From positions 1-64,000 of the forward strand of contig JAUYPV010000005.1 in NCBI GenBank assembly GCA_030697555.1: DNA of 64,000 bases, given 5' to 3'. Each line of letters begins with the position of its first letter. Within the stretch, counting starts at the first letter, position 1. A model generated the notes under the pieces. The model saw only the letters and a list, made by a program, of their open reading frames with translations. It was not told where the DNA came from and ran no database searches. Below, one piece after another: positions 1-64,000 of the stretch. This stretch comes from Hyphomonadaceae bacterium (lineage in GTDB: Bacteria > Pseudomonadota > Alphaproteobacteria > Caulobacterales > Hyphomonadaceae). Both the position numbers and the translations under genes were made by a program.

Positions 1-1
1 C

Positions 2-916
2 GAGGCCGGCGTGATCACAGCGCCGCAACACATCTTCACGCTGAAGGATCGCATCGCGAAGGCCGGCAAGCCGCCGCTGGCGGAGTGGGAAGGCTATGGC
101 GAGACGTCCGCCAGGAAGCTTTACGACTCCATCGAGAAAGCGCGCGCGCAGATGCTCGACCGGTTCATAAACGCGCTCGGCATCCGCCATATCGGCGAGA
201 CCAATGCGCTGCTGCTCGCGCGGCATTTCGGGACGTTCGCGGCGTTGCAGGACACGGTCGCCAACGCGGCGGACCAGCGTCCGAACGACGCCTATCGCCG
301 TCTCGAAGGCGTTGAAGGCGTCGGCCCAGGCGCCCGCGCGAAGCTGCTTGAGGCTGCCTCCGGGTTGGCGGCTAAGCCGCCGGCATCGCTGGACGACTCG
401 TTCGAAGGCGCGCTCGGCGGCATTGCGGGTCTCAACAAGACATCGCGCGCCGCGCTTGCTCTCGAATACGGCGACTGGACGATTTTCCGGTCGCAGATGG
501 TTTCCGCCGCCAAGGGGGGGCCGGGCGATGATCTCACCGCGCTCGCCGCGATCAATGGCTTCGGCGTCGTGGCGGCCGAGGCGCTGGTCGACTTCTTCGC
601 GGAGAAGCACAATCGCGAGGTTGTGCGCGCGCTCGTGCAGAAGGTGGACATCGCCGACTACGAGGTCGCCGACACCTCGGGCAGCAAGGTGGCAGGCAAG
701 ACCGTGGTGTTCACCGGCTCGCTCGAGCGCATGACGCGCGACGAGGCAAAACAGCAGGCGATCGCGATGGGCGCGAAGGTGTCCGGCTCGGTGTCGGCCA
801 AGACCGACCTCGTCGTCGCCGGCCCCGGCGCCGGCTCAAAGCTGGCCGACGCGCAGAAGCACGGCGTGAAGGTGTTGACCGAGGACGAGTGGCTGAAGTT
901 GATCGGTAAGGCCTAG
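2..916 (+). CDS. ligA: NAD-dependent DNA ligase LigA, 3' part
   Basis: Seals nicks in duplex DNA using NAD+. Only the last ~304 codons are in the window; the reading frame is open from base 2, so the GTG at 11 is internal rather than a start. The visible part holds the helix-hairpin-helix region (GIRHIGETNALLLARHFG, then VEGVGPGARAKLLEAA) and a C-terminal BRCT domain (about the last 75 residues, beginning VAGKTVVFTGSLERMTRDEA). The adenylation and OB domains lie upstream of the window. Its stop codon overlaps the stop of the convergent DUF924 gene by 4 bases. Confidence 0.96.
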   Translation, partial: EAGVITAPQHIFTLKDRIAKAGKPPLAEWEGYGETSARKLYDSIEKARAQMLDRFINALGIRHIGETNALLLARHFGTFAALQDTVANAADQRPNDAYRRLEGVEGVGPGARAKLLEAASGLAAKPPASLDDSFEGALGGIAGLNKTSRAALALEYGDWTIFRSQMVSAAKGGPGDDLTALAAINGFGVVAAEALVDFFAEKHNREVVRALVQKVDIADYEVADTSGSKVAGKTVVFTGSLERMTRDEAKQQAIAMGAKVSGSVSAKTDLVVAGPGAGSKLADAQKHGVKVLTEDEWLKLIGKA

Positions 917-1725
917 AAGCGCGACCCCGGCTGTTTCAGGAACTTCTTCTCTGCTGACGTAGTCGTGCGACCAAGGATCACGTTGCGGTGCGGGAAGCGG
1001 CCGAATTTCTTGATCACGTTAGCGTGCCGTTTGGCGAAGTCGTAGGCCGAGGTCAGCGCCTCTTTCAGCTCGGGCGGCGCCTGGCTGGCGAGTTCGGAGA
1101 ACTTGTCGAGGCTGCGGCGTTGGTCGGTGGACGACTCCGAGTGCATCAGCGGCATATAGAGGAACCAGCGCTCGACGGGTTTGAGGGTCAGGTCCTCGCC
1201 GTTGGCGATGGCTTCGCGGGTGAGCTTCACTGCGATGGGATCGTTCTCGAAGGCGCCGGGCGTGTTGCGGAAGATGTTGCGGCTGAACTGGTCGAGCGCG
1301 ATCACGGCGGCGAGGCGTTCGCGCGGACCTTGGGCTGCCCACCGTAGCGCCAGGCCGGAGGCGAGCTTGGCGACGATGCTGGTGAAGCGATGCGCGATCA
1401 TGCGGTCGAGTTCGAAGCCGCCGTTGAACCACAGGCTCCTGCGGTCCTCCAGCATCGAGGCGCGGTCGGCGGAATAGCCGAGCCAGTAGTGCAGGATGGA
1501 GCCCGGCGTCTCGTTGAGATCGAACCGCATGTAGAGGGGGCTGAGCGGATCGTCATCCGGGAATTCTACCGGAGTCGGCGGCGCGTTGTAGCGTTGCAGC
1601 CAGTCTTCGCGCTCGGTCGTCTCCGGCATGGCCGGACTTGGTGCGACAGGTCCGGGCGCCCGCGCCCGACGTGCGGCAGGCTGGCCTTCGAGATCGTCGA
1701 TGAGGATGCGGCCGTTCTCCGCCAT
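913..1725 (-). CDS. DUF924 family protein
   Basis: Cytosolic alpha-helical protein of unknown function, 270 aa. The family signature is clear: VIALDQFSRNIFRNTPGAF followed by a helical tail with LYMPLMHSE and GRFPHRN. DUF924 proteins are usually ~180-200 aa; this one has an extra Pro/Ala-rich N-terminal ~60 residues before HYWLGYSADRAS. The first ATG (1725) gives the full length; a later start would remove part of the extension. It is convergent with ligA and codirectional with ubiG 24 nt upstream, so the two may be cotranscribed. Confidence 0.85.
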   Translation of the reverse strand: MAENGRILIDDLEGQPAARRARAPGPVAPSPAMPETTEREDWLQRYNAPPTPVEFPDDDPLSPLYMRFDLNETPGSILHYWLGYSADRASMLEDRRSLWFNGGFELDRMIAHRFTSIVAKLASGLALRWAAQGPRERLAAVIALDQFSRNIFRNTPGAFENDPIAVKLTREAIANGEDLTLKPVERWFLYMPLMHSESSTDQRRSLDKFSELASQAPPELKEALTSAYDFAKRHANVIKKFGRFPHRNVILGRTTTSAEKKFLKQPGSRF

Positions 1726-1749
1726 CGCTCTCCCTTGGACCTTCCAGTT

Positions 1750-2532
1750 CTACGACCGGCCTTCTGGCCGTGTCGCGACCACCATGTAGTTCACGCCCGT
1801 GTCGGTCCCCAGCGACCAGCGTCCCGACAGGGGCGAATATGAGACGCCGATCGTATCGCGCACATCGAGGCCAGCCCCTGCGAGCGCGGCTTTGGCCTCC
1901 TCCGGCGTCACGAATTTCGACCATTCGTGCGTACCGACGGGCAGCCAGCGCAGCACATGTTCCGCCCCAACGATGGCAAGAGCGAACGCCTTCGCCGTGC
2001 GGTTGAGGGTGGCGACGATCATCAGCCCGCCCGGTGCGAGCAGCTTCGCGCAATCGGCGAGGAAAGTTGCCGCATCCGACACGTGTTCCACCACTTCCAG
2101 GGCGAGAACGACATCGAACGGTTTCTCGCCTGCGGCGATAAGCCCCTCGATCGTGCCGACCCGGTAGTCGACGTCGACATGGCCCTGGTCGGCGTGGACC
2201 ATGGCCGCCTTGATGTTGGAATCCCCGGCATCGATCCCCACCGCATGGGCGCCCAGCCGCGCCATTGGTTCGGTCACCAGTCCGCCGCCACAGCCGGCAT
2301 CGAGCAAACGCAGGCCTTCAAATGGCTCGCGGGATGCGTCGTCCAGCCCGAAATGCGCCACGGCCCGGTCGCGGATGAAGGTCAGCCTGACCGGGTTGAA
2401 CTTGTGCAGGGGCGCGAATTTGCCTGTCGGCGACCACCAGTCGGCGGCCATTGCCCGGAACTTGTCGATCTCGGCCGGATCGACGCTGGGGGCCTCCGGA
2501 ATGGTCTCGTCGCGAAGAAGGGTCTTGCCCAT
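1750..2532 (-). CDS. ubiG: ubiquinone biosynthesis O-methyltransferase UbiG
   Basis: Performs both O-methylations in ubiquinone synthesis, using SAM. The 260-residue protein has the UbiG N-terminus (DPAEIDKFRAMAADWW), SAM motif I LLDAGCGGGLVTEPMARLG, the acidic motif near VDYRVG and post-I/II motif ALEVVEHV. The frame stays open far upstream, antisense to lysC, but the ATG at 2530-2532 fits the family's N-terminus. It is divergent from lysC with a 198-base gap that must hold both promoters. coq7, at 10.3 kb, belongs to the same pathway. Confidence 0.95.
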   Translation of the reverse strand: MGKTLLRDETIPEAPSVDPAEIDKFRAMAADWWSPTGKFAPLHKFNPVRLTFIRDRAVAHFGLDDASREPFEGLRLLDAGCGGGLVTEPMARLGAHAVGIDAGDSNIKAAMVHADQGHVDVDYRVGTIEGLIAAGEKPFDVVLALEVVEHVSDAATFLADCAKLLAPGGLMIVATLNRTAKAFALAIVGAEHVLRWLPVGTHEWSKFVTPEEAKAALAGAGLDVRDTIGVSYSPLSGRWSLGTDTGVNYMVVATRPEGRS

Positions 2533-2730
2533 CGGGATACTTTGCTTAATGCGTCTGCCGACCGGATCCCGGCTATAGCAGGTCTTCAGGGAGAGCAGAG
2601 GCAAAAGCGGTTCCGCTTTGTTCCTGCCCACTCTAGAAGATGTCGTTTGCCGGGGGAGGGAGGTCAATGCGCGTCGTCGCAAGGATTTCCGGCCGGACGG
2701 TATGATTTTGACAGGGTGCGGCCCAAGTCC

Positions 2731-3981
2731 ATGACTCGCCTGGTGCTCAAATTCGGCGGAACGTCTGTCGCGAACCTCGAGCGGATCGCGCACGTGGCGG
2801 ATATCGTGGCGGCGCGGAAGACCGAGGCGCGTGGTGTGGCCGTTGTGGTGTCCGCGATGTCGGGGACGACCAACCAGCTTGTCGAATGGGCGCGTGGCGC
2901 GGCGGGCGACCAGCTCCAGGGCGTCGACTTCGACGATGAGTATGACGTGGTGGTTGCGTCCGGCGAACAGGTGACGGCCGGGTTGCTGGCGCTGGCGCTC
3001 CGCAGGAAGGGGCTGAAGGCGCGCTCCTGGCTGGGCTGGCAGCTTCAGCTCAAGACCGACGAGGCGCACGGCAAGGCTCGCATCTCGGGCTGCGAGAATC
3101 CGGAATTCATCCGGTCGGTCGATAGCGGCGAGATCGCCGTCGTCGCCGGCTTCCAGGGCGTCGACGAAAAGGGCCGCGTCTCGACGCTGGGGCGCGGCGG
3201 GTCGGATACCTCGGCGGTCGCCGTCGCTGCGGCGCTGAAGGCCTCGCTCTGCGACATCTACACGGACGTCGACGGCGTCTACACCACAGACCCGCGCATC
3301 ACGTCGAAGGCGCGGCGTCTGGAGAAGATTTCCTACGAGGAGATGCTGGAGCTTGCTTCGCTGGGAGCGAAGGTGCTGCAGACGCGATCGGTCGAGCTGG
3401 CGATGAACCATCGCGTTCCGGTGCGCGTGCTCTCCTCCTTCGAGGGCGCGGTGCCCAAACCCAATAGCGGAACGCTTGTGTGCGATGAGGAACAGATCGT
3501 GGAAAAGCAGGTCGTAAGCGGCGTCGCCTACTCGCGGGACGAAGCCAAGTTCAGCATGATCGGCGTGGAAGACCATCCGGGCGTGGCCGCCACCATCTTC
3601 GGGGCGCTGGCCGATGCAGGGGTCAACGTCGACATGATCGTGCAGGCCTCGGCCAAGACCGAAGGCCGCCAGAACATCGTCTTCACCTGTCCGGACCGCG
3701 ATGCGCCGCACGCCAAGCAGGTGCTCGAGAAGCTCAACGGCAATGTCGGCTATGAGAGCCTGATGGTTGACCGCAACGTCGCCAAGGTGTCGGTGATCGG
3801 TGTGGGCATGCGCAGCCATGCCGGTGTCGCCAAGACGATGTTCCAGGCGCTGTCATCAAAGAACATCAACATCCAGGTCATCTCCACATCGGAGATCAAG
3901 ATTTCGGTGCTGATTGATGCGGCCTATACGGAGCTGGCGGTCCGCGCATTGCACACCGCTTATGGACTGGACGCCGACTGA
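2731..3981 (+). CDS. lysC: aspartate kinase
   Basis: Phosphorylates L-aspartate with ATP, the first step towards Lys, Thr, Met and diaminopimelate. The 416-aa length is typical of the monofunctional kinase. The protein starts MTRLVLKFGGTSVANLERI (kinase KFGGTSV motif); LGRGGSDTSAVAVAAAL and DVDGVYTTDPRI follow, then two C-terminal ACT domains (from about residue 265: SMIGVEDHPGVAATIFGALA and VSVIGVGMRSHAGVAKTMFQ), the allosteric sites for Lys/Thr. The frame is open upstream but overlaps ubiG, so ATG 2731 is chosen. ptsP follows after 57 bases, the usual alphaproteobacterial order. Confidence 0.97.
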   Translation: MTRLVLKFGGTSVANLERIAHVADIVAARKTEARGVAVVVSAMSGTTNQLVEWARGAAGDQLQGVDFDDEYDVVVASGEQVTAGLLALALRRKGLKARSWLGWQLQLKTDEAHGKARISGCENPEFIRSVDSGEIAVVAGFQGVDEKGRVSTLGRGGSDTSAVAVAAALKASLCDIYTDVDGVYTTDPRITSKARRLEKISYEEMLELASLGAKVLQTRSVELAMNHRVPVRVLSSFEGAVPKPNSGTLVCDEEQIVEKQVVSGVAYSRDEAKFSMIGVEDHPGVAATIFGALADAGVNVDMIVQASAKTEGRQNIVFTCPDRDAPHAKQVLEKLNGNVGYESLMVDRNVAKVSVIGVGMRSHAGVAKTMFQALSSKNINIQVISTSEIKISVLIDAAYTELAVRALHTAYGLDAD

Positions 3982-4038
3982 GGCAGGGGCCGCAAGGCTC
4001 CTGAACGATTGGCGCGGCAGCGCCCGAATGGAGCTCAA

Positions 4039-6354
4039 GTGAGCGATCGCGGCAAACCTGGGGAAAAGGGAGGCGCCTCCGGAGGCAAGCCTTCGGCTGC
4101 CCCGCGTCCGCCGGCCGCTGGCGGCGGAGCGAAGCTGCTGCTGTCACGCCTCCGGGCGCTGATGGCCAACCAGGCCCAGGATCCCAAGCGCCTCGATCGC
4201 GTGGTCGAGCTGATCGGCAACACCATGGTGGCCGATGTCTGCTCGATCTATCTGCAGGCGGAAGATGCCTCGCTGCTGCTGATGGCGACCAAAGGCCTCC
4301 GGCCGGAGGCGGTGGGACGCACACGGCTGAAGCAGAACGAGGGCCTTGTCGGCCTGGTGTCGGCGACGGCGCGGCCGCTGAAGCTGACCGACGCGTTTTC
4401 CCACCCCCGGTTCTCGTACAGGCCGGAAACGGGCGAAGACCCGTTCCACTCCTTCATGGGCGTGCCGATCCTGCGGGGCGGGCGCGTGCTGGGCGTGCTG
4501 GTGGTGCAGAACCGCACCGAGCGTGTCTATGACGAGGAAGAGGGCGAGGCGCTGCAAACCATCGCCATGGTGCTGGCCGAGTTGGTGGCGGCGGCGGCGG
4601 ACACGCTGAGCGCCGGGCTCCGGCAGACGCGTCCGGTGGAGTTGCGCGGGCGGACGCTGAACGAGGGTTTGGCGCAGGGCAGAGTGTTCCTCTACGACCC
4701 GGTGGTGCCCCCGACGCAGCTGTTCGCGGCGGACGCGGAGGTCGAGGAGCGCCGGCTGAACAATGCGCTCGAGGCGCTGCGGGCATCTATCGACGCGATG
4801 CTGACGCGGGCAGGTCCGGTGCTGTTCGGCGAAAGCCGCGACGTGCTGGAGACCTACCGCCTGTTTGCCCACGACCCGAGCTGGGAAGCCCGGCTGGTCG
4901 AAGCGGTACGAACGGGATTATCGGCGGAAGCGGCGGTGGACCGGGTGCGACGGGAACACCGGGCGCGACTGGAATCGGCACGAGACTCACTACTGCGGGA
5001 ACGACTGCACGACCTGGAAGACCTGGAAAACCGACTGCTGCGACAACTGGCGGGGGACAATGGATCGGGACGGGAAGCGCCGCCGGGATCGGTGCTGGTC
5101 GCAAGCCGAATAGGACCGGCGGAACTACTGGAATACCGCGACGCGGATCTGGCGGCGATCGTGCTGGAAGAAGCAGGCGCGGGATCGCACGCGGCGATCG
5201 TTGCGCGAGCGATCGGAGTGCCGGCGATCGGCGGGCTGACCGGTCTGGTGACCCGGGCGGAAGACGGCGACATCATGATCGTCGATGGCGAAGCCGGACT
5301 GGTCCACATCCGTCCCGAGGTCGAGATCATCGCGAACTTCCAGGCGCGTGTTGCCCTCGCCGACCAGAAGCAGGCCGAATTGTCCCTGCTGCGAGACAAA
5401 GCGGCGATTTCGACTGACGGAGTCGAAATCGACCTTTTCATCAATGCCGGCCTGTCCTTCGATCTGGACCACCTCGACGAGGTAGGGGCCAAGGGCGTCG
5501 GGCTGTTCCGCACCGAATTCCAGTTCATGGCGTCCGAAACGATGCCGGGCCTCGACGAGCAGGCCACCTTCTACAAGTCGGTGATCGATCGGGCAGGCAA
5601 CAGGCCGGTGGTTTTCCGCACGATCGACCTCGGCGGCGACAAGATCGCGCCGTTCATGGGCCGGCGGGAGCGGGAGGAGAACCCGGCGCTGGGCTGGCGG
5701 GCGCTGCGGATGGCGCTGGATCACCCGTATTTCTTCAGGCGGCAGCTTCGGGCGCTGATCCGCGCCTCCCGCAACAGGTCGCTGCGGCTGATGTTCCCTA
5801 TGGTGGCGACCGTCGAGGAGTTCGAGGCAGCCCGGCGGCTACTCGATTCGGAGATGGAATGGGCGGTGAAGTTCGGCCGGGACCTGCCGGACAAGCTTTA
5901 CGTGGGCGCAATGGTCGAGACGCCGTCGCTGGCCTTCTCGATCGACAGCCTGAAAGGCAAGGCGGATTTCCTGTCGGTCGGCACCAACGACCTGATGCAG
6001 TTCTTCTTTGCTGCAGATCGGGACAATGCCCGCCTTACGGGACGGTATGACATTCTGAGCCGTCCGGCGCTCCGCCTGCTCCAGAAGATGCAGCAGCGGG
6101 CCGAGGAGGCCGAGCTGCCAATAACGGTGTGCGGCGAAGCCGCAGGGCGCCCCCTGGAGGCGCTGACCCTGGTTGCGCTGGGTTATAGGCGGCTTTCGAT
6201 GCAGGCCTCGCGCATCGCGCCTATCAAGCTTCTCGTCAGATCCGTGGACGTTTCGGTGCTGGCCCAGCACGTGCACAAGTCGATGAACACTGGAGACGAG
6301 TCGATACGTAACGCAATGTTAAGTATCGCTCAGGACTTCGGCGTGAAGATTTAG
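4039..6354 (+). CDS. ptsP: phosphoenolpyruvate-protein phosphotransferase PtsP (EI-Ntr)
   Basis: First kinase of the nitrogen phosphotransferase system: takes phosphate from PEP and passes it to NPr. With GTG 4039 as start the protein has 771 aa; GGAG at 4030-4033 lies five bases upstream and supports this over the TTG at 4009. Order: Gly/Pro-rich N-terminus, GAF domain (about residues 35-185), EI helical domain, phosphohistidine domain with H384 (GAGSHAAIVARAIG), and the PEP-binding barrel with FRTEFQFM, RTIDLGGDK, MVETPSLAF and catalytic C698 (ITVCGEAAGRP). Codon use changes abruptly over ~4895-5230 (see findings), although reading frame and domain order are intact. The GAF domain suggests sensing of Gln/2-oxoglutarate status, as in other EI-Ntr. 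Confidence 0.95.
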   Translation: MSDRGKPGEKGGASGGKPSAAPRPPAAGGGAKLLLSRLRALMANQAQDPKRLDRVVELIGNTMVADVCSIYLQAEDASLLLMATKGLRPEAVGRTRLKQNEGLVGLVSATARPLKLTDAFSHPRFSYRPETGEDPFHSFMGVPILRGGRVLGVLVVQNRTERVYDEEEGEALQTIAMVLAELVAAAADTLSAGLRQTRPVELRGRTLNEGLAQGRVFLYDPVVPPTQLFAADAEVEERRLNNALEALRASIDAMLTRAGPVLFGESRDVLETYRLFAHDPSWEARLVEAVRTGLSAEAAVDRVRREHRARLESARDSLLRERLHDLEDLENRLLRQLAGDNGSGREAPPGSVLVASRIGPAELLEYRDADLAAIVLEEAGAGSHAAIVARAIGVPAIGGLTGLVTRAEDGDIMIVDGEAGLVHIRPEVEIIANFQARVALADQKQAELSLLRDKAAISTDGVEIDLFINAGLSFDLDHLDEVGAKGVGLFRTEFQFMASETMPGLDEQATFYKSVIDRAGNRPVVFRTIDLGGDKIAPFMGRREREENPALGWRALRMALDHPYFFRRQLRALIRASRNRSLRLMFPMVATVEEFEAARRLLDSEMEWAVKFGRDLPDKLYVGAMVETPSLAFSIDSLKGKADFLSVGTNDLMQFFFAADRDNARLTGRYDILSRPALRLLQKMQQRAEEAELPITVCGEAAGRPLEALTLVALGYRRLSMQASRIAPIKLLVRSVDVSVLAQHVHKSMNTGDESIRNAMLSIAQDFGVKI

Positions 6355-6466
6355 GTTGTGGCTGAAACAGCACGCGCCTACATTTCGTAATCAACTGTTA
6401 GGCTGGCGGGCGTAAGGCGGAACGGTATGTCCTCGTGGACGTTGCGTTTCCGTTGCGGACAAATGT

Positions 6467-7669
6467 ATGAGCGGCGTGGCTAAAGACGAAACAAATCCCA
6501 CTTCTACGTCAGACGAGACGGTTTCCGCCGTCGGCGACGCTGAGGCTGGACACGCCGAATCCCTCGACAGCAGCGAGACGGAAGGCCGTGGCAAGCGCCA
6601 TGTTCCGCACCTGCGCGTCGTCACCGACAACGAAGTTGAATTCACGGCGCCCGCAGCGCCGGTCGAAGCGCCGCACCAGCGCATCGGCGCGCTGATCCGC
6701 GCCACACGCGAGAACCGCGGCTTCACGCTGGACCAGGTCTCGAAAGAAACCCGCGTCCACCTCAGCCATCTCCGCGCCATTGAAGACATGACGCCGAACC
6801 TGCTCGGCGCGCCGGTCTACGCCAAGGGCTATATCCGCGCCTATGCGCGCCATCTCGGCCTCGACGAGAACACCACGCTCGACCGCTATCTCAAGGAATG
6901 CGCGATCCTGAAGGATCCGGAGAAGCAGGAGATCGCGCCGCCGTCGACAGGCCGCAAGCTGCCGGTGACCGTGCCGGTGTTCGGCTTTCTCATCGTCGCC
7001 CTGGTCGGCGCTGCCGCGTACGCTGTGTTCGCGAACGGCGGGAAGACGCCTGCCGCGCCTGTAGTCGCCAGCGCCACGGCAACCGACCAGGTCAATCCGG
7101 CGGCGCCCGACTCCAGTATTCTTGCCGGTCCCGCGACTGCCACCGCGCCTGCCGCGCAGCAGCTTCGCATCGTCGCTCTGAAGCGCGCCCTGCTCGAAGT
7201 GCGCTCGGCTTCCGGCGACAAGTATGTCCGCCGCGATTTCGAGCCTGGTGAAGCTTACACGCCGCGTGTCGGCTCCGGCTGGACGATTTCGACCAGTGAC
7301 GGTTCCGCCTTCGAATGGCGCCTTGGCGACAAGTCGCTCGGCCTCGTCGGCGACCAGCCGGCGCCGGTCAACGCGCAGAGCGTCGACCTTGCCGCTACTC
7401 GCCCGCCCATCGAAGTCGCGCCCGCTATTCCGGCTGTGACGGAAACGGCGCCGGCGACCACGCCGTCCACAATACAGACGCCGCTGGCCAGCACGGCAGC
7501 GCCGCCGCCCGCGAAGCCGAAACCGGCGACTCGTCCAAAGCCGAAGCCAGCGGCGCAGCCGCCTGCCGTGGCGGCGACGCCCGACGTGGCGGCTGAAGCG
7601 CCCCCGCCGGTCCAGGCGCCGAAGACGCCGGTGCAGGATCCGGCGCAACTGGCCTATCCGGACCAGTAA
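6467..7669 (+). CDS. RodZ-like helix-turn-helix membrane protein
   Basis: Probable cell-shape scaffold protein of the RodZ type, 400 aa. Order: acidic N-terminus (1-60), HTH_25 domain at about 70-140 (IGALIRATRENRGFTLDQVS, GAPVYAKGYIRAYARHLGLD), one transmembrane helix at about 165-190 (VPVFGFLIVALVGAAAYAVF), then a periplasmic DUF4115 domain (LRIVALKRALLEVRSASGD to WRLGDKSLGLVG) and a long Pro/Ala/Lys-rich tail with APPP and KPKPA runs. RodZ anchors MreB via the HTH domain. Its place directly before ispG is conserved in many proteobacteria. ATG 6467 is the first start after the ptsP stop. Confidence 0.85.
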   Translation: MSGVAKDETNPTSTSDETVSAVGDAEAGHAESLDSSETEGRGKRHVPHLRVVTDNEVEFTAPAAPVEAPHQRIGALIRATRENRGFTLDQVSKETRVHLSHLRAIEDMTPNLLGAPVYAKGYIRAYARHLGLDENTTLDRYLKECAILKDPEKQEIAPPSTGRKLPVTVPVFGFLIVALVGAAAYAVFANGGKTPAAPVVASATATDQVNPAAPDSSILAGPATATAPAAQQLRIVALKRALLEVRSASGDKYVRRDFEPGEAYTPRVGSGWTISTSDGSAFEWRLGDKSLGLVGDQPAPVNAQSVDLAATRPPIEVAPAIPAVTETAPATTPSTIQTPLASTAAPPPAKPKPATRPKPKPAAQPPAVAATPDVAAEAPPPVQAPKTPVQDPAQLAYPDQ

Positions 7670-7804
7670 CTCGCCCTTAGCCGGGGTTTTCTACGATTAG
7701 TGACCGTTGCCGCGCGGCGCCATGTCGTGCGTGAGCGGGCTTTACGGCGCGTGCCGGACGGGCCACATGCTTGGGTGTGATCCGCAGATTCTGACGGCTA
7801 ATCG

Positions 7805-8938
7805 ATGAGCGGCGATATCAATTCCATCCGGCCCTGGCGGGCGATCGAGCGGCGCAAGTCGCGGCAGATCCGCGTCGGCAACCACGTTGTCGGCGGGGGC
7901 GCGCCGATCCTCGTCCAGTCGATGACAAATACGCTGACTTCCGACGCCAAGGCGACGATCGAGCAGATCAGGCGGCTTGAAGACGCCGGCGCGGACATCG
8001 TGCGGGTGTCGTGCCCGGATGAAGACTCGACCGCGGCGCTTGCTGAGATCGTGCGCGGCTCGAAGGTTCCGATCGTCGCGGACATCCATTTCCACTACAA
8101 GCGCGGGATCGAGGCGGCCAAGGCTGGCGCAGCCTGCCTGCGCATCAACCCGGGCAATATCGGTTCGGCGGCGCGCGTGAAGGAAGTAATCCAGGCGGCC
8201 AAGGATCATGGCTGCTCGATGCGTATCGGGGTGAACGGCGGATCGCTGGAGCGTCACCTGCTGGAGAAATACGGCGAGCCGTGCCCGGATGCGATGGTAG
8301 AAAGCGCGCTCGACCATGCGCGCATCCTCGATGACCATGACTTCCACGAATACAAGATTTCGGTGAAGGCCTCGGATGTGTTCATGACCGTTGCGGCCTA
8401 CCAGAAACTGGCGGATGCGACGGATGCGCCGTTGCACCTAGGCGTCACCGAAGCGGGCGGATTCCGCACCGGGTCGGTCAAGTCTGCGATCGGCATGGGC
8501 GCGCTGCTGTGGGCCGGGATCGGCGACACGATCCGCGTCTCGCTGTCGGCCGAGCCCGAGGAAGAGATCAAGGTCGGCTTCGATATCCTGAAGTCGCTCG
8601 GCATCCGCACGCGGGGCGTCAACATCATCTCTTGCCCGAGCTGTGCGCGGCAGGGCTTCGACGTGATCCGCACGGTTGAGGCGCTGGAGGAGAAGCTGGC
8701 GCATATCTCCGAGCCGATCTCGCTGTCGATCATCGGCTGCGTGGTGAACGGCCCGGGCGAGGCTTCGATGACGGATCTCGGCTTCACCGGCGGCGGCAAG
8801 GATGCCGGCATGATGTACGTGTCCGGCCGTCCGGATCGCAAGGTTTCCAACGCCGAGATGATCGACAAGATCGTCGCGCGCGTAGAAGCCCAGGCGGCCG
8901 CGATGCGTGCGGCGCGCACGGCGAAAGCCGCAGAGTAG
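7805..8938 (+). CDS. ispG: 4-hydroxy-3-methylbut-2-enyl diphosphate synthase IspG
   Basis: Iron-sulfur enzyme of the MEP isoprenoid pathway, converting MEcPP to HMBPP. The 377-aa length is normal. The N-terminal TIM barrel has [19 protein letters not shown] and [14 protein letters not shown]; the C-terminal 4Fe-4S domain shows the three cysteine ligands in [12 protein letters not shown] and [12 protein letters not shown]. Start ATG 7805 follows the in-frame stop region directly. It is 135 bases downstream of the RodZ-like gene and probably has its own promoter or shares that operon. Confidence 0.97.
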
Positions 8939-8977
8939 GGCGGAGATCGACAGAGCGTGAACGGGGAGCGGGGCCGG

Positions 8978-10270
8978 ATGGTTGGGAAACTTGGCCCTGG
9001 CGCGTTTGCGGGGCTTTTGCTGCTGGCCGCCTGTACGCCGCTCGGCCTCAACACCGCCAGCACCGACATCACCCATCGCGAAGAGACATCGCCTGCCGTG
9101 CTCGCGGCGTTCAAGGGCGATCCGGCGGTGACGACAGCCGAGGAATGGACGGTGCGTCGCGCCCCGCTGCTGAAGAAAGCCTTCGAGGACGAGGTCTACG
9201 GACCGGTTCCCGTGGAGCTGGATGGCGTGGAGATCGGCCGCCGCGTGGTCGATGCCAACTATGCGGGCGGGGCGGGCACGCTCGAAGAGATCAATGTACG
9301 GATCGGGCCGGGACCGGATGGGCCGAGCTTCCGCATCGCGCTGGCCCTGCCGAAGGGGGTTGCGCCCGGCGCGAAGGTCCCGCTGCTGATCAACGAGAAT
9401 TTCTGCGGCAATGCCGGGACGATGGGGTCGGAAGCCCTGTCGGACGGCGGCTGCATGGACGAGGGCTTCGAGGCCTCGGTGATCCGGCTGATCTTCGGCA
9501 AATATATCATCAAGGGTCCGAACGCGGACATTCTCAAACGCGGCTACGCCTACGCTACACTCTTCGCCGGACCGTTTGCAGCGGACGATGCGGCGGTGTC
9601 GAAAACACAGCTCGAAGTTCTCGCGAAGCTGCTGCCGGCCGACCGCGGGCCAAATGGTGTGGTGGCCGTTTGGGCGGCTGCGTTCAGCTGGTCGCTGGAT
9701 GTGTTGGAGGCAGATTCGCGCATCGATGCGTCGAGGACGGCTGTGTGGGGCCACTCCCGGCAGGGCAAGGCGGCGCTCCTGGCGGCGGCGTTCGACCCGC
9801 GCATCGAGGCAGTGATCCCGCTGCAGCCGGGCAAGGGCGGGGCGGCGCTGACGCGCTCCTATGCCGGCGAAAGCGTGAAGCAGATCACCAAGGCCTATCC
9901 GCACTGGTTCTCGCCGGCCTATGCGGCCTATGCAGACCGGGAACTGGACATACCAGTGGACCAGCACCAATTGCTGGCGCTGGTGGCGCCGCGCCCAATG
10001 ATGCTGGGCAACGGCTGGAAAGATGTGTGGTCGGACCCCAACGGGACGTTCCGCGCAGCGGTTGCGGCCGACCCGGTCTATAAGCTGCTGGGAGCGAAGG
10101 GCCTCACGCAGACGGGGCTGAAGGACAAGCCCAATGGCGGCGAGCTGGAGTTCTTCATCCGCTCGGGAGGTCACGGCGTGCGCATCGCCGACTGGGACGA
10201 GATGCTGGATTTTCTGGACCGGTGGTTCGAAAAGAGCTCTGCCGCAGCTGAGCCTAAACTTTCTCACTGA
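8978..10270 (+). CDS. CE15-like glucuronoyl esterase lipoprotein (putative)
   Basis: Exported serine hydrolase. The N-terminus is a lipoprotein signal ending LLLLAACTP; an ATG at 8978 with GGGGAG upstream puts the signal peptide at the true N-terminus, although a GTG at 8957 is also in frame. The nucleophile motif GHSRQGKAALLAAAFD matches the G-x-S-R-x-G-K pattern of carbohydrate esterase family 15, and LVAPRPMMLGNG and GHGVRIADWDEMLDF fit the acid and His regions. CE15 enzymes cleave ester bonds between glucuronoxylan and lignin alcohols. The specific substrate is inferred only. Its 3' end overlaps the convergent coq7 by 17 bases. Confidence 0.75.
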   Translation: MVGKLGPGAFAGLLLLAACTPLGLNTASTDITHREETSPAVLAAFKGDPAVTTAEEWTVRRAPLLKKAFEDEVYGPVPVELDGVEIGRRVVDANYAGGAGTLEEINVRIGPGPDGPSFRIALALPKGVAPGAKVPLLINENFCGNAGTMGSEALSDGGCMDEGFEASVIRLIFGKYIIKGPNADILKRGYAYATLFAGPFAADDAAVSKTQLEVLAKLLPADRGPNGVVAVWAAAFSWSLDVLEADSRIDASRTAVWGHSRQGKAALLAAAFDPRIEAVIPLQPGKGGAALTRSYAGESVKQITKAYPHWFSPAYAAYADRELDIPVDQHQLLALVAPRPMMLGNGWKDVWSDPNGTFRAAVAADPVYKLLGAKGLTQTGLKDKPNGGELEFFIRSGGHGVRIADWDEMLDFLDRWFEKSSAAAEPKLSH

Positions 10271-10787
10271 TGCGGATCGCAAGGCGGCAGCCTGTGCGGA
10301 TCAGGGCCGAGAGCAGAGGATAGCCCGGCGCCTGGGCTGCGCCCTCAGCGGCGGCGAGTTCCTTGTGGGCGACTTCCTCCTCGCGGAATTTCGAGAGCTT
10401 GGCGGCGAGCTCGGTATCACCTGAAGCTTCGAACTCGGCGACCTGATCGCCATAGTGTTCCTCGATCACTGTCTCCACCGCTTCGGTGCAGGCGTGGGCT
10501 GCCTTCTCGCCGAGCAGGGCGGTGGCGGCGCCCAGCGCGAAGCCGGCGGCGTTCCACACCGGCGAGAGAGCGGTGGGGCGCACTTGGCCAGAGGCTAGCA
10601 GCTTGTCGAAGGCGTCGAGATGCGCCTGTTCCTGGTGCGCCATTTCCTGGAGCTGGCCGGTGATGCGCTCATGGCCTGCGCGGCGCTGGAACACGGCGAG
10701 CTGGCCACGATAGATCGCGACGGCGCCGTATTCTCCAGCGTGGTCGACACGAAGCATTTCGTGGCGGCGGTTGTCAGACATGCTCAT
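10254..10787 (-). CDS. coq7: demethoxyubiquinone hydroxylase Coq7
   Basis: Di-iron monooxygenase that hydroxylates demethoxyubiquinol in ubiquinone synthesis. The 177-aa protein shows the two E/E-x-x-H iron-binding repeats: RVDHAGEYGAVAIYRGQ with MAHQEQAHLDAF, and VIEEHYGDQ with REEEVAHKEL. Coq7 is a peripheral inner-membrane four-helix bundle. The start (ATG 10785-10787; a second ATG is two codons on) overlaps the end of dsbB by 14 bases, so the two genes are likely translationally coupled. The stop overlaps the convergent esterase. Confidence 0.95.
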   Translation of the reverse strand: MSMSDNRRHEMLRVDHAGEYGAVAIYRGQLAVFQRRAGHERITGQLQEMAHQEQAHLDAFDKLLASGQVRPTALSPVWNAAGFALGAATALLGEKAAHACTEAVETVIEEHYGDQVAEFEASGDTELAAKLSKFREEEVAHKELAAAEGAAQAPGYPLLSALIRTGCRLAIRISEKV

Positions 10788-11343
10788 GCGCTTCAGATGA
10801 TACACGAACCGGTTCGTTGGCGGTATCGGTGCGCATCGGGCGCGAGGCGGCCATGAGGCTGCCGACGGCGAGCGCCAGCGATACGAACGCGTTTGCGCCG
10901 GCCATCGACAGGCCCCATTCCACGTTGGGGACGCGGAAGGGCGCATCAGCGCAGGAGGCGACGGCGATCGGCTTGCCGAGCTTCCCCCAGAGATCACTCT
11001 CCGGATCGAGCGTGCCGGACGCGACGCAGCCTTCGAGCGCGGGCAAGATTTTCCACTCGACCAGCGCGTGCCAACCAGCGATGAAGGCACCCACGAGGAA
11101 GACAACGCCCAGCAGCAAGCAGGTGGCCGACATCAATCCCGGCCGCGCGCCCCGCCAGTTGATGCCGATCGAAACAAGGGCAATCGCGCCTGCGGCCATG
11201 TAGGCGTAACGCTGCCACCAGCACATCTGGCATGGCGCAAAATGCAAAAAGATCTCAACTGCGTAAGCGGTTGCCATCACGGCAGCGCACGCCAGCAGGG
11301 CGATGAAGGGCCACTTCGCCCGGTCGAGCGGCATTCTCTCCAT
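10774..11343 (-). CDS. disulfide bond formation protein DsbB family
   Basis: Inner-membrane quinone oxidoreductase that re-oxidises DsbA. It has 189 aa with four predicted TM helices; the first periplasmic disulfide is in PCQMCWWQRYAY and the second pair in ALEGCVASG and IAVASCADAPF. These positions fit the alphaproteobacterial DsbB branch, which has a longer second loop than E. coli. Sits directly upstream of coq7 with a 14-base overlap, linking quinone synthesis and a quinone-using enzyme in one transcript. Confidence 0.9.
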   Translation of the reverse strand: MERMPLDRAKWPFIALLACAAVMATAYAVEIFLHFAPCQMCWWQRYAYMAAGAIALVSIGINWRGARPGLMSATCLLLGVVFLVGAFIAGWHALVEWKILPALEGCVASGTLDPESDLWGKLGKPIAVASCADAPFRVPNVEWGLSMAGANAFVSLALAVGSLMAASRPMRTDTANEPVRVSSEAHEHV

Positions 11344-11514
11344 GACTCGACGTTATCCCCCGGGGGGAGGGCAGCAATGCGACCAAACGGCAGGGGCTGT
11401 TGGCGTTACGAGGGTTACTTGGTGGTATCGTGATGCTGCGGCTGCTTCCATCTGGCCCGGTGCGTGCTAGGTCCGGTCCAAACGGCTCGCCAGACAAGGG
11501 AACAGGCCTGATCC

Positions 11515-12168
11515 ATGACGGAAGCGACCCAAACCGCGCCCGCCGCCGCCGCCGGCCCGACCCCCGTTCACGGCAAGGCCAAGGGCCCCCTCGGCGGGCT
11601 CTACAACTGGGTGATCAAGCTCGCTGGCAGCAAGCATGCCGAGCCGTGGCTGTTCGGGATCTCGTTCGCCGAGAGTTCGTTCTTCCCCATCCCGCCCGAC
11701 GTGATGCTGGCGCCGATGTGCTTTGCACGGCCGGAGCGGGCCTATCGCTACGCGATCGTCTGCACCGTTGCCTCGGTCTTCGGCGCTCTCCTCGGCTATG
11801 CGATCGGCTACTGGCTGTTCGAAAGCGTCGGTTCGCAGATCATCTCGCTGTTCGGATACGGCGGAAAAGAAGACGAGCTGCGCGCCTCTTACGCCGAGGC
11901 GGGCGTATGGATCATCTTCCTCAAGGGCATTACACCCATCCCGTTCAAGCTGGTCACCATCGTCTCGGGCGCGATGGCCTTCGACCTGCCGATCTTCGTC
12001 GCCGCCTGCGTGGTTACCCGCGGCATCCGCTTCTTCCTCGTTGCATGGCTGTTCAAGACCTTCGGGCCCACCCTCGCGCCCATGATCGAAAAGCGTATCG
12101 GCCTGTTCATGCTGCTTTTCGTCGTGGTGCTGGTGGGCGGCTTCATCGTCGCATCGCAGCTTCACTAG
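11515..12168 (+). CDS. YqaA-type DedA/VTT-domain membrane protein
   Basis: Integral membrane protein of 217 aa in the SNARE-associated/VTT (DedA) superfamily, YqaA branch. Seen: an N-terminal ~35-residue soluble Ala/Pro-rich stretch, re-entrant-loop motif ISFAESSFFPIPPDVMLAPM, four or five hydrophobic segments, and the second conserved loop FLKGITPIPFKLVTIVSGA. DedA proteins are implicated in lipid-carrier recycling and membrane homeostasis; no specific substrate can be read from the sequence. It is divergent from dsbB. Confidence 0.85.
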   Translation: MTEATQTAPAAAAGPTPVHGKAKGPLGGLYNWVIKLAGSKHAEPWLFGISFAESSFFPIPPDVMLAPMCFARPERAYRYAIVCTVASVFGALLGYAIGYWLFESVGSQIISLFGYGGKEDELRASYAEAGVWIIFLKGITPIPFKLVTIVSGAMAFDLPIFVAACVVTRGIRFFLVAWLFKTFGPTLAPMIEKRIGLFMLLFVVVLVGGFIVASQLH

Positions 12169-12190
12169 GCGCCAGAAAGCGGAAATTCGA

Positions 12191-12430
12191 TCAAAATTTC
12201 TGCAATCCGTGAACCGGATGTTTGCGATCTTTGCCGAGGATGGCCTCGCGCGCCGGATAGTCGGCCGCGCTTTCGGGGTTGTCCCAATGCGTACGCTTCG
12301 CCAGATTCAGGGTCAGATCCAGGCCGTTTCCCTGCGCACGCTGTCCCAGCACCACGCGCAGCTGGTCATTTCGGTGATCCTCGGTGCGTATCTGAGCCTC
12401 CGGCTCGTCGCGCAGGGTTCGATCGCAGGC
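12191..12430 (-). pseudogene. possible gene remnant, unidentified
   Basis: The stretch between the YqaA gene and tRNA-Leu is 353 bases long with no confident gene. On the minus strand one frame ending TGA at 12191 has coding-like codon use over ~70 codons (includes DQLRVVLGQRAQGNGLDLTL and THWDNPESAADYPAREAILG) but no ATG/GTG/TTG start with a ribosome site upstream; the frame simply runs into the tRNA. The plus-strand alternative (ATG 12215) has poorer codon use. I read it as a possible 3' remnant of a lost gene. Confidence 0.28.
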
Positions 12431-12474
12431 TAAGGCCGGTTCACGCCTTTCAGGCTCACCATCCTTCAGGCTCT

Positions 12475-12502
12475 TTGACTCGATCTTCGGTTGCGCTAAC
12501 AC
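12475..12502 (+). promoter_or_regulatory. candidate promoter of tRNA-Leu
   Basis: TTGACT at 12475-12480 and TAACAC at 12497-12502 are separated by 16 bases and lie 20-47 bases before the tRNA 5' end, matching a sigma-70-like arrangement common for alphaproteobacterial stable RNA genes. Confidence 0.5.
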
Positions 12503-12521
12503 CGCCGCTCGCTTCGACCGT

Positions 12522-12608
12522 GCGGGAGTGGCGGAATTGGCAGACGCAGAGGACTCAAAATCCTCCGTCCGTAAGGATTTGTGGGTTCGACCCCCACCTC
12601 CCGCACCA
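12522..12608 (+). tRNA. tRNA-Leu (anticodon CAA)
   Basis: An 87-nt class II tRNA. The acceptor stem GCGGGAG pairs perfectly with CTCCCGC; discriminator A and CCA are encoded (12605-12608). The anticodon arm is GAGGA-CTCAAAA-TCCTC with anticodon CAA at 12556-12558, reading UUG. A long variable arm follows (CGTCCGTAAGGAT), then T-arm GTGGG-TTCGACC-CCCAC. No integrase or duplicated 3' end was seen nearby, so it does not look like a used integration site. Confidence 0.97.
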
Positions 12609-12656
12609 GCGTCAAATCGGCAGGACCCAGAAATCTGCACTCAAGGACGACAGGCC

Positions 12657-13046
12657 TCAGTGCTTGTGGCTGCGTCCACACATCAGGTGGATCGCTTCCC
12701 CCATCCACATGAGACGGACCCCGGAGCTCCAGGACAACGAATGCGCGCCATCGCTCCAAACAATCTGCACCGGGCCCGGCTCTCGCGGCTGGACCGGAAG
12801 GCGATAGATGACGCCATGTACGGAAACGACGGCCGAAAGGACAGCTTCGTTGCCTTCAAAGGCGAGCACAAGTTGGCTGCCGTCCTGGCAGCCGAAAGTC
12901 ACACCCCTAGACTGATCGAAATTCGACTGCGAGGGGGCCTGCTGAGGCGTCTGTCCGGAGGCCAGCAGAAAATTTTCCGGCGCGATGGCGCAGGGAAGCA
13001 ACACACAAAGCGCGATGGCCTGCAGGTGTCGTTGCGCGTGTCTCAT
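12657..13046 (-). CDS. MliC-like C-type lysozyme inhibitor domain protein
   Basis: Small exported protein, 129 aa from ATG 13044-13046; a longer form from 13097 would add 17 residues before the signal peptide (HLQAIALCVLLPCAIA). The mature part resembles the MliC/PliC fold: VTFGCQDGSQLVLAFEG at the start of the domain and LSWSSGVRLMWMGEAIHLMC at its end, with the conserved pair of cysteines. MliC binds host or protist lysozymes in the periplasm or outer membrane. There is no lipobox before the domain, so the protein may be periplasmic. No strong ribosome site was seen. Confidence 0.65.
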   Translation of the reverse strand: MRHAQRHLQAIALCVLLPCAIAPENFLLASGQTPQQAPSQSNFDQSRGVTFGCQDGSQLVLAFEGNEAVLSAVVSVHGVIYRLPVQPREPGPVQIVWSDGAHSLSWSSGVRLMWMGEAIHLMCGRSHKH

Positions 13047-13142
13047 CCAGGTCAAAATAGCTAGTCCCCTTCGGCAGACCCTATGGTCCTTCAGCATGGC
13101 GGCGCAAGCAACAGCGCTACGCGCCTTTTCGCGTATACCAGC

Positions 13143-13454
13143 CTACCAGCGTCTCTTCCCGGTGACGGTCTCGAACCAAAGGCGGAAATCGCCCATCAGA
13201 CTGAAGCCCGGATATTTGAAAGTGGCGGGCTGGTTCTTTTCAAAGAAGAAGTGGCCGACCCAGGCGAAGCCATAGCCGATAAAGGGGGCCGCGATCGCAA
13301 AGCGCCAGTCGCGCAACACTATCGCGGCGATGAGTGAGCCGATCACCAGAGTCGTGCCGACGACATGCAGACGCCGGCTGATGGGGTTGATGTGCTCCGT
13401 CAGGTAGAACGGGTAGAACTCCCGGAATGTCCGATATCGCTGGGCGTCCGCCAT
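13143..13454 (-). CDS. DUF962 / Mpo1-like membrane protein
   Basis: 103-aa protein of the YGL010w/Mpo1 family. It carries FREFYPFYLTEHINPISRRLHVVGT, a double hydrophobic hairpin (TLVIGSLIAAIVL and FAIAAPFIGYGFAWVGHFFFEKN) and the C-terminal PATFKYPGFSLMGDFRLW typical of the family. Yeast Mpo1 is an Fe-dependent 2-hydroxy fatty acid dioxygenase that uses conserved His residues, several of which are present here; the bacterial role is untested. Confidence 0.85.
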   Translation of the reverse strand: MADAQRYRTFREFYPFYLTEHINPISRRLHVVGTTLVIGSLIAAIVLRDWRFAIAAPFIGYGFAWVGHFFFEKNQPATFKYPGFSLMGDFRLWFETVTGKRRW

Positions 13455-13506
13455 GGCGCGATGATCGCGCGGGACGTGGCGTCCGGCAAGCTGGTGGGAA
13501 GATGGA

Positions 13507-13691
13507 TCAGTCGAGGAAGGAGATGACGTTCGTCTCTTCGGTCTCGCCCGTATCCGGGTTCACTCTGACGTCGCGGGTCATCGAGCCGCGGTCTTCGGCA
13601 GACACTACGCGCACATCCGCCGGGGCGGTCATGAATACGGTGAAGGCTCCCAGGCTCCCAGGCTCGCGGCCGCAAGGAAGATGGCGTTCAT
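13507..13691 (-). pseudogene. small exported protein gene frameshifted by an 8-bp duplication
   Basis: From ATG 13691 the frame reads MNAIFLAAASLGAWEPS and stops within 21 codons; from about 13640 another frame reads MTAPADVRVVSAEDRGSMTR and on to a natural end NVISFLD at 13507. Between them the 8-mer GGCTCCCA (plus strand) is present twice in tandem at 13645-13660, followed by GGCT. Removing one copy joins the frames exactly into a 58-residue protein with a hydrophobic N-terminal segment (AIFLAAASLGAFTVFMTAPA) and an acidic C-terminus with a VNPDTGETEETN motif. Either a recent inactivation or a slipped-strand on/off switch; an internal ATG at 13632 could make the 41-residue tail alone. Family unknown. 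Confidence 0.6.
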
Positions 13692-13749
13692 GGGGGTAAC
13701 TCCCTCTGTTCGATGGGCTAACCCATGAGAGGGGTGGGAGTTCCGGCCA

Positions 13750-15330
13750 CTAAACCTGTGTCAGGAGTTCCTTTGACACACGCTCGCCCGCGTCCACCGC
13801 ACCATTCATGAAACCAACTGATTCGGCGCTGGTGTGTTCGCCAGCGAAGAACAGTCGGCCGTCGAGTTCGGTCTGGGCGGCATATTCGAGGAAGTGCGTG
13901 TATTGGCCGACCATGCAGCCGGCATAACTCGCCTTGGTGTGCGGATGGTTCGGCCAGAAGAAGCTGGCGCGGACGTTGGGCGTGAGTGCGGCGCCAAGTT
14001 CGGGCGAGAAGGTGTCGAGCCCTTTTTGAAGGGTCGCAAGCGCGCCGGACTCCTCGCCCTTCGCGGGCGCGCCGGAGAGGAAGTTGGTCAGCACGCCGCC
14101 CTTGCCCTCCTGGCCGACGCTGGTGTCCCAGACGATCTGGAAGCCGCGATCGGAATAAATTGAGCCGGAGAGCGGCGCATTGATGCCGTTGAGCGAGCCG
14201 GTCCACGGGCGCGACGACGTGCCGACCATCAGCTTGGCGTTGACGCCATAGCCGAGCTCGTTGATGGCGCGCATCTTCTCGGCGCTGAGGCCGAGCCCGC
14301 CGAGGCCTTTGACGTCGCGCAGGCGTGTGAAAGGTAGGGCGAGCACGACGCGCGTGAAACTCTTTTCGATCGTGGCGCCGTCCTGCGTCTTGAAGCTCAG
14401 CTTGAAGCCGTCGCCATCGCGGTCGATCGAAGTGAGTTCATGGCGCAGGTTGACAGAGCTGCGCTCGGCCAGCGGCGCGGTGGAGAGGCGTGCCGTGAGC
14501 GTCTCGGGCAGCGTGCCGGAGCCGCCAGCAATGCGATGCGCCTCGTCGCTGTCGCCGAACATGGAGAAGGCCTCGTTGGTATCGACGCCGATGAAGTCGA
14601 CTAGGTTGAGCGAGGATTGCTGGTCGAGCGGGATGCCGTATTCGCCGTGATAGGCGAGCGCGAGAAGGTCGATCACCCAGCGGTCGGTCGACCTGGCGAG
14701 GCTTTCGAGGTATTTCGACAGGGGCAGGGCGTCGAGTTCGAGGGCGCGGGGCGTCCAGTTGTCCTCGGCGTCGAGGAGGTCGGCTTGGTCAGCGGCGATG
14801 CGCGCAGCAACCGGGATGAAGGCGCCGGTCTGCGAGGCGGGATCGACCAGATCGCTCATCGTGTAGGTCTTGCCGCCGAAGTCGAAGAGGTCGGTTGCGG
14901 CGTCGCCCTCGGCGCGCAGGCGCTGGATCGAGATACCGAGTTCGCCGCAGAGATCGATCAGCGCCTTGTGGTTGGAATCGACCAATTCGCCCCCGAGTTC
15001 GCAGAACTGCCCCTCAGGCGTGAAATTGCGCAGCGTGTACATGCGCCCGCCGGTGCGGCCGCTCGATTCGTAGATTTCGGTGGCTCGGCCGGCATTGGCG
15101 AGCCGCCAGGCGATGACGAGGCCCGAAGTGCCCGCGCCGATGATGGCGGTGGCGTCCGACCGCGTGGCGGCGGGTCCAGATTTCGGTGTGCAGGCCGCCG
15201 CGGCGGCCATCAGCGCCAGCGCCGTGCGCCGGCTGATGGCGCGCGGTCCTGGCGGCGGCGCATCGGGCAGGGCGAGACGCGCGCGCGTGAGCGCCGTGCG
15301 AACGCGGCCGAAAAGCTGTGTGCGTGCCAT
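13750..15330 (-). CDS. flavin monoamine oxidase family protein (Tat-exported)
   Basis: FAD-dependent amine oxidase, 526 aa from ATG 15328-15330 with a good GGGAGGGA ribosome site. The N-terminus has a twin-arginine signal (ISRRTALALMAAAAACTP) that also shows a lipobox-like AAAC, so it may be a Tat lipoprotein. Next comes the Rossmann FAD motif AIIGAGTSGLVIAWRLANAG with the GRTGGRM continuation, and at the C-terminus the flavin motif GRLFFAGEHTSAESVGFMNGAVDAG. The frame continues upstream of the start, but a terminator hairpin lies there. Substrate (biogenic amine, polyamine or amino acid) is not readable from sequence. Confidence 0.9.
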   Translation of the reverse strand: MARTQLFGRVRTALTRARLALPDAPPPGPRAISRRTALALMAAAAACTPKSGPAATRSDATAIIGAGTSGLVIAWRLANAGRATEIYESSGRTGGRMYTLRNFTPEGQFCELGGELVDSNHKALIDLCGELGISIQRLRAEGDAATDLFDFGGKTYTMSDLVDPASQTGAFIPVAARIAADQADLLDAEDNWTPRALELDALPLSKYLESLARSTDRWVIDLLALAYHGEYGIPLDQQSSLNLVDFIGVDTNEAFSMFGDSDEAHRIAGGSGTLPETLTARLSTAPLAERSSVNLRHELTSIDRDGDGFKLSFKTQDGATIEKSFTRVVLALPFTRLRDVKGLGGLGLSAEKMRAINELGYGVNAKLMVGTSSRPWTGSLNGINAPLSGSIYSDRGFQIVWDTSVGQEGKGGVLTNFLSGAPAKGEESGALATLQKGLDTFSPELGAALTPNVRASFFWPNHPHTKASYAGCMVGQYTHFLEYAAQTELDGRLFFAGEHTSAESVGFMNGAVDAGERVSKELLTQV

Positions 15331-15374
15331 TAGTCCCTCCCCGGGAGTCGAGGTGGGATAAAGGCAAATCGGGA

Positions 15375-15418
15375 AACAAGAAACAAGAAGGGCCGCGCGG
15401 CATTCGCCGGCGGCCCTT
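15375..15418 (-). terminator. rho-independent terminator behind the 26-codon ORF
   Basis: Inverted repeat AAGGGCCGC...GCGGCCCTT (15388-15418, with minor bulges) followed on the minus strand by a T-rich tract (CTTGTTTCTTGTTTCC). It separates the small ORF at 15512-15592 from the amine oxidase gene, and shows that the longer amine-oxidase start is wrong. Confidence 0.75.
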
Positions 15419-15511
15419 CCCGTCATTTGAGCGGGGACTTGCCCACCCTTCTTCAAGGGATTGGGACTTCAAGGGATCGCGCCGGTCATCCAGCGGCGAT
15501 TCCGAGCCCGA

Positions 15512-15592
15512 TCAGGCGATGCTGCGAACGAAGGTTGCTCCGAACATCAGATCGCTGGTCTGGGCGAGGCCCCGGCTCATAGTGACTGACAT
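15512..15592 (-). CDS. 26-aa ORF with an extended Shine-Dalgarno
   Basis: ATG 15590-15592 opens 26 codons (MSVTMSRGLAQTSDLMFGAT, then FVRSIA) ending in TGA. Upstream on the minus strand is AAAGGAGGTGATCC, spaced 1-2 bases from AATG, which is complementary to essentially the whole 3' tail of 16S rRNA (GGATCACCTCCTTT). A terminator follows ~95 bases downstream, so this would be a short monocistronic message. No leader-peptide amino-acid bias is seen. Function unknown; could also be a ribosome-binding decoy. Confidence 0.5.
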   Translation of the reverse strand: MSVTMSRGLAQTSDLMFGATFVRSIA

Positions 15593-15735
15593 TGGATCAC
15601 CTCCTTTCGCTAAGTTGACGATGGAGATGAGAGTGGGGGGCGTTGGCCGGTTGTGCAAGGGCGCAGGTGGGATGAGGTTGGTCGAGCGAGAAAATGCCTG
15701 ATTTCGGCGCAGGCTTGGGCATCTCCCAACTTATG

Positions 15736-16440
15736 CTAGCGCTCCATCACCTTTACGGCGCGCTCGGTCTGTAAATCGACGAGCAGGATGCGGCCTTCAT
15801 AGGTCGCGTAGAACTGCCCCTGCGGGGCAGGTGGCAACGAAAGGCTGGTAGGGTTCAGGATCACATAGTCCGAGCTTGCGCCGATCCGCGCGGTCGGCAG
15901 GCCGGGCCGAGGCGGGGGACGCGGTCCCAACGGCACGTCGGCGGTCGGATCGGTCGGTTGTGGCTCCAGCACTTTGACGACGAGTTCAGACGTGCGGTCG
16001 ACAAGGACGAAACGGCCATTGAGTCGCGCGTAGTATTGGCCTGGTGGGGCGGGCGGCAAGATGTACTGCTCGGGGTTCGTCACCACCAGACTGGAATAGG
16101 GCGCGATACGGCGGTTGGGCAGGGCAGTGTTCTCGAGCTGGCGCTGGCGCGCCACTTGCTCGCGCTCGAGTTCACCCTGAAGGATGATGCGGTCGCGTTC
16201 GCGCGCGTATTCGAGATCGCGAATGGCGCGGTCGGCGCCGGTAAAGCCGGAGTTGGGCGCGGCCATTCGGTCGAGTTCGCGCTGGCGCTGTGTTTCCAGA
16301 TTGTCGACGCGCCGCTGTTCGAAGGCTTGTTCCTGCTGCTGTAGCGCCTCAAAGCGCGGCAGCTCGTTAGTCTCCTGCGCGAAGGCGGGAGCAGCAATCA
16401 GCAAGGGGCTGAGAAACAAGGCAGCGAGCGCGGGTTTCAT
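15736..16440 (-). CDS. exported protein with two RcnB-like repeats
   Basis: 234 aa from ATG 16438-16440. A Sec signal peptide (MKPALAALFLSPLLIAAPAF, cleavage near AFA-QE), a Gln/Arg/Glu-rich probable coiled coil (about 25-110), and then two copies of one ~30-residue motif: LPPAPPGQYYARLNGRFVLV at about 140-175 and LPPAPQGQFYATYEGRILLV at 205-234. The motif resembles the C-terminal beta-hairpin of RcnB/CigR periplasmic proteins. The longer start at 16482 would put 14 residues before the signal peptide. Role not known. Confidence 0.7.
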   Translation of the reverse strand: MKPALAALFLSPLLIAAPAFAQETNELPRFEALQQQEQAFEQRRVDNLETQRQRELDRMAAPNSGFTGADRAIRDLEYARERDRIILQGELEREQVARQRQLENTALPNRRIAPYSSLVVTNPEQYILPPAPPGQYYARLNGRFVLVDRTSELVVKVLEPQPTDPTADVPLGPRPPPRPGLPTARIGASSDYVILNPTSLSLPPAPQGQFYATYEGRILLVDLQTERAVKVMER

Positions 16441-16505
16441 ACGAGCAATATAGCATCCCGGATGGCGGAATGCATCGACCACAATTCAGCACAAAAACAT
16501 GAGGA

Positions 16506-16534
16506 CTTCCCGGCCGCATAAGCGGGCCGGGAAG
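16506..16534 (-). terminator. strong hairpin between two envelope genes
   Basis: CTTCCCGGCC (16506-16515) pairs perfectly with GGCCGGGAAG (16525-16534). On the minus strand TTTTT comes only eight bases later, so termination of the lipoprotein gene at 16577 is likely but not certain. Confidence 0.5.
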
Positions 16535-16576
16535 CTGGGATCACCACTCAAACGGCTGTCGCCGGAGCGTGTGCGC

Positions 16577-17056
16577 CTACTGATAGCGCGGAGGGACGTA
16601 GCGCGGATCGCGGGGGTCGTAACGGGGATAATAGTTGGCCGCTAACGGCTCCAGGTTTTCGATGTTGACGAGCAGCCGGTTGCGCTCGGCGCCGTCGGCG
16701 AAGACGACGACTTGAATTTGCTTGTCGTCAGGTTCGAGGCGCACCGCGGGCAGATCCTGCACGATGTCGGTGTAGTAGTTCTGACACGGGCCGTTGGCGG
16801 CGCGGATGACATTGGTCTGGAGTTCTATCGTGCCGGGAAGCGAGGACGGCGCGGATCGCATCTCGCCCGGCGCGTAGCATGTGTCGGGCGCAACGGTGAC
16901 CGTGCGCACAGAGTAGAGGCCATCAGGCCGGGCGGTGGCCCAGGCCGTCACCTCCCAGGCCCGGCGCGGGTCGTTGGCGTATCCGGGACCTGTTTCGCAC
17001 GCGGCGAGCGCCATGAGTCCGGCGCCGGAAAAAAGGATCAATGCATGTCTGACCAT
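16577..17056 (-). CDS. lipoprotein of unknown function
   Basis: 159 aa from ATG 17054-17056, with a lipoprotein signal (HALILFSGAGLMALAACETG). The mature part has two cysteines (DTCYAPGEMR, NGPCQNYYTDI), a beta-rich centre, and a Tyr/Pro/Asp-rich end (YYPRYDPRDPRYVPPRYQ). I do not recognise the family. Longer starts overlap the preceding extensin-like gene. It is codirectional with, and 61 bases after, that gene. Confidence 0.7.
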   Translation of the reverse strand: MVRHALILFSGAGLMALAACETGPGYANDPRRAWEVTAWATARPDGLYSVRTVTVAPDTCYAPGEMRSAPSSLPGTIELQTNVIRAANGPCQNYYTDIVQDLPAVRLEPDDKQIQVVVFADGAERNRLLVNIENLEPLAANYYPRYDPRDPRYVPPRYQ

Positions 17057-17117
17057 CTTGGCCTCCTGCCGACCCTGAAGAATGCAACGCGAGGCGAGCC
17101 GAACAGGTTCCGTTCGC

Positions 17118-17861
17118 TCAGGAGCAGATCGTGTAGAGGCCCATGTCGAAATGGAAATGGTTGCGGTGGGCAGCGTTGTAGTCGGGGCTGAGCGTTGCGG
17201 AGAACAGATCGCAGCCACGGTCGCGTACTTGGTGCAAGAAGCGGCTCTTGGCGGTGTTTCCATAGAAATCGTCCTCAACCATAACGGTCGAGCCGTCGGC
17301 CAGCGTGAAGCCGGCGATATCGATCGCGGCGCCTGTCGCGTGCTCGCTCCAGCGACCGGTTTTTTCGTTGTTGACGCGCCGGCATGAGTAGGACCCGAAC
17401 GTCTCGACGCGGGTAACCTTCTGGCCGAGATGTTTCTCCGCGGCTGGAATCACGACGTGGCGCTCCCAGACGTAGACGGCGGCGGCGAGGGGGCAGGACA
17501 TCGACAGCGTGGCGGAGTAGGGCGTCAACGACTGGTCGAGCGTCAGCGCATCTTCCAGCAGGCATTCGGCGCGGTCGCCTTTGCGCTCGACGCGCGTGTA
17601 GGCGATGCCGACCTTGTCGAGTGCGGCAAAACATTTCTGCTTGTTCTGCGCTAGGCGATCGAGCTTGAAGCCGGTAGCGATGCCGGGGCGCGTTGCAAGA
17701 TCTAGCGGCTTGAACGGGTTGTGCTGCGCCGGCGCCAGCCAGTCGAACACCAGCCAGCCGAGCAGCGACAGGCCCATGGTCACCGCACCCATGCCGATGA
17801 GTTTGCGCACATGGCGATTGGGATGAAGCCAGTTGGGATCGAAGCGGGGCCAGTCCGTCAT
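17118..17861 (-). CDS. extensin-like family protein (putative M15-type peptidase)
   Basis: 247 aa from ATG 17859-17861 (ATG three codons earlier is possible). One TM helix at about 20-45 (IGMGAVTMGLSLLGWLVF) anchors a periplasmic extensin-like domain. Visible motifs are SCPLAAAVYVWERHVV, FGSYSCRRVNN, SEHATGAAIDIAGF and HRNHFHFDMGLYTIC. The S-x-H-x-x-G-x-A-x-D and H-x-H motifs match zinc ligands of LAS/M15 D,D-peptidases, so peptidoglycan cleavage is inferred. Divergent from the esterase gene at 17982. Confidence 0.85.
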   Translation of the reverse strand: MTDWPRFDPNWLHPNRHVRKLIGMGAVTMGLSLLGWLVFDWLAPAQHNPFKPLDLATRPGIATGFKLDRLAQNKQKCFAALDKVGIAYTRVERKGDRAECLLEDALTLDQSLTPYSATLSMSCPLAAAVYVWERHVVIPAAEKHLGQKVTRVETFGSYSCRRVNNEKTGRWSEHATGAAIDIAGFTLADGSTVMVEDDFYGNTAKSRFLHQVRDRGCDLFSATLSPDYNAAHRNHFHFDMGLYTICS

Positions 17862-17981
17862 GCAACACAAACGCTTTGAGGGGTCGTTTCGGCTTGGCCG
17901 TGGCCAACTAGCAATGATAGTTCAGGCATGACGGGACAGACCGCCCCCGCAAAATTAAGGCGGCGCAACTCGGAGGGAGAC

Positions 17982-19022
17982 ATGATTCGGTTTGGAACGG
18001 GGATCGTTGCGGCTGCGGCGCTGATGGCCGCGGGATGCGTGAGCACGGCCACGCAGGCGAAGGAATATGCGCGTTCGCCCTGTGCGGCGCCGCCGCGCTA
18101 TGAGTGCCCCGAAGCGAAGGATTGCCCGGCCTACGCCCGCACCTTCATCGGCGAGGCCACCGAGTTCAACTCGCAGCGCACCTTCTTCCTCGACTATCCA
18201 TGCGACCTGAAGCCGGGCGAGAAGGTCAACTTCGTGCTCAACCTGCATGGTGCGGGTTCGATCGGAAACTGGCAGCGCGGCTATTTCCCCGCAGCCGACT
18301 ACACGTCGAAATATCGCATGGTGGTGGCGACGCCGACGGCGCTGACCGTTCCGCTCAACGCGCAGGGCCAGCCGGGCAACCGCGTGTGGACGGCCGATGC
18401 GGACGACAAATATCTCGCCGGCATCGTCGACACGGTGATCGCCGACTTCGGCAAGGAAAACATCCAGCGCTTCTGGCTGGTAGGACACAGCCAGGGCGGC
18501 CTTACCTCGCGCCGCATCGTCTGCAGCGATTATTTCAAGGAGAAGGTCGACGGCTTTGTTTCGTTGTCTGGTGGCCGCGTCGGTACGCCGGTGGTGCAGC
18601 GGGTGACGGGCGTGACGCCTCCGCCGGGCGCAACGCCTCCGGCGCCGCCCGTGCCGCTGACCTGCGACTTCTCCTTTATCTTCGACATCGGCGAACTCGA
18701 AGCCTCCAGCACTACAGCGACGGACAAGTCCGAGTGGGCGGAGAAGTACGGATGCGGCCCGCGCGTGCGCAAGCCGGACGTGGTCGACGAAAAGGCCGGC
18801 TATGTCACCGCGACCGACCAGTCGCGCGGCCCCTCGTGGGGGACGACCGCGCGGCCAGGAACGGCGCAGGTCTATGTCTTCGAAGGCTGCAGGGACGGCC
18901 GCGTCGTCGCCGACGTAATCCGCATGAACAAGGGCCACACCGAAGGCCTGGAGCCGAAGGTCACGCAGGCCATCCTCGACATGATGATGTCGTCGAAAGG
19001 CGGCAAGCTGAACGGCGGCTGA
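17982..19022 (+). CDS. alpha/beta-hydrolase, PHB-depolymerase/feruloyl-esterase-like lipoprotein
   Basis: 346 aa from ATG 17982, preceded by GGAGGGA. Lipoprotein signal ends LMAAGCVST. The hydrolase core shows VNFVLNLHGAGS (oxyanion region), nucleophile motif WLVGHSQGGLTSRR and a late His in MNKGHTEGLEPK. Six or more cysteines suggest disulfides in the periplasm or outside. It resembles LpqC/PHB-depolymerase-type esterases. An insertion of Pro repeats (TPPPGATPPAPPVP) sits after the nucleophile region. Confidence 0.75.
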   Translation: MIRFGTGIVAAAALMAAGCVSTATQAKEYARSPCAAPPRYECPEAKDCPAYARTFIGEATEFNSQRTFFLDYPCDLKPGEKVNFVLNLHGAGSIGNWQRGYFPAADYTSKYRMVVATPTALTVPLNAQGQPGNRVWTADADDKYLAGIVDTVIADFGKENIQRFWLVGHSQGGLTSRRIVCSDYFKEKVDGFVSLSGGRVGTPVVQRVTGVTPPPGATPPAPPVPLTCDFSFIFDIGELEASSTTATDKSEWAEKYGCGPRVRKPDVVDEKAGYVTATDQSRGPSWGTTARPGTAQVYVFEGCRDGRVVADVIRMNKGHTEGLEPKVTQAILDMMMSSKGGKLNGG

Positions 19023-19043
19023 TCTGGCTTGCTTGAGTTGAAG

Positions 19044-19067
19044 CGGCGCGCGGGAAACCGCGCGCCG
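19044..19067. terminator. GAAA-tetraloop hairpin between convergent genes
   Basis: CGGCGCGCGG (19044-19053), loop GAAA, CCGCGCGCCG (19058-19067): ten perfect GC-rich pairs between the stops of the esterase and the TetR gene. A pyrimidine-rich tract follows on the plus strand but there is no clean T run on either side. Confidence 0.5.
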
Positions 19068-19072
19068 TCTGC

Positions 19073-19717
19073 TCATCCTGCTCTTTTCTTGATCGACTTG
19101 GCGACCTTGGCGCGCTCCGCAAGCCGTGCTTTCAGGCCGTCGATGAAAACCTGCAGGCCGAACTCGAAACCTTCCTCGCCTGTACCGACGATGCCGACGG
19201 CGGCCGAACCGCCCTTGTTCGACTGCTCCTGCAGCGCGGCGCCAATGGCATAGCGGCGGAGTGTCTGCATGGTGAGGCGCGCCTCCATGTCGGCAAGGCC
19301 CGAGCGCATCACCGTCTTCACGTTCTCCTCGAAGGCGGCGCGTCCGACCGGCGCCCTGGGCCGGGGCCGCGCCATCACCTGGGCGCCGTCGCGACGGGTA
19401 AGAGCGGTGCGGCGAATGGCGCGCGCGCCCTCGGCGAGCCATTCCGCCCAGTCGAAATTAGCTCCGCCGACATTGGGCGCGGGAAGGCACTCCTCGAACA
19501 TCGCGCCGGACATTTCATTGAGCAGTTCGTTCTTGTCTTTGAAGTGCCAATAGAGCGAGGCGCTCTTGATGCCGAGTTCGGCTGCGAGCCGGCGCGTCGA
19601 GAGGCCGTCTATGCCGACCTCGTCCAGCAGAAGCAGCGCGGTACTAACGATTGTTGCGCGATCGAGCGATCCTTTCGCCCGTACGCTCCCTGCCGTAGCG
19701 GCGCCCGAGCGCTTCAT
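19073..19717 (-). CDS. TetR/AcrR-family regulator
   Basis: 214 aa from ATG 19715-19717. The N-terminal HTH is classical: IVSTALLLLDEVGIDGLSTRR followed by LAAELGIKSASLYWHFKDKN. The C-terminal part (EECLPAP to LKARLAERAKV) matches the TetR_C type that binds small hydrophobic ligands. The C-terminus is Lys/Arg-rich. Target genes are unknown; the convergent esterase is not an obvious target since promoters do not face each other. Confidence 0.88.
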   Translation of the reverse strand: MKRSGAATAGSVRAKGSLDRATIVSTALLLLDEVGIDGLSTRRLAAELGIKSASLYWHFKDKNELLNEMSGAMFEECLPAPNVGGANFDWAEWLAEGARAIRRTALTRRDGAQVMARPRPRAPVGRAAFEENVKTVMRSGLADMEARLTMQTLRRYAIGAALQEQSNKGGSAAVGIVGTGEEGFEFGLQVFIDGLKARLAERAKVAKSIKKRAG

Positions 19718-19820
19718 GCGTGAACTCCCTGTCGCCCTCCGCCCCCTAGCATGGGATACGACGAAAATCGCCCGGAAAAGCACGTTCTCTCTGCAAGCGA
19801 TTCGAGCGCTTGAAGGCTCA

Positions 19821-20333
19821 TCAGCCGGATTTCAGCCACCGGCCAACCTCGCGCCAAGGCTCGATCGACCAGTAGGAAGTCGCAAGGCCCGAAGGCGAAG
19901 GCAGTACGAAGACGGCGGGCCCCGGCGGCGTCTCGGTTTGCCTGCCGGGCTCGATGCGGCCGGTGGAGCGCTCTAGCCAGAGGCTTGCCGCGGTCTTGCT
20001 GGTGAAAGCGAGTGCATGCGGTTTGAACCGCCCGACCTTGCGCCGGAAACCTTTGACGTCGAACTGCTCTCGCCTGATCTGGCTATCGACGCCCCAGCCG
20101 GTCTTGCAGAAATCGGTGAGGCCCAGGCCGAGATCGAGCAGTTCCGGATAGTCGTGCGGGTCATAGAGGCGCGGGGTGATCTTCGCCTGATGCAGGGCGC
20201 GCCAGAAGCGGTTGCCGGGGTGCGCATAGTAGGCGCCGACGGCGGCAGATCGCGGGCCCGCCGCCGTGCCGACGAACCAGAGCTTCAGGTCCGGCGCGAG
20301 ACGATCCGGCAGAATGTGCGTCGCACGGCTCAT
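19821..20333 (-). CDS. mug: mismatch-specific uracil/thymine-DNA glycosylase (MUG/TDG)
   Basis: Removes U or T opposite G from DNA. The 170-aa protein has the family motifs LWFVGTAAGPRSAAVGAYYA, HPGNRFWRALHQA, GLTDFCKT and the C-terminal FVLPSPSGLATSYW loop. The start ATG 20331-20333 overlaps the stop of the upstream DUF3445 gene in an ATGA arrangement, so translation is coupled. Confidence 0.9.
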   Translation of the reverse strand: MSRATHILPDRLAPDLKLWFVGTAAGPRSAAVGAYYAHPGNRFWRALHQAKITPRLYDPHDYPELLDLGLGLTDFCKTGWGVDSQIRREQFDVKGFRRKVGRFKPHALAFTSKTAASLWLERSTGRIEPGRQTETPPGPAVFVLPSPSGLATSYWSIEPWREVGRWLKSG

Positions 20334-21154
20334 GCGGGTGAAAGCGGCTCGCCCATGCTGCCGCCATTGCGCACGGCTTCGGGCATGCTCGCGGCCTGCT
20401 CGGGCGTCAGCGCTCTCATCGGAACGATGTGGGTGTGGATGGTGAAGACGATGGCGTTGGAGGGCGAAAGCCGCATTAGCGACTGGCGCTCGACGCGCAC
20501 CCACAGCGGCTTGGCGCGATCGAAGGGTCGCTTTTCGGACTCGAGGCGCGGCTGGTGGAGATCGGGATCGTTGTAGCAGAGCACGTTGGCGCGCCAGACG
20601 GCCTTGCCGGGCTGCAGCGCCGTGAGCACGCGCTCGACCCTTTGAGCCATGTTGGCGTCGTAGCGATCGACCGGCGCGTGGATGCCGACCATTCCGCGGT
20701 CCATCTTCTGCCGGAGGCTCCAGCTCGCCGGGAAGCACAGCACGCCGGAGGTGAGGACATAGCCGCTGGATGTCGACTCGAGCAGCAGCATGTCTTCCTG
20801 GACGAGGCGCGCGGCTGCAACCAGCGGCCGGCTGGCGGTGACATTGATGCGCACGCCGTCGGGCCGAATGATCGAATTGCCGATGCGGCGATAACCGGGA
20901 ATTTCCGCGACCGCCGCGATGACAGCCAGCAGGAGATCCCGTTCGGCCTGGCTGACATGGGGTGGGCCGGCGACAACGTCGTCGAACCGGTCTGAGATCA
21001 GCCGGTCGCGATAGGCCATCTGCGCGGTGAAGGCGTCGTCGCGCGACAGCCATTTGCCTGGCGCCACTGGCTGAAGGCCGGGCAGGCGCGCGGACAGCGC
21101 ATCCATCCACGGCGCGACAGCAAGATGCGACTGGCAGATTTCCGGGCCGGTCAC
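20330..21154 (-). CDS. heme-dependent oxidative N-demethylase family protein (DUF3445)
   Basis: 274 aa. Family hallmarks: N-terminal substrate-channel part, ASWSLRQKMDRGMVGIHAPV (the SW-x2-xxK signature with the H of xIHxPV) and a C-terminal RLSPSNAIVFTIHTHIVP. Characterised members (HODM) oxidatively demethylate dimethylamine with a heme-PAS-like fold and normally work with reductase subunits, none of which is in this window. Coupled by a 4-base overlap to mug: formaldehyde is a product, so pairing with a DNA repair gene may be meaningful but is inference. Confidence 0.8.
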   Translation of the reverse strand: MTGPEICQSHLAVAPWMDALSARLPGLQPVAPGKWLSRDDAFTAQMAYRDRLISDRFDDVVAGPPHVSQAERDLLLAVIAAVAEIPGYRRIGNSIIRPDGVRINVTASRPLVAAARLVQEDMLLLESTSSGYVLTSGVLCFPASWSLRQKMDRGMVGIHAPVDRYDANMAQRVERVLTALQPGKAVWRANVLCYNDPDLHQPRLESEKRPFDRAKPLWVRVERQSLMRLSPSNAIVFTIHTHIVPMRALTPEQAASMPEAVRNGGSMGEPLSPA

Positions 21155-21252
21155 GGCTGGCGGCCAGAGCTATGAATGAAGCGATCCTGCATGCCGGTCG
21201 AGGCTCGCACAGCCGCGCACAACGGTCGAGGTTGCGATGCTGCGATGCTTTC

Positions 21253-21753
21253 TCAGAACCGCTTGAAAGGCTTCGGCGCCTGTGTGGCGCTTGCCTTTGC
21301 GACCATCTGTCCCTGCGGATCGAAAAGTTCCGCTTCGATGAAGCAGGTGGATTTTCCCCACTTGAGGATGCGCGCCTCGGCGCTCGCCTTGCCGACGAAT
21401 AACGGGCGCAGGAAAGAGATCTTCATCTCCAGCGTCGGTGCGTTCATGGTGACGTTGGAGGCGATGATGGCGGTTGCGCTCATCGCCTCGTCCAGCATCG
21501 CGGCAATGAAGCCGCCCTGGATCGCGCCGGTGGGATTGGCGAAATCCTGCTTGGCCTCGAACTGGTAGCGCGCCGTCATCTTCGCCTGGTCGACATGCGT
21601 CAGCTTCATGCCGACGGTTTCGGTGCAGGGCGGACGCTTCTTCGAATTGCTGAAACGCGCCAGCATCTCCGCGTCGGAGACGCGGGGCGGTTCGTCTGGC
21701 TTGTCTTCGGAACTCACTTGCGCCGGCCAGTCTTCACTTGCGCCGGAAAGCAT
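21253..21753 (-). CDS. PaaI-type hotdog thioesterase
   Basis: 166 aa; the first ~45 residues are polar and probably disordered, then a hotdog fold with NPTGAIQGGFIAAMLDEAMSA (helix with the catalytic Asp region), TLEMKISFLRPLFVG and LKWGKSTCFIEAELFDPQGQ. Acyl-CoA thioester hydrolysis is the expected activity. The start region overlaps the 3' end of sspB by 20 bases; a start at the internal ATG (MLARFSN) is also possible. Confidence 0.85.
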   Translation of the reverse strand: MLSGASEDWPAQVSSEDKPDEPPRVSDAEMLARFSNSKKRPPCTETVGMKLTHVDQAKMTARYQFEAKQDFANPTGAIQGGFIAAMLDEAMSATAIIASNVTMNAPTLEMKISFLRPLFVGKASAEARILKWGKSTCFIEAELFDPQGQMVAKASATQAPKPFKRF

Positions 21754-22231
21754 CGAGCGAAATGACCGTGCCGTCCGCCGTTTCCGGCGATGTCGCGGGC
21801 GGTTCGCCCGGCGGCAGTGCGGCCTCGCCCCTGGCCTCGGAGAAGGCGACGGCTTCGTCGCGGTCGAACTGCAGGCCGAAATTCACCGACGGGTCGAAGA
21901 AGCGCGTCACGGCCGCGAAGGGAATGCGCAGGTGCTGGGGCACGCCCGAGAATTTGAGGATGATCTCGAAGCGGTCATCGAACACTTCGAAGTCCCAGTA
22001 CTGGTGCTGGATCACGATGGTCATCTCGTCGGGGAAGCGGTCCTTCAGGTAGTCGGCCATCTGCACGCCCTGGGTGCGCGTGCGGAAGGTGACGTAGAAG
22101 TGATGTTCACCTGGAAGGTGTTCCAGCGCTGCCGCTGTCTGCAGGGCCGACCGGACCACGCTCTTGAGCGCAGCCTGGGTCAGGGCCTGAAAGCCAATAT
22201 GATCCTTCGCGGATCCCGGTGACCGGTCCAA
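21734..22231 (-). CDS. sspB: ClpXP adaptor SspB (alpha type)
   Basis: Delivers ssrA-tagged and other substrates to ClpXP. It begins with the alphaproteobacterial SspB signature DHIGFQALTQAALKSVVRSAL, then HFYVTFRTRTQGVQMADYLK, MTIVIQHQYWDFEV and LRIPFAAVTRFFDPSVNFGL, followed by a flexible tail with a ClpX-docking end (VISLDAFRRK). No ATG is available; TTG 22229-22231 with GGGAGGG five to ten bases upstream gives 165 aa. The tmRNA gene at 30 kb supplies the tags this adaptor recognises. Confidence 0.93.
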   Translation of the reverse strand: MDRSPGSAKDHIGFQALTQAALKSVVRSALQTAAALEHLPGEHHFYVTFRTRTQGVQMADYLKDRFPDEMTIVIQHQYWDFEVFDDRFEIILKFSGVPQHLRIPFAAVTRFFDPSVNFGLQFDRDEAVAFSEARGEAALPPGEPPATSPETADGTVISLDAFRRK

Positions 22232-22422
22232 CTCGCCCTCCCTCGTCTCGGATGCAGGCGTAGAGCCTCATCAACTGCGGGTAAATTGGGTTCAAGCCCG
22301 AGGCGAACCAATATGGGGCGCCTCGTTCCGCCGGCACCCTAACAACTATCCTGCCGTCCTGTGCAAGTGCGCAGCACAACATTTCATTTTCGGGTGCGGC
22401 AAAGGGCCTTATCTTCAGGCGC

Positions 22423-23721
22423 ATGACAAAACCTGCAAAACCCTACCGGGCAAAAAAACTGGGGGGGCATCAGCTGTCCCCCGAGACGTTGATGATGGGC
22501 TACGGCTACGCGCCGGAGCTTTCCGAGGGCGCTCTCAAGCCGCCCTTGTTCCAGACATCGACCTTCGTTTTCCGCAATGCGGAAGAGGGCAAGGCGTCCT
22601 TCGAACTCGCCTATGGCTTGCGCGAGAAGCGGCGGGGCGAGGAGATGGGCCTCATCTACTCCCGCATCAACAACCCCAACCTTGAAGTGCTCGAAGACAG
22701 GCTGGCGGTGTGGGACGGGGCGGAGAAAGCGCTGGCCTTCGCCTCCGGCATGGCCGCGATCTCGACTTCGCTGATGACCTTCCTGAAGCCGGGCGACAGC
22801 TTCGTTTTCTCCGAGCCGGTGTACGGGGGCACGGAGTATCTTGTGCACAACATCCTTCCTCAGTTCGGGGTGAAGGGCGTCGGCTTCATGGCCGAGGGCG
22901 GCGAGACCGCTTTCCGCGAGGCGGCGATGGCGGCGACGGCCAAGGCGGCGCAAAGCGGCGGCAAGGTCGGCGTGGTGTATCTTGAGACCCCGGCCAACCC
23001 CACCAACGGCCTCATCGACATAGCCCTGGCGCGGGAAATTTCGGAAAGCCTGGCGACGCCAGCCGGAAGACCGCCTGTGATCGTGGACAACACATTCCTC
23101 GGGCCGATCTGGCAGACGCCGCTGAAGCTGGGTGCCGATCTCTGCGTCACATCGCTCACCAAGTATGTCGGCGGGCATTCCGACCTGATCGCCGGAGCGG
23201 TGTCGGGCGACGCGGCCTGGCTGGCGCCGGTCGGCGTGATGCGGACGATCTTCGGCACCATGACTGATCCCCACACTGCGTGGCTGCTGCTGCGGTCTCT
23301 GGAGACGCTGAAGGTCCGGATGGATGCGGCGGAAACCGGCGCTCGCAAGGTGGCGGCGTACCTCAACACGCATCCGCGCGTGAAATCGGTCTGGTATCTT
23401 GGCTTCCTGCCCAAGGATCATCCGGACCGCGCGCTCTACGAGCGCCAGTGCCTCACCGCCGGATCGACTTTCGCGTTCGAGGTCCAGGGCGGAGAGAAGG
23501 AGGCTTTCGCCGTCCTCGATGCCCTGAAGATCATCAAGCTGGCGGTCAGCCTTGGAGGCACGGAGACGTTGGCCTCGCATCCCGCCGCCATGACCCATTC
23601 CGACGTGCCGCCGGAAAGCCGCAAAAGGCTGGGCATTACGGATTCCCTGATCCGCCTCTCGATCGGCATCGAGAATCCGGACGATCTGATCGCCGATCTC
23701 GATCAGGCGCTGAAAGCATGA
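22423..23721 (+). CDS. PLP-dependent cystathionine gamma-synthase/methionine gamma-lyase family enzyme
   Basis: 432-aa Cys/Met-metabolism PLP enzyme, fold type I. Seen: YSRINNPNLEVLEDRLAVWD, FASGMAAISTSLMTFL, the phosphate-binding YGGTEYL region, ETPANPTNGLIDI, DNTFLGPIWQTPL, the PLP lysine K247 in SLTKYVGGHSDLIAGAV, and SLGGTETLASHPAAMTHS. A ~20-residue insert near ELAYGLREKRRGEEMG marks the subgroup often called cystathionine gamma-synthase family protein. Lyase versus synthase activity cannot be told from sequence. Divergent from sspB with a 191-base gap. Confidence 0.87.
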   Translation: MTKPAKPYRAKKLGGHQLSPETLMMGYGYAPELSEGALKPPLFQTSTFVFRNAEEGKASFELAYGLREKRRGEEMGLIYSRINNPNLEVLEDRLAVWDGAEKALAFASGMAAISTSLMTFLKPGDSFVFSEPVYGGTEYLVHNILPQFGVKGVGFMAEGGETAFREAAMAATAKAAQSGGKVGVVYLETPANPTNGLIDIALAREISESLATPAGRPPVIVDNTFLGPIWQTPLKLGADLCVTSLTKYVGGHSDLIAGAVSGDAAWLAPVGVMRTIFGTMTDPHTAWLLLRSLETLKVRMDAAETGARKVAAYLNTHPRVKSVWYLGFLPKDHPDRALYERQCLTAGSTFAFEVQGGEKEAFAVLDALKIIKLAVSLGGTETLASHPAAMTHSDVPPESRKRLGITDSLIRLSIGIENPDDLIADLDQALKA

Positions 23722-23743
23722 GGCCCAACTCGGGCAAGAGCAT

Positions 23744-25126
23744 ATGGCCGACACGCTGACCGAACCGCCCGTCTTCATTCCCCAGACGGTGATCCCGCCT
23801 GACAAGCCGCTGCCCATGGTGCGCGGCCTGCTGCAGATGATCGCCAATCCGCTCTATGTCTGGCCGAAGGCGATGTACGAGAACCCGTATCACGGGGTGC
23901 GCTGGATCGGCCGGACCTTCCACTATTTCCGCCAGCCGGATCACATGAAGGCGGTCTTCCTCGATCACGCCGACATCTTCGAGAAGTCGCCCTTCCAGCG
24001 CCGCCTCGTGCGGCCAGCGGCGGGCGATGGTTTGCTATCGGCTGTAGGCGAGCACTGGAAGTTCCAGCGCCGCGCCGCCTCGCCCGCTTTCCGCATCGAT
24101 GCGCTGCGCGCAATGGTGCCGGCCTTCTCGACATCGGCCCAGGAGACGGCGGAGCGGATGAAGTCCGCCGGCGCCGACACGCCGATCAATGTGATGGGCG
24201 AGATGCAGCACGCGACGCTGGATGTGATCGTCGAGACGATCCTCGGCGGCGCCGATCCGGGTTTCGCCTACGACGCTGTGGCGCACAGCGTCACGGAATA
24301 CATCGAGACAATGGGCAAGCCGGACATGTTCGACATGTTCGGCGCGCCGAACTGGATTCCGCGTCCCTGGGCGCGCCGGGGCAGGGTGGCCGCTGCCGGT
24401 CTCAAGAAAGCGGCCGTCGACGCGATCGGCCGGCGCCGTCTTAGCGTCTCGCAGAAGAAGGACCTGCTCGGCCTCCTGCTCGCCGCGCGCGATCCGGAAA
24501 CGGGCAAGGGCCTCTCCGACATCGAGCTGCGCGACAATGTCGTCACATTCATCGGCGCAGGCCATGAGACGACGGCGCTGGCGCTGACCTATTCGCTCTA
24601 CCTCATCGCCAACACGCCTGAAGTGCAGGATCGGCTGCTGAAGGAAGTGCGCGATGTCTGCGGCGACAGGCAGATCGACGCCGACATGGTCGACGCCATG
24701 CCGTTCCACGAGCAGGTCATCAAGGAATCGATGCGGCTCTACCCGCCAGTCGCCATTATCGACCGCATGGCCAACGCCGACATTGATCTCGGCCCGGTGA
24801 AGGTGAAAAAAGGCGATCTGGCTTTCGCCCTCATCTACATCATGCATCGCCACAAGCTGCTCTGGGAGAACCCGGAGCGCTTCGACCCGGATCGCTTCTC
24901 GGAAGAGCGTTCGGAAGGCCGTACGCGCTTCCAGTACATGCCGTTCGGGGCAGGGCCCCGCATCTGCATCGGGATGAAGTTCGCCTACATGGAGGCAGTT
25001 GCGATCCTGGCGACCCTTGTGCGCGCCCTCAAATTCCGTCCCAATCCCTTGCATCGGGTCGAGCCCAATATCCGCATTACGCTACGGCCCGAGGGCGGCA
25101 TGCCGCTCTATGTCGAGAAGCGCTAG
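23744..25126 (+). CDS. cytochrome P450
   Basis: 460-aa heme monooxygenase. I-helix motif VTFIGAGHETTALAL, K-helix ESMR in VIKESMRLYPPV, PERF region ENPERFDPDRFS, and heme loop FQYMPFGAGPRICIGMKFAY with the axial cysteine C408. No N-terminal membrane anchor is seen. It starts 22 bases after the PLP enzyme and is followed by a 182-aa gene 8 bases downstream. No ferredoxin or reductase partner is present here. Confidence 0.95.
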   Translation: MADTLTEPPVFIPQTVIPPDKPLPMVRGLLQMIANPLYVWPKAMYENPYHGVRWIGRTFHYFRQPDHMKAVFLDHADIFEKSPFQRRLVRPAAGDGLLSAVGEHWKFQRRAASPAFRIDALRAMVPAFSTSAQETAERMKSAGADTPINVMGEMQHATLDVIVETILGGADPGFAYDAVAHSVTEYIETMGKPDMFDMFGAPNWIPRPWARRGRVAAAGLKKAAVDAIGRRRLSVSQKKDLLGLLLAARDPETGKGLSDIELRDNVVTFIGAGHETTALALTYSLYLIANTPEVQDRLLKEVRDVCGDRQIDADMVDAMPFHEQVIKESMRLYPPVAIIDRMANADIDLGPVKVKKGDLAFALIYIMHRHKLLWENPERFDPDRFSEERSEGRTRFQYMPFGAGPRICIGMKFAYMEAVAILATLVRALKFRPNPLHRVEPNIRITLRPEGGMPLYVEKR

Positions 25127-25134
25127 GTGGTGTT

Positions 25135-25683
25135 GTGGACGGGCTTGCCAGAATTTCCGCGCCGAAGGGGCTGATGGACTATGTCCAGCACCTGCTCTGG
25201 AATTCCGGCGATTTGGGACGCTCGGTGTGCCAGCGCGGCTGGACGTCTCCGGAAGTGTGGGCGTTGGCGCCGGCGGGCGGCGAACAGCCGCCCGGCGATG
25301 CAGCACCCCCAACAGCCAGCGCCAATGCCTGGATGGACGAATGGCTGATCGCGCAGGGCAAGCTGGCGCATCGCTTCTGCCTCGTGGCGCAGGATCTTCT
25401 CGCCGCACCGTTCGACGCCGAGGCGCCGCACCCGAAGACGCCCGGAAAATGGGACGCGCGCGGCGAAGAAAGCTATCTGGTCGTCACCAAGGCTGAACTC
25501 GGTCCAGGCGTAGTCGAGGCTGTGACCGGCTGGATGATCAGCGACCAATTCATCCTCTACGTCGTCGAGGACGACTGGCCGTTCGACAAGCTGCGGCCAC
25601 TGTCGGACCTCGCGGAGAAGGTCCGCCACGTCATCGTCGCGGTGTCCGAAGGCGAGAGCTACGGAATTGTTTCGGGTAGCTAG
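25135..25683 (+). CDS. hypothetical protein downstream of P450
   Basis: 182 aa from GTG 25135, with AGGTGG four bases upstream and the P450 stop 8 bases upstream; an ATG at 25174 is an alternative. No signal peptide or TM helix. The N-terminal half is Pro/Ala-rich around residue 50-60 (GGEQPPGDAAPP), the C-terminal half looks folded (ESYLVVTKAELGPGVVEAVT, DQFILYVVEDDWPFDKLRPL). I do not recognise the family. Codon use matches its neighbours, so the gene is probably real and cotranscribed with the P450. Confidence 0.6.
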   Translation: MDGLARISAPKGLMDYVQHLLWNSGDLGRSVCQRGWTSPEVWALAPAGGEQPPGDAAPPTASANAWMDEWLIAQGKLAHRFCLVAQDLLAAPFDAEAPHPKTPGKWDARGEESYLVVTKAELGPGVVEAVTGWMISDQFILYVVEDDWPFDKLRPLSDLAEKVRHVIVAVSEGESYGIVSGS

Positions 25684-28043
25684 AAGTTCATCGAGAGGCC
25701 CAGCGAGAATGTTCTCGGGCGAGCGTAGATCGACTCCGCATAGCCTGACGCCGTGGTGAGCGAAGACGTTCCCGCCACGGTATAGAGTTCGTCCGTCAGA
25801 TTGTTGCCGCTCAACGTGACCCGCCACCGGCCGTCTTCCGCCGCCAGCGTCAGGGATCCGTTCACGAGCGTCACCGCATCCTGTTGTGCGATTTCCGGTG
25901 AATTCCCCGCATCGAAGAACTGGCTGTCGGTGTAACTGACATCGATGCGCGGCGTTAGAAGCAGCTCGCCGGTCGGATGGAAAGTGTAGGACGCGCCGAG
26001 ATGCGCCTGCAATTCCGGCGTGAACGGAAGCTCGCTGCTCAAGGTGGCGGTTGCCGTGGGCGTTACCGGGCCGAAGGGCGGCGGCGGCGTGATGCTGTCG
26101 AACCCTCCATCAAGGTAGCCGAGGCTCGCGTCCACCAGGAAATCGTCGGTCGGCGAGAACGCCAGTTCGAGTTCCGCCCCATCGATCGTGGCTTCGCCGG
26201 CGTTGAACAGCAGCGGCACCACGCCCAGCCGGTAGGTCATCTGGATGTCTTGGTATTGCGTCGAGAAAACCGCTCCGTTCAACCGCAAATAGCTGGTCGG
26301 GTTCGACTTGAATCCGAACTCGAAAGACTCAGCCGTCTCGGCATCGAAGGAGATCGGGGCGTTTCCGGGCGGCGCTGCGTTGTAGCGCTGATTGAAGCCG
26401 CCGCTCTTGAAGCCCTGCGACCAGCTCAGATACGTCATCAAGCCGTCGTTCCAACGGTATTGAAAGCTCGCCGAGCCGGTGGTCGCCGAAAAGTTCCGCT
26501 CGAAGCGGTTGGTCGTGAGGAACAGGCAGCCTGTCTGCGTGGGCGGCGCGCCGGCAAAGGGGCAGAGTGCGGAAGGGATCGCAGGCTCGGGCGCCGTAGC
26601 CGGCGCCACGTTGAACATTGTCGCCTGGAGGCCTTTCGTTTCGTCCGTGTGCCGGATGCCGGCTGTGGCGCTGAACGCGTCGGTGAAGTGCAATGTCCAC
26701 TCAGTGAATATGGCCCACGCGAGGCTGTCCATCGACACGCGCTGGGTATCGTATGACGTGCCAGGATTGCCCAGCGGAACACGGAGCCGATCGAAGGAGG
26801 ATTCGTCGAAATAGTAGGCGCCGAACACGCCATCGACCTTGTCCGTGTCGATCAGCGCCTGCAGTTCCTGGCTGAACTGATCGCTCTCGCTCGCATAATT
26901 GGTGTGAAGAATGAGCAGCGGCGTGTTGTCCGCGTCGCGGGAACCTGTCCATTCCAGGCTCCGGCCCGCCGTGATCGACTTGAACGACAGGACATCGCTG
27001 ACCTCCCATTCCGAGACGAGCGATGCTCCACTGTTCTCCAGCGTACTGAATACCGGGTACGTGCCGCCGTTGGTGAAGGGACCCTGCGCCTGGGCGTCGT
27101 TTCCGCAGCGATCGTCATCGAGCGGCCCCACCAGCAGCGGCGGCGGAAACCCGTCAAGAATGTTTGGACAGCCGGCGGCGATGCTCGCCGCCCCCACGAA
27201 AGTCGCCGCTTCATTCATCGCGCGGAACACAAACGGCGACCCGTTTTCATCCTCGTTGGTATAGTCCGCGCGCAGGGTGAAAACGAGATCCGAAGACGGC
27301 TTCCATCGCAAGGCGGCCTGGCCAGTATACATGTTGTCGTCGCCAAGATCCTGGCCGTCGAAGCTGCGCGTCACATATCCGTCTCGCTGGCGCGCGCCCA
27401 AGGCCACGCGAGCAGACCATTGGTCATTGATCGGTAGATCGAACGCGCCGAACGCTTCACGCAGATTGTCCTCGCCGACGCCCAGACGAACGGTATTGCC
27501 TGCGCCTTCTCCCGGTGCGTTGGTGGTAATCAGCACGGCGCCGCCGATCGTGTTGCGGCCGAACAGGGTCCCCTGCGGTCCGCGCAGAATCTGAACGCTT
27601 GCTATGTCTCGGAAATCCATGGCGCCGCCCACAGAGCGGCCCATATAGACCTCGTCGATGTAGATCCCGACGCCTGGGTCGACAGCAGGCGTGGCGTCTG
27701 TTTGTCCGATGCCGCGGATGAAGACCTGGGCGGCCGAGTTGTTGCCGGTCAGCGTTCCATATGAATGGAACTGAAGATTTGGCGCCACCTTGTCCAGATC
27801 GACTGTTCCGGTGATTTGCTGACGTTCAAGCGCATCCGCCGTCAGCACCGTCACCGCAACAGGAGTGTCCTGCAGGTCTTCCTCGCGCCGCCGCGCGGTC
27901 ACGATAACCCTATCCCCCACCGTCTCGGCCGTTGGCGTTTGATCGGAAGGTGCTTGGGCAGACGCAACCCCAATCCACATGGGCGCGGTAGTCGCCACCA
28001 AGGCATGCGCTCCAAACCGAGCAGCCCGCTGCCAGTTGAGCAT
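25680..28043 (-). CDS. TonB-dependent receptor
   Basis: 787-aa outer-membrane transporter. Signal peptide ends near GVASAQAP. A TonB box-like VIVTARRREEDLQDTPVAV starts the plug domain, which continues VFIRGIGQT, GVGIYIDEVYMGRS and VQILRGPQGTLFGRNTIGGAV. A 22-strand barrel follows with late motifs YLSWSQGFKSGGFNQRYNA and a C-terminal aromatic residue (LSLGLSMNF). This subgroup in Caulobacterales/Sphingomonads takes up aromatic, terpenoid or glycan substrates. It is divergent from a marR gene and faces a P450 tail to tail. Confidence 0.95.
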   Translation of the reverse strand: MLNWQRAARFGAHALVATTAPMWIGVASAQAPSDQTPTAETVGDRVIVTARRREEDLQDTPVAVTVLTADALERQQITGTVDLDKVAPNLQFHSYGTLTGNNSAAQVFIRGIGQTDATPAVDPGVGIYIDEVYMGRSVGGAMDFRDIASVQILRGPQGTLFGRNTIGGAVLITTNAPGEGAGNTVRLGVGEDNLREAFGAFDLPINDQWSARVALGARQRDGYVTRSFDGQDLGDDNMYTGQAALRWKPSSDLVFTLRADYTNEDENGSPFVFRAMNEAATFVGAASIAAGCPNILDGFPPPLLVGPLDDDRCGNDAQAQGPFTNGGTYPVFSTLENSGASLVSEWEVSDVLSFKSITAGRSLEWTGSRDADNTPLLILHTNYASESDQFSQELQALIDTDKVDGVFGAYYFDESSFDRLRVPLGNPGTSYDTQRVSMDSLAWAIFTEWTLHFTDAFSATAGIRHTDETKGLQATMFNVAPATAPEPAIPSALCPFAGAPPTQTGCLFLTTNRFERNFSATTGSASFQYRWNDGLMTYLSWSQGFKSGGFNQRYNAAPPGNAPISFDAETAESFEFGFKSNPTSYLRLNGAVFSTQYQDIQMTYRLGVVPLLFNAGEATIDGAELELAFSPTDDFLVDASLGYLDGGFDSITPPPPFGPVTPTATATLSSELPFTPELQAHLGASYTFHPTGELLLTPRIDVSYTDSQFFDAGNSPEIAQQDAVTLVNGSLTLAAEDGRWRVTLSGNNLTDELYTVAGTSSLTTASGYAESIYARPRTFSLGLSMNF

Positions 28044-28061
28044 GTTCGTCCTCCCTATGTT

Positions 28062-28089
28062 CTATTTGTATATGTCACATACTATTTGT
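28062..28089. promoter_or_regulatory. candidate MarR operator between receptor and marR
   Basis: AT-rich island in a GC-rich region: palindrome TATGT-C-ACATA (28071-28081) framed by direct repeats CTATTTGT at 28062-28069 and 28082-28089, 20 bases apart (two helical turns). It sits just upstream of the receptor's ribosome site, where bound regulator would block its promoter. Confidence 0.5.
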
Positions 28090-28318
28090 GTTGCCTGCTA
28101 ATTGGCAAGCCGATAAATTTGCTGCACATGCTCGATACCGGCGCTGTTACTTCACTGGGAAGCGACGGCGCGCTCGCCCTAGCATGGCGGCGTCGCGAGC
28201 GCGTTTCCTACGCACGCTGGATCGAGACATGTCGTCCGCCGCTGCAACTGGATTCGCACTAGCCAACTCCAGCCGCTTCTGATCTAGCGAAGCACTTCCT
28301 GATGAGGACTCGGTCGAG

Positions 28319-28801
28319 ATGTCGAAGGTTCGCAGCGCACGCACAGCCGAGAGAGGCGACGCCGTAGAGAGCCTTGACCTCCGGTTCGACGATCTCGACG
28401 CGTTGTTGGGCTATCGGGTTCGGCGCGCTCAAGGCGCCATCCATCGCGACTACATGGCGGCCATTGCGGGACTGGACGTGACTCAGAAGCAGACAGCCAC
28501 TCTTTGGCTCATTCACGCTAATCCTGGTGTCTCCCAAGCGTCGCTCGCCTCTTCATTGGGAATGGATCGGGCGACCATGATGGCCGTGGTCGACCGCCTC
28601 GAAGATCGTGGCTTCGTCATTCGCCAACGCTCCGTGGCCGATCGTCGACGGCAGGAACTCTACCTCACGCCGGCCGGCCAGGGCTTTCTGCGCAAGGTGA
28701 AAACGCGCATTGTTGCCCATGAACGCCGCTTTACGGCGTGTTTCAAACCTGCGGAGCTGGCGGCGCTGATGTCGGCGCTGACGAAGATCGCGCGCGCATA
28801 G
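28319..28801 (+). CDS. MarR-family transcriptional regulator
   Basis: 160 aa. Winged-helix core: LDVTQKQTATLWLIHANPG, VSQASLASSLGMDRATMMAV (recognition helix), VDRLEDRGFVIRQRSVADRR (wing) and LYLTPAGQGFL. N-terminal ~25 residues are charged. Divergent from the TonB receptor with 275 bases between, which contain the palindrome at 28071-28081, the most probable operator. Confidence 0.9.
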   Translation: MSKVRSARTAERGDAVESLDLRFDDLDALLGYRVRRAQGAIHRDYMAAIAGLDVTQKQTATLWLIHANPGVSQASLASSLGMDRATMMAVVDRLEDRGFVIRQRSVADRRRQELYLTPAGQGFLRKVKTRIVAHERRFTACFKPAELAALMSALTKIARA

Positions 28802-28833
28802 CGGCGTCTGGGCGCCGCAAGATGCGATCGCTT

Positions 28834-28982
28834 CTAACGTGCTTTCTTTTGCGCCCCGCCCAACGCGTGGTCCATTGCCTCGATGATGCGTTGCGCCAGC
28901 TTTTCGTCGATGCGCTTACGCAGCGCACTTGGGCGCGTAGAACGCCGAGGCGAAACAGCGCCAGGAAATTGACCGCGAGCAA
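28834..28982 (-). pseudogene. possible decayed small gene
   Basis: Two coding-like pieces in different minus-strand frames lie in the 188-base gap between marR and osmC: an upstream piece from TTG 28982 (LLAVNFLALFRLGVLRAQ) and a downstream piece ending at a TAG at 28834 (LRKRIDEKLAQRIIEAMDHA, then LGGAQKKAR). One frame change near 28925-28932 would join them into a ~50-residue protein with a hydrophobic N-terminus and amphipathic C-terminus. No family recognised. Confidence 0.35.
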
Positions 28983-28989
28983 GCGCCAG

Positions 28990-29430
28990 CTACGCTTCTA
29001 GCTTCGCATCCAGCGTGATCTCGATCGCGCCCAGCGCTTTCGACACCGGACATCCCGCCTTGGCCTTGTTGGCGAGTTCGGCGAACTGCGCGTCGCTCAT
29101 GCCGGGAACCTTGCCACGCAGCGTCAGCGCGCTTTTCGAGATCGCTTGGCCGCCGCTCGGCACGGGGCCGATTGTGATTTCAGCATCCGTCGTCAGCTTC
29201 GCCGCCGGATAACCGGCTTCGGCGAGGAAGTGCGAAAGCTGCATGGTGAAGCAGGACGCATGCGCTGCGGCGATCAGCTCTTCAGGATTGGTTCCGGATT
29301 TGCCGCTCTCGTCCTCGAAGCGCATCTTGAACGAATAGGGCTGGTCCCTGAGCACCCCGCTCTGCAGCGAGATCGTGCCCTTTCCGTCCTTGAGAGCGCC
29401 AGACCAGACGGCTTGTGCGGTGCGTTTCAT
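28990..29430 (-). CDS. OsmC-family peroxiredoxin
   Basis: 146 aa from ATG 29428-29430. OsmC/Ohr fold that reduces organic hydroperoxides with two reactive cysteines, seen in ELIAAAHASCFTMQLSHFL and NKAKAGCPVSKAL. Spacing and the AxAHASC motif fit the OsmC rather than Ohr branch. The electron donor is usually lipoyl-dependent. GGAG is present upstream (GGGGGTCTCC region is weak). Confidence 0.9.
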   Translation of the reverse strand: MKRTAQAVWSGALKDGKGTISLQSGVLRDQPYSFKMRFEDESGKSGTNPEELIAAAHASCFTMQLSHFLAEAGYPAAKLTTDAEITIGPVPSGGQAISKSALTLRGKVPGMSDAQFAELANKAKAGCPVSKALGAIEITLDAKLEA

Positions 29431-29486
29431 TGGGGGTCTCCTCGAACCTGGATTGCGTATGCTGAACATAGGCTCGCGCGTTGTCT

Positions 29487-29566
29487 GGGAGTAGGGAATG
29501 GGGAGTAGGGAATAGTTTTCGAGGGCGTTGGGGGGAACACCACTTCCTACGCCCCATTCCTTATTC
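29487..29566. repeat. dispersed GGGAGTAGGGAAT repeat, copy 1
   Basis: GGGAGTAGGGAAT occurs at 29487-29499 and again at 29501-29513, followed about 35 bases later by a degenerate reverse complement (29545-29566). The same 13-mer is found at 37919, where its inverted copy is exact. Intergenic in both cases. Confidence 0.6.
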
Positions 29567-29580
29567 GTCGCCGCGCGGCG

Positions 29581-29946
29581 CTAACCCTTCGTCTTCATCG
29601 TGACGTCATCCCAGACATAGAGCTTGTGGCCGTCGGGATCGGACAGTTGCGCGCCATAGCCCCATGCCGTCTTCTGCGGGGCGTGATCGAACACGACGCC
29701 CATGGCCGTGCGGTCGCGGTGGAAGGCCTCGACATCGGCCACCTGATACCAGAGGCCGGCGCCGGTTGATGCCGGCGCATTCTGAACTTCGCCGAGGAAA
29801 AGCGCGAACGCTGCATCGTCCTTCAGCGAGCCGAAGCCGCGTTCAGGTTTTTCGAAGTCCACCACCAGGCCAAGCGCGTTGACATACCAGCCGCGCGAGA
29901 CCGCATAGTTGCGAACCTGGATGCCGAGGTGATCGAATTTCCCCAC
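29581..29946 (-). CDS. VOC-family (glyoxalase-like) protein
   Basis: 121 aa, two beta-alpha-beta-beta-beta modules: FDHLGIQVRNYAVSRGWYVN with the first metal-ligand His, GLWYQVADVEAFHRDRTAMG, and LSDPDGHKLYVW near the C-terminus. Members include glyoxalases, dioxygenases and resistance proteins, so the substrate is open. A second, different VOC gene lies at 30389-30763. Confidence 0.85.
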   Translation of the reverse strand: MGKFDHLGIQVRNYAVSRGWYVNALGLVVDFEKPERGFGSLKDDAAFALFLGEVQNAPASTGAGLWYQVADVEAFHRDRTAMGVVFDHAPQKTAWGYGAQLSDPDGHKLYVWDDVTMKTKG

Positions 29947-29994
29947 GCGAGCCCCCGCTCAAGCTCAAAAAAAAACGCTCGAAAAAACGTGCCC

Positions 29995-30325
29995 GAAAAT
30001 AAGTGGGGCGGCTTCTGTTGCCAGGCGCCGCCCCGAGCCCCGCCTTAGCTGGCTAGAGCTAAGGACTTAAGTGTTAGGATAAACCCAGCTGCTTACGCAG
30101 CGAGGGCTTGATCCTGAGCAAAGTTGTCGTTGGCAACTATTGCAATGGGCTTCTGTCGGGGCCCAGGCGGGCAAAGTCTTCGTCTTTACACGTCCGTCGA
30201 TCCTGTGTCGGCCCCAGACAGTCCGGCCAACGACCGGGAGAATTCTGGTGGAGCCGCCGGGCACTGCCCCCGGGTCCGGTCCGCTTATTACACGAGGGTT
30301 TATCGCCATAGTTCCTTGCGGAACG
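29995..30325 (-). ncRNA. ssrA: tmRNA (SsrA), circularly permuted two-piece gene
   Basis: Rescues stalled ribosomes. On the minus strand the acceptor piece comes first and ends CGGCTCC-A-CCA (CCA at 30246-30248); after ~30 intervening bases the coding piece starts GGGGCCG at 30215. GGGGCCG and CGGCTCC form a 7-pair acceptor stem. The resume codon GCC is at 30132-30134 and the tag reads ANDNFAQDQALAA, stop TAA 30093-30095. TATATT (plus 30331-30336) is a possible -10 box. A hairpin GGGGCGGC/GCCGCCCC with a T-rich tail (30034-29995) ends the transcript. The permutation is typical of alphaproteobacteria. Exact mature ends are not determined. Confidence 0.95.
30005..30034 (-). terminator. terminator of ssrA
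   Basis: Eight-pair stem of GGGGCGGC and GCCGCCCC with a 14-base loop, followed on the minus strand by ACTTATTTT. Confidence 0.75.
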
Positions 30326-30388
30326 AGATGAATATAGGCCCTAAACCCTTAAGCGGAAAGAACCGCGTTTCAGTGCAATTCCAGCCGA

Positions 30389-30763
30389 TCAGGCCGGAAC
30401 CATACAGAACGCGTTGAGCTTGTTGCCGTCGAGGTCGCGGAAATAGGCCGCGTAGAAGCCGCCGCCGCGATCACCCGGAGGGCCTTCGTCCGTACCGCCC
30501 ATCGACAGCGCAAGATCGTAAAGCCGCTTCACCTGCGCAGCATCCTTCGCTTGCAGCGCCACCATCATGCCGTTGCCCACCGACGCTGGGTTCTTGTCGT
30601 AGGGCAGGGTCACTGCGAGGCCTGCCGGTCCGCCTGGCTTTTGCCAGGCGATGAACGTTTCGAACTCCATCAATCTTGGCGTATCCATCTCTTTCGCGAT
30701 GGCGTCATAGAACTTCACTGCGCGCGGCAGATCGCGCGTTCCCACCGTCACATATCCGAGCAT
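30389..30763 (-). CDS. VOC-family protein
   Basis: 124 aa from ATG 30761-30763. It begins MLGYVTVGTRDLPRAVKFYD, continues with VGNGMMVALQAKDAAQVKRL in the second module and ends YFRDLDGNKLNAFCMV, all typical of the vicinal-oxygen-chelate fold. Upstream in-frame extension (to 30901) has unlike composition and is not used. Divergent from aqpZ. Confidence 0.85.
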   Translation of the reverse strand: MLGYVTVGTRDLPRAVKFYDAIAKEMDTPRLMEFETFIAWQKPGGPAGLAVTLPYDKNPASVGNGMMVALQAKDAAQVKRLYDLALSMGGTDEGPPGDRGGGFYAAYFRDLDGNKLNAFCMVPA

Positions 30764-30918
30764 TTTTGTCCTCCACTTGCCTCGGCATCCCACAGGAACA
30801 AAACTAGAACAACGAATTTTCGTTTGCAAGTGAAATGCGAGTCGTTCTCGCAAGAATCCGTCTGGCGTGGCGGCGAGAACCGGCTCAGCATCACGGCTCA
30901 TTCCCTGGGGAGGGACGC

Positions 30919-31599
30919 ATGAAAAAACTGCTCGCCGAGTTCGTCGGTACGCTCACGCTGGTGTTGTTGGGATGTGGCGCCGCGGTGCTGGGCCCCGCGC
31001 CATTCGACCAACTCGCCGTGTCGTTCGCGTTCGGTCTTGCGATCGTTGCGATGGCGTACGGCATCGGTCCGGTATCCGGCTGTCACGTGAACCCCGCCGT
31101 CTCTCTCGGCGTCTGGCTTTCGGGACGCATGAGCATCAACGACATGGTGATGTACTGGATCGCGCAATTCCTCGGCGCCGTTGCCGGCGCCGCGATCCTT
31201 TATGTGATCGCGACGGGGCGTCCTGACTTCGCGATGGGCGAATACGCGCTGGGATCGAATGGCTGGGGCGACCAGTTTCTCGGACACTATTCCATGACAG
31301 CAGCACTCGTTTTCGAGATCGTCGCGACGTTCCTCTTCGTCGTGGTCATCCTCGGATCCACGCATGGAAAAGCGCCGCACGCCTTCGCCGGTCTCGCCAT
31401 CGGCCTCACACTTGCGGTGATTCATATCGTCGGCATCCAGGTGACGGGCGTGTCGGTGAACCCAGCGCGATCATTCGGGCCCGCCATGTTCGCGCAGGGC
31501 CTCGCGCTGCAGCAATTGTGGCTCTTCATTGTCGCGCCGCTAGCAGGCGCTGCAATCGCGGGTCTCGCATTCCGCACCAAGATGCTGGAACCGGACTGA
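30919..31599 (+). CDS. aqpZ: aquaporin Z
   Basis: 226-aa water channel with six TM helices and the two NPA half-helices: CHVNPAVSLGVWLSGRM and VSVNPARSFGPAMF. The Arg after the second NPA and the His in LAVIHIVGIQVTG form the narrow water-type selectivity filter, so this is an aquaporin and not a glycerol facilitator. ATG 30919 is preceded by GGGGAGGGA. Confidence 0.95.
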   Translation: MKKLLAEFVGTLTLVLLGCGAAVLGPAPFDQLAVSFAFGLAIVAMAYGIGPVSGCHVNPAVSLGVWLSGRMSINDMVMYWIAQFLGAVAGAAILYVIATGRPDFAMGEYALGSNGWGDQFLGHYSMTAALVFEIVATFLFVVVILGSTHGKAPHAFAGLAIGLTLAVIHIVGIQVTGVSVNPARSFGPAMFAQGLALQQLWLFIVAPLAGAAIAGLAFRTKMLEPD

Positions 31600-31827
31600 T
31601 CCGGCACTGATCCGACTCGGATTTTTCTGGCTTGAGTCACGCCAAACCGTGACGTCAGCAGATTTAATCTGACTGACATTCCATCGCCCCATCATCGCCC
31701 CATATCAGGGCCACGTTGAACCCCGTCGCGCTGCTCCAACATACCGGCGCGATCCATAGTGGAACCATGGAGGACTGCGGACGTTTACGCCGCGAGTTCA
31801 CCCGAAAAACCAGAGGGAGTGTGCGCC

Positions 31828-32004
31828 ATGGAAGAGACCCGGGCACATGAGAAGACTCGCAACGAAGAGCGCGTTCTGGTGGATCGCCTGATCCGCCGCC
31901 AGGGTCTGTCGCGTGAAGAAGCCTTGCGAACCGTGGACAATCACCGACGAGGACGTCGCGCCGAAATCGATCCGGCGCTGATGGAAGGCCTCGAAGAACT
32001 CTAG
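31828..32004 (+). CDS. small hydrophilic hypothetical protein
   Basis: 58 aa from ATG 31828 with GAGGGAG about ten bases upstream. It is very charged (EETRAHEKTRNEERVLVDRL, then a helix-turn-like RRQGLSREEALRTVDNHRRG). No cysteines or TM segment. Possibly a small nucleic-acid- or protein-binding regulator; no family recognised. The 228 bases upstream, after aqpZ, hold no other gene. Confidence 0.55.
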   Translation: MEETRAHEKTRNEERVLVDRLIRRQGLSREEALRTVDNHRRGRRAEIDPALMEGLEEL

Positions 32005-32024
32005 CGTCTCTGGCGCGGCAACCT

Positions 32025-32354
32025 TCACGGCTTGCGGAGACGTTTCGCCCAGGCGTCGGCCCACGCGTTGAGCGGCATCATGTCGGCGAGCAGAGTCCGG
32101 CCCTCCGCCGTCAGACCATAACCGTCCTCGCTCAGCTCAATGATCCCGGCCTCGCGCAATTCGCTGAGCCTGGTGTTGAGCACGCTGGGGTTGGTGCCGG
32201 CCGCATCGACGAGGTCGCGGAAATTCAGCGGATCGCCGCGCAATTCCCAGATGATCCTCAGCGCCATGCGGCGACCGAGCAGGTCGAGCAGCGCCATGAT
32301 CGGCCTGCCGCTGGAAGAGCCGCGCACGCGCGCGCCGGGAAAAGGATTCTTCAT
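32025..32354 (-). CDS. HxlR-family transcriptional regulator
   Basis: 109-aa winged-helix protein: IMALLDLLGRRMALRIIWEL, RGDPLNFRDLVDAAGTNPSV (recognition helix), LNTRLSELREAGIIELSEDG (wing). It lacks the N-terminal redox cysteine seen in some HxlR proteins. The start ATG 32352-32354 touches the operator-like repeats at 32354-32394, and the divergent gene encodes a carboxymuconolactone decarboxylase-like protein, the probable regulated partner. Confidence 0.87.
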   Translation of the reverse strand: MKNPFPGARVRGSSSGRPIMALLDLLGRRMALRIIWELRGDPLNFRDLVDAAGTNPSVLNTRLSELREAGIIELSEDGYGLTAEGRTLLADMMPLNAWADAWAKRLRKP

Positions 32355-32394
32355 GCTATGAAATCCGTAGCAATGTGCTATAAAATACATAGCA
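32354..32394. promoter_or_regulatory. paired inverted repeats, HxlR operators
   Basis: TGCTA (32354-32358) with TAGCA (32368-32372), 9-base spacer, and TGCTAT (32376-32381) with ATAGCA (32389-32394), 7-base spacer. Same half-site twice, 22 bases apart, filling the 52-base gap between the divergent hxlR and CMD genes. Confidence 0.6.
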
Positions 32395-32406
32395 CAGGAG
32401 AAGCGC

Positions 32407-32979
32407 ATGTCCCATGTCGCGCGCATCGCGCCCGCCACTTCACCATTTCCCGCCGTCGTGCAGGACTGGCTGGATCGCACCATGCCGCCGGGCGTGCCGC
32501 CTTTGACGCTGTTCACGACGCTGGCGCGCGATCCGCGCCTGTTCGGCAAGTTCATGAGTGGGGGGTTGCTGGACAAGGGCAATCTTACTCTGCGCCAACG
32601 GGAGATCGTCATCGACCGCGTCACCGCGCGCTGCGGATCGGAGTATGAACTCGGCGTCCATATCGCGTTATTCAGCACAAAGGCCGAATTGGACGGCCCC
32701 CAGCTTGAATCACTGGCGCACGGCGATGCGCACGACGCGTGCTGGACCGCGGATGAAAGCCTGCTGATCCGCGCCTGCGACGCGCTGCATACAGGGTGCG
32801 ATATTGACGATGGGCTGTGGGAAGAGCTGTCGGCGGTGTTCAGCGAAGCGGCGCTCGTCGAAGTGCTGCTGCTGGCGGGTTTCTACCGCACAGTGTCCTA
32901 TCTCACCAACTCCCTGAGACTGCCGCTGGAGCCGTTCGCGGCGCGCTTTCCCTTGCCCAGCGCACATCGCGAGTTCTGA
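32407..32979 (+). CDS. carboxymuconolactone decarboxylase (AhpD-like) family protein
   Basis: 190-aa all-helical protein. The core motif is LRQREIVIDRVTARCGSEYE followed by LGVHIALF, i.e. the AhpD/CMD helix with a single Cys and the downstream E-x3-H. AhpD proteins act as peroxidase partners with C-x-x-C; only one Cys is present here, so classic disulfide chemistry is doubtful. Probably repressed by the divergent HxlR protein. Confidence 0.85.
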   Translation: MSHVARIAPATSPFPAVVQDWLDRTMPPGVPPLTLFTTLARDPRLFGKFMSGGLLDKGNLTLRQREIVIDRVTARCGSEYELGVHIALFSTKAELDGPQLESLAHGDAHDACWTADESLLIRACDALHTGCDIDDGLWEELSAVFSEAALVEVLLLAGFYRTVSYLTNSLRLPLEPFAARFPLPSAHREF

Positions 32980-32987
32980 AGTCGGCG

Positions 32988-33197
32988 TCACTTCGCGAAG
33001 GTCAGCCTCGCCCGTTTCATCGCCGCCCTGATCGCGGCCATGGCGTTCGGCCCCATGCCGTGCAGCTCCATCGCCTCCGCCTCGCTCGCTTGTGACAGTT
33101 TTGCGAGCGAGGTGAGGCCGGCCCTGTTGAGCGCCCGCATCGCTGGCGCGGCCAGCTTTGGCAGGTCTGATGGAGGCGCATTCTTCTTTGCTGCCAT
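32988..33197 (-). CDS. small helix-hairpin-helix protein
   Basis: 69 aa from ATG 33195-33197. Residues 10-60 form an HhH/alpha-CTD-like unit: LPKLAAPAMRALNRAGLTSL and ELHGMGPNAMAAIRAAMKRA, similar to small bacterial HhH DNA-binding proteins. The N-terminus is Lys-rich. It lies 2 bases after the ABM gene on the same strand and is probably cotranscribed. Confidence 0.75.
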   Translation of the reverse strand: MAAKKNAPPSDLPKLAAPAMRALNRAGLTSLAKLSQASEAEAMELHGMGPNAMAAIRAAMKRARLTFAK

Positions 33198-33199
33198 GC

Positions 33200-33487
33200 T
33201 CAGCTCCGCTTGGTCGCGTCGTAAAGCGTGCGCTCTTCGCGCGGATACTGCCCGCTGATCTCGCGCCATGTCTTGAAGTGCTCGGACGCGCCATGCGCCT
33301 TCAGCGCTTCGTCATCCTTATAGATCTCGAACACGCGCATGATGTCGGGTTCCAGCAGGTCGAAGCCGTAGGTGTATTGCAGGCAGCCGGCTTCCTGGCG
33401 CGAGGCCTTCACCACCGCCTCCATGTGAGGGCGAAGCCGCTCCTGGTCGGCGCGCGGCACGCGGAGATTGACGGTGAGAATGAGCAT
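33200..33487 (-). CDS. antibiotic biosynthesis monooxygenase (ABM) domain protein
   Basis: 95-aa ferredoxin-like dimeric barrel protein, YgiN type: EAVVKASRQEAGCLQYTYGF, MRVFEIYKDDEALKAHGASE and HFKTWREISGQY. Family members are quinol monooxygenases or reactive-intermediate oxygenases working without cofactor. First gene of a likely two-gene unit with the HhH protein. Confidence 0.85.
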   Translation of the reverse strand: MLILTVNLRVPRADQERLRPHMEAVVKASRQEAGCLQYTYGFDLLEPDIMRVFEIYKDDEALKAHGASEHFKTWREISGQYPREERTLYDATKRS

Positions 33488-33525
33488 GAACGTTTCTTTC
33501 GTGGAGAAGGTCGGCGCGGCGCGGA

Positions 33526-34017
33526 TTAGAAATAGTCGCCGTCGGTGAGCAGGTCCCAGGCCTTGTCCGCAATGCTGCGAAAAACCGTGAGGTTGGTTTT
33601 CAGGTTCTCGCGTGTGATTCCGCCGTCGAATATCAGGTATCGGCTCAGCTTCAGCTCGTCATCCTCCGCGAAATCGGACACAGCGGCGTAGTCGATCGCC
33701 TGGATCGCCTCTGCGAGGCGCGCGCTCTTGATCGTGAAGGACGACATGATCTGCGCGCCGGTGCAGCGCAGTGGCTTCTCTGTCGCGCATTGCCGTCCGT
33801 AGATGACGTAGGACAGCCCGCCCTCGGTCTTTGCCTCGATGAAATGTATGCCATCGGAATTGGTGTCTTCGTCGGTCACCGTATCCTTGAGGTCTGCGAA
33901 TACCAACCGCAGGTCGTCAAAGGAAAAGTCGGTCATGACCGTTTGCGCGCTGGCCGGCGCGGCGATCACGGCGGCTGCGAACAGCCCCCCGGCCACAAGC
34001 AGTTTCATTTGATCCAT
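33526..34017 (-). CDS. exported YbjN-domain protein
   Basis: 163 aa with a Sec signal peptide (LLVAGGLFAAAVIAAPASAQ). The mature part has a YbjN-like fold: FSFDDLRLVFADLKDTVTDE, LSYVIYGRQC and SRYLIFDGGITRENLKTNL. YbjN proteins resemble type III chaperones, but here the domain is exported, so that role does not apply. A start three codons later (34008) is possible. Divergent from thyA. Confidence 0.7.
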   Translation of the reverse strand: MDQMKLLVAGGLFAAAVIAAPASAQTVMTDFSFDDLRLVFADLKDTVTDEDTNSDGIHFIEAKTEGGLSYVIYGRQCATEKPLRCTGAQIMSSFTIKSARLAEAIQAIDYAAVSDFAEDDELKLSRYLIFDGGITRENLKTNLTVFRSIADKAWDLLTDGDYF

Positions 34018-34153
34018 CCCCAGACTTCAGGAGCCAAATCTCGCACGAATCCCCCGTCCCCGCCATTCCGAGCAGCGCGGGCAGGGCTTGTGTTGATTGC
34101 CGGGCAGGGCGAAATCTCTGCTCATTGAGCGAATCCGCCAAAACCGGGGGCCC

Positions 34154-34963
34154 ATGCGCCAGTATCTCGATCTCCTGAAAGACATCCTCGACAACGGCGT
34201 CGACCGCGGCGACCGCACGGGCACGGGTACGCGTGGGCTGTTCGGGCGGCAGTTGCGCTTCGATCTGGCCGACGGCTTCCCGATGCTCACGACCAAGAAG
34301 CTGCATCTCCGCTCCATCATCATCGAGCTGCTCTGGTTCCTGCGCGGCGAGACCAATGTGAAATGGCTGCAGGAGCGCGGCGTCAGCATCTGGGACGAAT
34401 GGGCCGACGAAAACGGCGAACTCGGGCCCGTCTACGGCAAGCAGTGGCGAAGCTGGGCCGCGCCGGATGGCCGGACCATCGATCAGATCGAATGGGTGAA
34501 GAACGAGATCATCCAGAACCCCAACTCCCGCCGCCTGGTCGTGTCAGCCTGGAATCCGGCCGACGTCGACCAGATGGCGCTGCCGCCCTGCCACTGCCTG
34601 TTCCAGTTCTTCGTCGCGCCAAATGGAAAGAACGGGGGGAAGCTGAGCTGCCAGCTCTATCAGCGCTCGGCCGACGTTTTCCTTGGAGTGCCGTTCAACA
34701 TCGCGTCCTACGCGCTGCTGACGATCCTGATGGCGAAGGCGACAAAGCTCGAGCCGGGCGAGTTCGTGCACACCTTTGGAGACGTGCATCTCTACTCGAA
34801 TCACTTCGAGCAGGCGCGCCTGCAGATCCAGCGGACGCCACGGTCCTTGCCGCGTCTCCAGCTCAATCCCCAGAAAAGCGACCTGTTCGGGTGGGATTAC
34901 GAAGATTTCACGCTGACCGACTATGCACCCGACGCGCACATCAAGGCGCCAGTGGCGGTCTAG
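34154..34963 (+). CDS. thyA: thymidylate synthase
   Basis: Converts dUMP to dTMP with methylene-tetrahydrofolate. The 269 aa include R-rich loop [19 protein letters not shown], folate-loop [20 protein letters not shown], catalytic Cys in [13 protein letters not shown] and [20 protein letters not shown]. Start ATG 34154, the first in frame after a stop-free but atypical stretch. Works with the dihydrofolate reductase encoded at 36477. Confidence 0.97.
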
Positions 34964-35252
34964 GCTTTCCAGCAAGCCGCTTCGCGCTTGCGGCAGGCGC
35001 GCCATCGCGACTCCCAAATGGATTCAAGGCCGTCCATCGACGCAACGTTCGCGAGCGGAATCTCGCGCCCGCGCGGTGCTTCGCGCGTTGCGATCAGACT
35101 GCAGATACCGGCGTTAAGGTCTGATCAACCAAGCTGTAGAAATCGCAATGATTCAACATCTTGTGCTTTTGCACGCGGCGGACGAATAACCAGCGCCGCC
35201 CGGAAATTAATCTGCCCGAGGCGGATTGCGATCCGTCGGAGGGATCTGTCCT

Positions 35253-35522
35253 ATGTCGTTCAAACTGACCTTTGCTGTGGCCGCTGCTGCCGCTGCTGCC
35301 GCTGCTCTCGCTCTCGCCGCCTGCTCGCCGTCTGAGCCGGTTGCCACCACCACTGAAACCACGACCACGGAAACCGTTGCGCCTGCCGCCGCTGATCCGG
35401 CTGCGACGACGACGACGACTGAGTCGACGACCACCACCGTGACCGACCCGGCCGCCGCTCCGGCTGCGACCGACCCGGCTGCCGCTCCGGCTGCCCCGGC
35501 CGCTCCGGCCGAAACGCACTAG
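35253..35522 (+). CDS. low-complexity Thr/Ala/Pro lipoprotein
   Basis: 89 aa from ATG 35253 with GGAGGGA upstream. A poly-Ala signal ending LALAAC-SPSEP marks a lipoprotein. The mature 65 residues consist only of Ala, Thr, Pro, Val, Glu, Asp and a few others, with TTTETTTTE, TTTTTESTTTT and DPAAAPAATDPAAAPAAPAA repeats. Probably an outer-membrane or cell-surface tether with unstructured tail. A clear terminator follows. Confidence 0.7.
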   Translation: MSFKLTFAVAAAAAAAAALALAACSPSEPVATTTETTTTETVAPAAADPAATTTTTESTTTTVTDPAAAPAATDPAAAPAAPAAPAETH

Positions 35523-35551
35523 CGAACTCTCGCTCTAGCGAGCGGCGAAAG

Positions 35552-35577
35552 GGCGGCCCCAACGGGCCGCCTTTTTT
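35552..35577 (+). terminator. rho-independent terminator
   Basis: GGCGGCCC (35552-35559), loop CAAC, GGGCCGCC (35564-35571), then TTTTTT. Ends the lipoprotein message 30 bases after its stop. Confidence 0.9.
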
Positions 35578-35586
35578 GTTTTTCGG

Positions 35587-36276
35587 CTACGCCGCGGCGG
35601 GGTCGACAGTGCCGCGCTCTTCGCGCCGGCGGATCATGTACGAGACGACCACCGCGCCGATCATCTTGCCGAGGATGAAGAAGAGCCAGTTGGCGAGATT
35701 GAGCTGGCTGCCCGGCTCGGCGAGCCCGGCCATCGATTGCGCCAGGTCCGCGCCATAGAGAAACACCGTGGTGTCGACCGGGGCGGCTGCGGCGCTCGAC
35801 AACAGGATCCGCGTCGACAGCCGGTATTTGGTGAAAGTGAAGAGCACCCAGTCGATCGATTCCGAGATCGCGAACGCCATCGCCGACGCCAGCGCGATCA
35901 CCGGCCAGGAATAGTAGAACGACCACGCAATGGCGAGCGCCATCAGGATCAGCACGCGATGGCCCATCTCGCGCTGCACGAAATCCCGCACCACGAACAC
36001 CATGCCGGTTGCGACAGTGAGCGGATTGAAGACGATCTTGTGCGCTGTCCCGAAGATCGGGCCGAGCGCCTCCGTGAGATCGGCGGTTGGAATATCCGGC
36101 CGGCCGAATGTCCAGTTGAGGAACGGGATCAGCGCGACGTAGACGAACGCCCACGCACGGCCCTTGAGATACCAGATCAGCACCCCCGTCGCGACCAGCC
36201 CGACAAGCACCAGCGGCAGGTGCGCCGGGTCGCGATAGGCGACCGCCCCGATGATTTCATTCCAGACGGATTCCAT
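35587..36276 (-). CDS. VUT-family (queuosine-precursor-type) transporter
   Basis: 229-aa integral membrane protein from ATG 36274-36276. About six TM segments; the family motif is MAFAISESIDWVLFTFTKYR, with GMVFVVRDFVQREMGHRVL before it and LFFILGKMIGAVVVSYMIRR at the end. The related YhhQ imports preQ0/preQ1; members of the wider DUF165 family were first called vitamin uptake transporters. A longer frame upstream is made by intergenic 12-base repeats and is not used. Confidence 0.85.
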   Translation of the reverse strand: MESVWNEIIGAVAYRDPAHLPLVLVGLVATGVLIWYLKGRAWAFVYVALIPFLNWTFGRPDIPTADLTEALGPIFGTAHKIVFNPLTVATGMVFVVRDFVQREMGHRVLILMALAIAWSFYYSWPVIALASAMAFAISESIDWVLFTFTKYRLSTRILLSSAAAAPVDTTVFLYGADLAQSMAGLAEPGSQLNLANWLFFILGKMIGAVVVSYMIRRREERGTVDPAAA

Positions 36277-36319
36277 ACCCGACCCGCTCCGAACACGTGT
36301 TCGGGCCGCTTGCCCGAAA

Positions 36320-36350
36320 CACTTGCCCAGACACTTGCCCAGGCACTTGC
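36320..36350. repeat. 12-base tandem repeat
   Basis: CACTTGCCCAGA at 36320-36331, CACTTGCCCAGG at 36332-36343 and a third partial CACTTGC at 36344-36350, in the gap between the VUT transporter and folA. Confidence 0.6.
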
Positions 36351-36476
36351 AATGCCAGCCAAACGGGAGTTCGACTGCGCCGTCCCAGCGCCCCAATACC
36401 CCGATTGCTCGCGAATACAGAGTCCCTTGTGCCGTCTTCAGCATTTCCAATTCTCAATGACCGGATTGGCGTCAGG

Positions 36477-36974
36477 ATGGTCGCCGCCATCGGGCGCCGT
36501 GGCGAGCTGGGGTTCGGCAACCGGCTGCTGTTCCGGCTCAAGGCCGACATGGCGAATTTCCGCAGGATCACCGCGAAGACCCCGCTCGTCATGGGACGCA
36601 AGACCTGGGAAAGCTTCCCGAAGCGCCCGTTGCCGGGACGCCCCAATATCGTCGCCACTCGCAATCTCGACCTTAAGGCGCCGGGCGCCTTCGTGTTCTC
36701 TTCGCTTCCGCCAGCCATCGCTGCCGCGCGGGCGATGGCTGCACAGGCCGGCATTGCAGAGGTCTCGATCATCGGCGGGGCGGAAATCTACGCGGCCGGT
36801 CTCGAGATCGCGACGCACATGACGCTGACCGAGGTTGAGGCGGAGCAGGAAGCGGACGTGTTCTTTCCGCAGTTCGACCGCAAGGCGTGGCGCGAGATGT
36901 CTGCAGTCAGGGTGGAAATGGATGCCGACAACGAAGAGGCATTCGTGATCCGTGAGCTTGAGCGGCGGGTTTGA
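36477..36974 (+). CDS. folA: dihydrofolate reductase, divergent active site
   Basis: 165 aa from ATG 36477. Family motifs: MVAAIGRRGELGFGNRLLF, LVMGRKTWESFPKRPLPGRP, EVSIIGGAEIYAAGLE and ADVFFPQFDRKAW. Where most bacterial enzymes have N-x-(L/M)-P-W before the catalytic acid, this protein has NRLLFRLKAD: Pro and Trp (E. coli P21/W22) are Leu and Phe, and the following Pro is Lys; the acid (E. coli D27) is kept. Upstream in-frame residues are not DHFR-like. The SMP-30 gene starts 20 bases downstream, probably same operon. Confidence 0.88.
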   Translation: MVAAIGRRGELGFGNRLLFRLKADMANFRRITAKTPLVMGRKTWESFPKRPLPGRPNIVATRNLDLKAPGAFVFSSLPPAIAAARAMAAQAGIAEVSIIGGAEIYAAGLEIATHMTLTEVEAEQEADVFFPQFDRKAWREMSAVRVEMDADNEEAFVIRELERRV

Positions 36975-36994
36975 GGGCAGGGCGGGATCGGATC

Positions 36995-37906
36995 ATGGAT
37001 TTCGAGATCACCAATGAAGGCCTCGGCTTCCCGGAAGGCCCTATCGCAATGGACGATGGGTCGGTGATCCTGGTCGAGATCAAGCGCCGCACGCTGACGC
37101 GCTGCTGGAAGGGAAAATCGGAAGTCATCGCCAGCCTCGGCGGCGGTCCCAACGGCGCGGCCATTGGCCCCGACGGCGCCGTCTATGTCTGCAACAATGG
37201 CGGCTTCAACTATATCGAGCGCAACGGCCTCACGATTCCGGTCGGCATTTCGTTGGATTATTCCGGTGGCCGTATCGAACGGGTCGATCTCAATACGGGA
37301 AAGGTCGAACGGGTCTACGATACCTGCGGCGACTTCCCGCTGCGCGGGCCCAACGACCTCGTCTTCGACAAGTCGGGCGGCATGTGGTTCACCGACTACG
37401 GCAAGGAAATGCACCGCCAGCGCGACAAGAGCGGCTTCTACTATGCCCGGCCCGACGGCTCGAAGATCGTCGAACGCTATTTCGGCTCATCCGGCTACAA
37501 CGGCATCGGCCTCTCGCCTGACGAAAAGACGGTCTATGTCGCCGAGACGAGCGCCGGCCGCCTCGTCGCCTTCGACATTACCGGCCCCGGCGAAATCAGG
37601 AAGCAGGGCGGACGTTTCCCGGGCCGCATCATCGCCACCATGCAGGGCGACCCGCTGGAGTATTTCGACAGCCTCGCGGTCACCGCATCCGGCAAGGTCT
37701 GCGTCGCCACGCTGATCGCGCCCGGCATCACCTCGATCGCGCCGGACGGCGCCTACACAAAGATCGAAACGCCCGACATCTTCACCACCAACATCTGCTT
37801 CGGCGGTAAAGACATGAAGGACGCGTGGATCACCCTGTCTGGCGGCGGAACGCTGGCGAAGTGCCGCTGGAGCGAGCTGGGCCTGCGGCTCAACTTCAAC
37901 CGCTAG
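36995..37906 (+). CDS. SMP-30/gluconolactonase family protein
   Basis: 303-aa six-bladed beta-propeller. Metal ligands sit in GLGFPEGPIAMDDGS (Glu), VYVCNNGGFNYIERNG, PLRGPNDLVFDKSGGMWFTD (Asn) and YFDSLAVTASGKVCVA (Asp-Ser). Lactonase activity on sugar lactones is expected for the family; no sugar-oxidation genes are adjacent. No signal peptide, so cytosolic. Confidence 0.9.
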   Translation: MDFEITNEGLGFPEGPIAMDDGSVILVEIKRRTLTRCWKGKSEVIASLGGGPNGAAIGPDGAVYVCNNGGFNYIERNGLTIPVGISLDYSGGRIERVDLNTGKVERVYDTCGDFPLRGPNDLVFDKSGGMWFTDYGKEMHRQRDKSGFYYARPDGSKIVERYFGSSGYNGIGLSPDEKTVYVAETSAGRLVAFDITGPGEIRKQGGRFPGRIIATMQGDPLEYFDSLAVTASGKVCVATLIAPGITSIAPDGAYTKIETPDIFTTNICFGGKDMKDAWITLSGGGTLAKCRWSELGLRLNFNR

Positions 37907-37918
37907 GCGCTGCGCGCT

Positions 37919-37987
37919 GGGAGTAGGGAATAGGGAGTGGCGTTCGAGGCGAGAACTTCGCCATGCTATTCTCCATTCCCTACTCCC
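37919..37987. repeat. dispersed GGGAGTAGGGAAT repeat, copy 2 (perfect hairpin)
   Basis: GGGAGTAGGGAAT at 37919-37931 and its exact reverse complement ATTCCCTACTCCC at 37975-37987 can form a 13-pair stem around a 43-base loop. It lies in the 261-base gap between the SMP-30 gene and the protease gene; the same 13-mer occurs twice near 29.5 kb. Confidence 0.65.
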
Positions 37988-38167
37988 CATTCCCTGCAAC
38001 GCACGGCGTTGTGAAGCTTTTCCGCCGTCATTGTTCCGCAATTGAGAGGCAGCGTCCGGAATGGGACGGCGGCCGAATGGCCCTTGTCCTTGCGGACGGC
38101 CGGCTTTTTCGCCAGTGTCCAAAGGCTGAAAACCGGGGAAAACAGCCCCGACGGGAGTTCGTTTCGC

Positions 38168-39631
38168 ATGTTGTCCACGCGGTCCATCAAGGGACGCTTC
38201 GCCGCCACCATCCTGGGCGCCGCCGCAGTTTTCGGCATGGCCACCGCCATACCGGCGCCCGCCCTGGCCCAGCAGCCGATCGATCGGCCGGGCCTCTCAG
38301 GCGAGGATTTCTCCGCCCTGGCCAAGCGCCTGATGCCCTCGGTGGTCAACATCTCGACCCGCCAGACCGTGGCGCGCGGCGATGGCCTGCCGGCTTACGG
38401 CCCTAACTCCCCTCTCAACGAGTTCAACGATCTGCTTGGCCGCGGCGGCCGTGAAGGCATGCGCCGGCAGTCTTCGCTCGGCTCAGGCTTCATCACCGAT
38501 GCGACGGGCTTCGTCGTCACCAATAACCACGTCATCGAAGGCGCGGACGAAATCGACGTGATCCTGTCGGATGGCACCGTGCTCTCAGCGAAGCTTGTCG
38601 GCGCCGACGAGGACGTCGACCTCGCCCTCCTGAAAGTGACGCCGCGCACGCCGTTGACGCCCGTGCCTTGGGCCAACTCGGATGCGGCCGAAGTCGGCCA
38701 ATGGGCGATGGCGATCGGTAACCCGTTCGGCCTCGGCGGCACGGTGACCGTCGGCATCATCTCGGCCCGCAACCGCGACATCAGCGCGGGCTCCTTCGAC
38801 GACTTCATCCAGACCGACGCCGCCATCAACAAGGGCAACTCGGGCGGACCGCTGTTCAACCTCAAGGGCGAAGTCATCGGCATCAACACCGCCATCATCT
38901 CGCCTGGCGAAGCCGGTGGTTCGGTCGGCGTCGGCTTCTCGGTGCCCGCGAACTTCGCCAAAGTCGTGGTGAATCAGCTCAAGCAATACGGCTCGGCGCG
39001 CCGCGGCACGATGGGCCTCATGGTCCGCTCGGTCGATCAGGCGATAGCCGAAGCCTACGGCCTCAAGACGCCGCAGGGCGCCATCGTCACGTCGGTGGCC
39101 AAGGGCGGCGCCGCTGAAGCTGCCGGCCTCAAGGTCGGCGACCTCATCACCACGCTCAACAACCAGCAGATCAAGGAAAGCCGCGACCTCTTCCGCATCA
39201 TGGGCGTGACCCAGGTCGGCGCGCAGGTCAGCATCCGCTACCGCCGCAACGGCAAGGACGGCACGGCTTCGCTGAAACTGACTGCGGCGTCCACCGAGAC
39301 CGCGGCCAACAAGCCCGGCGAAAGCGAAACGGCCAAGGCGCTGTCCAACCTGCTGGGCGTGAAGTTCAAGCCGATCGAGGATGTCGACCGCCGCCGGCGC
39401 GGCATTCCTAACTCCGTGCGAGGCGTCATCGTCCAGTCGATCGAGACCGGCTCCGATGCACTGGGCAAGGTCCAGCTCGGCTCGGTAGTGACCGAAGTGA
39501 ACTTTCAGCCGGTGTCCTCGCCCGAACAGGCAATAGCCGCCGCCGAAGCCGCCAAGCGCGCCGGCAAGCCCGTGCTCCTGCAGATCTGGGATCCGGGCGA
39601 AGTCACTTACGTGGCCGTGCGGCCGCGCTGA
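38168..39631 (+). CDS. DegP/HtrA-type periplasmic serine protease
   Basis: 487 aa from ATG 38168. Signal peptide to about AIPAPALAQQ. Trypsin-like domain with catalytic H121 (TNNHVIEGADE), D151 (DEDVDLALLKV) and S225 (NKGNSGGPLFN). Then PDZ1 (GTMGLMVRSVDQAIAEAYGL, AKGGAAEAAGLKVGDLI) and PDZ2 (IPNSVRGVIVQSIETGSDAL). This Do/DegQ layout degrades or refolds misfolded envelope proteins. A longer in-frame start at 38042 lacks signal-peptide character. Confidence 0.95.
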   Translation: MLSTRSIKGRFAATILGAAAVFGMATAIPAPALAQQPIDRPGLSGEDFSALAKRLMPSVVNISTRQTVARGDGLPAYGPNSPLNEFNDLLGRGGREGMRRQSSLGSGFITDATGFVVTNNHVIEGADEIDVILSDGTVLSAKLVGADEDVDLALLKVTPRTPLTPVPWANSDAAEVGQWAMAIGNPFGLGGTVTVGIISARNRDISAGSFDDFIQTDAAINKGNSGGPLFNLKGEVIGINTAIISPGEAGGSVGVGFSVPANFAKVVVNQLKQYGSARRGTMGLMVRSVDQAIAEAYGLKTPQGAIVTSVAKGGAAEAAGLKVGDLITTLNNQQIKESRDLFRIMGVTQVGAQVSIRYRRNGKDGTASLKLTAASTETAANKPGESETAKALSNLLGVKFKPIEDVDRRRRGIPNSVRGVIVQSIETGSDALGKVQLGSVVTEVNFQPVSSPEQAIAAAEAAKRAGKPVLLQIWDPGEVTYVAVRPR

Positions 39632-39684
39632 CCGCGCAGCGGTCAGGAAGTGGCGAATAGTTGGAATTTATCGAAGCGATCGAA

Positions 39685-40053
39685 CTAGCTTCTTAGGATC
39701 TTCTCCATCGCCTTCCCCTTGGCGAGTTCGTCGATCAGTTTATCCAGATAGCGGATTTCCTGCATTAGCGGCTCTTCGATGTCTTCCACCCGGATGCCGC
39801 AGATCACGCCGGTGATCAGGCTTCGCGATGGATTCATCTTCGGCGCCGTCCCGTAGAACGTCTCGAGGTCAGTCTTCTTCTTGAGATGAGCATCGAACTG
39901 CTTCTGGGTGTAGCCGGTCAGCCAGCGGATGATTTGATCAACCTCGGCTTTCGTGCGCCCCTTTTTCTCGGCCTTGGCGACATAGTGAGGATAAACGCTC
40001 GCAAAGCTGTACGCGTAGACGCGTTGCAGCGTTTTGGTGTCTTGCTTCCCCAT
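39685..40053 (-). CDS. DUF2200 family protein
   Basis: 122 aa from ATG 40051-40053. The family pattern is complete: [60 protein letters not shown] and [20 protein letters not shown]. Helical cytosolic protein of unknown function, widespread in bacteria. It lies between the protease and serB on the serB strand, 75 bases after the serB stop would be reached in the other order. Confidence 0.9.
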
Positions 40054-40128
40054 GGCGTCTCCAATCCAGTCCGTGCCGCCGCACCTCGAAGGAGGTGTAG
40101 AGAATAGTCGCGCGCGAAACACCGCTCG

Positions 40129-41007
40129 CTATCCCTGAACCAAAACCTCTTCTTCTCGATAGCCCTGGAAGAATAGCGCGGCCGTCAGGTCTGTATACTC
40201 GATACGCGCCAGCGTTTCGGCGGCGACGATAGGCTTGGCTTTATAAGCGATGCCAAGCCCGGCGGCGCGGATCATGTCGAGGTCATTGGCGCCGTCGCCA
40301 ATCGCCACTGCGTCTGCGGGCATCGCGCCCATTGCCACCGACTCTTCCTTCAGTGCAGCAAGCTTGGCTTCGCGCCCGAGGATAGGTTGCCCCACCGCGC
40401 CCGTCAGCGTCTTGCCATCGTCGATCAGCGTGTTGGCGCGGTCGGTATCGAAACCCGCCGCTGCCGCCACTCGCGACGTGAAATAGCGGAAGCCGCCGGA
40501 CACCAGCACGCAGCGCGCGCCATTCGCCTTCATCGTCGCCGTCAGCGCCGCTGCACCAGGGTTCAGCGTCACACGCTGCGCGTAGCAGGCTTCGAGCGCC
40601 GAAAGATCGAGCCCTTTCAGCATCGCGACGCGTTCCGTCAGCGCCGAGGCAAAATCGAGTTCGCCGCGCATGGCGCGTTCGGTGATGGCGGAAACCTGCG
40701 CCTTCAATCCGGCGAAGTCGGCCAGTTCGTCGAGGCATTCCTGCCCGATGATGGTGGAATCCATGTCCGAGATGAGCAGTTTCTTGCGCCGGTTCTCGTG
40801 TGGCGTGATCGCCCAGTCGGCCTTTGCCGCGGCCGCTTCGGTCTCGAGAAACTTCACGAACTCAGCGCGATGCTTGACGTCGATCTCACGCTCGGCCACG
40901 CACCAGTGGCGGCCCCGCTCCACGGCCGCGCCAAGCCCGCCGGGAACGGCGTTCGCGAGTCGGCCAGCGCTGGCGTCGCGGGTGACGAGGGTGAGGATGA
41001 GGATCAT
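40129..41007 (-). CDS. serB: phosphoserine phosphatase
   Basis: Last step of serine synthesis. 292 aa: a short N-terminal regulatory domain (1-75), then HAD motifs LLISDMDSTIIGQECLDELA, RCVLVSGGFRYFTSRVAAAA and AVAIGDGANDLDMIRAAGLG. Start ATG 41005-41007, divergent from miaA with an 81-base shared promoter gap, as in many Alphaproteobacteria. Confidence 0.95.
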   Translation of the reverse strand: MILILTLVTRDASAGRLANAVPGGLGAAVERGRHWCVAEREIDVKHRAEFVKFLETEAAAAKADWAITPHENRRKKLLISDMDSTIIGQECLDELADFAGLKAQVSAITERAMRGELDFASALTERVAMLKGLDLSALEACYAQRVTLNPGAAALTATMKANGARCVLVSGGFRYFTSRVAAAAGFDTDRANTLIDDGKTLTGAVGQPILGREAKLAALKEESVAMGAMPADAVAIGDGANDLDMIRAAGLGIAYKAKPIVAAETLARIEYTDLTAALFFQGYREEEVLVQG

Positions 41008-41088
41008 AAGCGCTGGAGGTTGGGGCGGGTTGAATGCGCTGTAGCGGCGCGGCGCCCGCGAGTAAACTGTGAGGCGTAAACCAGGGCC

Positions 41089-42018
41089 ATGCGGCCAGCA
41101 CTTCTGATCCATGGGCCGACGGCCAGCGGCAAGACGCGGTTGGCCATCGCGCTGGCCAAAAAGCTGGACGGCGAGGTCATCAACGCCGACGCCATGCAGG
41201 TCTATCGCGACCTCAACGTGCTGACGGCCCGGCCCGACGCGGAGGAGCTGGGCCAGGCAACCCACCATATGTTCGGCCATATCGATGCGTCGGTCCGCTA
41301 TTCGGCCGGCGCCTGGGCGAAGGAGGCCGGCAGCCTCATCGCCAGCCTGCGCGCGGCGGACCGCGTGCCGATCGTTGTCGGCGGCACAGGCCTCTACCTG
41401 ATGGCGCTGACCGACGGCCTCTCCGAAATCCCGCCGATACCCGAAGCGGCGAGGACCGAAGCGCGCGCGCGGGTGCGGGCGGACGTGGGCGCCGCCTACG
41501 GCGAACTGGTGCGTGTGGATGCAAAGGCGGCGGAACGCGTCGAGGCGAACGACCGCCAACGCATAGCTCGCGCGCTGGAGGTATGGGCCGCGACGGGCCG
41601 CCCCATGTCGAGCTTCCACGGCGAACAGGCGCCGGTGCTGAAGGCAGGGGAGTGGACAGGCGTGACGCTGACGCCGCCGCGCGAGGCGCTCTACGACCGC
41701 ATCAACGCGCGCGTCGAGAAGATGATGAAGCTTGGCGCGCTGGAAGAAGCGCGCGCGCTCTGGTCGCGCAAGCTGGACCCGGAACTGCCCGCAATGCGCG
41801 CCCACGGCATGCCCGGCTTCGCAGAACACTTCGCCGGCCGCTTGTCGCTGGAAGAGGCGGTCGAACGCTGCAAGCGCGACACACGCCGCTATGCCAAGCG
41901 CCAGATGACCTGGATCGCCCACCAGTTCACCACCTGGACGCGCGTACCCTCGGAGGCGCTGGACGTGCGAACGCGCGTGTGCGGCGAGCTTTATCGGGAG
42001 GCGGTCGAAGCGGTCTAG
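41089..42018 (+). CDS. miaA: tRNA dimethylallyltransferase MiaA
   Basis: Adds the isopentenyl group to A37 of tRNAs reading UNN codons, including the tRNA-Leu(CAA) in this window. 309 aa: P-loop LLIHGPTASGKTRLAIALAK, NADAMQVYRDLNVLTARP, PIVVGGTGLYLMALTDGL, ANDRQRIARALEV and late RYAKRQMTWIAHQF. Its substrate DMAPP derives from the pathway of ispG. Confidence 0.96.
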   Translation: MRPALLIHGPTASGKTRLAIALAKKLDGEVINADAMQVYRDLNVLTARPDAEELGQATHHMFGHIDASVRYSAGAWAKEAGSLIASLRAADRVPIVVGGTGLYLMALTDGLSEIPPIPEAARTEARARVRADVGAAYGELVRVDAKAAERVEANDRQRIARALEVWAATGRPMSSFHGEQAPVLKAGEWTGVTLTPPREALYDRINARVEKMMKLGALEEARALWSRKLDPELPAMRAHGMPGFAEHFAGRLSLEEAVERCKRDTRRYAKRQMTWIAHQFTTWTRVPSEALDVRTRVCGELYREAVEAV

Positions 42019-42030
42019 GTGCGCGGCGGA

Positions 42031-43305
42031 TTAGTTCGGTGGTCGTGCCACCTTCTTGAGGGTTGCAACATCGTCGGTGGTGAGAAGCGTTTCGGCAGAA
42101 GGTTCAACTCGAAACTTTTTGCGCATTAGCGCTTCAATCTTGGAGCGGTTTGATCGGGCAGCGTCCAACTGATCCTCTGCTGTCCCGCTCTTCGCACCGA
42201 AATGATCGTCGAGTGCTTCCTCGCTGATGGCGCATCGGTGCGGTTGACCGAGCGCGCTGCCTTCGAACCATACAATGTCGCGATCGAAATCATGCTTCAT
42301 CGCAGGCGCCTTGAATGTGATGTCCAATGCTTGATCGAGCGCGTCACGCCATGATTGCCCCCTGCTGTCGGCCTCGGCGAGCGCTTCGTTCAGTTCATAA
42401 GGTCTGGTTTCGGCCAGGGCGGCGATCAGCGCGCGAGCTTGTTCGATGTCCTTTTGCTTCTTCGCGCCAGATCCGCCGCGTCGTTTCTGAGAGACGATGA
42501 GCTTGTGGACCGCATAGCGCTCGGGCCTTGGAAGTTGGATCAGCAGACCCTCCATGTAGGGCGTGACAGCCGGAATGGGGTCGGCGATCAGGAAGTTGAG
42601 ATAGTGCAGGCCCTGCGCCCACATGTTGAGTGCGGCGAGCTTTGCCGGCCTTTGATTTTCTTCGAAGGACGGCGTCAGGAAATCAATCGCGTATTGCGAG
42701 TTCGCGAGCGTCCACGACGTTGGCGTTTTTGGCGTCAGCGAGTTGGCAGGTTTGAACCCAAGCTGCGCGAGCGCACCGGCAAGATCGGGATCGGCAGTAT
42801 CGCCGATCGCCATCGAAAGATGTTCGAAACTGGCTATGTCGATATCGTCGGTGCGGCTGAATAAGTCAGATTCTTCGGAAAGATAGACGCCGAGTTCTAG
42901 GCCGTACTGCTGGAAGGCGTGCGTTCCGACCAGCGTGCCGCCGAGGCGGAAGACGCCACTGTTGGCGAGAACCCGGAGTACGGGGCCGGCCTCACGGCCC
43001 GGCCCGGCAATTCCACCCGCGCGTAGCTGGGCGACGAGGCTTGAGGTGTGTCTGCGGAATTCGGCAATGCTTTGCTGATCCGCGCGCATCCTCTCGATAC
43101 GCTGACGCATTTCTTCAGTGTCGGGGCCAAGATAGCGCTGCTTGGGCGCGCCGCCGGCGGCGGGTCTCTGATTGGCGTACCAATACGTCTTGCCCTTTCG
43201 AACCATTGTGAACGGCGCGCCTTCGAATTCGAAAGCAGGGCGGTTCACATGCATTTGCACAAGGTTCGCGTAGGTTGTCTGGAGGGTGGGAGCTAGTGAT
43301 CTCAT
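42031..43305 (-). CDS. GSU2403-type nucleotidyltransferase fold protein fused to DUF1488
   Basis: 424 aa from ATG 43303-43305. An N-terminal region (TLQTTYANLVQMH, YWYANQ) and a nucleotidyltransferase-like core with FRLGGTLVGTHAFQQYGLEL and the acidic pair in DDIDIASFEHLSM, then helical parts (AVHKLIVSQKRRGGSGAKKQ). The last ~90 residues (DIVWFEGSALGQPHRCAISE, EALDDHF) match DUF1488. The NTase family is related to AbiEii-like toxins; activity here is not shown. Codon use is less GC-biased than neighbours. No ribosome site precedes the ATG; instead two hairpin repeats start 3 bases upstream. Confidence 0.75.
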   Translation of the reverse strand: MRSLAPTLQTTYANLVQMHVNRPAFEFEGAPFTMVRKGKTYWYANQRPAAGGAPKQRYLGPDTEEMRQRIERMRADQQSIAEFRRHTSSLVAQLRAGGIAGPGREAGPVLRVLANSGVFRLGGTLVGTHAFQQYGLELGVYLSEESDLFSRTDDIDIASFEHLSMAIGDTADPDLAGALAQLGFKPANSLTPKTPTSWTLANSQYAIDFLTPSFEENQRPAKLAALNMWAQGLHYLNFLIADPIPAVTPYMEGLLIQLPRPERYAVHKLIVSQKRRGGSGAKKQKDIEQARALIAALAETRPYELNEALAEADSRGQSWRDALDQALDITFKAPAMKHDFDRDIVWFEGSALGQPHRCAISEEALDDHFGAKSGTAEDQLDAARSNRSKIEALMRKKFRVEPSAETLLTTDDVATLKKVARPPN

Positions 43306-43308
43306 ACT

Positions 43309-43387
43309 AGTTGCACTACACGAATAACTCCCGTAGTGCAACTCCGATATGAAGTTGCACTACGCGAGAGACTCCCGTAGTGCAACT
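43309..43387. repeat. two tandem identical-arm hairpins at the NTase gene start
   Basis: AGTTGCACTAC / GTAGTGCAACT occurs as a perfect 11-base inverted repeat at 43309-43319/43333-43343 and again at 43353-43363/43377-43387. Both have 13-base loops ending ACTCCC; repeat period is 44 bases. They replace the normal ribosome-binding region of the minus-strand gene at 43305, and fit an operator or RNA-structure control element. Confidence 0.9.
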
Positions 43388-43444
43388 ATCGCGAAAAGCA
43401 TCACAACAATGGCCGGAAGGTCATTTCTGCCTTCTCGACGCTAA

Positions 43445-43473
43445 TTGACGCTGCGCCCGCGAAACGGTATTGG
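43445..43473 (+). promoter_or_regulatory. candidate ilv operon promoter
   Basis: TTGACG (43445-43450), 17-base spacer, TATTGG (43468-43473), 33 bases before the leader-peptide ATG. Confidence 0.5.
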
Positions 43474-43505
43474 CCTTTTCCACAGTGTTTTTGGGAGAAA
43501 CCCCC

Positions 43506-43574
43506 ATGTTGGGGCGGCCTGTAAAGCCATTTGGCATCCTCGTACTCGTAATCGGCTCGCCGCCGGCCCGGTAA
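43506..43574 (+). CDS. ilv operon leader peptide
   Basis: 22 codons from ATG 43506 to TAA 43572-43574. The middle codes for GILVLVIG, six consecutive branched-chain residues (Ile-Leu-Val-Leu-Val-Ile), the hallmark of transcription attenuation by charged tRNA-Ile/Val/Leu. It is followed by an alternative-pairing segment and an intrinsic terminator before ilvB. Confidence 0.88.
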   Translation: MLGRPVKPFGILVLVIGSPPAR

Positions 43575-43587
43575 TTTCCGGACCGAA

Positions 43588-43630
43588 CGGCGAGTGCACG
43601 TCGAAGGGCCCGAGTGGCCCTTTTTCTTTT
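43588..43630 (+). terminator. attenuator terminator upstream of ilvB
   Basis: AAGGGCC (43604-43610) pairs with GGCCCTT (43616-43622) around CGAGT, followed by TTTTTCTTTT. Just upstream CTCGCCG (43556-43562), inside the last leader codons, can pair with CGGCGAG (43588-43594), an arrangement by which ribosome position on the leader can change the downstream fold. Confidence 0.82.
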
Positions 43631-43662
43631 CCTGGAACCTGCAGAGAGTTGGAAGCGGCGAG

Positions 43663-45438
<1,776 letters not shown>

Positions 45439-45439
45439 G

Positions 45440-45988
45440 ATGCAGTTCATCGGTCTCGGCCTCGAACAATGGCTCGGCATCGCCTCCGCGGTGGTCGCCG
45501 TGTCGTCGTTCGTGCTGAACCTCCGGTTGGTTCGTCGCCAGGAAAAGCGCAACGCGGCCAACTTCAAGATGGCGCATGACTCGGACATCATCCGCTGGTC
45601 CGATGAAGTGATCTCTGTTTTGGCTGAAGCTGACGAGATGCTGCGCGAAAGAGGCGTCTCTTACGGCGATGCGGAATTCGCGGCCCGGCGTTCGGCGTCA
45701 CGCGCGCATGTCTCGGCGCTGATCGACCGTGGCCGTTTGTTCTTTCCGAACCGCACCGACACCCAGCATGGCGTCGAGAAGGAGGCCGGTTTCCAGGGCT
45801 ATCGCCAGCCGGCGCTGGAGGAACTGTTCCAGGCCTATCGCGTGATCGATACTGCAGCCACGACGCCCGGTCCCGACAAGATTTCGGCGGACGCCCTGAT
45901 GAAGCACCGCCGCAAGTTCATCGCCGAAGTCTTCCAGACAGTCGATCCCGTCCGCCGCGGCGCCACGCTGCAGGAGCTGGCGGCATGA
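45440..45988 (+). CDS. membrane-anchored hypothetical protein inside ilv operon
   Basis: 182 aa from ATG 45440, one base after the ilvB stop. One N-terminal TM helix (WLGIASAVVAVSSFVLNLRL) with a positive cytosolic side (RLVRRQEKRN), then a helical domain with IIRWSDEVISVLAEADEML, HVSALIDRGRLFFPNR and ALMKHRRKFIAEVFQTVDPV. No family recognised. Overlaps the next gene by 4 bases. Insertion between ilvB and ilvN is uncommon. Confidence 0.7.
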   Translation: MQFIGLGLEQWLGIASAVVAVSSFVLNLRLVRRQEKRNAANFKMAHDSDIIRWSDEVISVLAEADEMLRERGVSYGDAEFAARRSASRAHVSALIDRGRLFFPNRTDTQHGVEKEAGFQGYRQPALEELFQAYRVIDTAATTPGPDKISADALMKHRRKFIAEVFQTVDPVRRGATLQELAA

Positions 45989-46515
45989 TCCTCTCGCCCG
46001 AAAAACTGATCCCGGTTGCCAAGCTGGAAGCCTATCTGCTGGACCCGACGCCCTATCAATGGGGGCCGCTGCTGGCGCCGTTCTCGCCGCCATTGCCACG
46101 CGAAGGGCAGGTGATCCTTGCTTCGTTCTTCGGCGACGTGTTCGTCGAGGACATGGATGGCGGCATCTGGTGGGTGAACGGCCTCGAAGGCCGCGTCGAC
46201 CGCGCCGGCATCAATCGCGACAAGTTTCTCGAGCGCATGGGGCGCGAGCACCTCACCATGCTGAAGACCAAGCTGCTCGAAGCCATGGTGGTGCAGGACA
46301 AGCTGCTGCCCGCCGGCATGCTCTACGGCCTCAAGACGCCTCGCAGTAAAGGCGGAAAATACAGCCCGGACAACATCGGCACGGCGCCGGTAGTAGCCTC
46401 GATGACTTATCTAGGCGAACAGTTCCGTATCGGGAATGCGCCTGCCGCTCCTGCACTGCAGCCCACCGCAGCCGACGCCAAAACGAAGCCGAACTTCTGG
46501 GGCAAGAAAAAATGA
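45985..46515 (+). CDS. T6SS immunity Tdi1-like (DUF1851) protein
   Basis: 176 aa. The central part VILASFFGDVFVEDMDGGIW with GLEGRVDRAGINRDKF and the later KGGKYSPDNIGTAPVVASMT resemble the C-terminal domain of Tdi1/DUF1851 proteins, whose founding member is immunity to a type VI secreted DNase; many relatives are orphans. No toxin gene is adjacent, unless its neighbours act as one. The C-terminus is Pro/Ala/Lys-rich. 4-base overlaps on both sides (with 45440 gene and ilvN). Confidence 0.6.
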   Translation: MILSPEKLIPVAKLEAYLLDPTPYQWGPLLAPFSPPLPREGQVILASFFGDVFVEDMDGGIWWVNGLEGRVDRAGINRDKFLERMGREHLTMLKTKLLEAMVVQDKLLPAGMLYGLKTPRSKGGKYSPDNIGTAPVVASMTYLGEQFRIGNAPAAPALQPTAADAKTKPNFWGKKK

Positions 46516-47102
46516 CCCGCGCACCGCGCAGCATCGCCAGGCCGAAATCCGGCGTCCGCGACGACCCCGCCTCCGCCTACGACATGACCGCGTCCGATGA
46601 AGGCATCGAACAGCGGACGCTGGCCTGCATCGTCGACAACGAACCAGGTGTTCTTGCGAGAGTCGTCGGGCTGTTCTCCGCGCGTGGCTACAACATCGAG
46701 AGCCTGACGGTCGCCGAGATCGACAGGAACTCCCACCAGTCCCGGATCACCATCGTCACCTCCGGCACAAACCACGTACTGGAGCAGATCGAGCAGCAGC
46801 TCCTGCGCCTCGTGCCCGTCGCGAAGGTCATCGACGTCACCAACTCGGTCGGCGGCATCGAGCGCGAACTGGCGCTGGTGAAGGTCGCGGGCAAGGGCGA
46901 GAAGCGCGTCGAGAGCCTGCGCATATCCGAAATCTTCCGCGCCCACGTCATAGATACGACAAACGAAAGCTTCATCTTCGAGCTTACCGGCGCGAGCCAG
47001 AAGATCGACCAGTTCGTCGAACTGATGCGCCCGCTGGGGTTGGTCGAGGTATCGCGCACAGGTGTGCTGTCTATCCAGCGGGGGAAGGAGAAGGCGGGGT
47101 GA
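46512..47102 (+). CDS. ilvN: acetolactate synthase small subunit
   Basis: Regulatory subunit that activates IlvB and confers feedback control. 196 aa, ~25 longer at the N-terminus than usual. ACT domain RTLACIVDNEPGVLARVVGL to FSARGYNIESLTVAEID, then VIDVTNSVGGIERELALVKV, and C-terminal FELTGASQKIDQFVELMRPL. Starts inside the preceding gene by 4 bases and its stop overlaps the GTG of the next gene, so the whole run is translationally coupled. Confidence 0.95.
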   Translation: MTRAPRSIARPKSGVRDDPASAYDMTASDEGIEQRTLACIVDNEPGVLARVVGLFSARGYNIESLTVAEIDRNSHQSRITIVTSGTNHVLEQIEQQLLRLVPVAKVIDVTNSVGGIERELALVKVAGKGEKRVESLRISEIFRAHVIDTTNESFIFELTGASQKIDQFVELMRPLGLVEVSRTGVLSIQRGKEKAG

Positions 47103-48109
47103 CCGAGAATTGGGTCCCTCACGGGTGTCCGATCTGCAGAATACACGTCGCCAAATCGACCAAGTCAGGCGACGTGTGGCGTTTCGTCTGCCCAGCGTGC
47201 GATGACTTTTTCATCAGCGATACGGCGAAGGAAGAACTCGACAGGAATCCGAAAGCCAAAGGTTGGCTTCCAGTCACGAGGTCGGCTCTTGCCCACCTTG
47301 TGCGTACTCGGCGCGACATGCCGTTTTGGAAAGATGGCGCGAGGCCCTTCATAACGTCGCAGACGCTCGAACGCTTCTATGAGAATCAGCCAACGCTTCC
47401 GGCGCGTTTTGTCCAAATGGACAACGCCATCAGGTTTTTTGGGGATGTAGAACGTGACTTTGGAAACGTGCCCGAAAAAACTCCCGACGGTCTGTGGGCG
47501 CTCGTAGGTACAGTGAACGGAGGAGCGCTAGGTCTGTTGGTTCAAGACATGGTCGATACAGGGTTCTTGGCAAACGAGACGAAAGTTCGCTCGATCGACG
47601 GCGGCCCCACTTTAATTCTACACGCGAGATTGTCGCTAAAAGGCTGGCAGCGTTGGGAAGAGATTCAGCTAGGGGCAACCTCTTCTAAGGACGGCTTTAT
47701 CGCGATGCAGTATGGTGATGAGCGCCTTGATCGCTTCGTCAACGACGTCATCAGAGCAGGTGTCAGAGCTGCGCTCGATATCGAGGTCTATCGCTTAGAT
47801 AGTCCAGATAAATTGGAAGCTGGGCTGATCGACAACATCATGCGTGAGGCCATTGAAGATGCAGCATTCGTGTTGGTGGAGCTAAGCCACGGCAACAAAG
47901 GTGCCTATTGGGAAGCCGGCTTCGCAGAAGGTCTTCGAAAACCGGTTATCTACTTGTGCGAAGAGTCGGTTTGGAACGATCCTGAACGCAAACCCCACTT
48001 CGACGTGAATCACCGCACAACCATAATGTGGAGCGAGGCTGAGCCGGACAAATTCGTGACTACATTGGTTGCCACAATAAAGAACTCTCTGAGGGAGAAG
48101 GCGGGATGA
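47099..48109 (+). CDS. Zn-ribbon protein with nucleoside-deoxyribosyltransferase/TIR-like C-terminal domain
   Basis: 336 aa from GTG 47099, overlapping ilvN by 4 bases. An N-terminal zinc ribbon (C10, C13, C31, C34: CPIC...CPAC), a helical/mixed middle (40-195), and a C-terminal domain (about 198-336) with FIAMQYGDERLDRFVNDVI, IMREAIEDAAFVLVELSHG and YWEAGFAEGLRKPVIYLC. The last motif, with E272, fits the NDT/TIR-like fold that binds nucleotides or cleaves the N-glycosidic bond of NAD+ or nucleosides. Codon use is clearly more AT-rich than the ilv genes, suggesting transfer. A defence or nucleotide-sensing role is inferred. Confidence 0.65.
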   Translation: MTENWVPHGCPICRIHVAKSTKSGDVWRFVCPACDDFFISDTAKEELDRNPKAKGWLPVTRSALAHLVRTRRDMPFWKDGARPFITSQTLERFYENQPTLPARFVQMDNAIRFFGDVERDFGNVPEKTPDGLWALVGTVNGGALGLLVQDMVDTGFLANETKVRSIDGGPTLILHARLSLKGWQRWEEIQLGATSSKDGFIAMQYGDERLDRFVNDVIRAGVRAALDIEVYRLDSPDKLEAGLIDNIMREAIEDAAFVLVELSHGNKGAYWEAGFAEGLRKPVIYLCEESVWNDPERKPHFDVNHRTTIMWSEAEPDKFVTTLVATIKNSLREKAG

Positions 48110-48651
48110 AACGCAATCCGTACCGCGCCGCGTTTGCGGCGATGACGATATCGCTTCTTGTAGCGTGCTCGCAGGGCGGGGGCGCCCCAGAGCCTGCAGC
48201 TGGCGCTAATACAGCCGCCGCCGCACAAGCGTCGCTTGAAAGCGCCATGCAGGCGGATCGCGACTTTGCGGCGGTGTCGAAGAAAGATGGGCCGAAGGCA
48301 GCCTTCCTTCAATACATGGACAAGGACGGCGCGTTCTTCCAGCCAGGCGCCGTGGTGAATGGCGCTGAAGCCGTTGCCGCCGGCTTCGATGGATCACCTC
48401 CTGATTTCGGCATCGACTGGACGCCCGATGGCGGTCACGGCTCGGCCGGCGGCGATCTTGCCGTCACGACCGGCCGCTACACGATCTCGTCCGGCGGCCA
48501 GAAGATCGAACAGGGCCGCTATGTCACCGTCTGGCGCAAGGACGCCGCCGGCGCGCTCAAGGCGGTGATGGATCTCGGCGTGCCCGATCCGGCGCAGTCC
48601 GCCGGTTCGCCGGCGCCGGACAAGCCCGACCTCGAAGGACGGCCAGGCTAA
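48106..48651 (+). CDS. lipoprotein with SnoaL/DUF4440-like domain
   Basis: 181 aa, overlapping the preceding gene by 4 bases. Lipoprotein signal ends AMTISLLVACSQGG. The mature domain (QADRDFAAVSKKDGPKAAFL, GAFFQPGAVVNGAEAVAAGF, VTTGRYTISSGGQKIEQGRY) has the NTF2-like pattern of DUF4440 proteins. Role unknown. Last guest gene before ilvC. Confidence 0.72.
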   Translation: MKRNPYRAAFAAMTISLLVACSQGGGAPEPAAGANTAAAAQASLESAMQADRDFAAVSKKDGPKAAFLQYMDKDGAFFQPGAVVNGAEAVAAGFDGSPPDFGIDWTPDGGHGSAGGDLAVTTGRYTISSGGQKIEQGRYVTVWRKDAAGALKAVMDLGVPDPAQSAGSPAPDKPDLEGRPG

Positions 48652-48690
48652 ACATCGAATTCAGTTTCCGACTAAAGGCCGTTCGAGTAA

Positions 48691-49737
<1,047 letters not shown>

Positions 49738-49764
49738 CGCGGCCCGGCTGCAATTCCGAATGAA

Positions 49765-49794
49765 GAAGCCTGCCCGCGTGGCAGGCTTCTTTTT
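49765..49794 (+). terminator. rho-independent terminator of the ilv operon
   Basis: GAAGCCTGCC (49765-49774), loop CGCGT, GGCAGGCTTC (49780-49789), then TTTTT. The T tract overlaps the stop codon (TTA on plus strand, 49793-49795) of the convergent methyltransferase gene. Confidence 0.93.
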
Positions 49795-50395
49795 ACGCGC
49801 GCTTGGCCAGCACAGCCATCGATACCTTGTAACGGATGAACAGCCACAGCGCCCGTTTGCGCTGCAGCTTCTGCGGATTCCGCCAGATGTCGTGCCAGTG
49901 ATACTCCGTCGGAAGGATTTCGCCCTCCGTCAGGGTGGCCTCCGGGATAAGCGCAGCGACCTCCTGCGGCGTCGGCCGGTACATCGTGTCGAACGGGTCG
50001 CGGTGGTGCGGATAGCTGCGCGGCACCGAAACGATCAGTCGCCCGCCAGGTTCGACCAGGTCGAAGGCGCGCCGCGTCATTCGGTCAGGCTCGTGGACGT
50101 GCTCCAGGATGTTGCAGAGCAGGACAGTTCTCGGCCGGAGCGCCTTGACCGTTGCAAACCCATCATCGCTCAGGATGTCGGCGATCAGGTCCACGCCTTC
50201 TTCCGCCTTCAGGTCGACATGCACCACGGGCACGCTGCGCTTTCTCAGCGGCGCGAACAGCTCCGCATCGACCCAAGGCTGCCGTTCGGTGCGGAATTGG
50301 TGTGATGATGAGCCAATATTGACGATCGTTCCCACATTCGCAGCGTCGATCGCAGCGATCCGCGCGGCAATCCAGGCTGCTTCCTTTTTGAACAT
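49793..50395 (-). CDS. SAM-dependent methyltransferase
   Basis: 200 aa from ATG 50393-50395 (AGGGA eight bases upstream; ATG at 50404 is the alternative). Class I fold: TIVNIGSSSHQFRTERQPWV (weak motif I), HVDLKAEEGVDLIADILSD, VLLCNILEHVHEPDRMTRRA and EPGGRLIVSVPRSYPHHRDP. Motif I lacks the usual G-x-G-x-G, so binding may be altered. Target unknown; neighbours give no clue. Confidence 0.78.
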   Translation of the reverse strand: MFKKEAAWIAARIAAIDAANVGTIVNIGSSSHQFRTERQPWVDAELFAPLRKRSVPVVHVDLKAEEGVDLIADILSDDGFATVKALRPRTVLLCNILEHVHEPDRMTRRAFDLVEPGGRLIVSVPRSYPHHRDPFDTMYRPTPQEVAALIPEATLTEGEILPTEYHWHDIWRNPQKLQRKRALWLFIRYKVSMAVLAKRA

Positions 50396-50538
50396 GAACC
50401 ACATCCCTAGGCAGTGGTTTGCATATCCTGCTTTTCGCCCTGGACAACAAGCGCGGTCTTGAGGCGCAAAGAATTGCCGATAGCCGCCAACACGCCGTAA
50501 TGAGGTCTGTATCTCCGCCAACGCCGGTTCTTCGCCCC

Positions 50539-51081
50539 ATGCCCTTCACCTCCCGCCTCGCCACCGAAGCCGATCTCCCGGCGCTGAAGGCGCTGATGGA
50601 CGCCGCCATCGCGGAACATCTCAAGGCGTTCCTCGATCCCGCCCAGGTCGAGCTCTCGAAGTCGATCATGGGCCTCGACACCCAGCTGATCGCCGACCGC
50701 ACCTATTTCATCGTCGAGGACGCCGCCACCGGCCGCATCGCCGGCTGCGGCGGCTGGTCTCGCCGCGCCACACTCTACGGCGGGGACCATTCCACCAGCC
50801 AGCGCGACGCCGCCCTGCTAGACATGGCGAAGGATGCCGCCCGCGTCCGCGCCATGTACACCCACCCGGACTTCAAGCGCCGCAGCGTCGGCCGCCAGAT
50901 TCTCGACGTCTGCGAGGCGGCGGCCCGGGACGCCGGCTTCCGCTCCGTCGAACTCATGGCCACCCTATCCGGCGAGCCTCTCTACAAGGCCTGTGGCTAT
51001 CACCAGATCGAGCGCATCACCGCCGCCTCGCGTGACGGCGTCGACGTGCCGGGCGTGCGCATGGGCAAACAACTCGGTTGA
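50539..51081 (+). CDS. GNAT-family N-acetyltransferase
   Basis: 180 aa from ATG 50539. GNAT core: TSRLATEADLPALKALMDAA, IVEDAATGRIAGCGGWSRRA, acetyl-CoA loop TRRSVGRQ-like HPDFKRRSVGRQILDVCEAA and SVELMATLSGEPLYKACGYH. Substrate unknown. The rhomboid gene starts 31 bases downstream, probably same transcript. Confidence 0.88.
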   Translation: MPFTSRLATEADLPALKALMDAAIAEHLKAFLDPAQVELSKSIMGLDTQLIADRTYFIVEDAATGRIAGCGGWSRRATLYGGDHSTSQRDAALLDMAKDAARVRAMYTHPDFKRRSVGRQILDVCEAAARDAGFRSVELMATLSGEPLYKACGYHQIERITAASRDGVDVPGVRMGKQLG

Positions 51082-51112
51082 TGTGCGGCGCGAGAGCCGC
51101 CATCTTGCACGC

Positions 51113-51838
51113 ATGACCGAAGCTCAGGCCGCGCCTCCTCCCCTTGATAAACCCCCTCGCGAAAAATTCTTCTCGAACTTCCCGGTCGTGGTGGCCGCAA
51201 CGGCGATCCTGCTGGTCGGCCTCTACACGGCCTACTTCTTCGCGCCTTTCGACGACCAGCAAAGCACGCTCTTCAATTTCGCCCTGGCGCCCGAACGCTT
51301 CTGGGCCGAGGCAGGCTCGCCCAAAGTCTATCCCGATATCCAGTCGGCTCTGCTGACCCTGGTCTCCACCTCGCTGCTGCATGGCGATTGGGTGCATGTC
51401 ATCGTCAACACGCTGATGTTGGTCCAGTTCGGCGCTCCGGTCTCCCAGGCGCTCGGCCCTGGCATCGCGGGGGCAGGCAAGTGGATGCTGGTGTTCATCG
51501 TATCGATCATCGCCGGTTCGCTGCTCTATCTCGGATTGCAGGATGCCGACGGGCCTTACGCGGTCGGCGCATCGGGCGGCGTCTCCGGCCTGATCGCGGC
51601 GGCCTTCCTGATGGATCCCTACACCTGGCGCAAGCGCACGCTGTGGTCGCGCGAGTTCCTGCTGATGACGCTCTATTTCATCATCATCAACATCGTCCTC
51701 GTCTTCGGCGGGCCGTTCGTTGGCCTCTACGTCGCGTGGGAGGCACACGCCGGCGGATACATAGCGGGCGCTATCCTGATGGCCGTCATGCCCTTGCGCG
51801 GGCTGCCTGCCCGGGCGCCTCGTGCGGCGGAATCTTGA
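51113..51838 (+). CDS. rhomboid family intramembrane serine protease
   Basis: 241 aa, six TM helices. Catalytic dyad S154 in VGASGGVSGLIAAAFL and H212 in WEAHAGGYIAGAILM; the oxyanion-side H/N residues are in HVIVNTLMLVQFGAPVSQ. Cleaves TM helices of membrane proteins within the bilayer. N-terminal ~30 residues are cytosolic and Pro-rich. Confidence 0.93.
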   Translation: MTEAQAAPPPLDKPPREKFFSNFPVVVAATAILLVGLYTAYFFAPFDDQQSTLFNFALAPERFWAEAGSPKVYPDIQSALLTLVSTSLLHGDWVHVIVNTLMLVQFGAPVSQALGPGIAGAGKWMLVFIVSIIAGSLLYLGLQDADGPYAVGASGGVSGLIAAAFLMDPYTWRKRTLWSREFLLMTLYFIIINIVLVFGGPFVGLYVAWEAHAGGYIAGAILMAVMPLRGLPARAPRAAES

Positions 51839-51930
51839 CACTTTCTGGGCTGCCTCATTCGGGCCCTGTTCATGTGGAAACCAGCCCTATAAGCGGGTAA
51901 AGTTCGAGTCCGTCCTTAAGGAGACTTGAG

Positions 51931-52410
51931 ATGAGGCTTCTTGTTTTTGCTGGGGTCGCTGCGCTGGCTGCGTGCGCCGCCAACGCGGACACGATCAAGG
52001 ACGGCGCGATCCAGGTGAAGCCCGGCAAGTGGAACTGGAAACAGGAAACGAGCATCGTCGGCATCCCGCTCAACGAAGAAAATCTCGAATGCCTGATTCC
52101 GGAAAAAGCGCGGATCACGCTGTCGAAGCTAGCCTATGACCTCGACGAGGGTTGCACGGTCGACGACGTGAAGCCCGCGCCGGCCGGTTACAATTTCAAG
52201 CTCATCTGCAAGGGCAAGACGAAAGGCAAGGCGGACGCGAGCCTCATACATACCGACAAGTCGATGACCATCCGAGCCAAGGGTTCGGCGCAATTCCTCG
52301 GCCTGCCGGCCGGCTTCTCCATGAAAGCGGACGCTACCTATATCGGCGATTGCTCGGCCGAAGAGGTCGCGAAGGAGACCAAGCGCTGGAAGGAAGAAAA
52401 TCCGTCCTGA
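51931..52410 (+). CDS. DUF3617-like exported protein
   Basis: 159 aa with signal peptide LLVFAGVAALAACAANAD; ALAAC could also be a lipobox. The mature protein has the DUF3617 pattern IQVKPGKWNWKQETSIVGIP, a paired-cysteine core (LECLIPEK, GCTVDDVK, LICKGKTKGK, IGDCSAEE) and ends in a helix. Periplasmic, function unknown. A strong terminator follows at 52449. Confidence 0.72.
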   Translation: MRLLVFAGVAALAACAANADTIKDGAIQVKPGKWNWKQETSIVGIPLNEENLECLIPEKARITLSKLAYDLDEGCTVDDVKPAPAGYNFKLICKGKTKGKADASLIHTDKSMTIRAKGSAQFLGLPAGFSMKADATYIGDCSAEEVAKETKRWKEENPS

Positions 52411-52448
52411 CGCTGATCTGCATCACAATCGCCTCGGCTCGAAACAGG

Positions 52449-52478
52449 AACGCCCCGCATCGCTGCGGGGCGTTTTTT
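52449..52478 (+). terminator. rho-independent terminator
   Basis: AACGCCCCGC (52449-52458), loop ATCGCT, GCGGGGCGTT (52465-52474), run of T to 52478. Serves the DUF3617 gene; its complement also lies just past the convergent OMP gene stop. Confidence 0.93.
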
Positions 52479-52494
52479 CGGATCGCGGTGGTTC

Positions 52495-53163
52495 CTAGAA
52501 GCGGAACGTGATGCCGGCCTGGACGACGGGATAGATCTCGTAGTCGCTGATGTCGTCCTGGAGGTTCTGCTCCTCCGTCGCGAGCTGCGTCTGGAAGTTG
52601 CTGTCGTTCGACAGCGTGCCGCCGGTCGAGCTCAGGTTCACCTGCGGCGTGCCGGTAAACATCGCGCCGGCGATGAACTTGAACCCGATGTTGCCGCTGC
52701 CCTGGAACGTGCTGTCCCAGCCCAGCCCCACGAAGGGCGCCGTGTCTTCGAGATCGACGCCGGCCGCCAGCGTGCCGACCTCCGCCGAGTTGTAGGTCTG
52801 TCCGCCGATCTCGTAGGTCTGGCCAGACGCTGCGACGAGATCGAGCGTCTTCTCTCCGAAATACGCGCCGCCGGTGATGATGAACGAGTTGGAGAATGGG
52901 CGAAAATCGATGAACGCCCCCAACGTCGAAAGATCGAGATCGCCGTTGTACTCGATGTCGTCGTACGAATCGTCCGCGCCGTACTGGAAGTAGTTGTACC
53001 CGCCGCGAAGCTGGATCATCGGCGTCACTTCGACCTGCGCCTCGACGATGCCGCCGGTGGTGCCGACGCCGGCGCCGACCGCGATGCCGCTCTGTGCGTG
53101 CGCAGCGCCCGCGCCCGCCGCCGCGCCGACTGCCAGCGCCGCGAACGTGATGGTGCGTTTCAT
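52495..53163 (-). CDS. outer-membrane beta-barrel protein
   Basis: 222 aa. Signal peptide AALAVGAAAGAGAAHAQSG. The mature protein alternates as amphipathic strands (IAVGAGVGTTGGIVEAQVEV, MIQLRGGYNYFQYGADDSYD, IITGGAYFGEKTLDL) and ends with the BAM signal ...QAGITFRF. Eight to ten strands are likely. A coil-like acidic loop (EEQNLQDDISDYE) precedes the last strand. Porin or adhesin role not known. Confidence 0.85.
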   Translation of the reverse strand: MKRTITFAALAVGAAAGAGAAHAQSGIAVGAGVGTTGGIVEAQVEVTPMIQLRGGYNYFQYGADDSYDDIEYNGDLDLSTLGAFIDFRPFSNSFIITGGAYFGEKTLDLVAASGQTYEIGGQTYNSAEVGTLAAGVDLEDTAPFVGLGWDSTFQGSGNIGFKFIAGAMFTGTPQVNLSSTGGTLSNDSNFQTQLATEEQNLQDDISDYEIYPVVQAGITFRF

Positions 53164-53271
53164 GGGTGTTCCCCTGTCCTGAATCACTTGGCCAGATTGC
53201 GTCCGTGTAACCAATGACCGTCCGCGCGAGCCTGAAGGGGTTCGCCGGAAGCGGCAAGCGGCGGAAAGGAT

Positions 53272-54210
53272 CTAGTCCGCCTGGGCAGGCTGGGAAGCAG
53301 GCTCGGTGCGCTTGCGCGAGTCCCACGCCGTGAGGCCCACGGCGACGACGATCACCAGCGCGCCGATCCAGACCTGCCAGCGCGGAACCTCTGCGAAGAA
53401 GAAATACCCCAGCGCCGCGCTCCAGATGAGCGCCGTGTACTCGGCGGCGGCAAGGCGCTGCGCCGGCGCCCGCGCATAGGCCTGTGTCAGCATGAACCAG
53501 AGGCCGAACCCGGCAAGGCCGGTGAACGCAAACGCCGGAAGGTCGGCAGGCGCGGGCGCCACGCCGAGCAGCAGGGCAGGCACGACGAGGTAGAGCGCCG
53601 GAAAGGCGTTGCCCAGGAACGCCGTCATCACGACATCGTCCTTCTGGGCAAGCTGGCGCAGCAGCACCACGGATAGCGCGTAGAGCGAGGCGGCGCCGAT
53701 GCCGGCAAGGATGCCCTCGATCCTGCGCGCCCCTTCGACCGTGGCGGCCGACTCGCCCTGCACGGTCACCAGAACGCCAGCAAAGCCGATCGCCAGCGCC
53801 ACGACCGCCACCCGCTGGAGCTTCTCCTTCAGCAGCCAGCGCGCCAGCGGGGCGATCATCAGCGGCGCAACGAAGATGAGGACGGTGGCCTCCGCGATCG
53901 GCAGCACGGTCAGGGCATGGAAGAACAGGACGGCCGAGGCGGTGCTCGCCACCGCCCGGATGGCGTGACGGCGCAGGCCGGTTCCGTCCGGCAATTTCTT
54001 GTTCAGGGCGAGTACGGCCGCGCCCGAGAACAGGGTTCCGAACGCGTAGCGCCCGAAGGCAATCAGGATGGCCGAATAGCTCGCCCCCAGATGCTTGATC
54101 ATCGCGTCGAGGATGCAGCCCATGAAAATGCCGGCGAGGGCCAGCACCAGGGGTGGTGCGCCCAGATAGCGCGGCGAGAGCGGGCCAGTGGTCATTGACC
54201 CATCCAGCAT
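53272..54210 (-). CDS. EamA-family (DMT) transporter
   Basis: 312 aa, ten TM segments as two EamA repeats: MGCILDAMIKHLGASYSAIL in the first, and GILAGIGAASLYALSVVLLR in the second, with FVAPLMIAPLARWLLKEKLQ between. Exports amino acids, nucleotides or metabolites in known cases; substrate not readable. Start ATG 54210, or five codons later. Divergent from hppA. Confidence 0.88.
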   Translation of the reverse strand: MLDGSMTTGPLSPRYLGAPPLVLALAGIFMGCILDAMIKHLGASYSAILIAFGRYAFGTLFSGAAVLALNKKLPDGTGLRRHAIRAVASTASAVLFFHALTVLPIAEATVLIFVAPLMIAPLARWLLKEKLQRVAVVALAIGFAGVLVTVQGESAATVEGARRIEGILAGIGAASLYALSVVLLRQLAQKDDVVMTAFLGNAFPALYLVVPALLLGVAPAPADLPAFAFTGLAGFGLWFMLTQAYARAPAQRLAAAEYTALIWSAALGYFFFAEVPRWQVWIGALVIVVAVGLTAWDSRKRTEPASQPAQAD

Positions 54211-54423
54211 GGCCGATCACCCCGCGCAACATTCGTTAAGTCCTCTGGACGCGGCGTTAAGAACCTTCAAAAGCCTTGAAATTCTTCGATTCATCCATAT
54301 TGCGCCTCGGGAGAAATATCGGCATGTTCCCGCCACCTTTGGCGGGCGGGCCGACGCAAATCCCCACGAGCAGGGTTGCGCACCTTCGTCCGCGATCACA
54401 CGCGGTTGAGAGAGAAAACGTTC

Positions 54424-56616
54424 ATGAGCTTGACGCTTTGGCTGCCCATCGTGGCGGGCGTTCTCGCCGTCCTGTACGGCGTGTTTACAACCCAGCGGCT
54501 GATGGCGATGTCGCAAGGCAACGCCAAGATGCAGGAGATCGCGAAAGCGATCCAGGAAGGCGCCAACGCCTATCTCAACCGGCAGTACCGCACGATCGCC
54601 ATCGTCGGCGTCCTGGTCACCCTCGTCCTCGCCTTCTTCTTCAGGAACTGGCAGGCGCCCGTCGGCTTCGTGCTCGGCGCGGTGCTCTCGGGCGCGGCCG
54701 GCTTCATCGGCATGAAGATCTCGGTGCAGGCCAACGTCCGCACCACTGAAGCCTCTTCGAAAGGCCTCGCTGAGGGCCTCAACGTAGCGTTTCTCTCGGG
54801 CGCGGTGACGGGCATGCTCGTCGTCGGCCTCGCGCTGATCGGCCTCGCCGGCTACTACGTCGTGCTGACCACCGGTCTCGGCCTCGAGCCGACCGACCGC
54901 ACGGTCATTGACGCCATGGTGGCCCTCGGCTTCGGCGCTTCTCTTATCTCGATCTTCGCCCGTCTCGGCGGCGGCATCTTCACCAAGGGCGCCGACGTGG
55001 GCGGCGACATGGTGGGCAAGGTGGAAGCCGGCATCCCGGAGGATGATCCGCGCAACCCCGCGACCATCGCCGACAACGTGGGCGACAACGTCGGCGACTG
55101 CGCCGGCATGGCGGCCGACCTGTTCGAAACCTACGCCGTGACCATCGTCGCGACCATGGTGCTGTCCTCGATCTACTTCGCGGGCACCAACGCGGTTGCT
55201 CCGATGATGGTGCTGCCGCTGGTCATCGCCGGCGTGTGCATCGTCACCTCCATCATCGGCACATTCGCCGTCCGCCTGCGCAAAGGCTCGCGCAACGTTA
55301 TGGGCGCCCTCTACCAGGGCTTCATCGCCTCGGCGGTGCTTTCGGTCCCCGCCCTCTGGCTGGCGATCGAACTGACGCTCGGCTCGACGGGCGCTGCGCT
55401 CGACATTTGGAACACGCCGCTCACGACGGTCGATGGCACGGACATCACCGGCATCGACCTGATGCTCTGCGGTATCGCAGGTCTGGTCGTCACCGGCCTG
55501 ATCGTCTGGGTCACGGAATACTACACCGGCGTCGGCTTCCGTCCTGTGCGCTCGATCGCCCAGGCCTCGGTTTCCGGCCACGGCACAAACGTGATCCAGG
55601 GCCTCGCCGTGTCGCTTGAAGCGACCGCGCTTCCGGCCCTGATCATCATCGCGGGCATCATCTTCACCTACACGCTGGCCGGCCTCATCGGCGTCGCCAT
55701 CGCGGTGACGACCATGCTGGCGCTCGCCGGCATGGTTGTGGCGCTCGACGCCTTCGGCCCGGTTACCGACAACGCTGGCGGCATTGCCGAAATGGCGGGC
55801 CTGGATGATAGCGTCCGTGAAACCACCGACACGCTCGACGCGGTTGGCAACACCACGAAAGCCGTCACCAAGGGTTACGCGATCGGCTCGGCCGCCCTCG
55901 GCGCCGTCGTGTTGTTCGCCGCCTTCACCTCCGACCTCGACTTCTTCTCGAAGCAGGCGGTCGAGGGTGACTTCCTCTATGGCGTGCAGGCGAACTTCGA
56001 CCTCTCCAACCCCTACGTCGTGGTCGGCCTGCTGTTCGGCGGCTTGCTGCCCTTCCTGTTCGGCGGCATGTCGATGATGGCTGTCGGCCGCGCCGCTCAG
56101 GCGGTGGTCGAGGAAGTTCGCCGTCAGTTCCGCGAGATCAAGGGCATCATGACCTACGAGGCGAAGCCGGATTACGGCCGCGCCGTCGACATGCTGACCA
56201 AGGCCGCGATCAAGGAAATGATCGTTCCCTCGCTGCTGCCGGTCCTGTCGCCGATCGTGCTGTTCCTCGTCATCTGGGCCATCGGCGGCTTCAGCGATGT
56301 GGCCAAGAGCCAGGCGCTCTCGTCGGTCGGCGCGATGCTGCTGGGCGTGATCGTCACCGGCTTCTTCGTCGCGGTCTCGATGACCGCCGGCGGCGGCGCC
56401 TGGGACAACGCCAAGAAGTCGTTCGAGGACGGCTTCCGCGACAAGGACGGCGTCGTCCACAAGAAGGGTTCGGAAGCCCACAAGGCGGCCGTGACCGGCG
56501 ACACCGTCGGCGACCCCTACAAGGATACGGCGGGCCCCGCCGTGAACCCGATGATCAAGATCACGAACATCGTAGCCCTGCTGATGCTCGCGGCCATGGC
56601 GGCGGGTTCGCACTAG
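54424..56616 (+). CDS. hppA: membrane-bound H+-translocating pyrophosphatase
   Basis: Couples PPi hydrolysis to proton export. 730 aa, ~16 TM helices. Substrate motifs [40 protein letters not shown] and [20 protein letters not shown]. The K+-type determinant reads GNTTKA (Lys at K479) instead of GNTTAA, so this is the K+-independent class, as in other Alphaproteobacteria. Long 213-base leader upstream. A terminator follows the stop. Confidence 0.96.
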
Positions 56617-56640
56617 GCTCTGCTAATCTGGAAAACCGAG

Positions 56641-56670
56641 CGGGCCCCGGAGCAATCCGGGGCCCGTTTT
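56641..56670 (+). terminator. rho-independent terminator of hppA
   Basis: CGGGCCCCGG (56641-56650), loop AGCAAT, CCGGGGCCCG (56657-56666), then TTTT. Confidence 0.9.
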
Positions 56671-56678
56671 GTTTCTGC

Positions 56679-57701
56679 CTACTCCGGCGCCGTCCCGAGC
56701 GCCACCTCGTTCACCACGCGATAGCCGGTGAACGGGAAGTCGGTGAAGAAGCCATCGAGGCCCAGCGCCAGCGCCTTCTTCATCGAGGTTTCGGTATCCT
56801 CGCCCTTGAACGGTGCATCGTCGCGATAGGTCCAGGTGTGGACGGCGATGCCGCGAGCATGCGCGTCGCGGATCAGGCTGGTGGGTTTGCCGCTCGCGTC
56901 GAACAGCATCTGGTGCGTCGCGCCCAGCCCATCCCAGAACGGCGCCCCCTCCACCTTCATCGCCGCATCCAGCGCCGCCCGGTCGCCGACGAGCATGACG
57001 ACGGGAACATCCGTCATCGGCTGGATCTTCTTGACGAATGGCGGCTCGAACGACTGGATAAAGATCGGCGAATCTTTTTTATCGAGCCCTTTGGCTTTCA
57101 ACGCCGCAAGGATTTTCTCCGCCATGTCGGGATGGCCAACCGTCGCGTGATAGGCGGGCGACTTCGCTTCCGGATAGACACACACTGGATTGCCCGCGAC
57201 CGTCTGGCGCGACAGGGCTAGGTCGAGCACCTCATCGAAAGTCGGGATCGCATAGAGATTGTCGTACGTCTTCGGACGGCCCCTGAAGGGCTGGATCGCG
57301 CGCAGCGTCCGCAGCTCGGCAAGCGTGAAATCAGCGACCCACCAGTCTTCGCGGTCGGACGCTTCCGGATCGGTCGACTTGCGCTTGCGGCTGGCAAACT
57401 CCGGCTTCGAAGCGACATTGGTCGTCGTCGACAACCATGTGTCGTGCCGGTCCACCAGCACGCCATCTTTCGTGAACACAAGATCCGGTTCGATGCAGTC
57501 CGCGCCGTCATTCAGCGCGCGGTGATAGGCCTCCAGCGTATGCTCGGGCAGGGCCCCTGATGCGCCGCGATGCGCAATCACCAGTGGCCGCTTTCCATCC
57601 AGCGTGGCGTAGGGCCACGAGCCGCCGCCTCCACCCGTCAGGCTGCTGCAGCCCGCAAGGCCCAGGACAAGGACGATCGACCCGAGAATCTGTTTGCTCA
57701 T
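56679..57701 (-). CDS. glycerophosphodiester phosphodiesterase lipoprotein
   Basis: Cleaves glycerophosphodiesters to glycerol-3-phosphate and alcohol. 340 aa from ATG 57701 (AAGG five bases upstream; ATGs at 57704 and 57722 are alternatives). Lipoprotein signal ends LVLGLAGCSS, then poly-Gly. GDPD motifs: PLVIAHRGASGALPEHTLEA, GADCIEPDLVFTKDGVLVDR, HDTWL, CVYPEAKSPAYHATVGHPDM and HTWTYRDDAPF. GlpQ-type, active in the periplasm. Confidence 0.93.
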   Translation of the reverse strand: MSKQILGSIVLVLGLAGCSSLTGGGGGSWPYATLDGKRPLVIAHRGASGALPEHTLEAYHRALNDGADCIEPDLVFTKDGVLVDRHDTWLSTTTNVASKPEFASRKRKSTDPEASDREDWWVADFTLAELRTLRAIQPFRGRPKTYDNLYAIPTFDEVLDLALSRQTVAGNPVCVYPEAKSPAYHATVGHPDMAEKILAALKAKGLDKKDSPIFIQSFEPPFVKKIQPMTDVPVVMLVGDRAALDAAMKVEGAPFWDGLGATHQMLFDASGKPTSLIRDAHARGIAVHTWTYRDDAPFKGEDTETSMKKALALGLDGFFTDFPFTGYRVVNEVALGTAPE

Positions 57702-57797
57702 CATGCCTTGGAGCATGCTCATGTGACGCGGCCGTGTCGAGACTTGCGTAGCGGAAGAGGGCTCGCCTCAGGCGTTTGTGAGAGGTAGCTTCACGCC

Positions 57798-59984
57798 ATG
57801 ACGAAACCGGCCATCGGCGGCGGCGCCAAGAAAGTGCTCTACACGCTCTCGACCGTGCAGCGCATGGGTGTGGCCAAGGCCGCCAAAGCGCTGACGTCGA
57901 AGAATGCCTGCAAGGCCTGCGGTCTCGGCATGGGCGGCCAGCGCGGCGGCATGACCGACGAGCTGGGGGAGTTCCCTTCGGTCTGCAACAAGAGCGTCCA
58001 GGCGCAGTCCACCGACGTACAGCCGGCGATTCCGGAAGAAGTCTTCGCCCACCCCATCGCCGAACTCCGCGAACTCTCCGGCCACGAACTCGAACATCTC
58101 GGCCGGCTTGGCACGCCGATCTGGAAAGCGACGGACTCTGATCGCTACGAACCGATCTGCTGGGACAGAGCAATGGAAATCGCCGGCGCCCGCTTTGCTG
58201 CGGCGAAACCGGACCGCACCTTCTTCTACTCCTCCGGCCGCTCCTCCAACGAAGCCGGCTTCCTTCTCCAGCTCCTTGCCCGCGTCTATGGAACCAACAA
58301 CGTCAACAACTGCTCATACTACTGCCACCAGGCGACCAGCGTAGCGCTCGCCGACACGATCGGCACGGGCACGTCCACCGTCGAACTCGAAGATCTCACC
58401 GGCTGCGACGCCATCTTCGTCATCGGCGCCAATCCCGCCTCCAACCATCCGCGCTTCATCCACAAGCTGAAGGGATGCCGCGACCGGGGCGGGCAGGTAA
58501 TCGTCATCAACCCGGCAAAGGAATCGGGCCTGGTCAAATTCGGCCTGCCGAAGAACCCCATGTCGCTGATGTCGGGCGGCAGCGAAATCGCCTCGCTCTA
58601 CATCCAGCCCCGCATCGGCGGTGACATCGCCCTGATGAAGGGCATCGCCAAGGCGGTTATCGCCAAGAGCGGGGCGGCCAGCGAGTTCATTGCGGCGCAC
58701 ACAACTGGATACGACGCCTTCGCCTCCGACATCGCCGACACATCGTGGGAAGCGATCGAGACAGGCTCTGGTCTCTCCCGCGACGAAATCGAAAGCCTGG
58801 CCGACGCCTACATCGCGTCGAAATCCGCCGTGTTCGCCTGGGGCATGGGCATGACGCACCACATCCACGGCGTCGACAATGTCGAGATGATCGTCAACCT
58901 CGCCCTGCTGCGCGGCATGATCGGCCGCCCGCACGCGGGCCTTCTCCCGCTGCGCGGCCATTCCAACATCCAGGGCATCGGCACGATCGGCGTGAAGCCG
59001 GTGCTCGCCGAAGACGTGATGGCGAAGATGGAGCAGGTGTTCGGCGTCTCGCTGCCGCGCGCTCCCGGCATGGACACCATGGCGTCCATGAAGGCCGCCG
59101 ACGCTGGCGCAATCGACGCCGCCCTGCTGATGGGCGGCAATCTCTACGCCTCCAATCCCGACGCGACATGGGCCGAAGCGGCGCTCGAAAAGATCGGCTT
59201 CAAGCTCTTCCTCACCACCACGCTCAATCTCGGCCACATCCATGGCGTGTCAAAAGGCGAAAGCCTCATCCTCCCGGTCACCGCGCGCGACGAAGAGTGG
59301 GAGCCGACCACCCAGGAGTCGATGTTCAACTATGTCCGCCTCTCCGACGGCGGCGTCACGCGCCTCGAAACCGTCCGCCCCGAAACGATGATCCTCGCGG
59401 ACCTTGCCGCCCGCGTTCGGCCGGACAGCGGCATCGACTTCAGGGCCTTCGCGAAGCACATAAAACTCCGCCAGGCTATCGCCGAGATCGTGCCGGGTAT
59501 GGAGGACCTCGCTGATATCGATGTCGCCAAGCGCGAATTCCACATCCGCAACCGGCTGATGCATGAGCCCGTCTTCCGCACCGCTACCGGCAAGGCGGGC
59601 TTCACGGTGCGCGCCATTCCAGACGCACAGCCCGCCGCCTTCACCCTCACCACTGTCCGCTCCGAGGGCCAGTTCAACTCCATCGTCTACGAGGAGAAGG
59701 ACAGCTACCGCGGCACGAAAACGCGCTGGTGCGTGATGATGAACCGCGACGACATGGCGGCGCTCGGCCTCGACGAAGGCGAATTTGCCGACGTCAGCTC
59801 GGAGCAGGGCGTGATGAAAGGCGTCACGGTCTACGGTTTCGATGTGCCGCGCGGCAACGCGATGGCGTACTTCCCCGAGGCCAACGTCCTTACCCGCACG
59901 CAAGTCGATCCGCGCAGCAAGACCCCGGCGTTCAAGTCTACCGCCGTCTCGATCGCCCCATCAGGTTCGCCTCGAACGACCTGA
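57798..59984 (+). CDS. FdhF/YdeP-family molybdopterin oxidoreductase
   Basis: 728 aa. N-terminal CKACGLGMGGQRGGMTDELG keeps only part of the Cys set seen in 4Fe-4S formate dehydrogenases. Motifs TFFYSSGRSSNEAGFLLQLL, NNVNNCSYYCHQATSVALAD, FVIGANPASNHPRFIHKLKG, MTHHIHGVDNVEMIVNLALL and a C-terminal molydopterin-binding domain. These proteins (E. coli YdeP) are linked with acid resistance, though their substrate is not established. The 3' end overlaps the convergent AraC gene by 47 bases. Confidence 0.85.
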   Translation: MTKPAIGGGAKKVLYTLSTVQRMGVAKAAKALTSKNACKACGLGMGGQRGGMTDELGEFPSVCNKSVQAQSTDVQPAIPEEVFAHPIAELRELSGHELEHLGRLGTPIWKATDSDRYEPICWDRAMEIAGARFAAAKPDRTFFYSSGRSSNEAGFLLQLLARVYGTNNVNNCSYYCHQATSVALADTIGTGTSTVELEDLTGCDAIFVIGANPASNHPRFIHKLKGCRDRGGQVIVINPAKESGLVKFGLPKNPMSLMSGGSEIASLYIQPRIGGDIALMKGIAKAVIAKSGAASEFIAAHTTGYDAFASDIADTSWEAIETGSGLSRDEIESLADAYIASKSAVFAWGMGMTHHIHGVDNVEMIVNLALLRGMIGRPHAGLLPLRGHSNIQGIGTIGVKPVLAEDVMAKMEQVFGVSLPRAPGMDTMASMKAADAGAIDAALLMGGNLYASNPDATWAEAALEKIGFKLFLTTTLNLGHIHGVSKGESLILPVTARDEEWEPTTQESMFNYVRLSDGGVTRLETVRPETMILADLAARVRPDSGIDFRAFAKHIKLRQAIAEIVPGMEDLADIDVAKREFHIRNRLMHEPVFRTATGKAGFTVRAIPDAQPAAFTLTTVRSEGQFNSIVYEEKDSYRGTKTRWCVMMNRDDMAALGLDEGEFADVSSEQGVMKGVTVYGFDVPRGNAMAYFPEANVLTRTQVDPRSKTPAFKSTAVSIAPSGSPRTT

Positions 59985-61029
59985 GGCGAGAGCCGCGCGG
60001 TCCGCCATTGTCGAGCGGCTTGTCGGCGAGCAGGCGCTTACGGACAATGCTTGGCGCCTCGCCGAACCAGCGGCGGCAACTGCGCGAAAAGGCCGAACTG
60101 TCGGCATAGTCGAGCATCAGCGCGATCTGCGACAGCGAAACGCTCGGCTGCGCCAGCAGCGATTCCGCCGTCGCGCGCCGCACCTCGTCCTTGATCTTTT
60201 CGAAACTGGCGCCCTCCGACTGCAGCCGCCTCTGCAGCGTGCGTGGATGGATGCCCAGTGCGCGCGCCGCCTGTTCCGGCGTGCATTCCTTTCCGCGCAG
60301 CAGGCTGCGCGCCACATTGGCGACGCGAATGCTGAAGGTCTTCTCCCGCGGCGGGCTCAGCTGCCGCAGATAGGTTTCCGCGATCTGGCGCAGCTGCGAG
60401 GATGCGCCGCTTCGCCAGCTGTCGAGGAAGGAGCGTTCCACCGAAATGCCCATGCGCGGCCGGTTGAACAGCGGTGTGACGCCGAAGGTTTTCCGATAGG
60501 CCGTCATCGGCGATATCGGCGCATGCAGGAACCAGACCTGCGACGGCTTGTAACCCGGTCCTCCGAGCTGGCGCAGCGCCTTGTGGATCGAGGCCAGCAT
60601 GCGCTCGGAATTCTGCTCGCGCCGAACCGGCCGGCGCATGTCGAGATGGAGATCGAGAAACTCGCGCGTCGTGCGCGGCACGGGCGCAAGCGTCATGGTC
60701 AGCGCCGGGTTGTGGACGTGAAGATAGCGCGCGCAGATGTCGATGCCCTCGCGCAGCGTCGCCGAGCTCGCGATTGCAATGGACAGCGCGCCGAGCACGG
60801 AGAGGTTCTGGCTGCTGCCGAGTATCAGTCCGAAGTCGAGGCGGTGCAGGCGTTCGGCCGCGATCTCCTGGCTGTCGATGAAGGCGCGCAGCGGCAGATA
60901 CCGCTCGAGATCGTTGAGATCGGCGGGATCGACATGGGCCGCGCCAAGAATTTCGTCAGCATCGCCGCCCAGCTGTTCCACGACCTCGCGGAAGCCGCCC
61001 CAAGCGCTGGCTCGTATAATCTCTCTCAT
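59938..61029 (-). CDS. AraC-family transcriptional regulator (OruR/ArgR-like)
   Basis: 363 aa from ATG 61027-61029. N-terminal arabinose-binding-regulator-type domain (AAHVDPADLNDLERYLPLRA, LGALSIAIASSATLREGIDI) and C-terminal double HTH: TPEQAARALGIHPRTLQRRL and VSLSQIALMLDYADSSAFSR SCRRWFG-type helix. Upstream in-frame residues to 61140 are Arg-rich and not family-like. Its antisense 3' overlap with the molybdoenzyme gene may couple their mRNAs. Confidence 0.9.
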   Translation of the reverse strand: MREIIRASAWGGFREVVEQLGGDADEILGAAHVDPADLNDLERYLPLRAFIDSQEIAAERLHRLDFGLILGSSQNLSVLGALSIAIASSATLREGIDICARYLHVHNPALTMTLAPVPRTTREFLDLHLDMRRPVRREQNSERMLASIHKALRQLGGPGYKPSQVWFLHAPISPMTAYRKTFGVTPLFNRPRMGISVERSFLDSWRSGASSQLRQIAETYLRQLSPPREKTFSIRVANVARSLLRGKECTPEQAARALGIHPRTLQRRLQSEGASFEKIKDEVRRATAESLLAQPSVSLSQIALMLDYADSSAFSRSCRRWFGEAPSIVRKRLLADKPLDNGGPRGSRLRSFEANLMGRSRRR

Positions 61030-61180
61030 AACGCGGCCTGCGGCGGGATGTCGCCGGACAAGGCAAAAACTGTCGCGAAATGACAAGTCTTTGTCGGGCG
61101 GGGAAAAGCGCGGCGACGGCGAACGCCGTACGACCTGCATAAATCCGTTCGAAGTCTGCGCTCCCCGGACTTAGGAAATA

Positions 61181-61603
61181 ATGCCTCCCCACAGCGTATC
61201 GGTCAATGAATCAAGCAAGCCAGCGCGCGTCCTTATCGTGGACGACGCATCGGGCATGCGCATCTATCTCCGCAGCATTCTCGCCGCGGCAGGCTACTCC
61301 TGTACCGAAGCCGCCGACGGCGGCGAGGCGTTCGATCTCCTCCTGCGCGAGTCCTTCGATCTCCTGATCACCGATCTCGACATGCCGGAGATGGACGGCT
61401 TCCAGCTCCTGTCCGCGATCAGCCTTCTGCCGAAGAGCCGTGGCCGCCCTGCCATCGTCGTCTGCTCGGCGCTGCTGGACGAAACCCTGGCCGAACGCCG
61501 GCCGGAATTGCGGACGGCGGCCGTGCTCCTGGCCAAGCCGGTCCAGCCTGAAGACGTGCTCAAGGCCGCCGAAAAGGCACTGAAAGCCGGCCGGTCCGGC
61601 TGA
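61181..61603 (+). CDS. single-domain response regulator
   Basis: 140 aa CheY-like receiver. VLIVDDASGMRIYLRSILAA (acidic pair), phosphoacceptor D65 in LLITDLDMPEMDG, switch Ser in VVCSALLDETLAER and Lys in VLLAKPVQPEDVLK. No output domain, so it acts by protein contact. AGGA lies upstream. No kinase is near; followed after 62 bases by the TVP38 gene. Confidence 0.92.
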   Translation: MPPHSVSVNESSKPARVLIVDDASGMRIYLRSILAAAGYSCTEAADGGEAFDLLLRESFDLLITDLDMPEMDGFQLLSAISLLPKSRGRPAIVVCSALLDETLAERRPELRTAAVLLAKPVQPEDVLKAAEKALKAGRSG

Positions 61604-61665
61604 ATCCCGGCCCGGCGCCCCGGATTCTTGACGCGGGCAGGCCAAGGGCGCATTGGGGCGCGCTC

Positions 61666-62397
61666 ATGAAGAAGATCTACGCCTTCCTTAACAACATGGA
61701 CTCGCGGGCGTGGCGCACCATCTGGGTGTCTGTCGCCCTGCTGGTCGGCGTCGGCGCGATCGTCGCGCTGGGCAAGAGCGGGCTGTTCGTTGACGACGTC
61801 GAACTCTGGCTCGAAGGCCTGCGCAACAGCCCGTGGGCGCTGCCCGCCGTCATCCTCATCTTTGTCATCGCCGGCCTCGTCGTGCCGCTCTTCCTGCTCG
61901 CCGGCGCCTGCGTCCTCGCCTTCGGCCCGTGGGTGGGCTTCCTCTACGCCATGCTCGGAACGTTCGTGTCGAGCTGGCTGCAATTCTATCTCGGCCGCTT
62001 GGGCGGGGCCGGCCTGCTCAAGCGCTACGGCGGCGACAAGGTGCACCGCCTCTCGCGCTTCATCGGCCGCAACGACTTCCTTGCCAGCATGGTCGTCCGC
62101 AACGTGCCCGTCGCGCCGGCCCTTGTCGTCAACATGGCGTTCGGCGCCAGCCACGCCAATCTGTGGCGCTTCCTGGCAGGCATGACACTTGGCTCGGTTC
62201 CGAAGATCGCTATCGTCGCGCTGCTCGGCCAGTCGGTGGACTCCGCGCTCGGTGGCGGCGTTGCGCTAGGGCTAGGCGCCGCTCTTGCCGTGATCGGCAT
62301 CTGGGTCACGGTTGCGCTGGCCGCCCGCAAGGCTGTGAGGGGCGGCGACCTGGATGGCGATGACGAGGGCGACGAACCCGGTGAAGGCAAGACCTGA
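61666..62397 (+). CDS. TVP38/TMEM64 (VTT-domain) membrane protein
   Basis: 243 aa. One N-terminal TM helix (TIWVSVALLVGVGAIVALG), then the VTT core: VVPLFLLAGACVLAFGPWVG, FVSSWLQFYLGRLGGAGLLK, NVPVAPALVVNMAFGASHAN. Acidic C-terminus (GGDLDGDDEGDEPGEG). DedA-superfamily, second of this window (see 11515). Likely role in lipid-carrier flipping by family. 3' end overlaps the next gene. Confidence 0.88.
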   Translation: MKKIYAFLNNMDSRAWRTIWVSVALLVGVGAIVALGKSGLFVDDVELWLEGLRNSPWALPAVILIFVIAGLVVPLFLLAGACVLAFGPWVGFLYAMLGTFVSSWLQFYLGRLGGAGLLKRYGGDKVHRLSRFIGRNDFLASMVVRNVPVAPALVVNMAFGASHANLWRFLAGMTLGSVPKIAIVALLGQSVDSALGGGVALGLGAALAVIGIWVTVALAARKAVRGGDLDGDDEGDEPGEGKT

Positions 62398-62725
62398 AAA
62401 GAAATCCTCCGCCACGGATCTCAAGGGCCTTGCCGCCTTGCCCAGCCTCGGCAAGGCGTCGGCGGATCTCCTCGTCGATGTGGGCATCACCACGCCGGCC
62501 ATGCTGCGGAAGATCGGTGCGGAGGAAGCCTGGCGCCGCCTGCGCTTCGCCCACGGCAAGCGCGTCACCGTCACCTGGATCTACGCCCTCGACATTGCCA
62601 TTCGGGGCATACACTGGAAGGAGCTGAGCGAGACGCGGGCGGCAAAGCTCAAGGCCGCCGCTGAAGCCGTAAAGGCGGAGATCGACGGTCCCTCAAGCAA
62701 GCGCACTAAGGTTCGCAACTCCTGA
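62354..62725 (+). CDS. TfoX C-terminal-domain protein
   Basis: Up to 123 aa. The fold is the TfoX_C HhH-like domain: LAALPSLGKASADLLVDVGI, TTPAMLRKIGAEEAWRRLRF and the ALDIAIRGIHWKELSE motif. The N-terminal TfoX domain is absent, so this is a stand-alone C-domain protein. ATG 62354 overlaps the previous gene by 44 bases; ATG 62360 or GTG 62381 are possible. Converges with DUF1353 by 33 bases. Confidence 0.8.
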   Translation: MAMTRATNPVKARPEKKSSATDLKGLAALPSLGKASADLLVDVGITTPAMLRKIGAEEAWRRLRFAHGKRVTVTWIYALDIAIRGIHWKELSETRAAKLKAAAEAVKAEIDGPSSKRTKVRNS

Positions 62726-63301
62726 CACCATCGTCGCGATGTGGTCGACGCGTCTTTCCAGTTCGTCGACATCGTCGGTTTCGCCCTGGCGAAGCGTGGC
62801 TTCCGCGATGATCGAGAAATCGCGTTCCATCCTTTCGTCTTCCCGGGATTTCACGGCCCGTGGACCGCTCTTGGCAAGACCTTCCAATGAGAGTGAGGGC
62901 GACATCCATTGCGGCATGACGCTGGCGCTAAACCATGCGCCGATCCGGACACCGACGTAGAGGATCATTGCCTGGCTGATGCTGCACCCGCCGTCCCGGC
63001 AGGCCTGGTAGAACATCTTGTCGGCCGCCCGGCGTTGTTGCGCGTTGGCCCCGATGCAGGCGACGTCATGGACGATCGAGGCGCGGCGATAGTCACCGCT
63101 GTAGGGCGAGCCGACCAGCGACCACAAGGCGCGCGGAATGGTGGCGCCATCGACGACCGTGCCCTGGGGCGCATTCCACGCGACACCCTTCCAGTCGCGA
63201 TAGGAGAAGCCCTTGAGCAGCTCCATGTTGCGGTCTGCAATGTTGGGCTGGGTCAGCCATTTGGTTTCCGGCTGCCCTGAAAAGTTCGCCTCGTTCGCCA
63301 T
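62693..63301 (-). CDS. DUF1353 family protein
   Basis: 202 aa. The family motif VVDGATIPRALWSLVGSPYS followed by YRRASIVHDVACIGANAQQR and RAADKMFYQACRDGGCSISQ is typical of DUF1353, often found in phage or mobile elements. The C-terminal ~70 residues are polar, with a coil-like DDVDELERRVDHIATMV. No phage genes are nearby. Function unknown. Confidence 0.85.
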   Translation of the reverse strand: MANEANFSGQPETKWLTQPNIADRNMELLKGFSYRDWKGVAWNAPQGTVVDGATIPRALWSLVGSPYSGDYRRASIVHDVACIGANAQQRRAADKMFYQACRDGGCSISQAMILYVGVRIGAWFSASVMPQWMSPSLSLEGLAKSGPRAVKSREDERMERDFSIIAEATLRQGETDDVDELERRVDHIATMVSGVANLSALA

Positions 63302-63508
63302 GTCATCCCCCGATCTCTGCCCGGCTCATTCTGGCCTTTCATGCCAGTCCGAGCGAGCCGGGCTAACCCCTGCTTCGCCCGCGTGGTCGGGAGATCGACC
63401 GTCCAGCCCATCGCCCGGGGAAAGCATGATCCTGCCTCCGCCCTGCCCAAAAAGGGTGCGGATGCCCTGCCGCTTGACGTGAGGCTCAAGCCGAAGGATA
63501 GAACAATC

Positions 63509-63580
63509 ATGCGCAAACAGGGTCTCACCCTTCGCCTTTCCCTGACGGGGCTGCTTAGCAGCCCCTGGGCGCGTTCGTGA
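63509..63580 (+). CDS. leuA leader peptide
   Basis: 23 codons from ATG 63509 to TGA 63578-63580. Seven residues are Leu, in [14 protein letters not shown], with CTC, CTT, CTT, CTG, CTG, CTT codons. It lies in the otherwise gene-free 355-base region before leuA, 76 bases from its start, as expected for leucine-dependent attenuation. Confidence 0.8.
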
Positions 63581-63651
63581 TCCGGGCTTAGTCCGCGGGT
63601 CGCGCGTCCAGGGGTCCCAAGCACCCTCCGACAAAGCCCTGACAGGACGCC
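63566..63651 (+). promoter_or_regulatory. leuA leader RNA with alternative pairings
   Basis: CCCCTGG (in the last leader codons, ~63562-63568) can pair with CCAGGGG (~63607-63613), and GCGTCC (~63604) with GGACGC (~63645) next to the leuA ribosome site. No T tract is present, so the switch may act on translation or on a Rho-type signal instead of an intrinsic terminator. Confidence 0.5.
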
Positions 63652-63656
63652 CCCCA

Positions 63657-64000
63657 ATGACCGCCCCCACACCGAGCACCTCCGACAAAGCCGCTTCGGC
63701 TAAAGAGAGGGTCTTGATCTTTGACACCACCATGCGCGACGGCGAGCAGTCGCCCGGCGCCTCGATGACCATCCGCGAAAAGCTGGAACTCGCCGAACTC
63801 CTCCAGGAGATGAAAGTCGACATCTGCGAGGCCGGCTTCGCCGCGTCTTCCGAAGGCGACTTCCAGTGCGTCAGCCAGATCGCCGAACTGGCCAGGGACA
63901 TGGTCATCTGTTCGCTGGCCCGCTCGACGCTCACCGATATCGACCGGGCAGGGGAAGCGGTGCGCAAGGCGAAGCAGCCGCGCATTCACACCTTCATCTC
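63657..64000 (+). CDS. leuA: 2-isopropylmalate synthase, 5' part
   Basis: First committed step of leucine synthesis. The first 114 codons are in the window, starting at ATG 63657. [21 protein letters not shown] (HMGL-like signature with the metal Asp), [20 protein letters not shown] and [14 protein letters not shown] identify it; the FAASSEGDF motif is of the LeuA and not the citramalate type. Leu-rich leader upstream supports this. Confidence 0.95.

Follow-up and report, generated by a model that had tools for sequence, protein, structure and literature searches.

A PF12281 nucleotidyltransferase gene that probably represses itself through twin palindromic operators and an N-terminal beta head

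The gene at positions 42031 to 43305 of the window (the whole 64,000-nucleotide stretch of DNA that was analysed) is best explained as a one-gene self-regulating unit in which a nucleotidyltransferase would repress its own, probably leaderless, promoter by means of an N-terminal beta head; judged from sequence comparisons and a predicted structure, this reading has a probability of roughly 0.7. In the proposed mechanism the protein consists of three parts, namely a beta head with its helix, a nucleotidyltransferase domain whose catalytic residues are intact, and a DUF1488 tail that is optional. Two heads, probably those of a dimer, would bind one palindrome with a distance of two helical turns between its half-sites; the operator would overlap both the promoter and the start of a probably leaderless gene, so that the bound protein would shut off its own expression, and a second, upstream copy of the operator would strengthen the binding. 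From the comparisons described below we infer direct binding, a dimer, repression rather than activation, and a leaderless transcript. The features concerned are the following.

42031..43305, minus strand: gene of the PF12281 nucleotidyltransferase, coding for 424 aa and a stop, with its start codon at 43303-43305
43081..43224, minus strand: N-terminal beta-beta-beta-alpha head, residues 28-75, proposed operator reader (AlphaFold2 model, operator-predicting residues, hhalign)
42370..42993, minus strand: nucleotidyltransferase domain, residues 105-312 (PF12281 NTP_transf_8 match, invariant residues)
42100..42321, minus strand: optional tail at the C-terminus, residues 329-402, formed by the DUF1488 domain (PF07369 match; Foldseek 2gpi)
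43309..43343, no strand assigned: candidate palindromic operator, proximal copy, separated by 3 bp from the ATG
43353..43387, no strand assigned: candidate distal palindromic operator, its centre 44 bp from the proximal centre

The fusion protein and its twin palindromes

The 424-aa product is a full member of PF12281 (NTP_transf_8, GSU2403 fold group), which it matches over residues 105-312 (E 6e-59) with 200 bits against a curated cut-off of 26.3, covering profile positions 2-216 of 218, and it also matches PF07369 (DUF1488) over residues 329-402 (E 2e-10), the predicted structure of the latter part being matched by Foldseek to 2gpi; these two matches in one product bear out the nucleotidyltransferase-DUF1488 fusion that an earlier note had read from the letters. 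The nucleotidyltransferase pattern G[GST]...DxD is present and its residues G127, D154 and D156 are invariant in 75 aligned sequences, therefore the protein is probably active as an enzyme; K268, K282 and K285 are further invariant residues of the same domain. The ATG at 43305-43303 is supported as the start codon because the helix directly behind it (residues 6-20) is conserved in 75 relatives, in particular at Y12 and L15, and the contrary outcome named in the earlier note, a later start codon with a normal ribosome site, was not seen. PADLOC, NCBIfam, PHROGs and PDB sequence searches gave no useful match, and the literature search found no paper describing the PF12281 NTP_transf_8 family or its operators.

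Both 35-bp repeats read AGTTGCACTAC-N13-GTAGTGCAACT on the plus strand, with perfect arms of 11 bases and a 13-base middle that ends in ACTCCC; they are 89% identical to each other and the nearer one is separated by 3 bases from the ATG of the minus-strand gene, in full agreement with the first description of the element. Allowing one mismatch at most, the window has 4 copies of the arm AGTTGCACTAC where 0.21 would be expected, and the exact arm has only 4 occurrences in the 4.98-Mb genome, all of them at the twin repeats. The genome search for the 35-base unit, which the earlier note had proposed, returned no copy with up to 3 mismatches beyond the locus; the element is therefore not a scattered repeat. 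An Rfam search with the palindrome gave only sub-threshold microRNA-like matches.

The palindrome recurs throughout the gene family. Among 149 non-redundant relatives, collected by searches of the order, the class and the phylum, 83% carry a palindrome with a score of at least 8 within 100 nt upstream of the gene, compared with 3.8% of shuffles, 5.4% of in-gene segments and 14.6% of the other genes in the same loci (n=396), while about 17% of the relatives fall below this threshold; at a score of at least 12 the proportions are 31% of relatives versus 0% of shuffles, 0% of in-gene segments and 1.3% of other genes. The arm sequences vary by clade (TTACACTAC, TATACCACA, TACCCTACA, TTACCACACA, TTTACCGGCA, GTTATACGCA, GTTGCCACCAC, TTATCCCACA), most relatives that have a single site or a proximal one show its centre about 14-26 nt 5' of the start codon, and an arm is frequently touched or overlapped by the ATG. 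Twin sites in relatives are mostly spaced 36-68 bp from centre to centre, with modes near 44 and 55 bp that differ by one helical turn, although other spacings occur and the phasing is not clear. Eleven plasmid relatives viewed separately mostly have a similar palindrome (3 of the 11 are without a match at that threshold), and the one on Agrobacterium pAtC58 carries GTTATACTGTTTTT-g-AAAAACAGTATAAC. The sequence statistics show that the palindrome belongs to the PF12281 gene family and, within the tested genomes, is confined to its own gene, and the supposed link between repeat and gene family holds.

DNA operator, promoter and RNA hairpin

From a point in one half-site to its counterpart in the other the distance is 19-22 bp in 88 loci and 30-32 bp in 23, the latter mostly in a distant subfamily, and few loci lie between; these two classes differ by one helical turn, which fits two subunits seated on a single face of the DNA. 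On this pattern the repeats are more aptly called DNA operators than RNA hairpins.

The commonest end point of the best TATAAT-like hexamer is about 8 nt 5' of the ATG (19 of 77), a signal much of which may be supplied by one clade, and an SD-like site is present in 10 of 111 relatives only; a consensus scan recognised no sigma-70-like site at the locus. The rarity of SD-like sites and the position of the hexamer make a leaderless transcript of the nucleotidyltransferase gene plausible, and leaderless mRNAs are common in Caulobacter crescentus, where they amount to 375, or 9.6% of CDSs (PMC4117421).

It is unlikely that the repeats act instead as one or two stem-loops of a 5' leader, hiding the start codon or binding the protein as RNA. 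The predicted fold is very stable (-65.6 kcal/mol, z -7.1), the start codon directly adjoins the arms, RNA is a possible substrate of a nucleotidyltransferase, and the arm mismatches of the relatives, 24 of the G-U type versus 12 of the A-C type, lean weakly to RNA; however, good folding is expected of any perfect palindrome, a spacing quantised in helical turns is not needed by RNA loops, the overlap of ATG and arm in many relatives leaves little space for a leader, and with the hexamer commonly so close to the ATG the hairpin may not be transcribed. Of the two possibilities put forward at the outset for an autoregulated locus, twin operator or twin RNA hairpins, the operator stands, probably with autoregulation, and the hairpin is disfavoured by the helical spacing.

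Covariation of the operator with the protein

Operator similarity climbs along with protein identity, from 0.43 to 0.89. In genomes with two family members the operators of the paralogues have a similarity of 0.41-0.53 versus 0.46 for shuffled ones, and for 10 of 14 such paralogues the nearest protein relative in another genome has an operator similarity of 0.82-1.0. When the genomes of the TTACCGGCA clade were scanned (n=13), exactly one match was present in 10, and those checked sit at the family gene; in genome G133 an extra perfect TTACCGGCA-type match is a fossil still followed by ~15 codons from the beginning of a lost copy (L204, ~1966-2039), in G269 the matches are at its two family genes with one further weak match, and in G224 there is none. 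The operator sequence is shown by these statistics to track the protein and not the host. Since the usual readers of operators are helix-turn-helix regulators and this protein has no recognised helix-turn-helix domain, a different host regulator might be supposed to read the palindrome; this is less likely still than the RNA hairpin, given that operators are unrelated between paralogues of the same cell but shared with relatives from other genera and families, that no regulator gene recurs alongside, and that the site is at no other gene in the genomes scanned.

Which part of the protein reads the operator was approached by a covariation test, in which alignment columns predicting operator similarity were scored after removing the effect of overall identity, with bootstraps and 200 within-cluster permutations. 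The leading columns are residues 34, 45, 56, 12, 54, 30, 53 and 32, of which 34, 45 and 56 rank among the 15 best in 95-100% of bootstraps, and none of the 200 permutations reaches the effect of region 28-60. The AlphaFold2 model (pLDDT 92.8) has strands at 28-36, 39-46 and 55-61 followed by a helix at 64-75, and the operator-predicting residues 30, 32, 34, 45, 54 and 56 map to this predicted three-stranded N-terminal sheet; in particular, residues 30, 32 and 34 take every second position of one strand, a pattern that a single face of the sheet would give. Statistically, the operator is shown to co-vary with residues on one sheet of the predicted N-terminal head, a covariation that could come partly from shared descent despite the identity correction. 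DUF1488, previously proposed as the binding part, is present in 9 of 75 aligned members, where one clade has TTACACTAC-type and another GTTATAC-type operators, both of which also occur without DUF1488; judged by this distribution, which pairs the domain with two quite different operators and the same operator type with its absence, DUF1488 is irrelevant to operator type and the proposal is not supported.

The modelled head resembles the arm-type domain of integrases (PF13356, 3jtz) in having three strands and a helix, with a conserved W/Y and G aligned over residues 26-60, but differs from it in being fused to a nucleotidyltransferase, in apparently reading a promoter palindrome and in lying below Pfam detection, since PF13356 has no match in the protein or its relatives at E 1 or 0.05. 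The hhalign comparison gives a probability of 48-58% against less than 1% for controls, and in Foldseek 3jtz ranks second for the head, a match that is weak and below usual significance (E 0.37); the head is arm-type-like, not a proven member of the arm-type domain.

Genomic context, likeness to AbiE and significance

By its relatives the genome belongs to the Caulobacter order, close to Hyphomonadaceae bacterium UBA7672. Within the genus six genomes have the gene between miaA and ilvB, and others lack it at that position; one of the genomes without it (G005, locus L175) keeps a solo palindrome, GTTACACTACACGAACCCTTCGTGTAGTGCAG, just after miaA, which shows gene loss and not an untouched site. 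With or without the gene and its repeats, relatives conserve the promoter, leader peptide and terminator of ilv equally well, so the coupling of the element to ilv suggested by the earlier note is not supported. The probable ilvB leader peptide MLGRPVKPFGILVLVIGSPPAR (43506-43574, plus strand), followed by a terminator-like hairpin (43603-43623, plus strand), is a probable attenuator conserved across the genus. This genus-specific ilv context aside, no neighbour or partner gene recurs in 67 divergent loci, among which the PF12281 family is solitary.

The family is present in about 22% of the sampled genomes of the order (65 of 299) and on plasmids (452 records, mostly rhizobial and roseobacter), and has no match in annotated phage records. 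Five relatives on viral contigs exist; the viral-contig members L257, L258 and L259 have ~40% identity, one contig holding two copies. Foldseek against viral structures was uninformative. The patchy presence, plasmid carriage and variable neighbourhoods, together with the likeness of the head to integrase arm domains, could suggest a gene-mobilising unit with the palindromes as its recognition ends, the least likely of the explanations considered, as the palindromes stand at one side of the gene only, the members of the genus share one miaA-ilvB site with ordinary loss and one relative retaining a solo palindrome, and neither the protein nor its relatives have a transposase or recombinase domain.

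The self-repressing unit preferred here can be compared with AbiE, which encodes a nucleotidyltransferase, carries tandem inverted repeats at its promoter and regulates itself negatively (PMC7319586, PMC3985639), and in which a separate winged-helix antitoxin binds two 23-bp repeats (PMC7319586). A nucleotidyltransferase and tandem inverted repeats are found here too, whereas promoter overlap and autoregulation are what we infer; in contrast to AbiE, there is one gene without an antitoxin, and the proposed reader is the beta-sheet head. The AbiEii toxin domain PF08843 has no match in the protein or its aligned relatives, the hhalign probability of the enzyme domain against AbiEii is 0.8%, the shared DxD motif aside, and an adjacent antitoxin gene of the AbiE type does not recur in the 67 divergent loci. 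The locus is an analogue of AbiE, not a member. The model of the product (window 42034-43305) is matched by Foldseek to the AbiEi antitoxin 6y8q (probability 0.91, E 0.12) and not to a nucleotidyltransferase toxin. The same genome (G000; contigs C155, C52 and C75) holds four AbiEii-family (PF08843) loci.

It is a speculation, by analogy with AbiE or MenT toxins, that the reason for tight self-repression lies in a harmful or defence-related nucleotidyltransferase. At even odds stands the broader idea that such genes form a widespread class of self-limiting enzymes, in which an arm-type-like head reads a private promoter palindrome, one protein does what AbiE does with two, and the residue code can be decoded from natural variation. 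The finding would give an undescribed enzyme family a testable regulatory mechanism and a candidate DNA-binding head that is annotated by none of the family libraries used; if the head is of the arm type, a recombination domain would have been reused as a repressor. The clear covariation of protein and DNA makes the proposed recognition code, which sets residues 30, 32, 34, 45, 54 and 56 against the half-site bases, directly testable, and the tight self-control suggests that the activity may be costly or related to defence.
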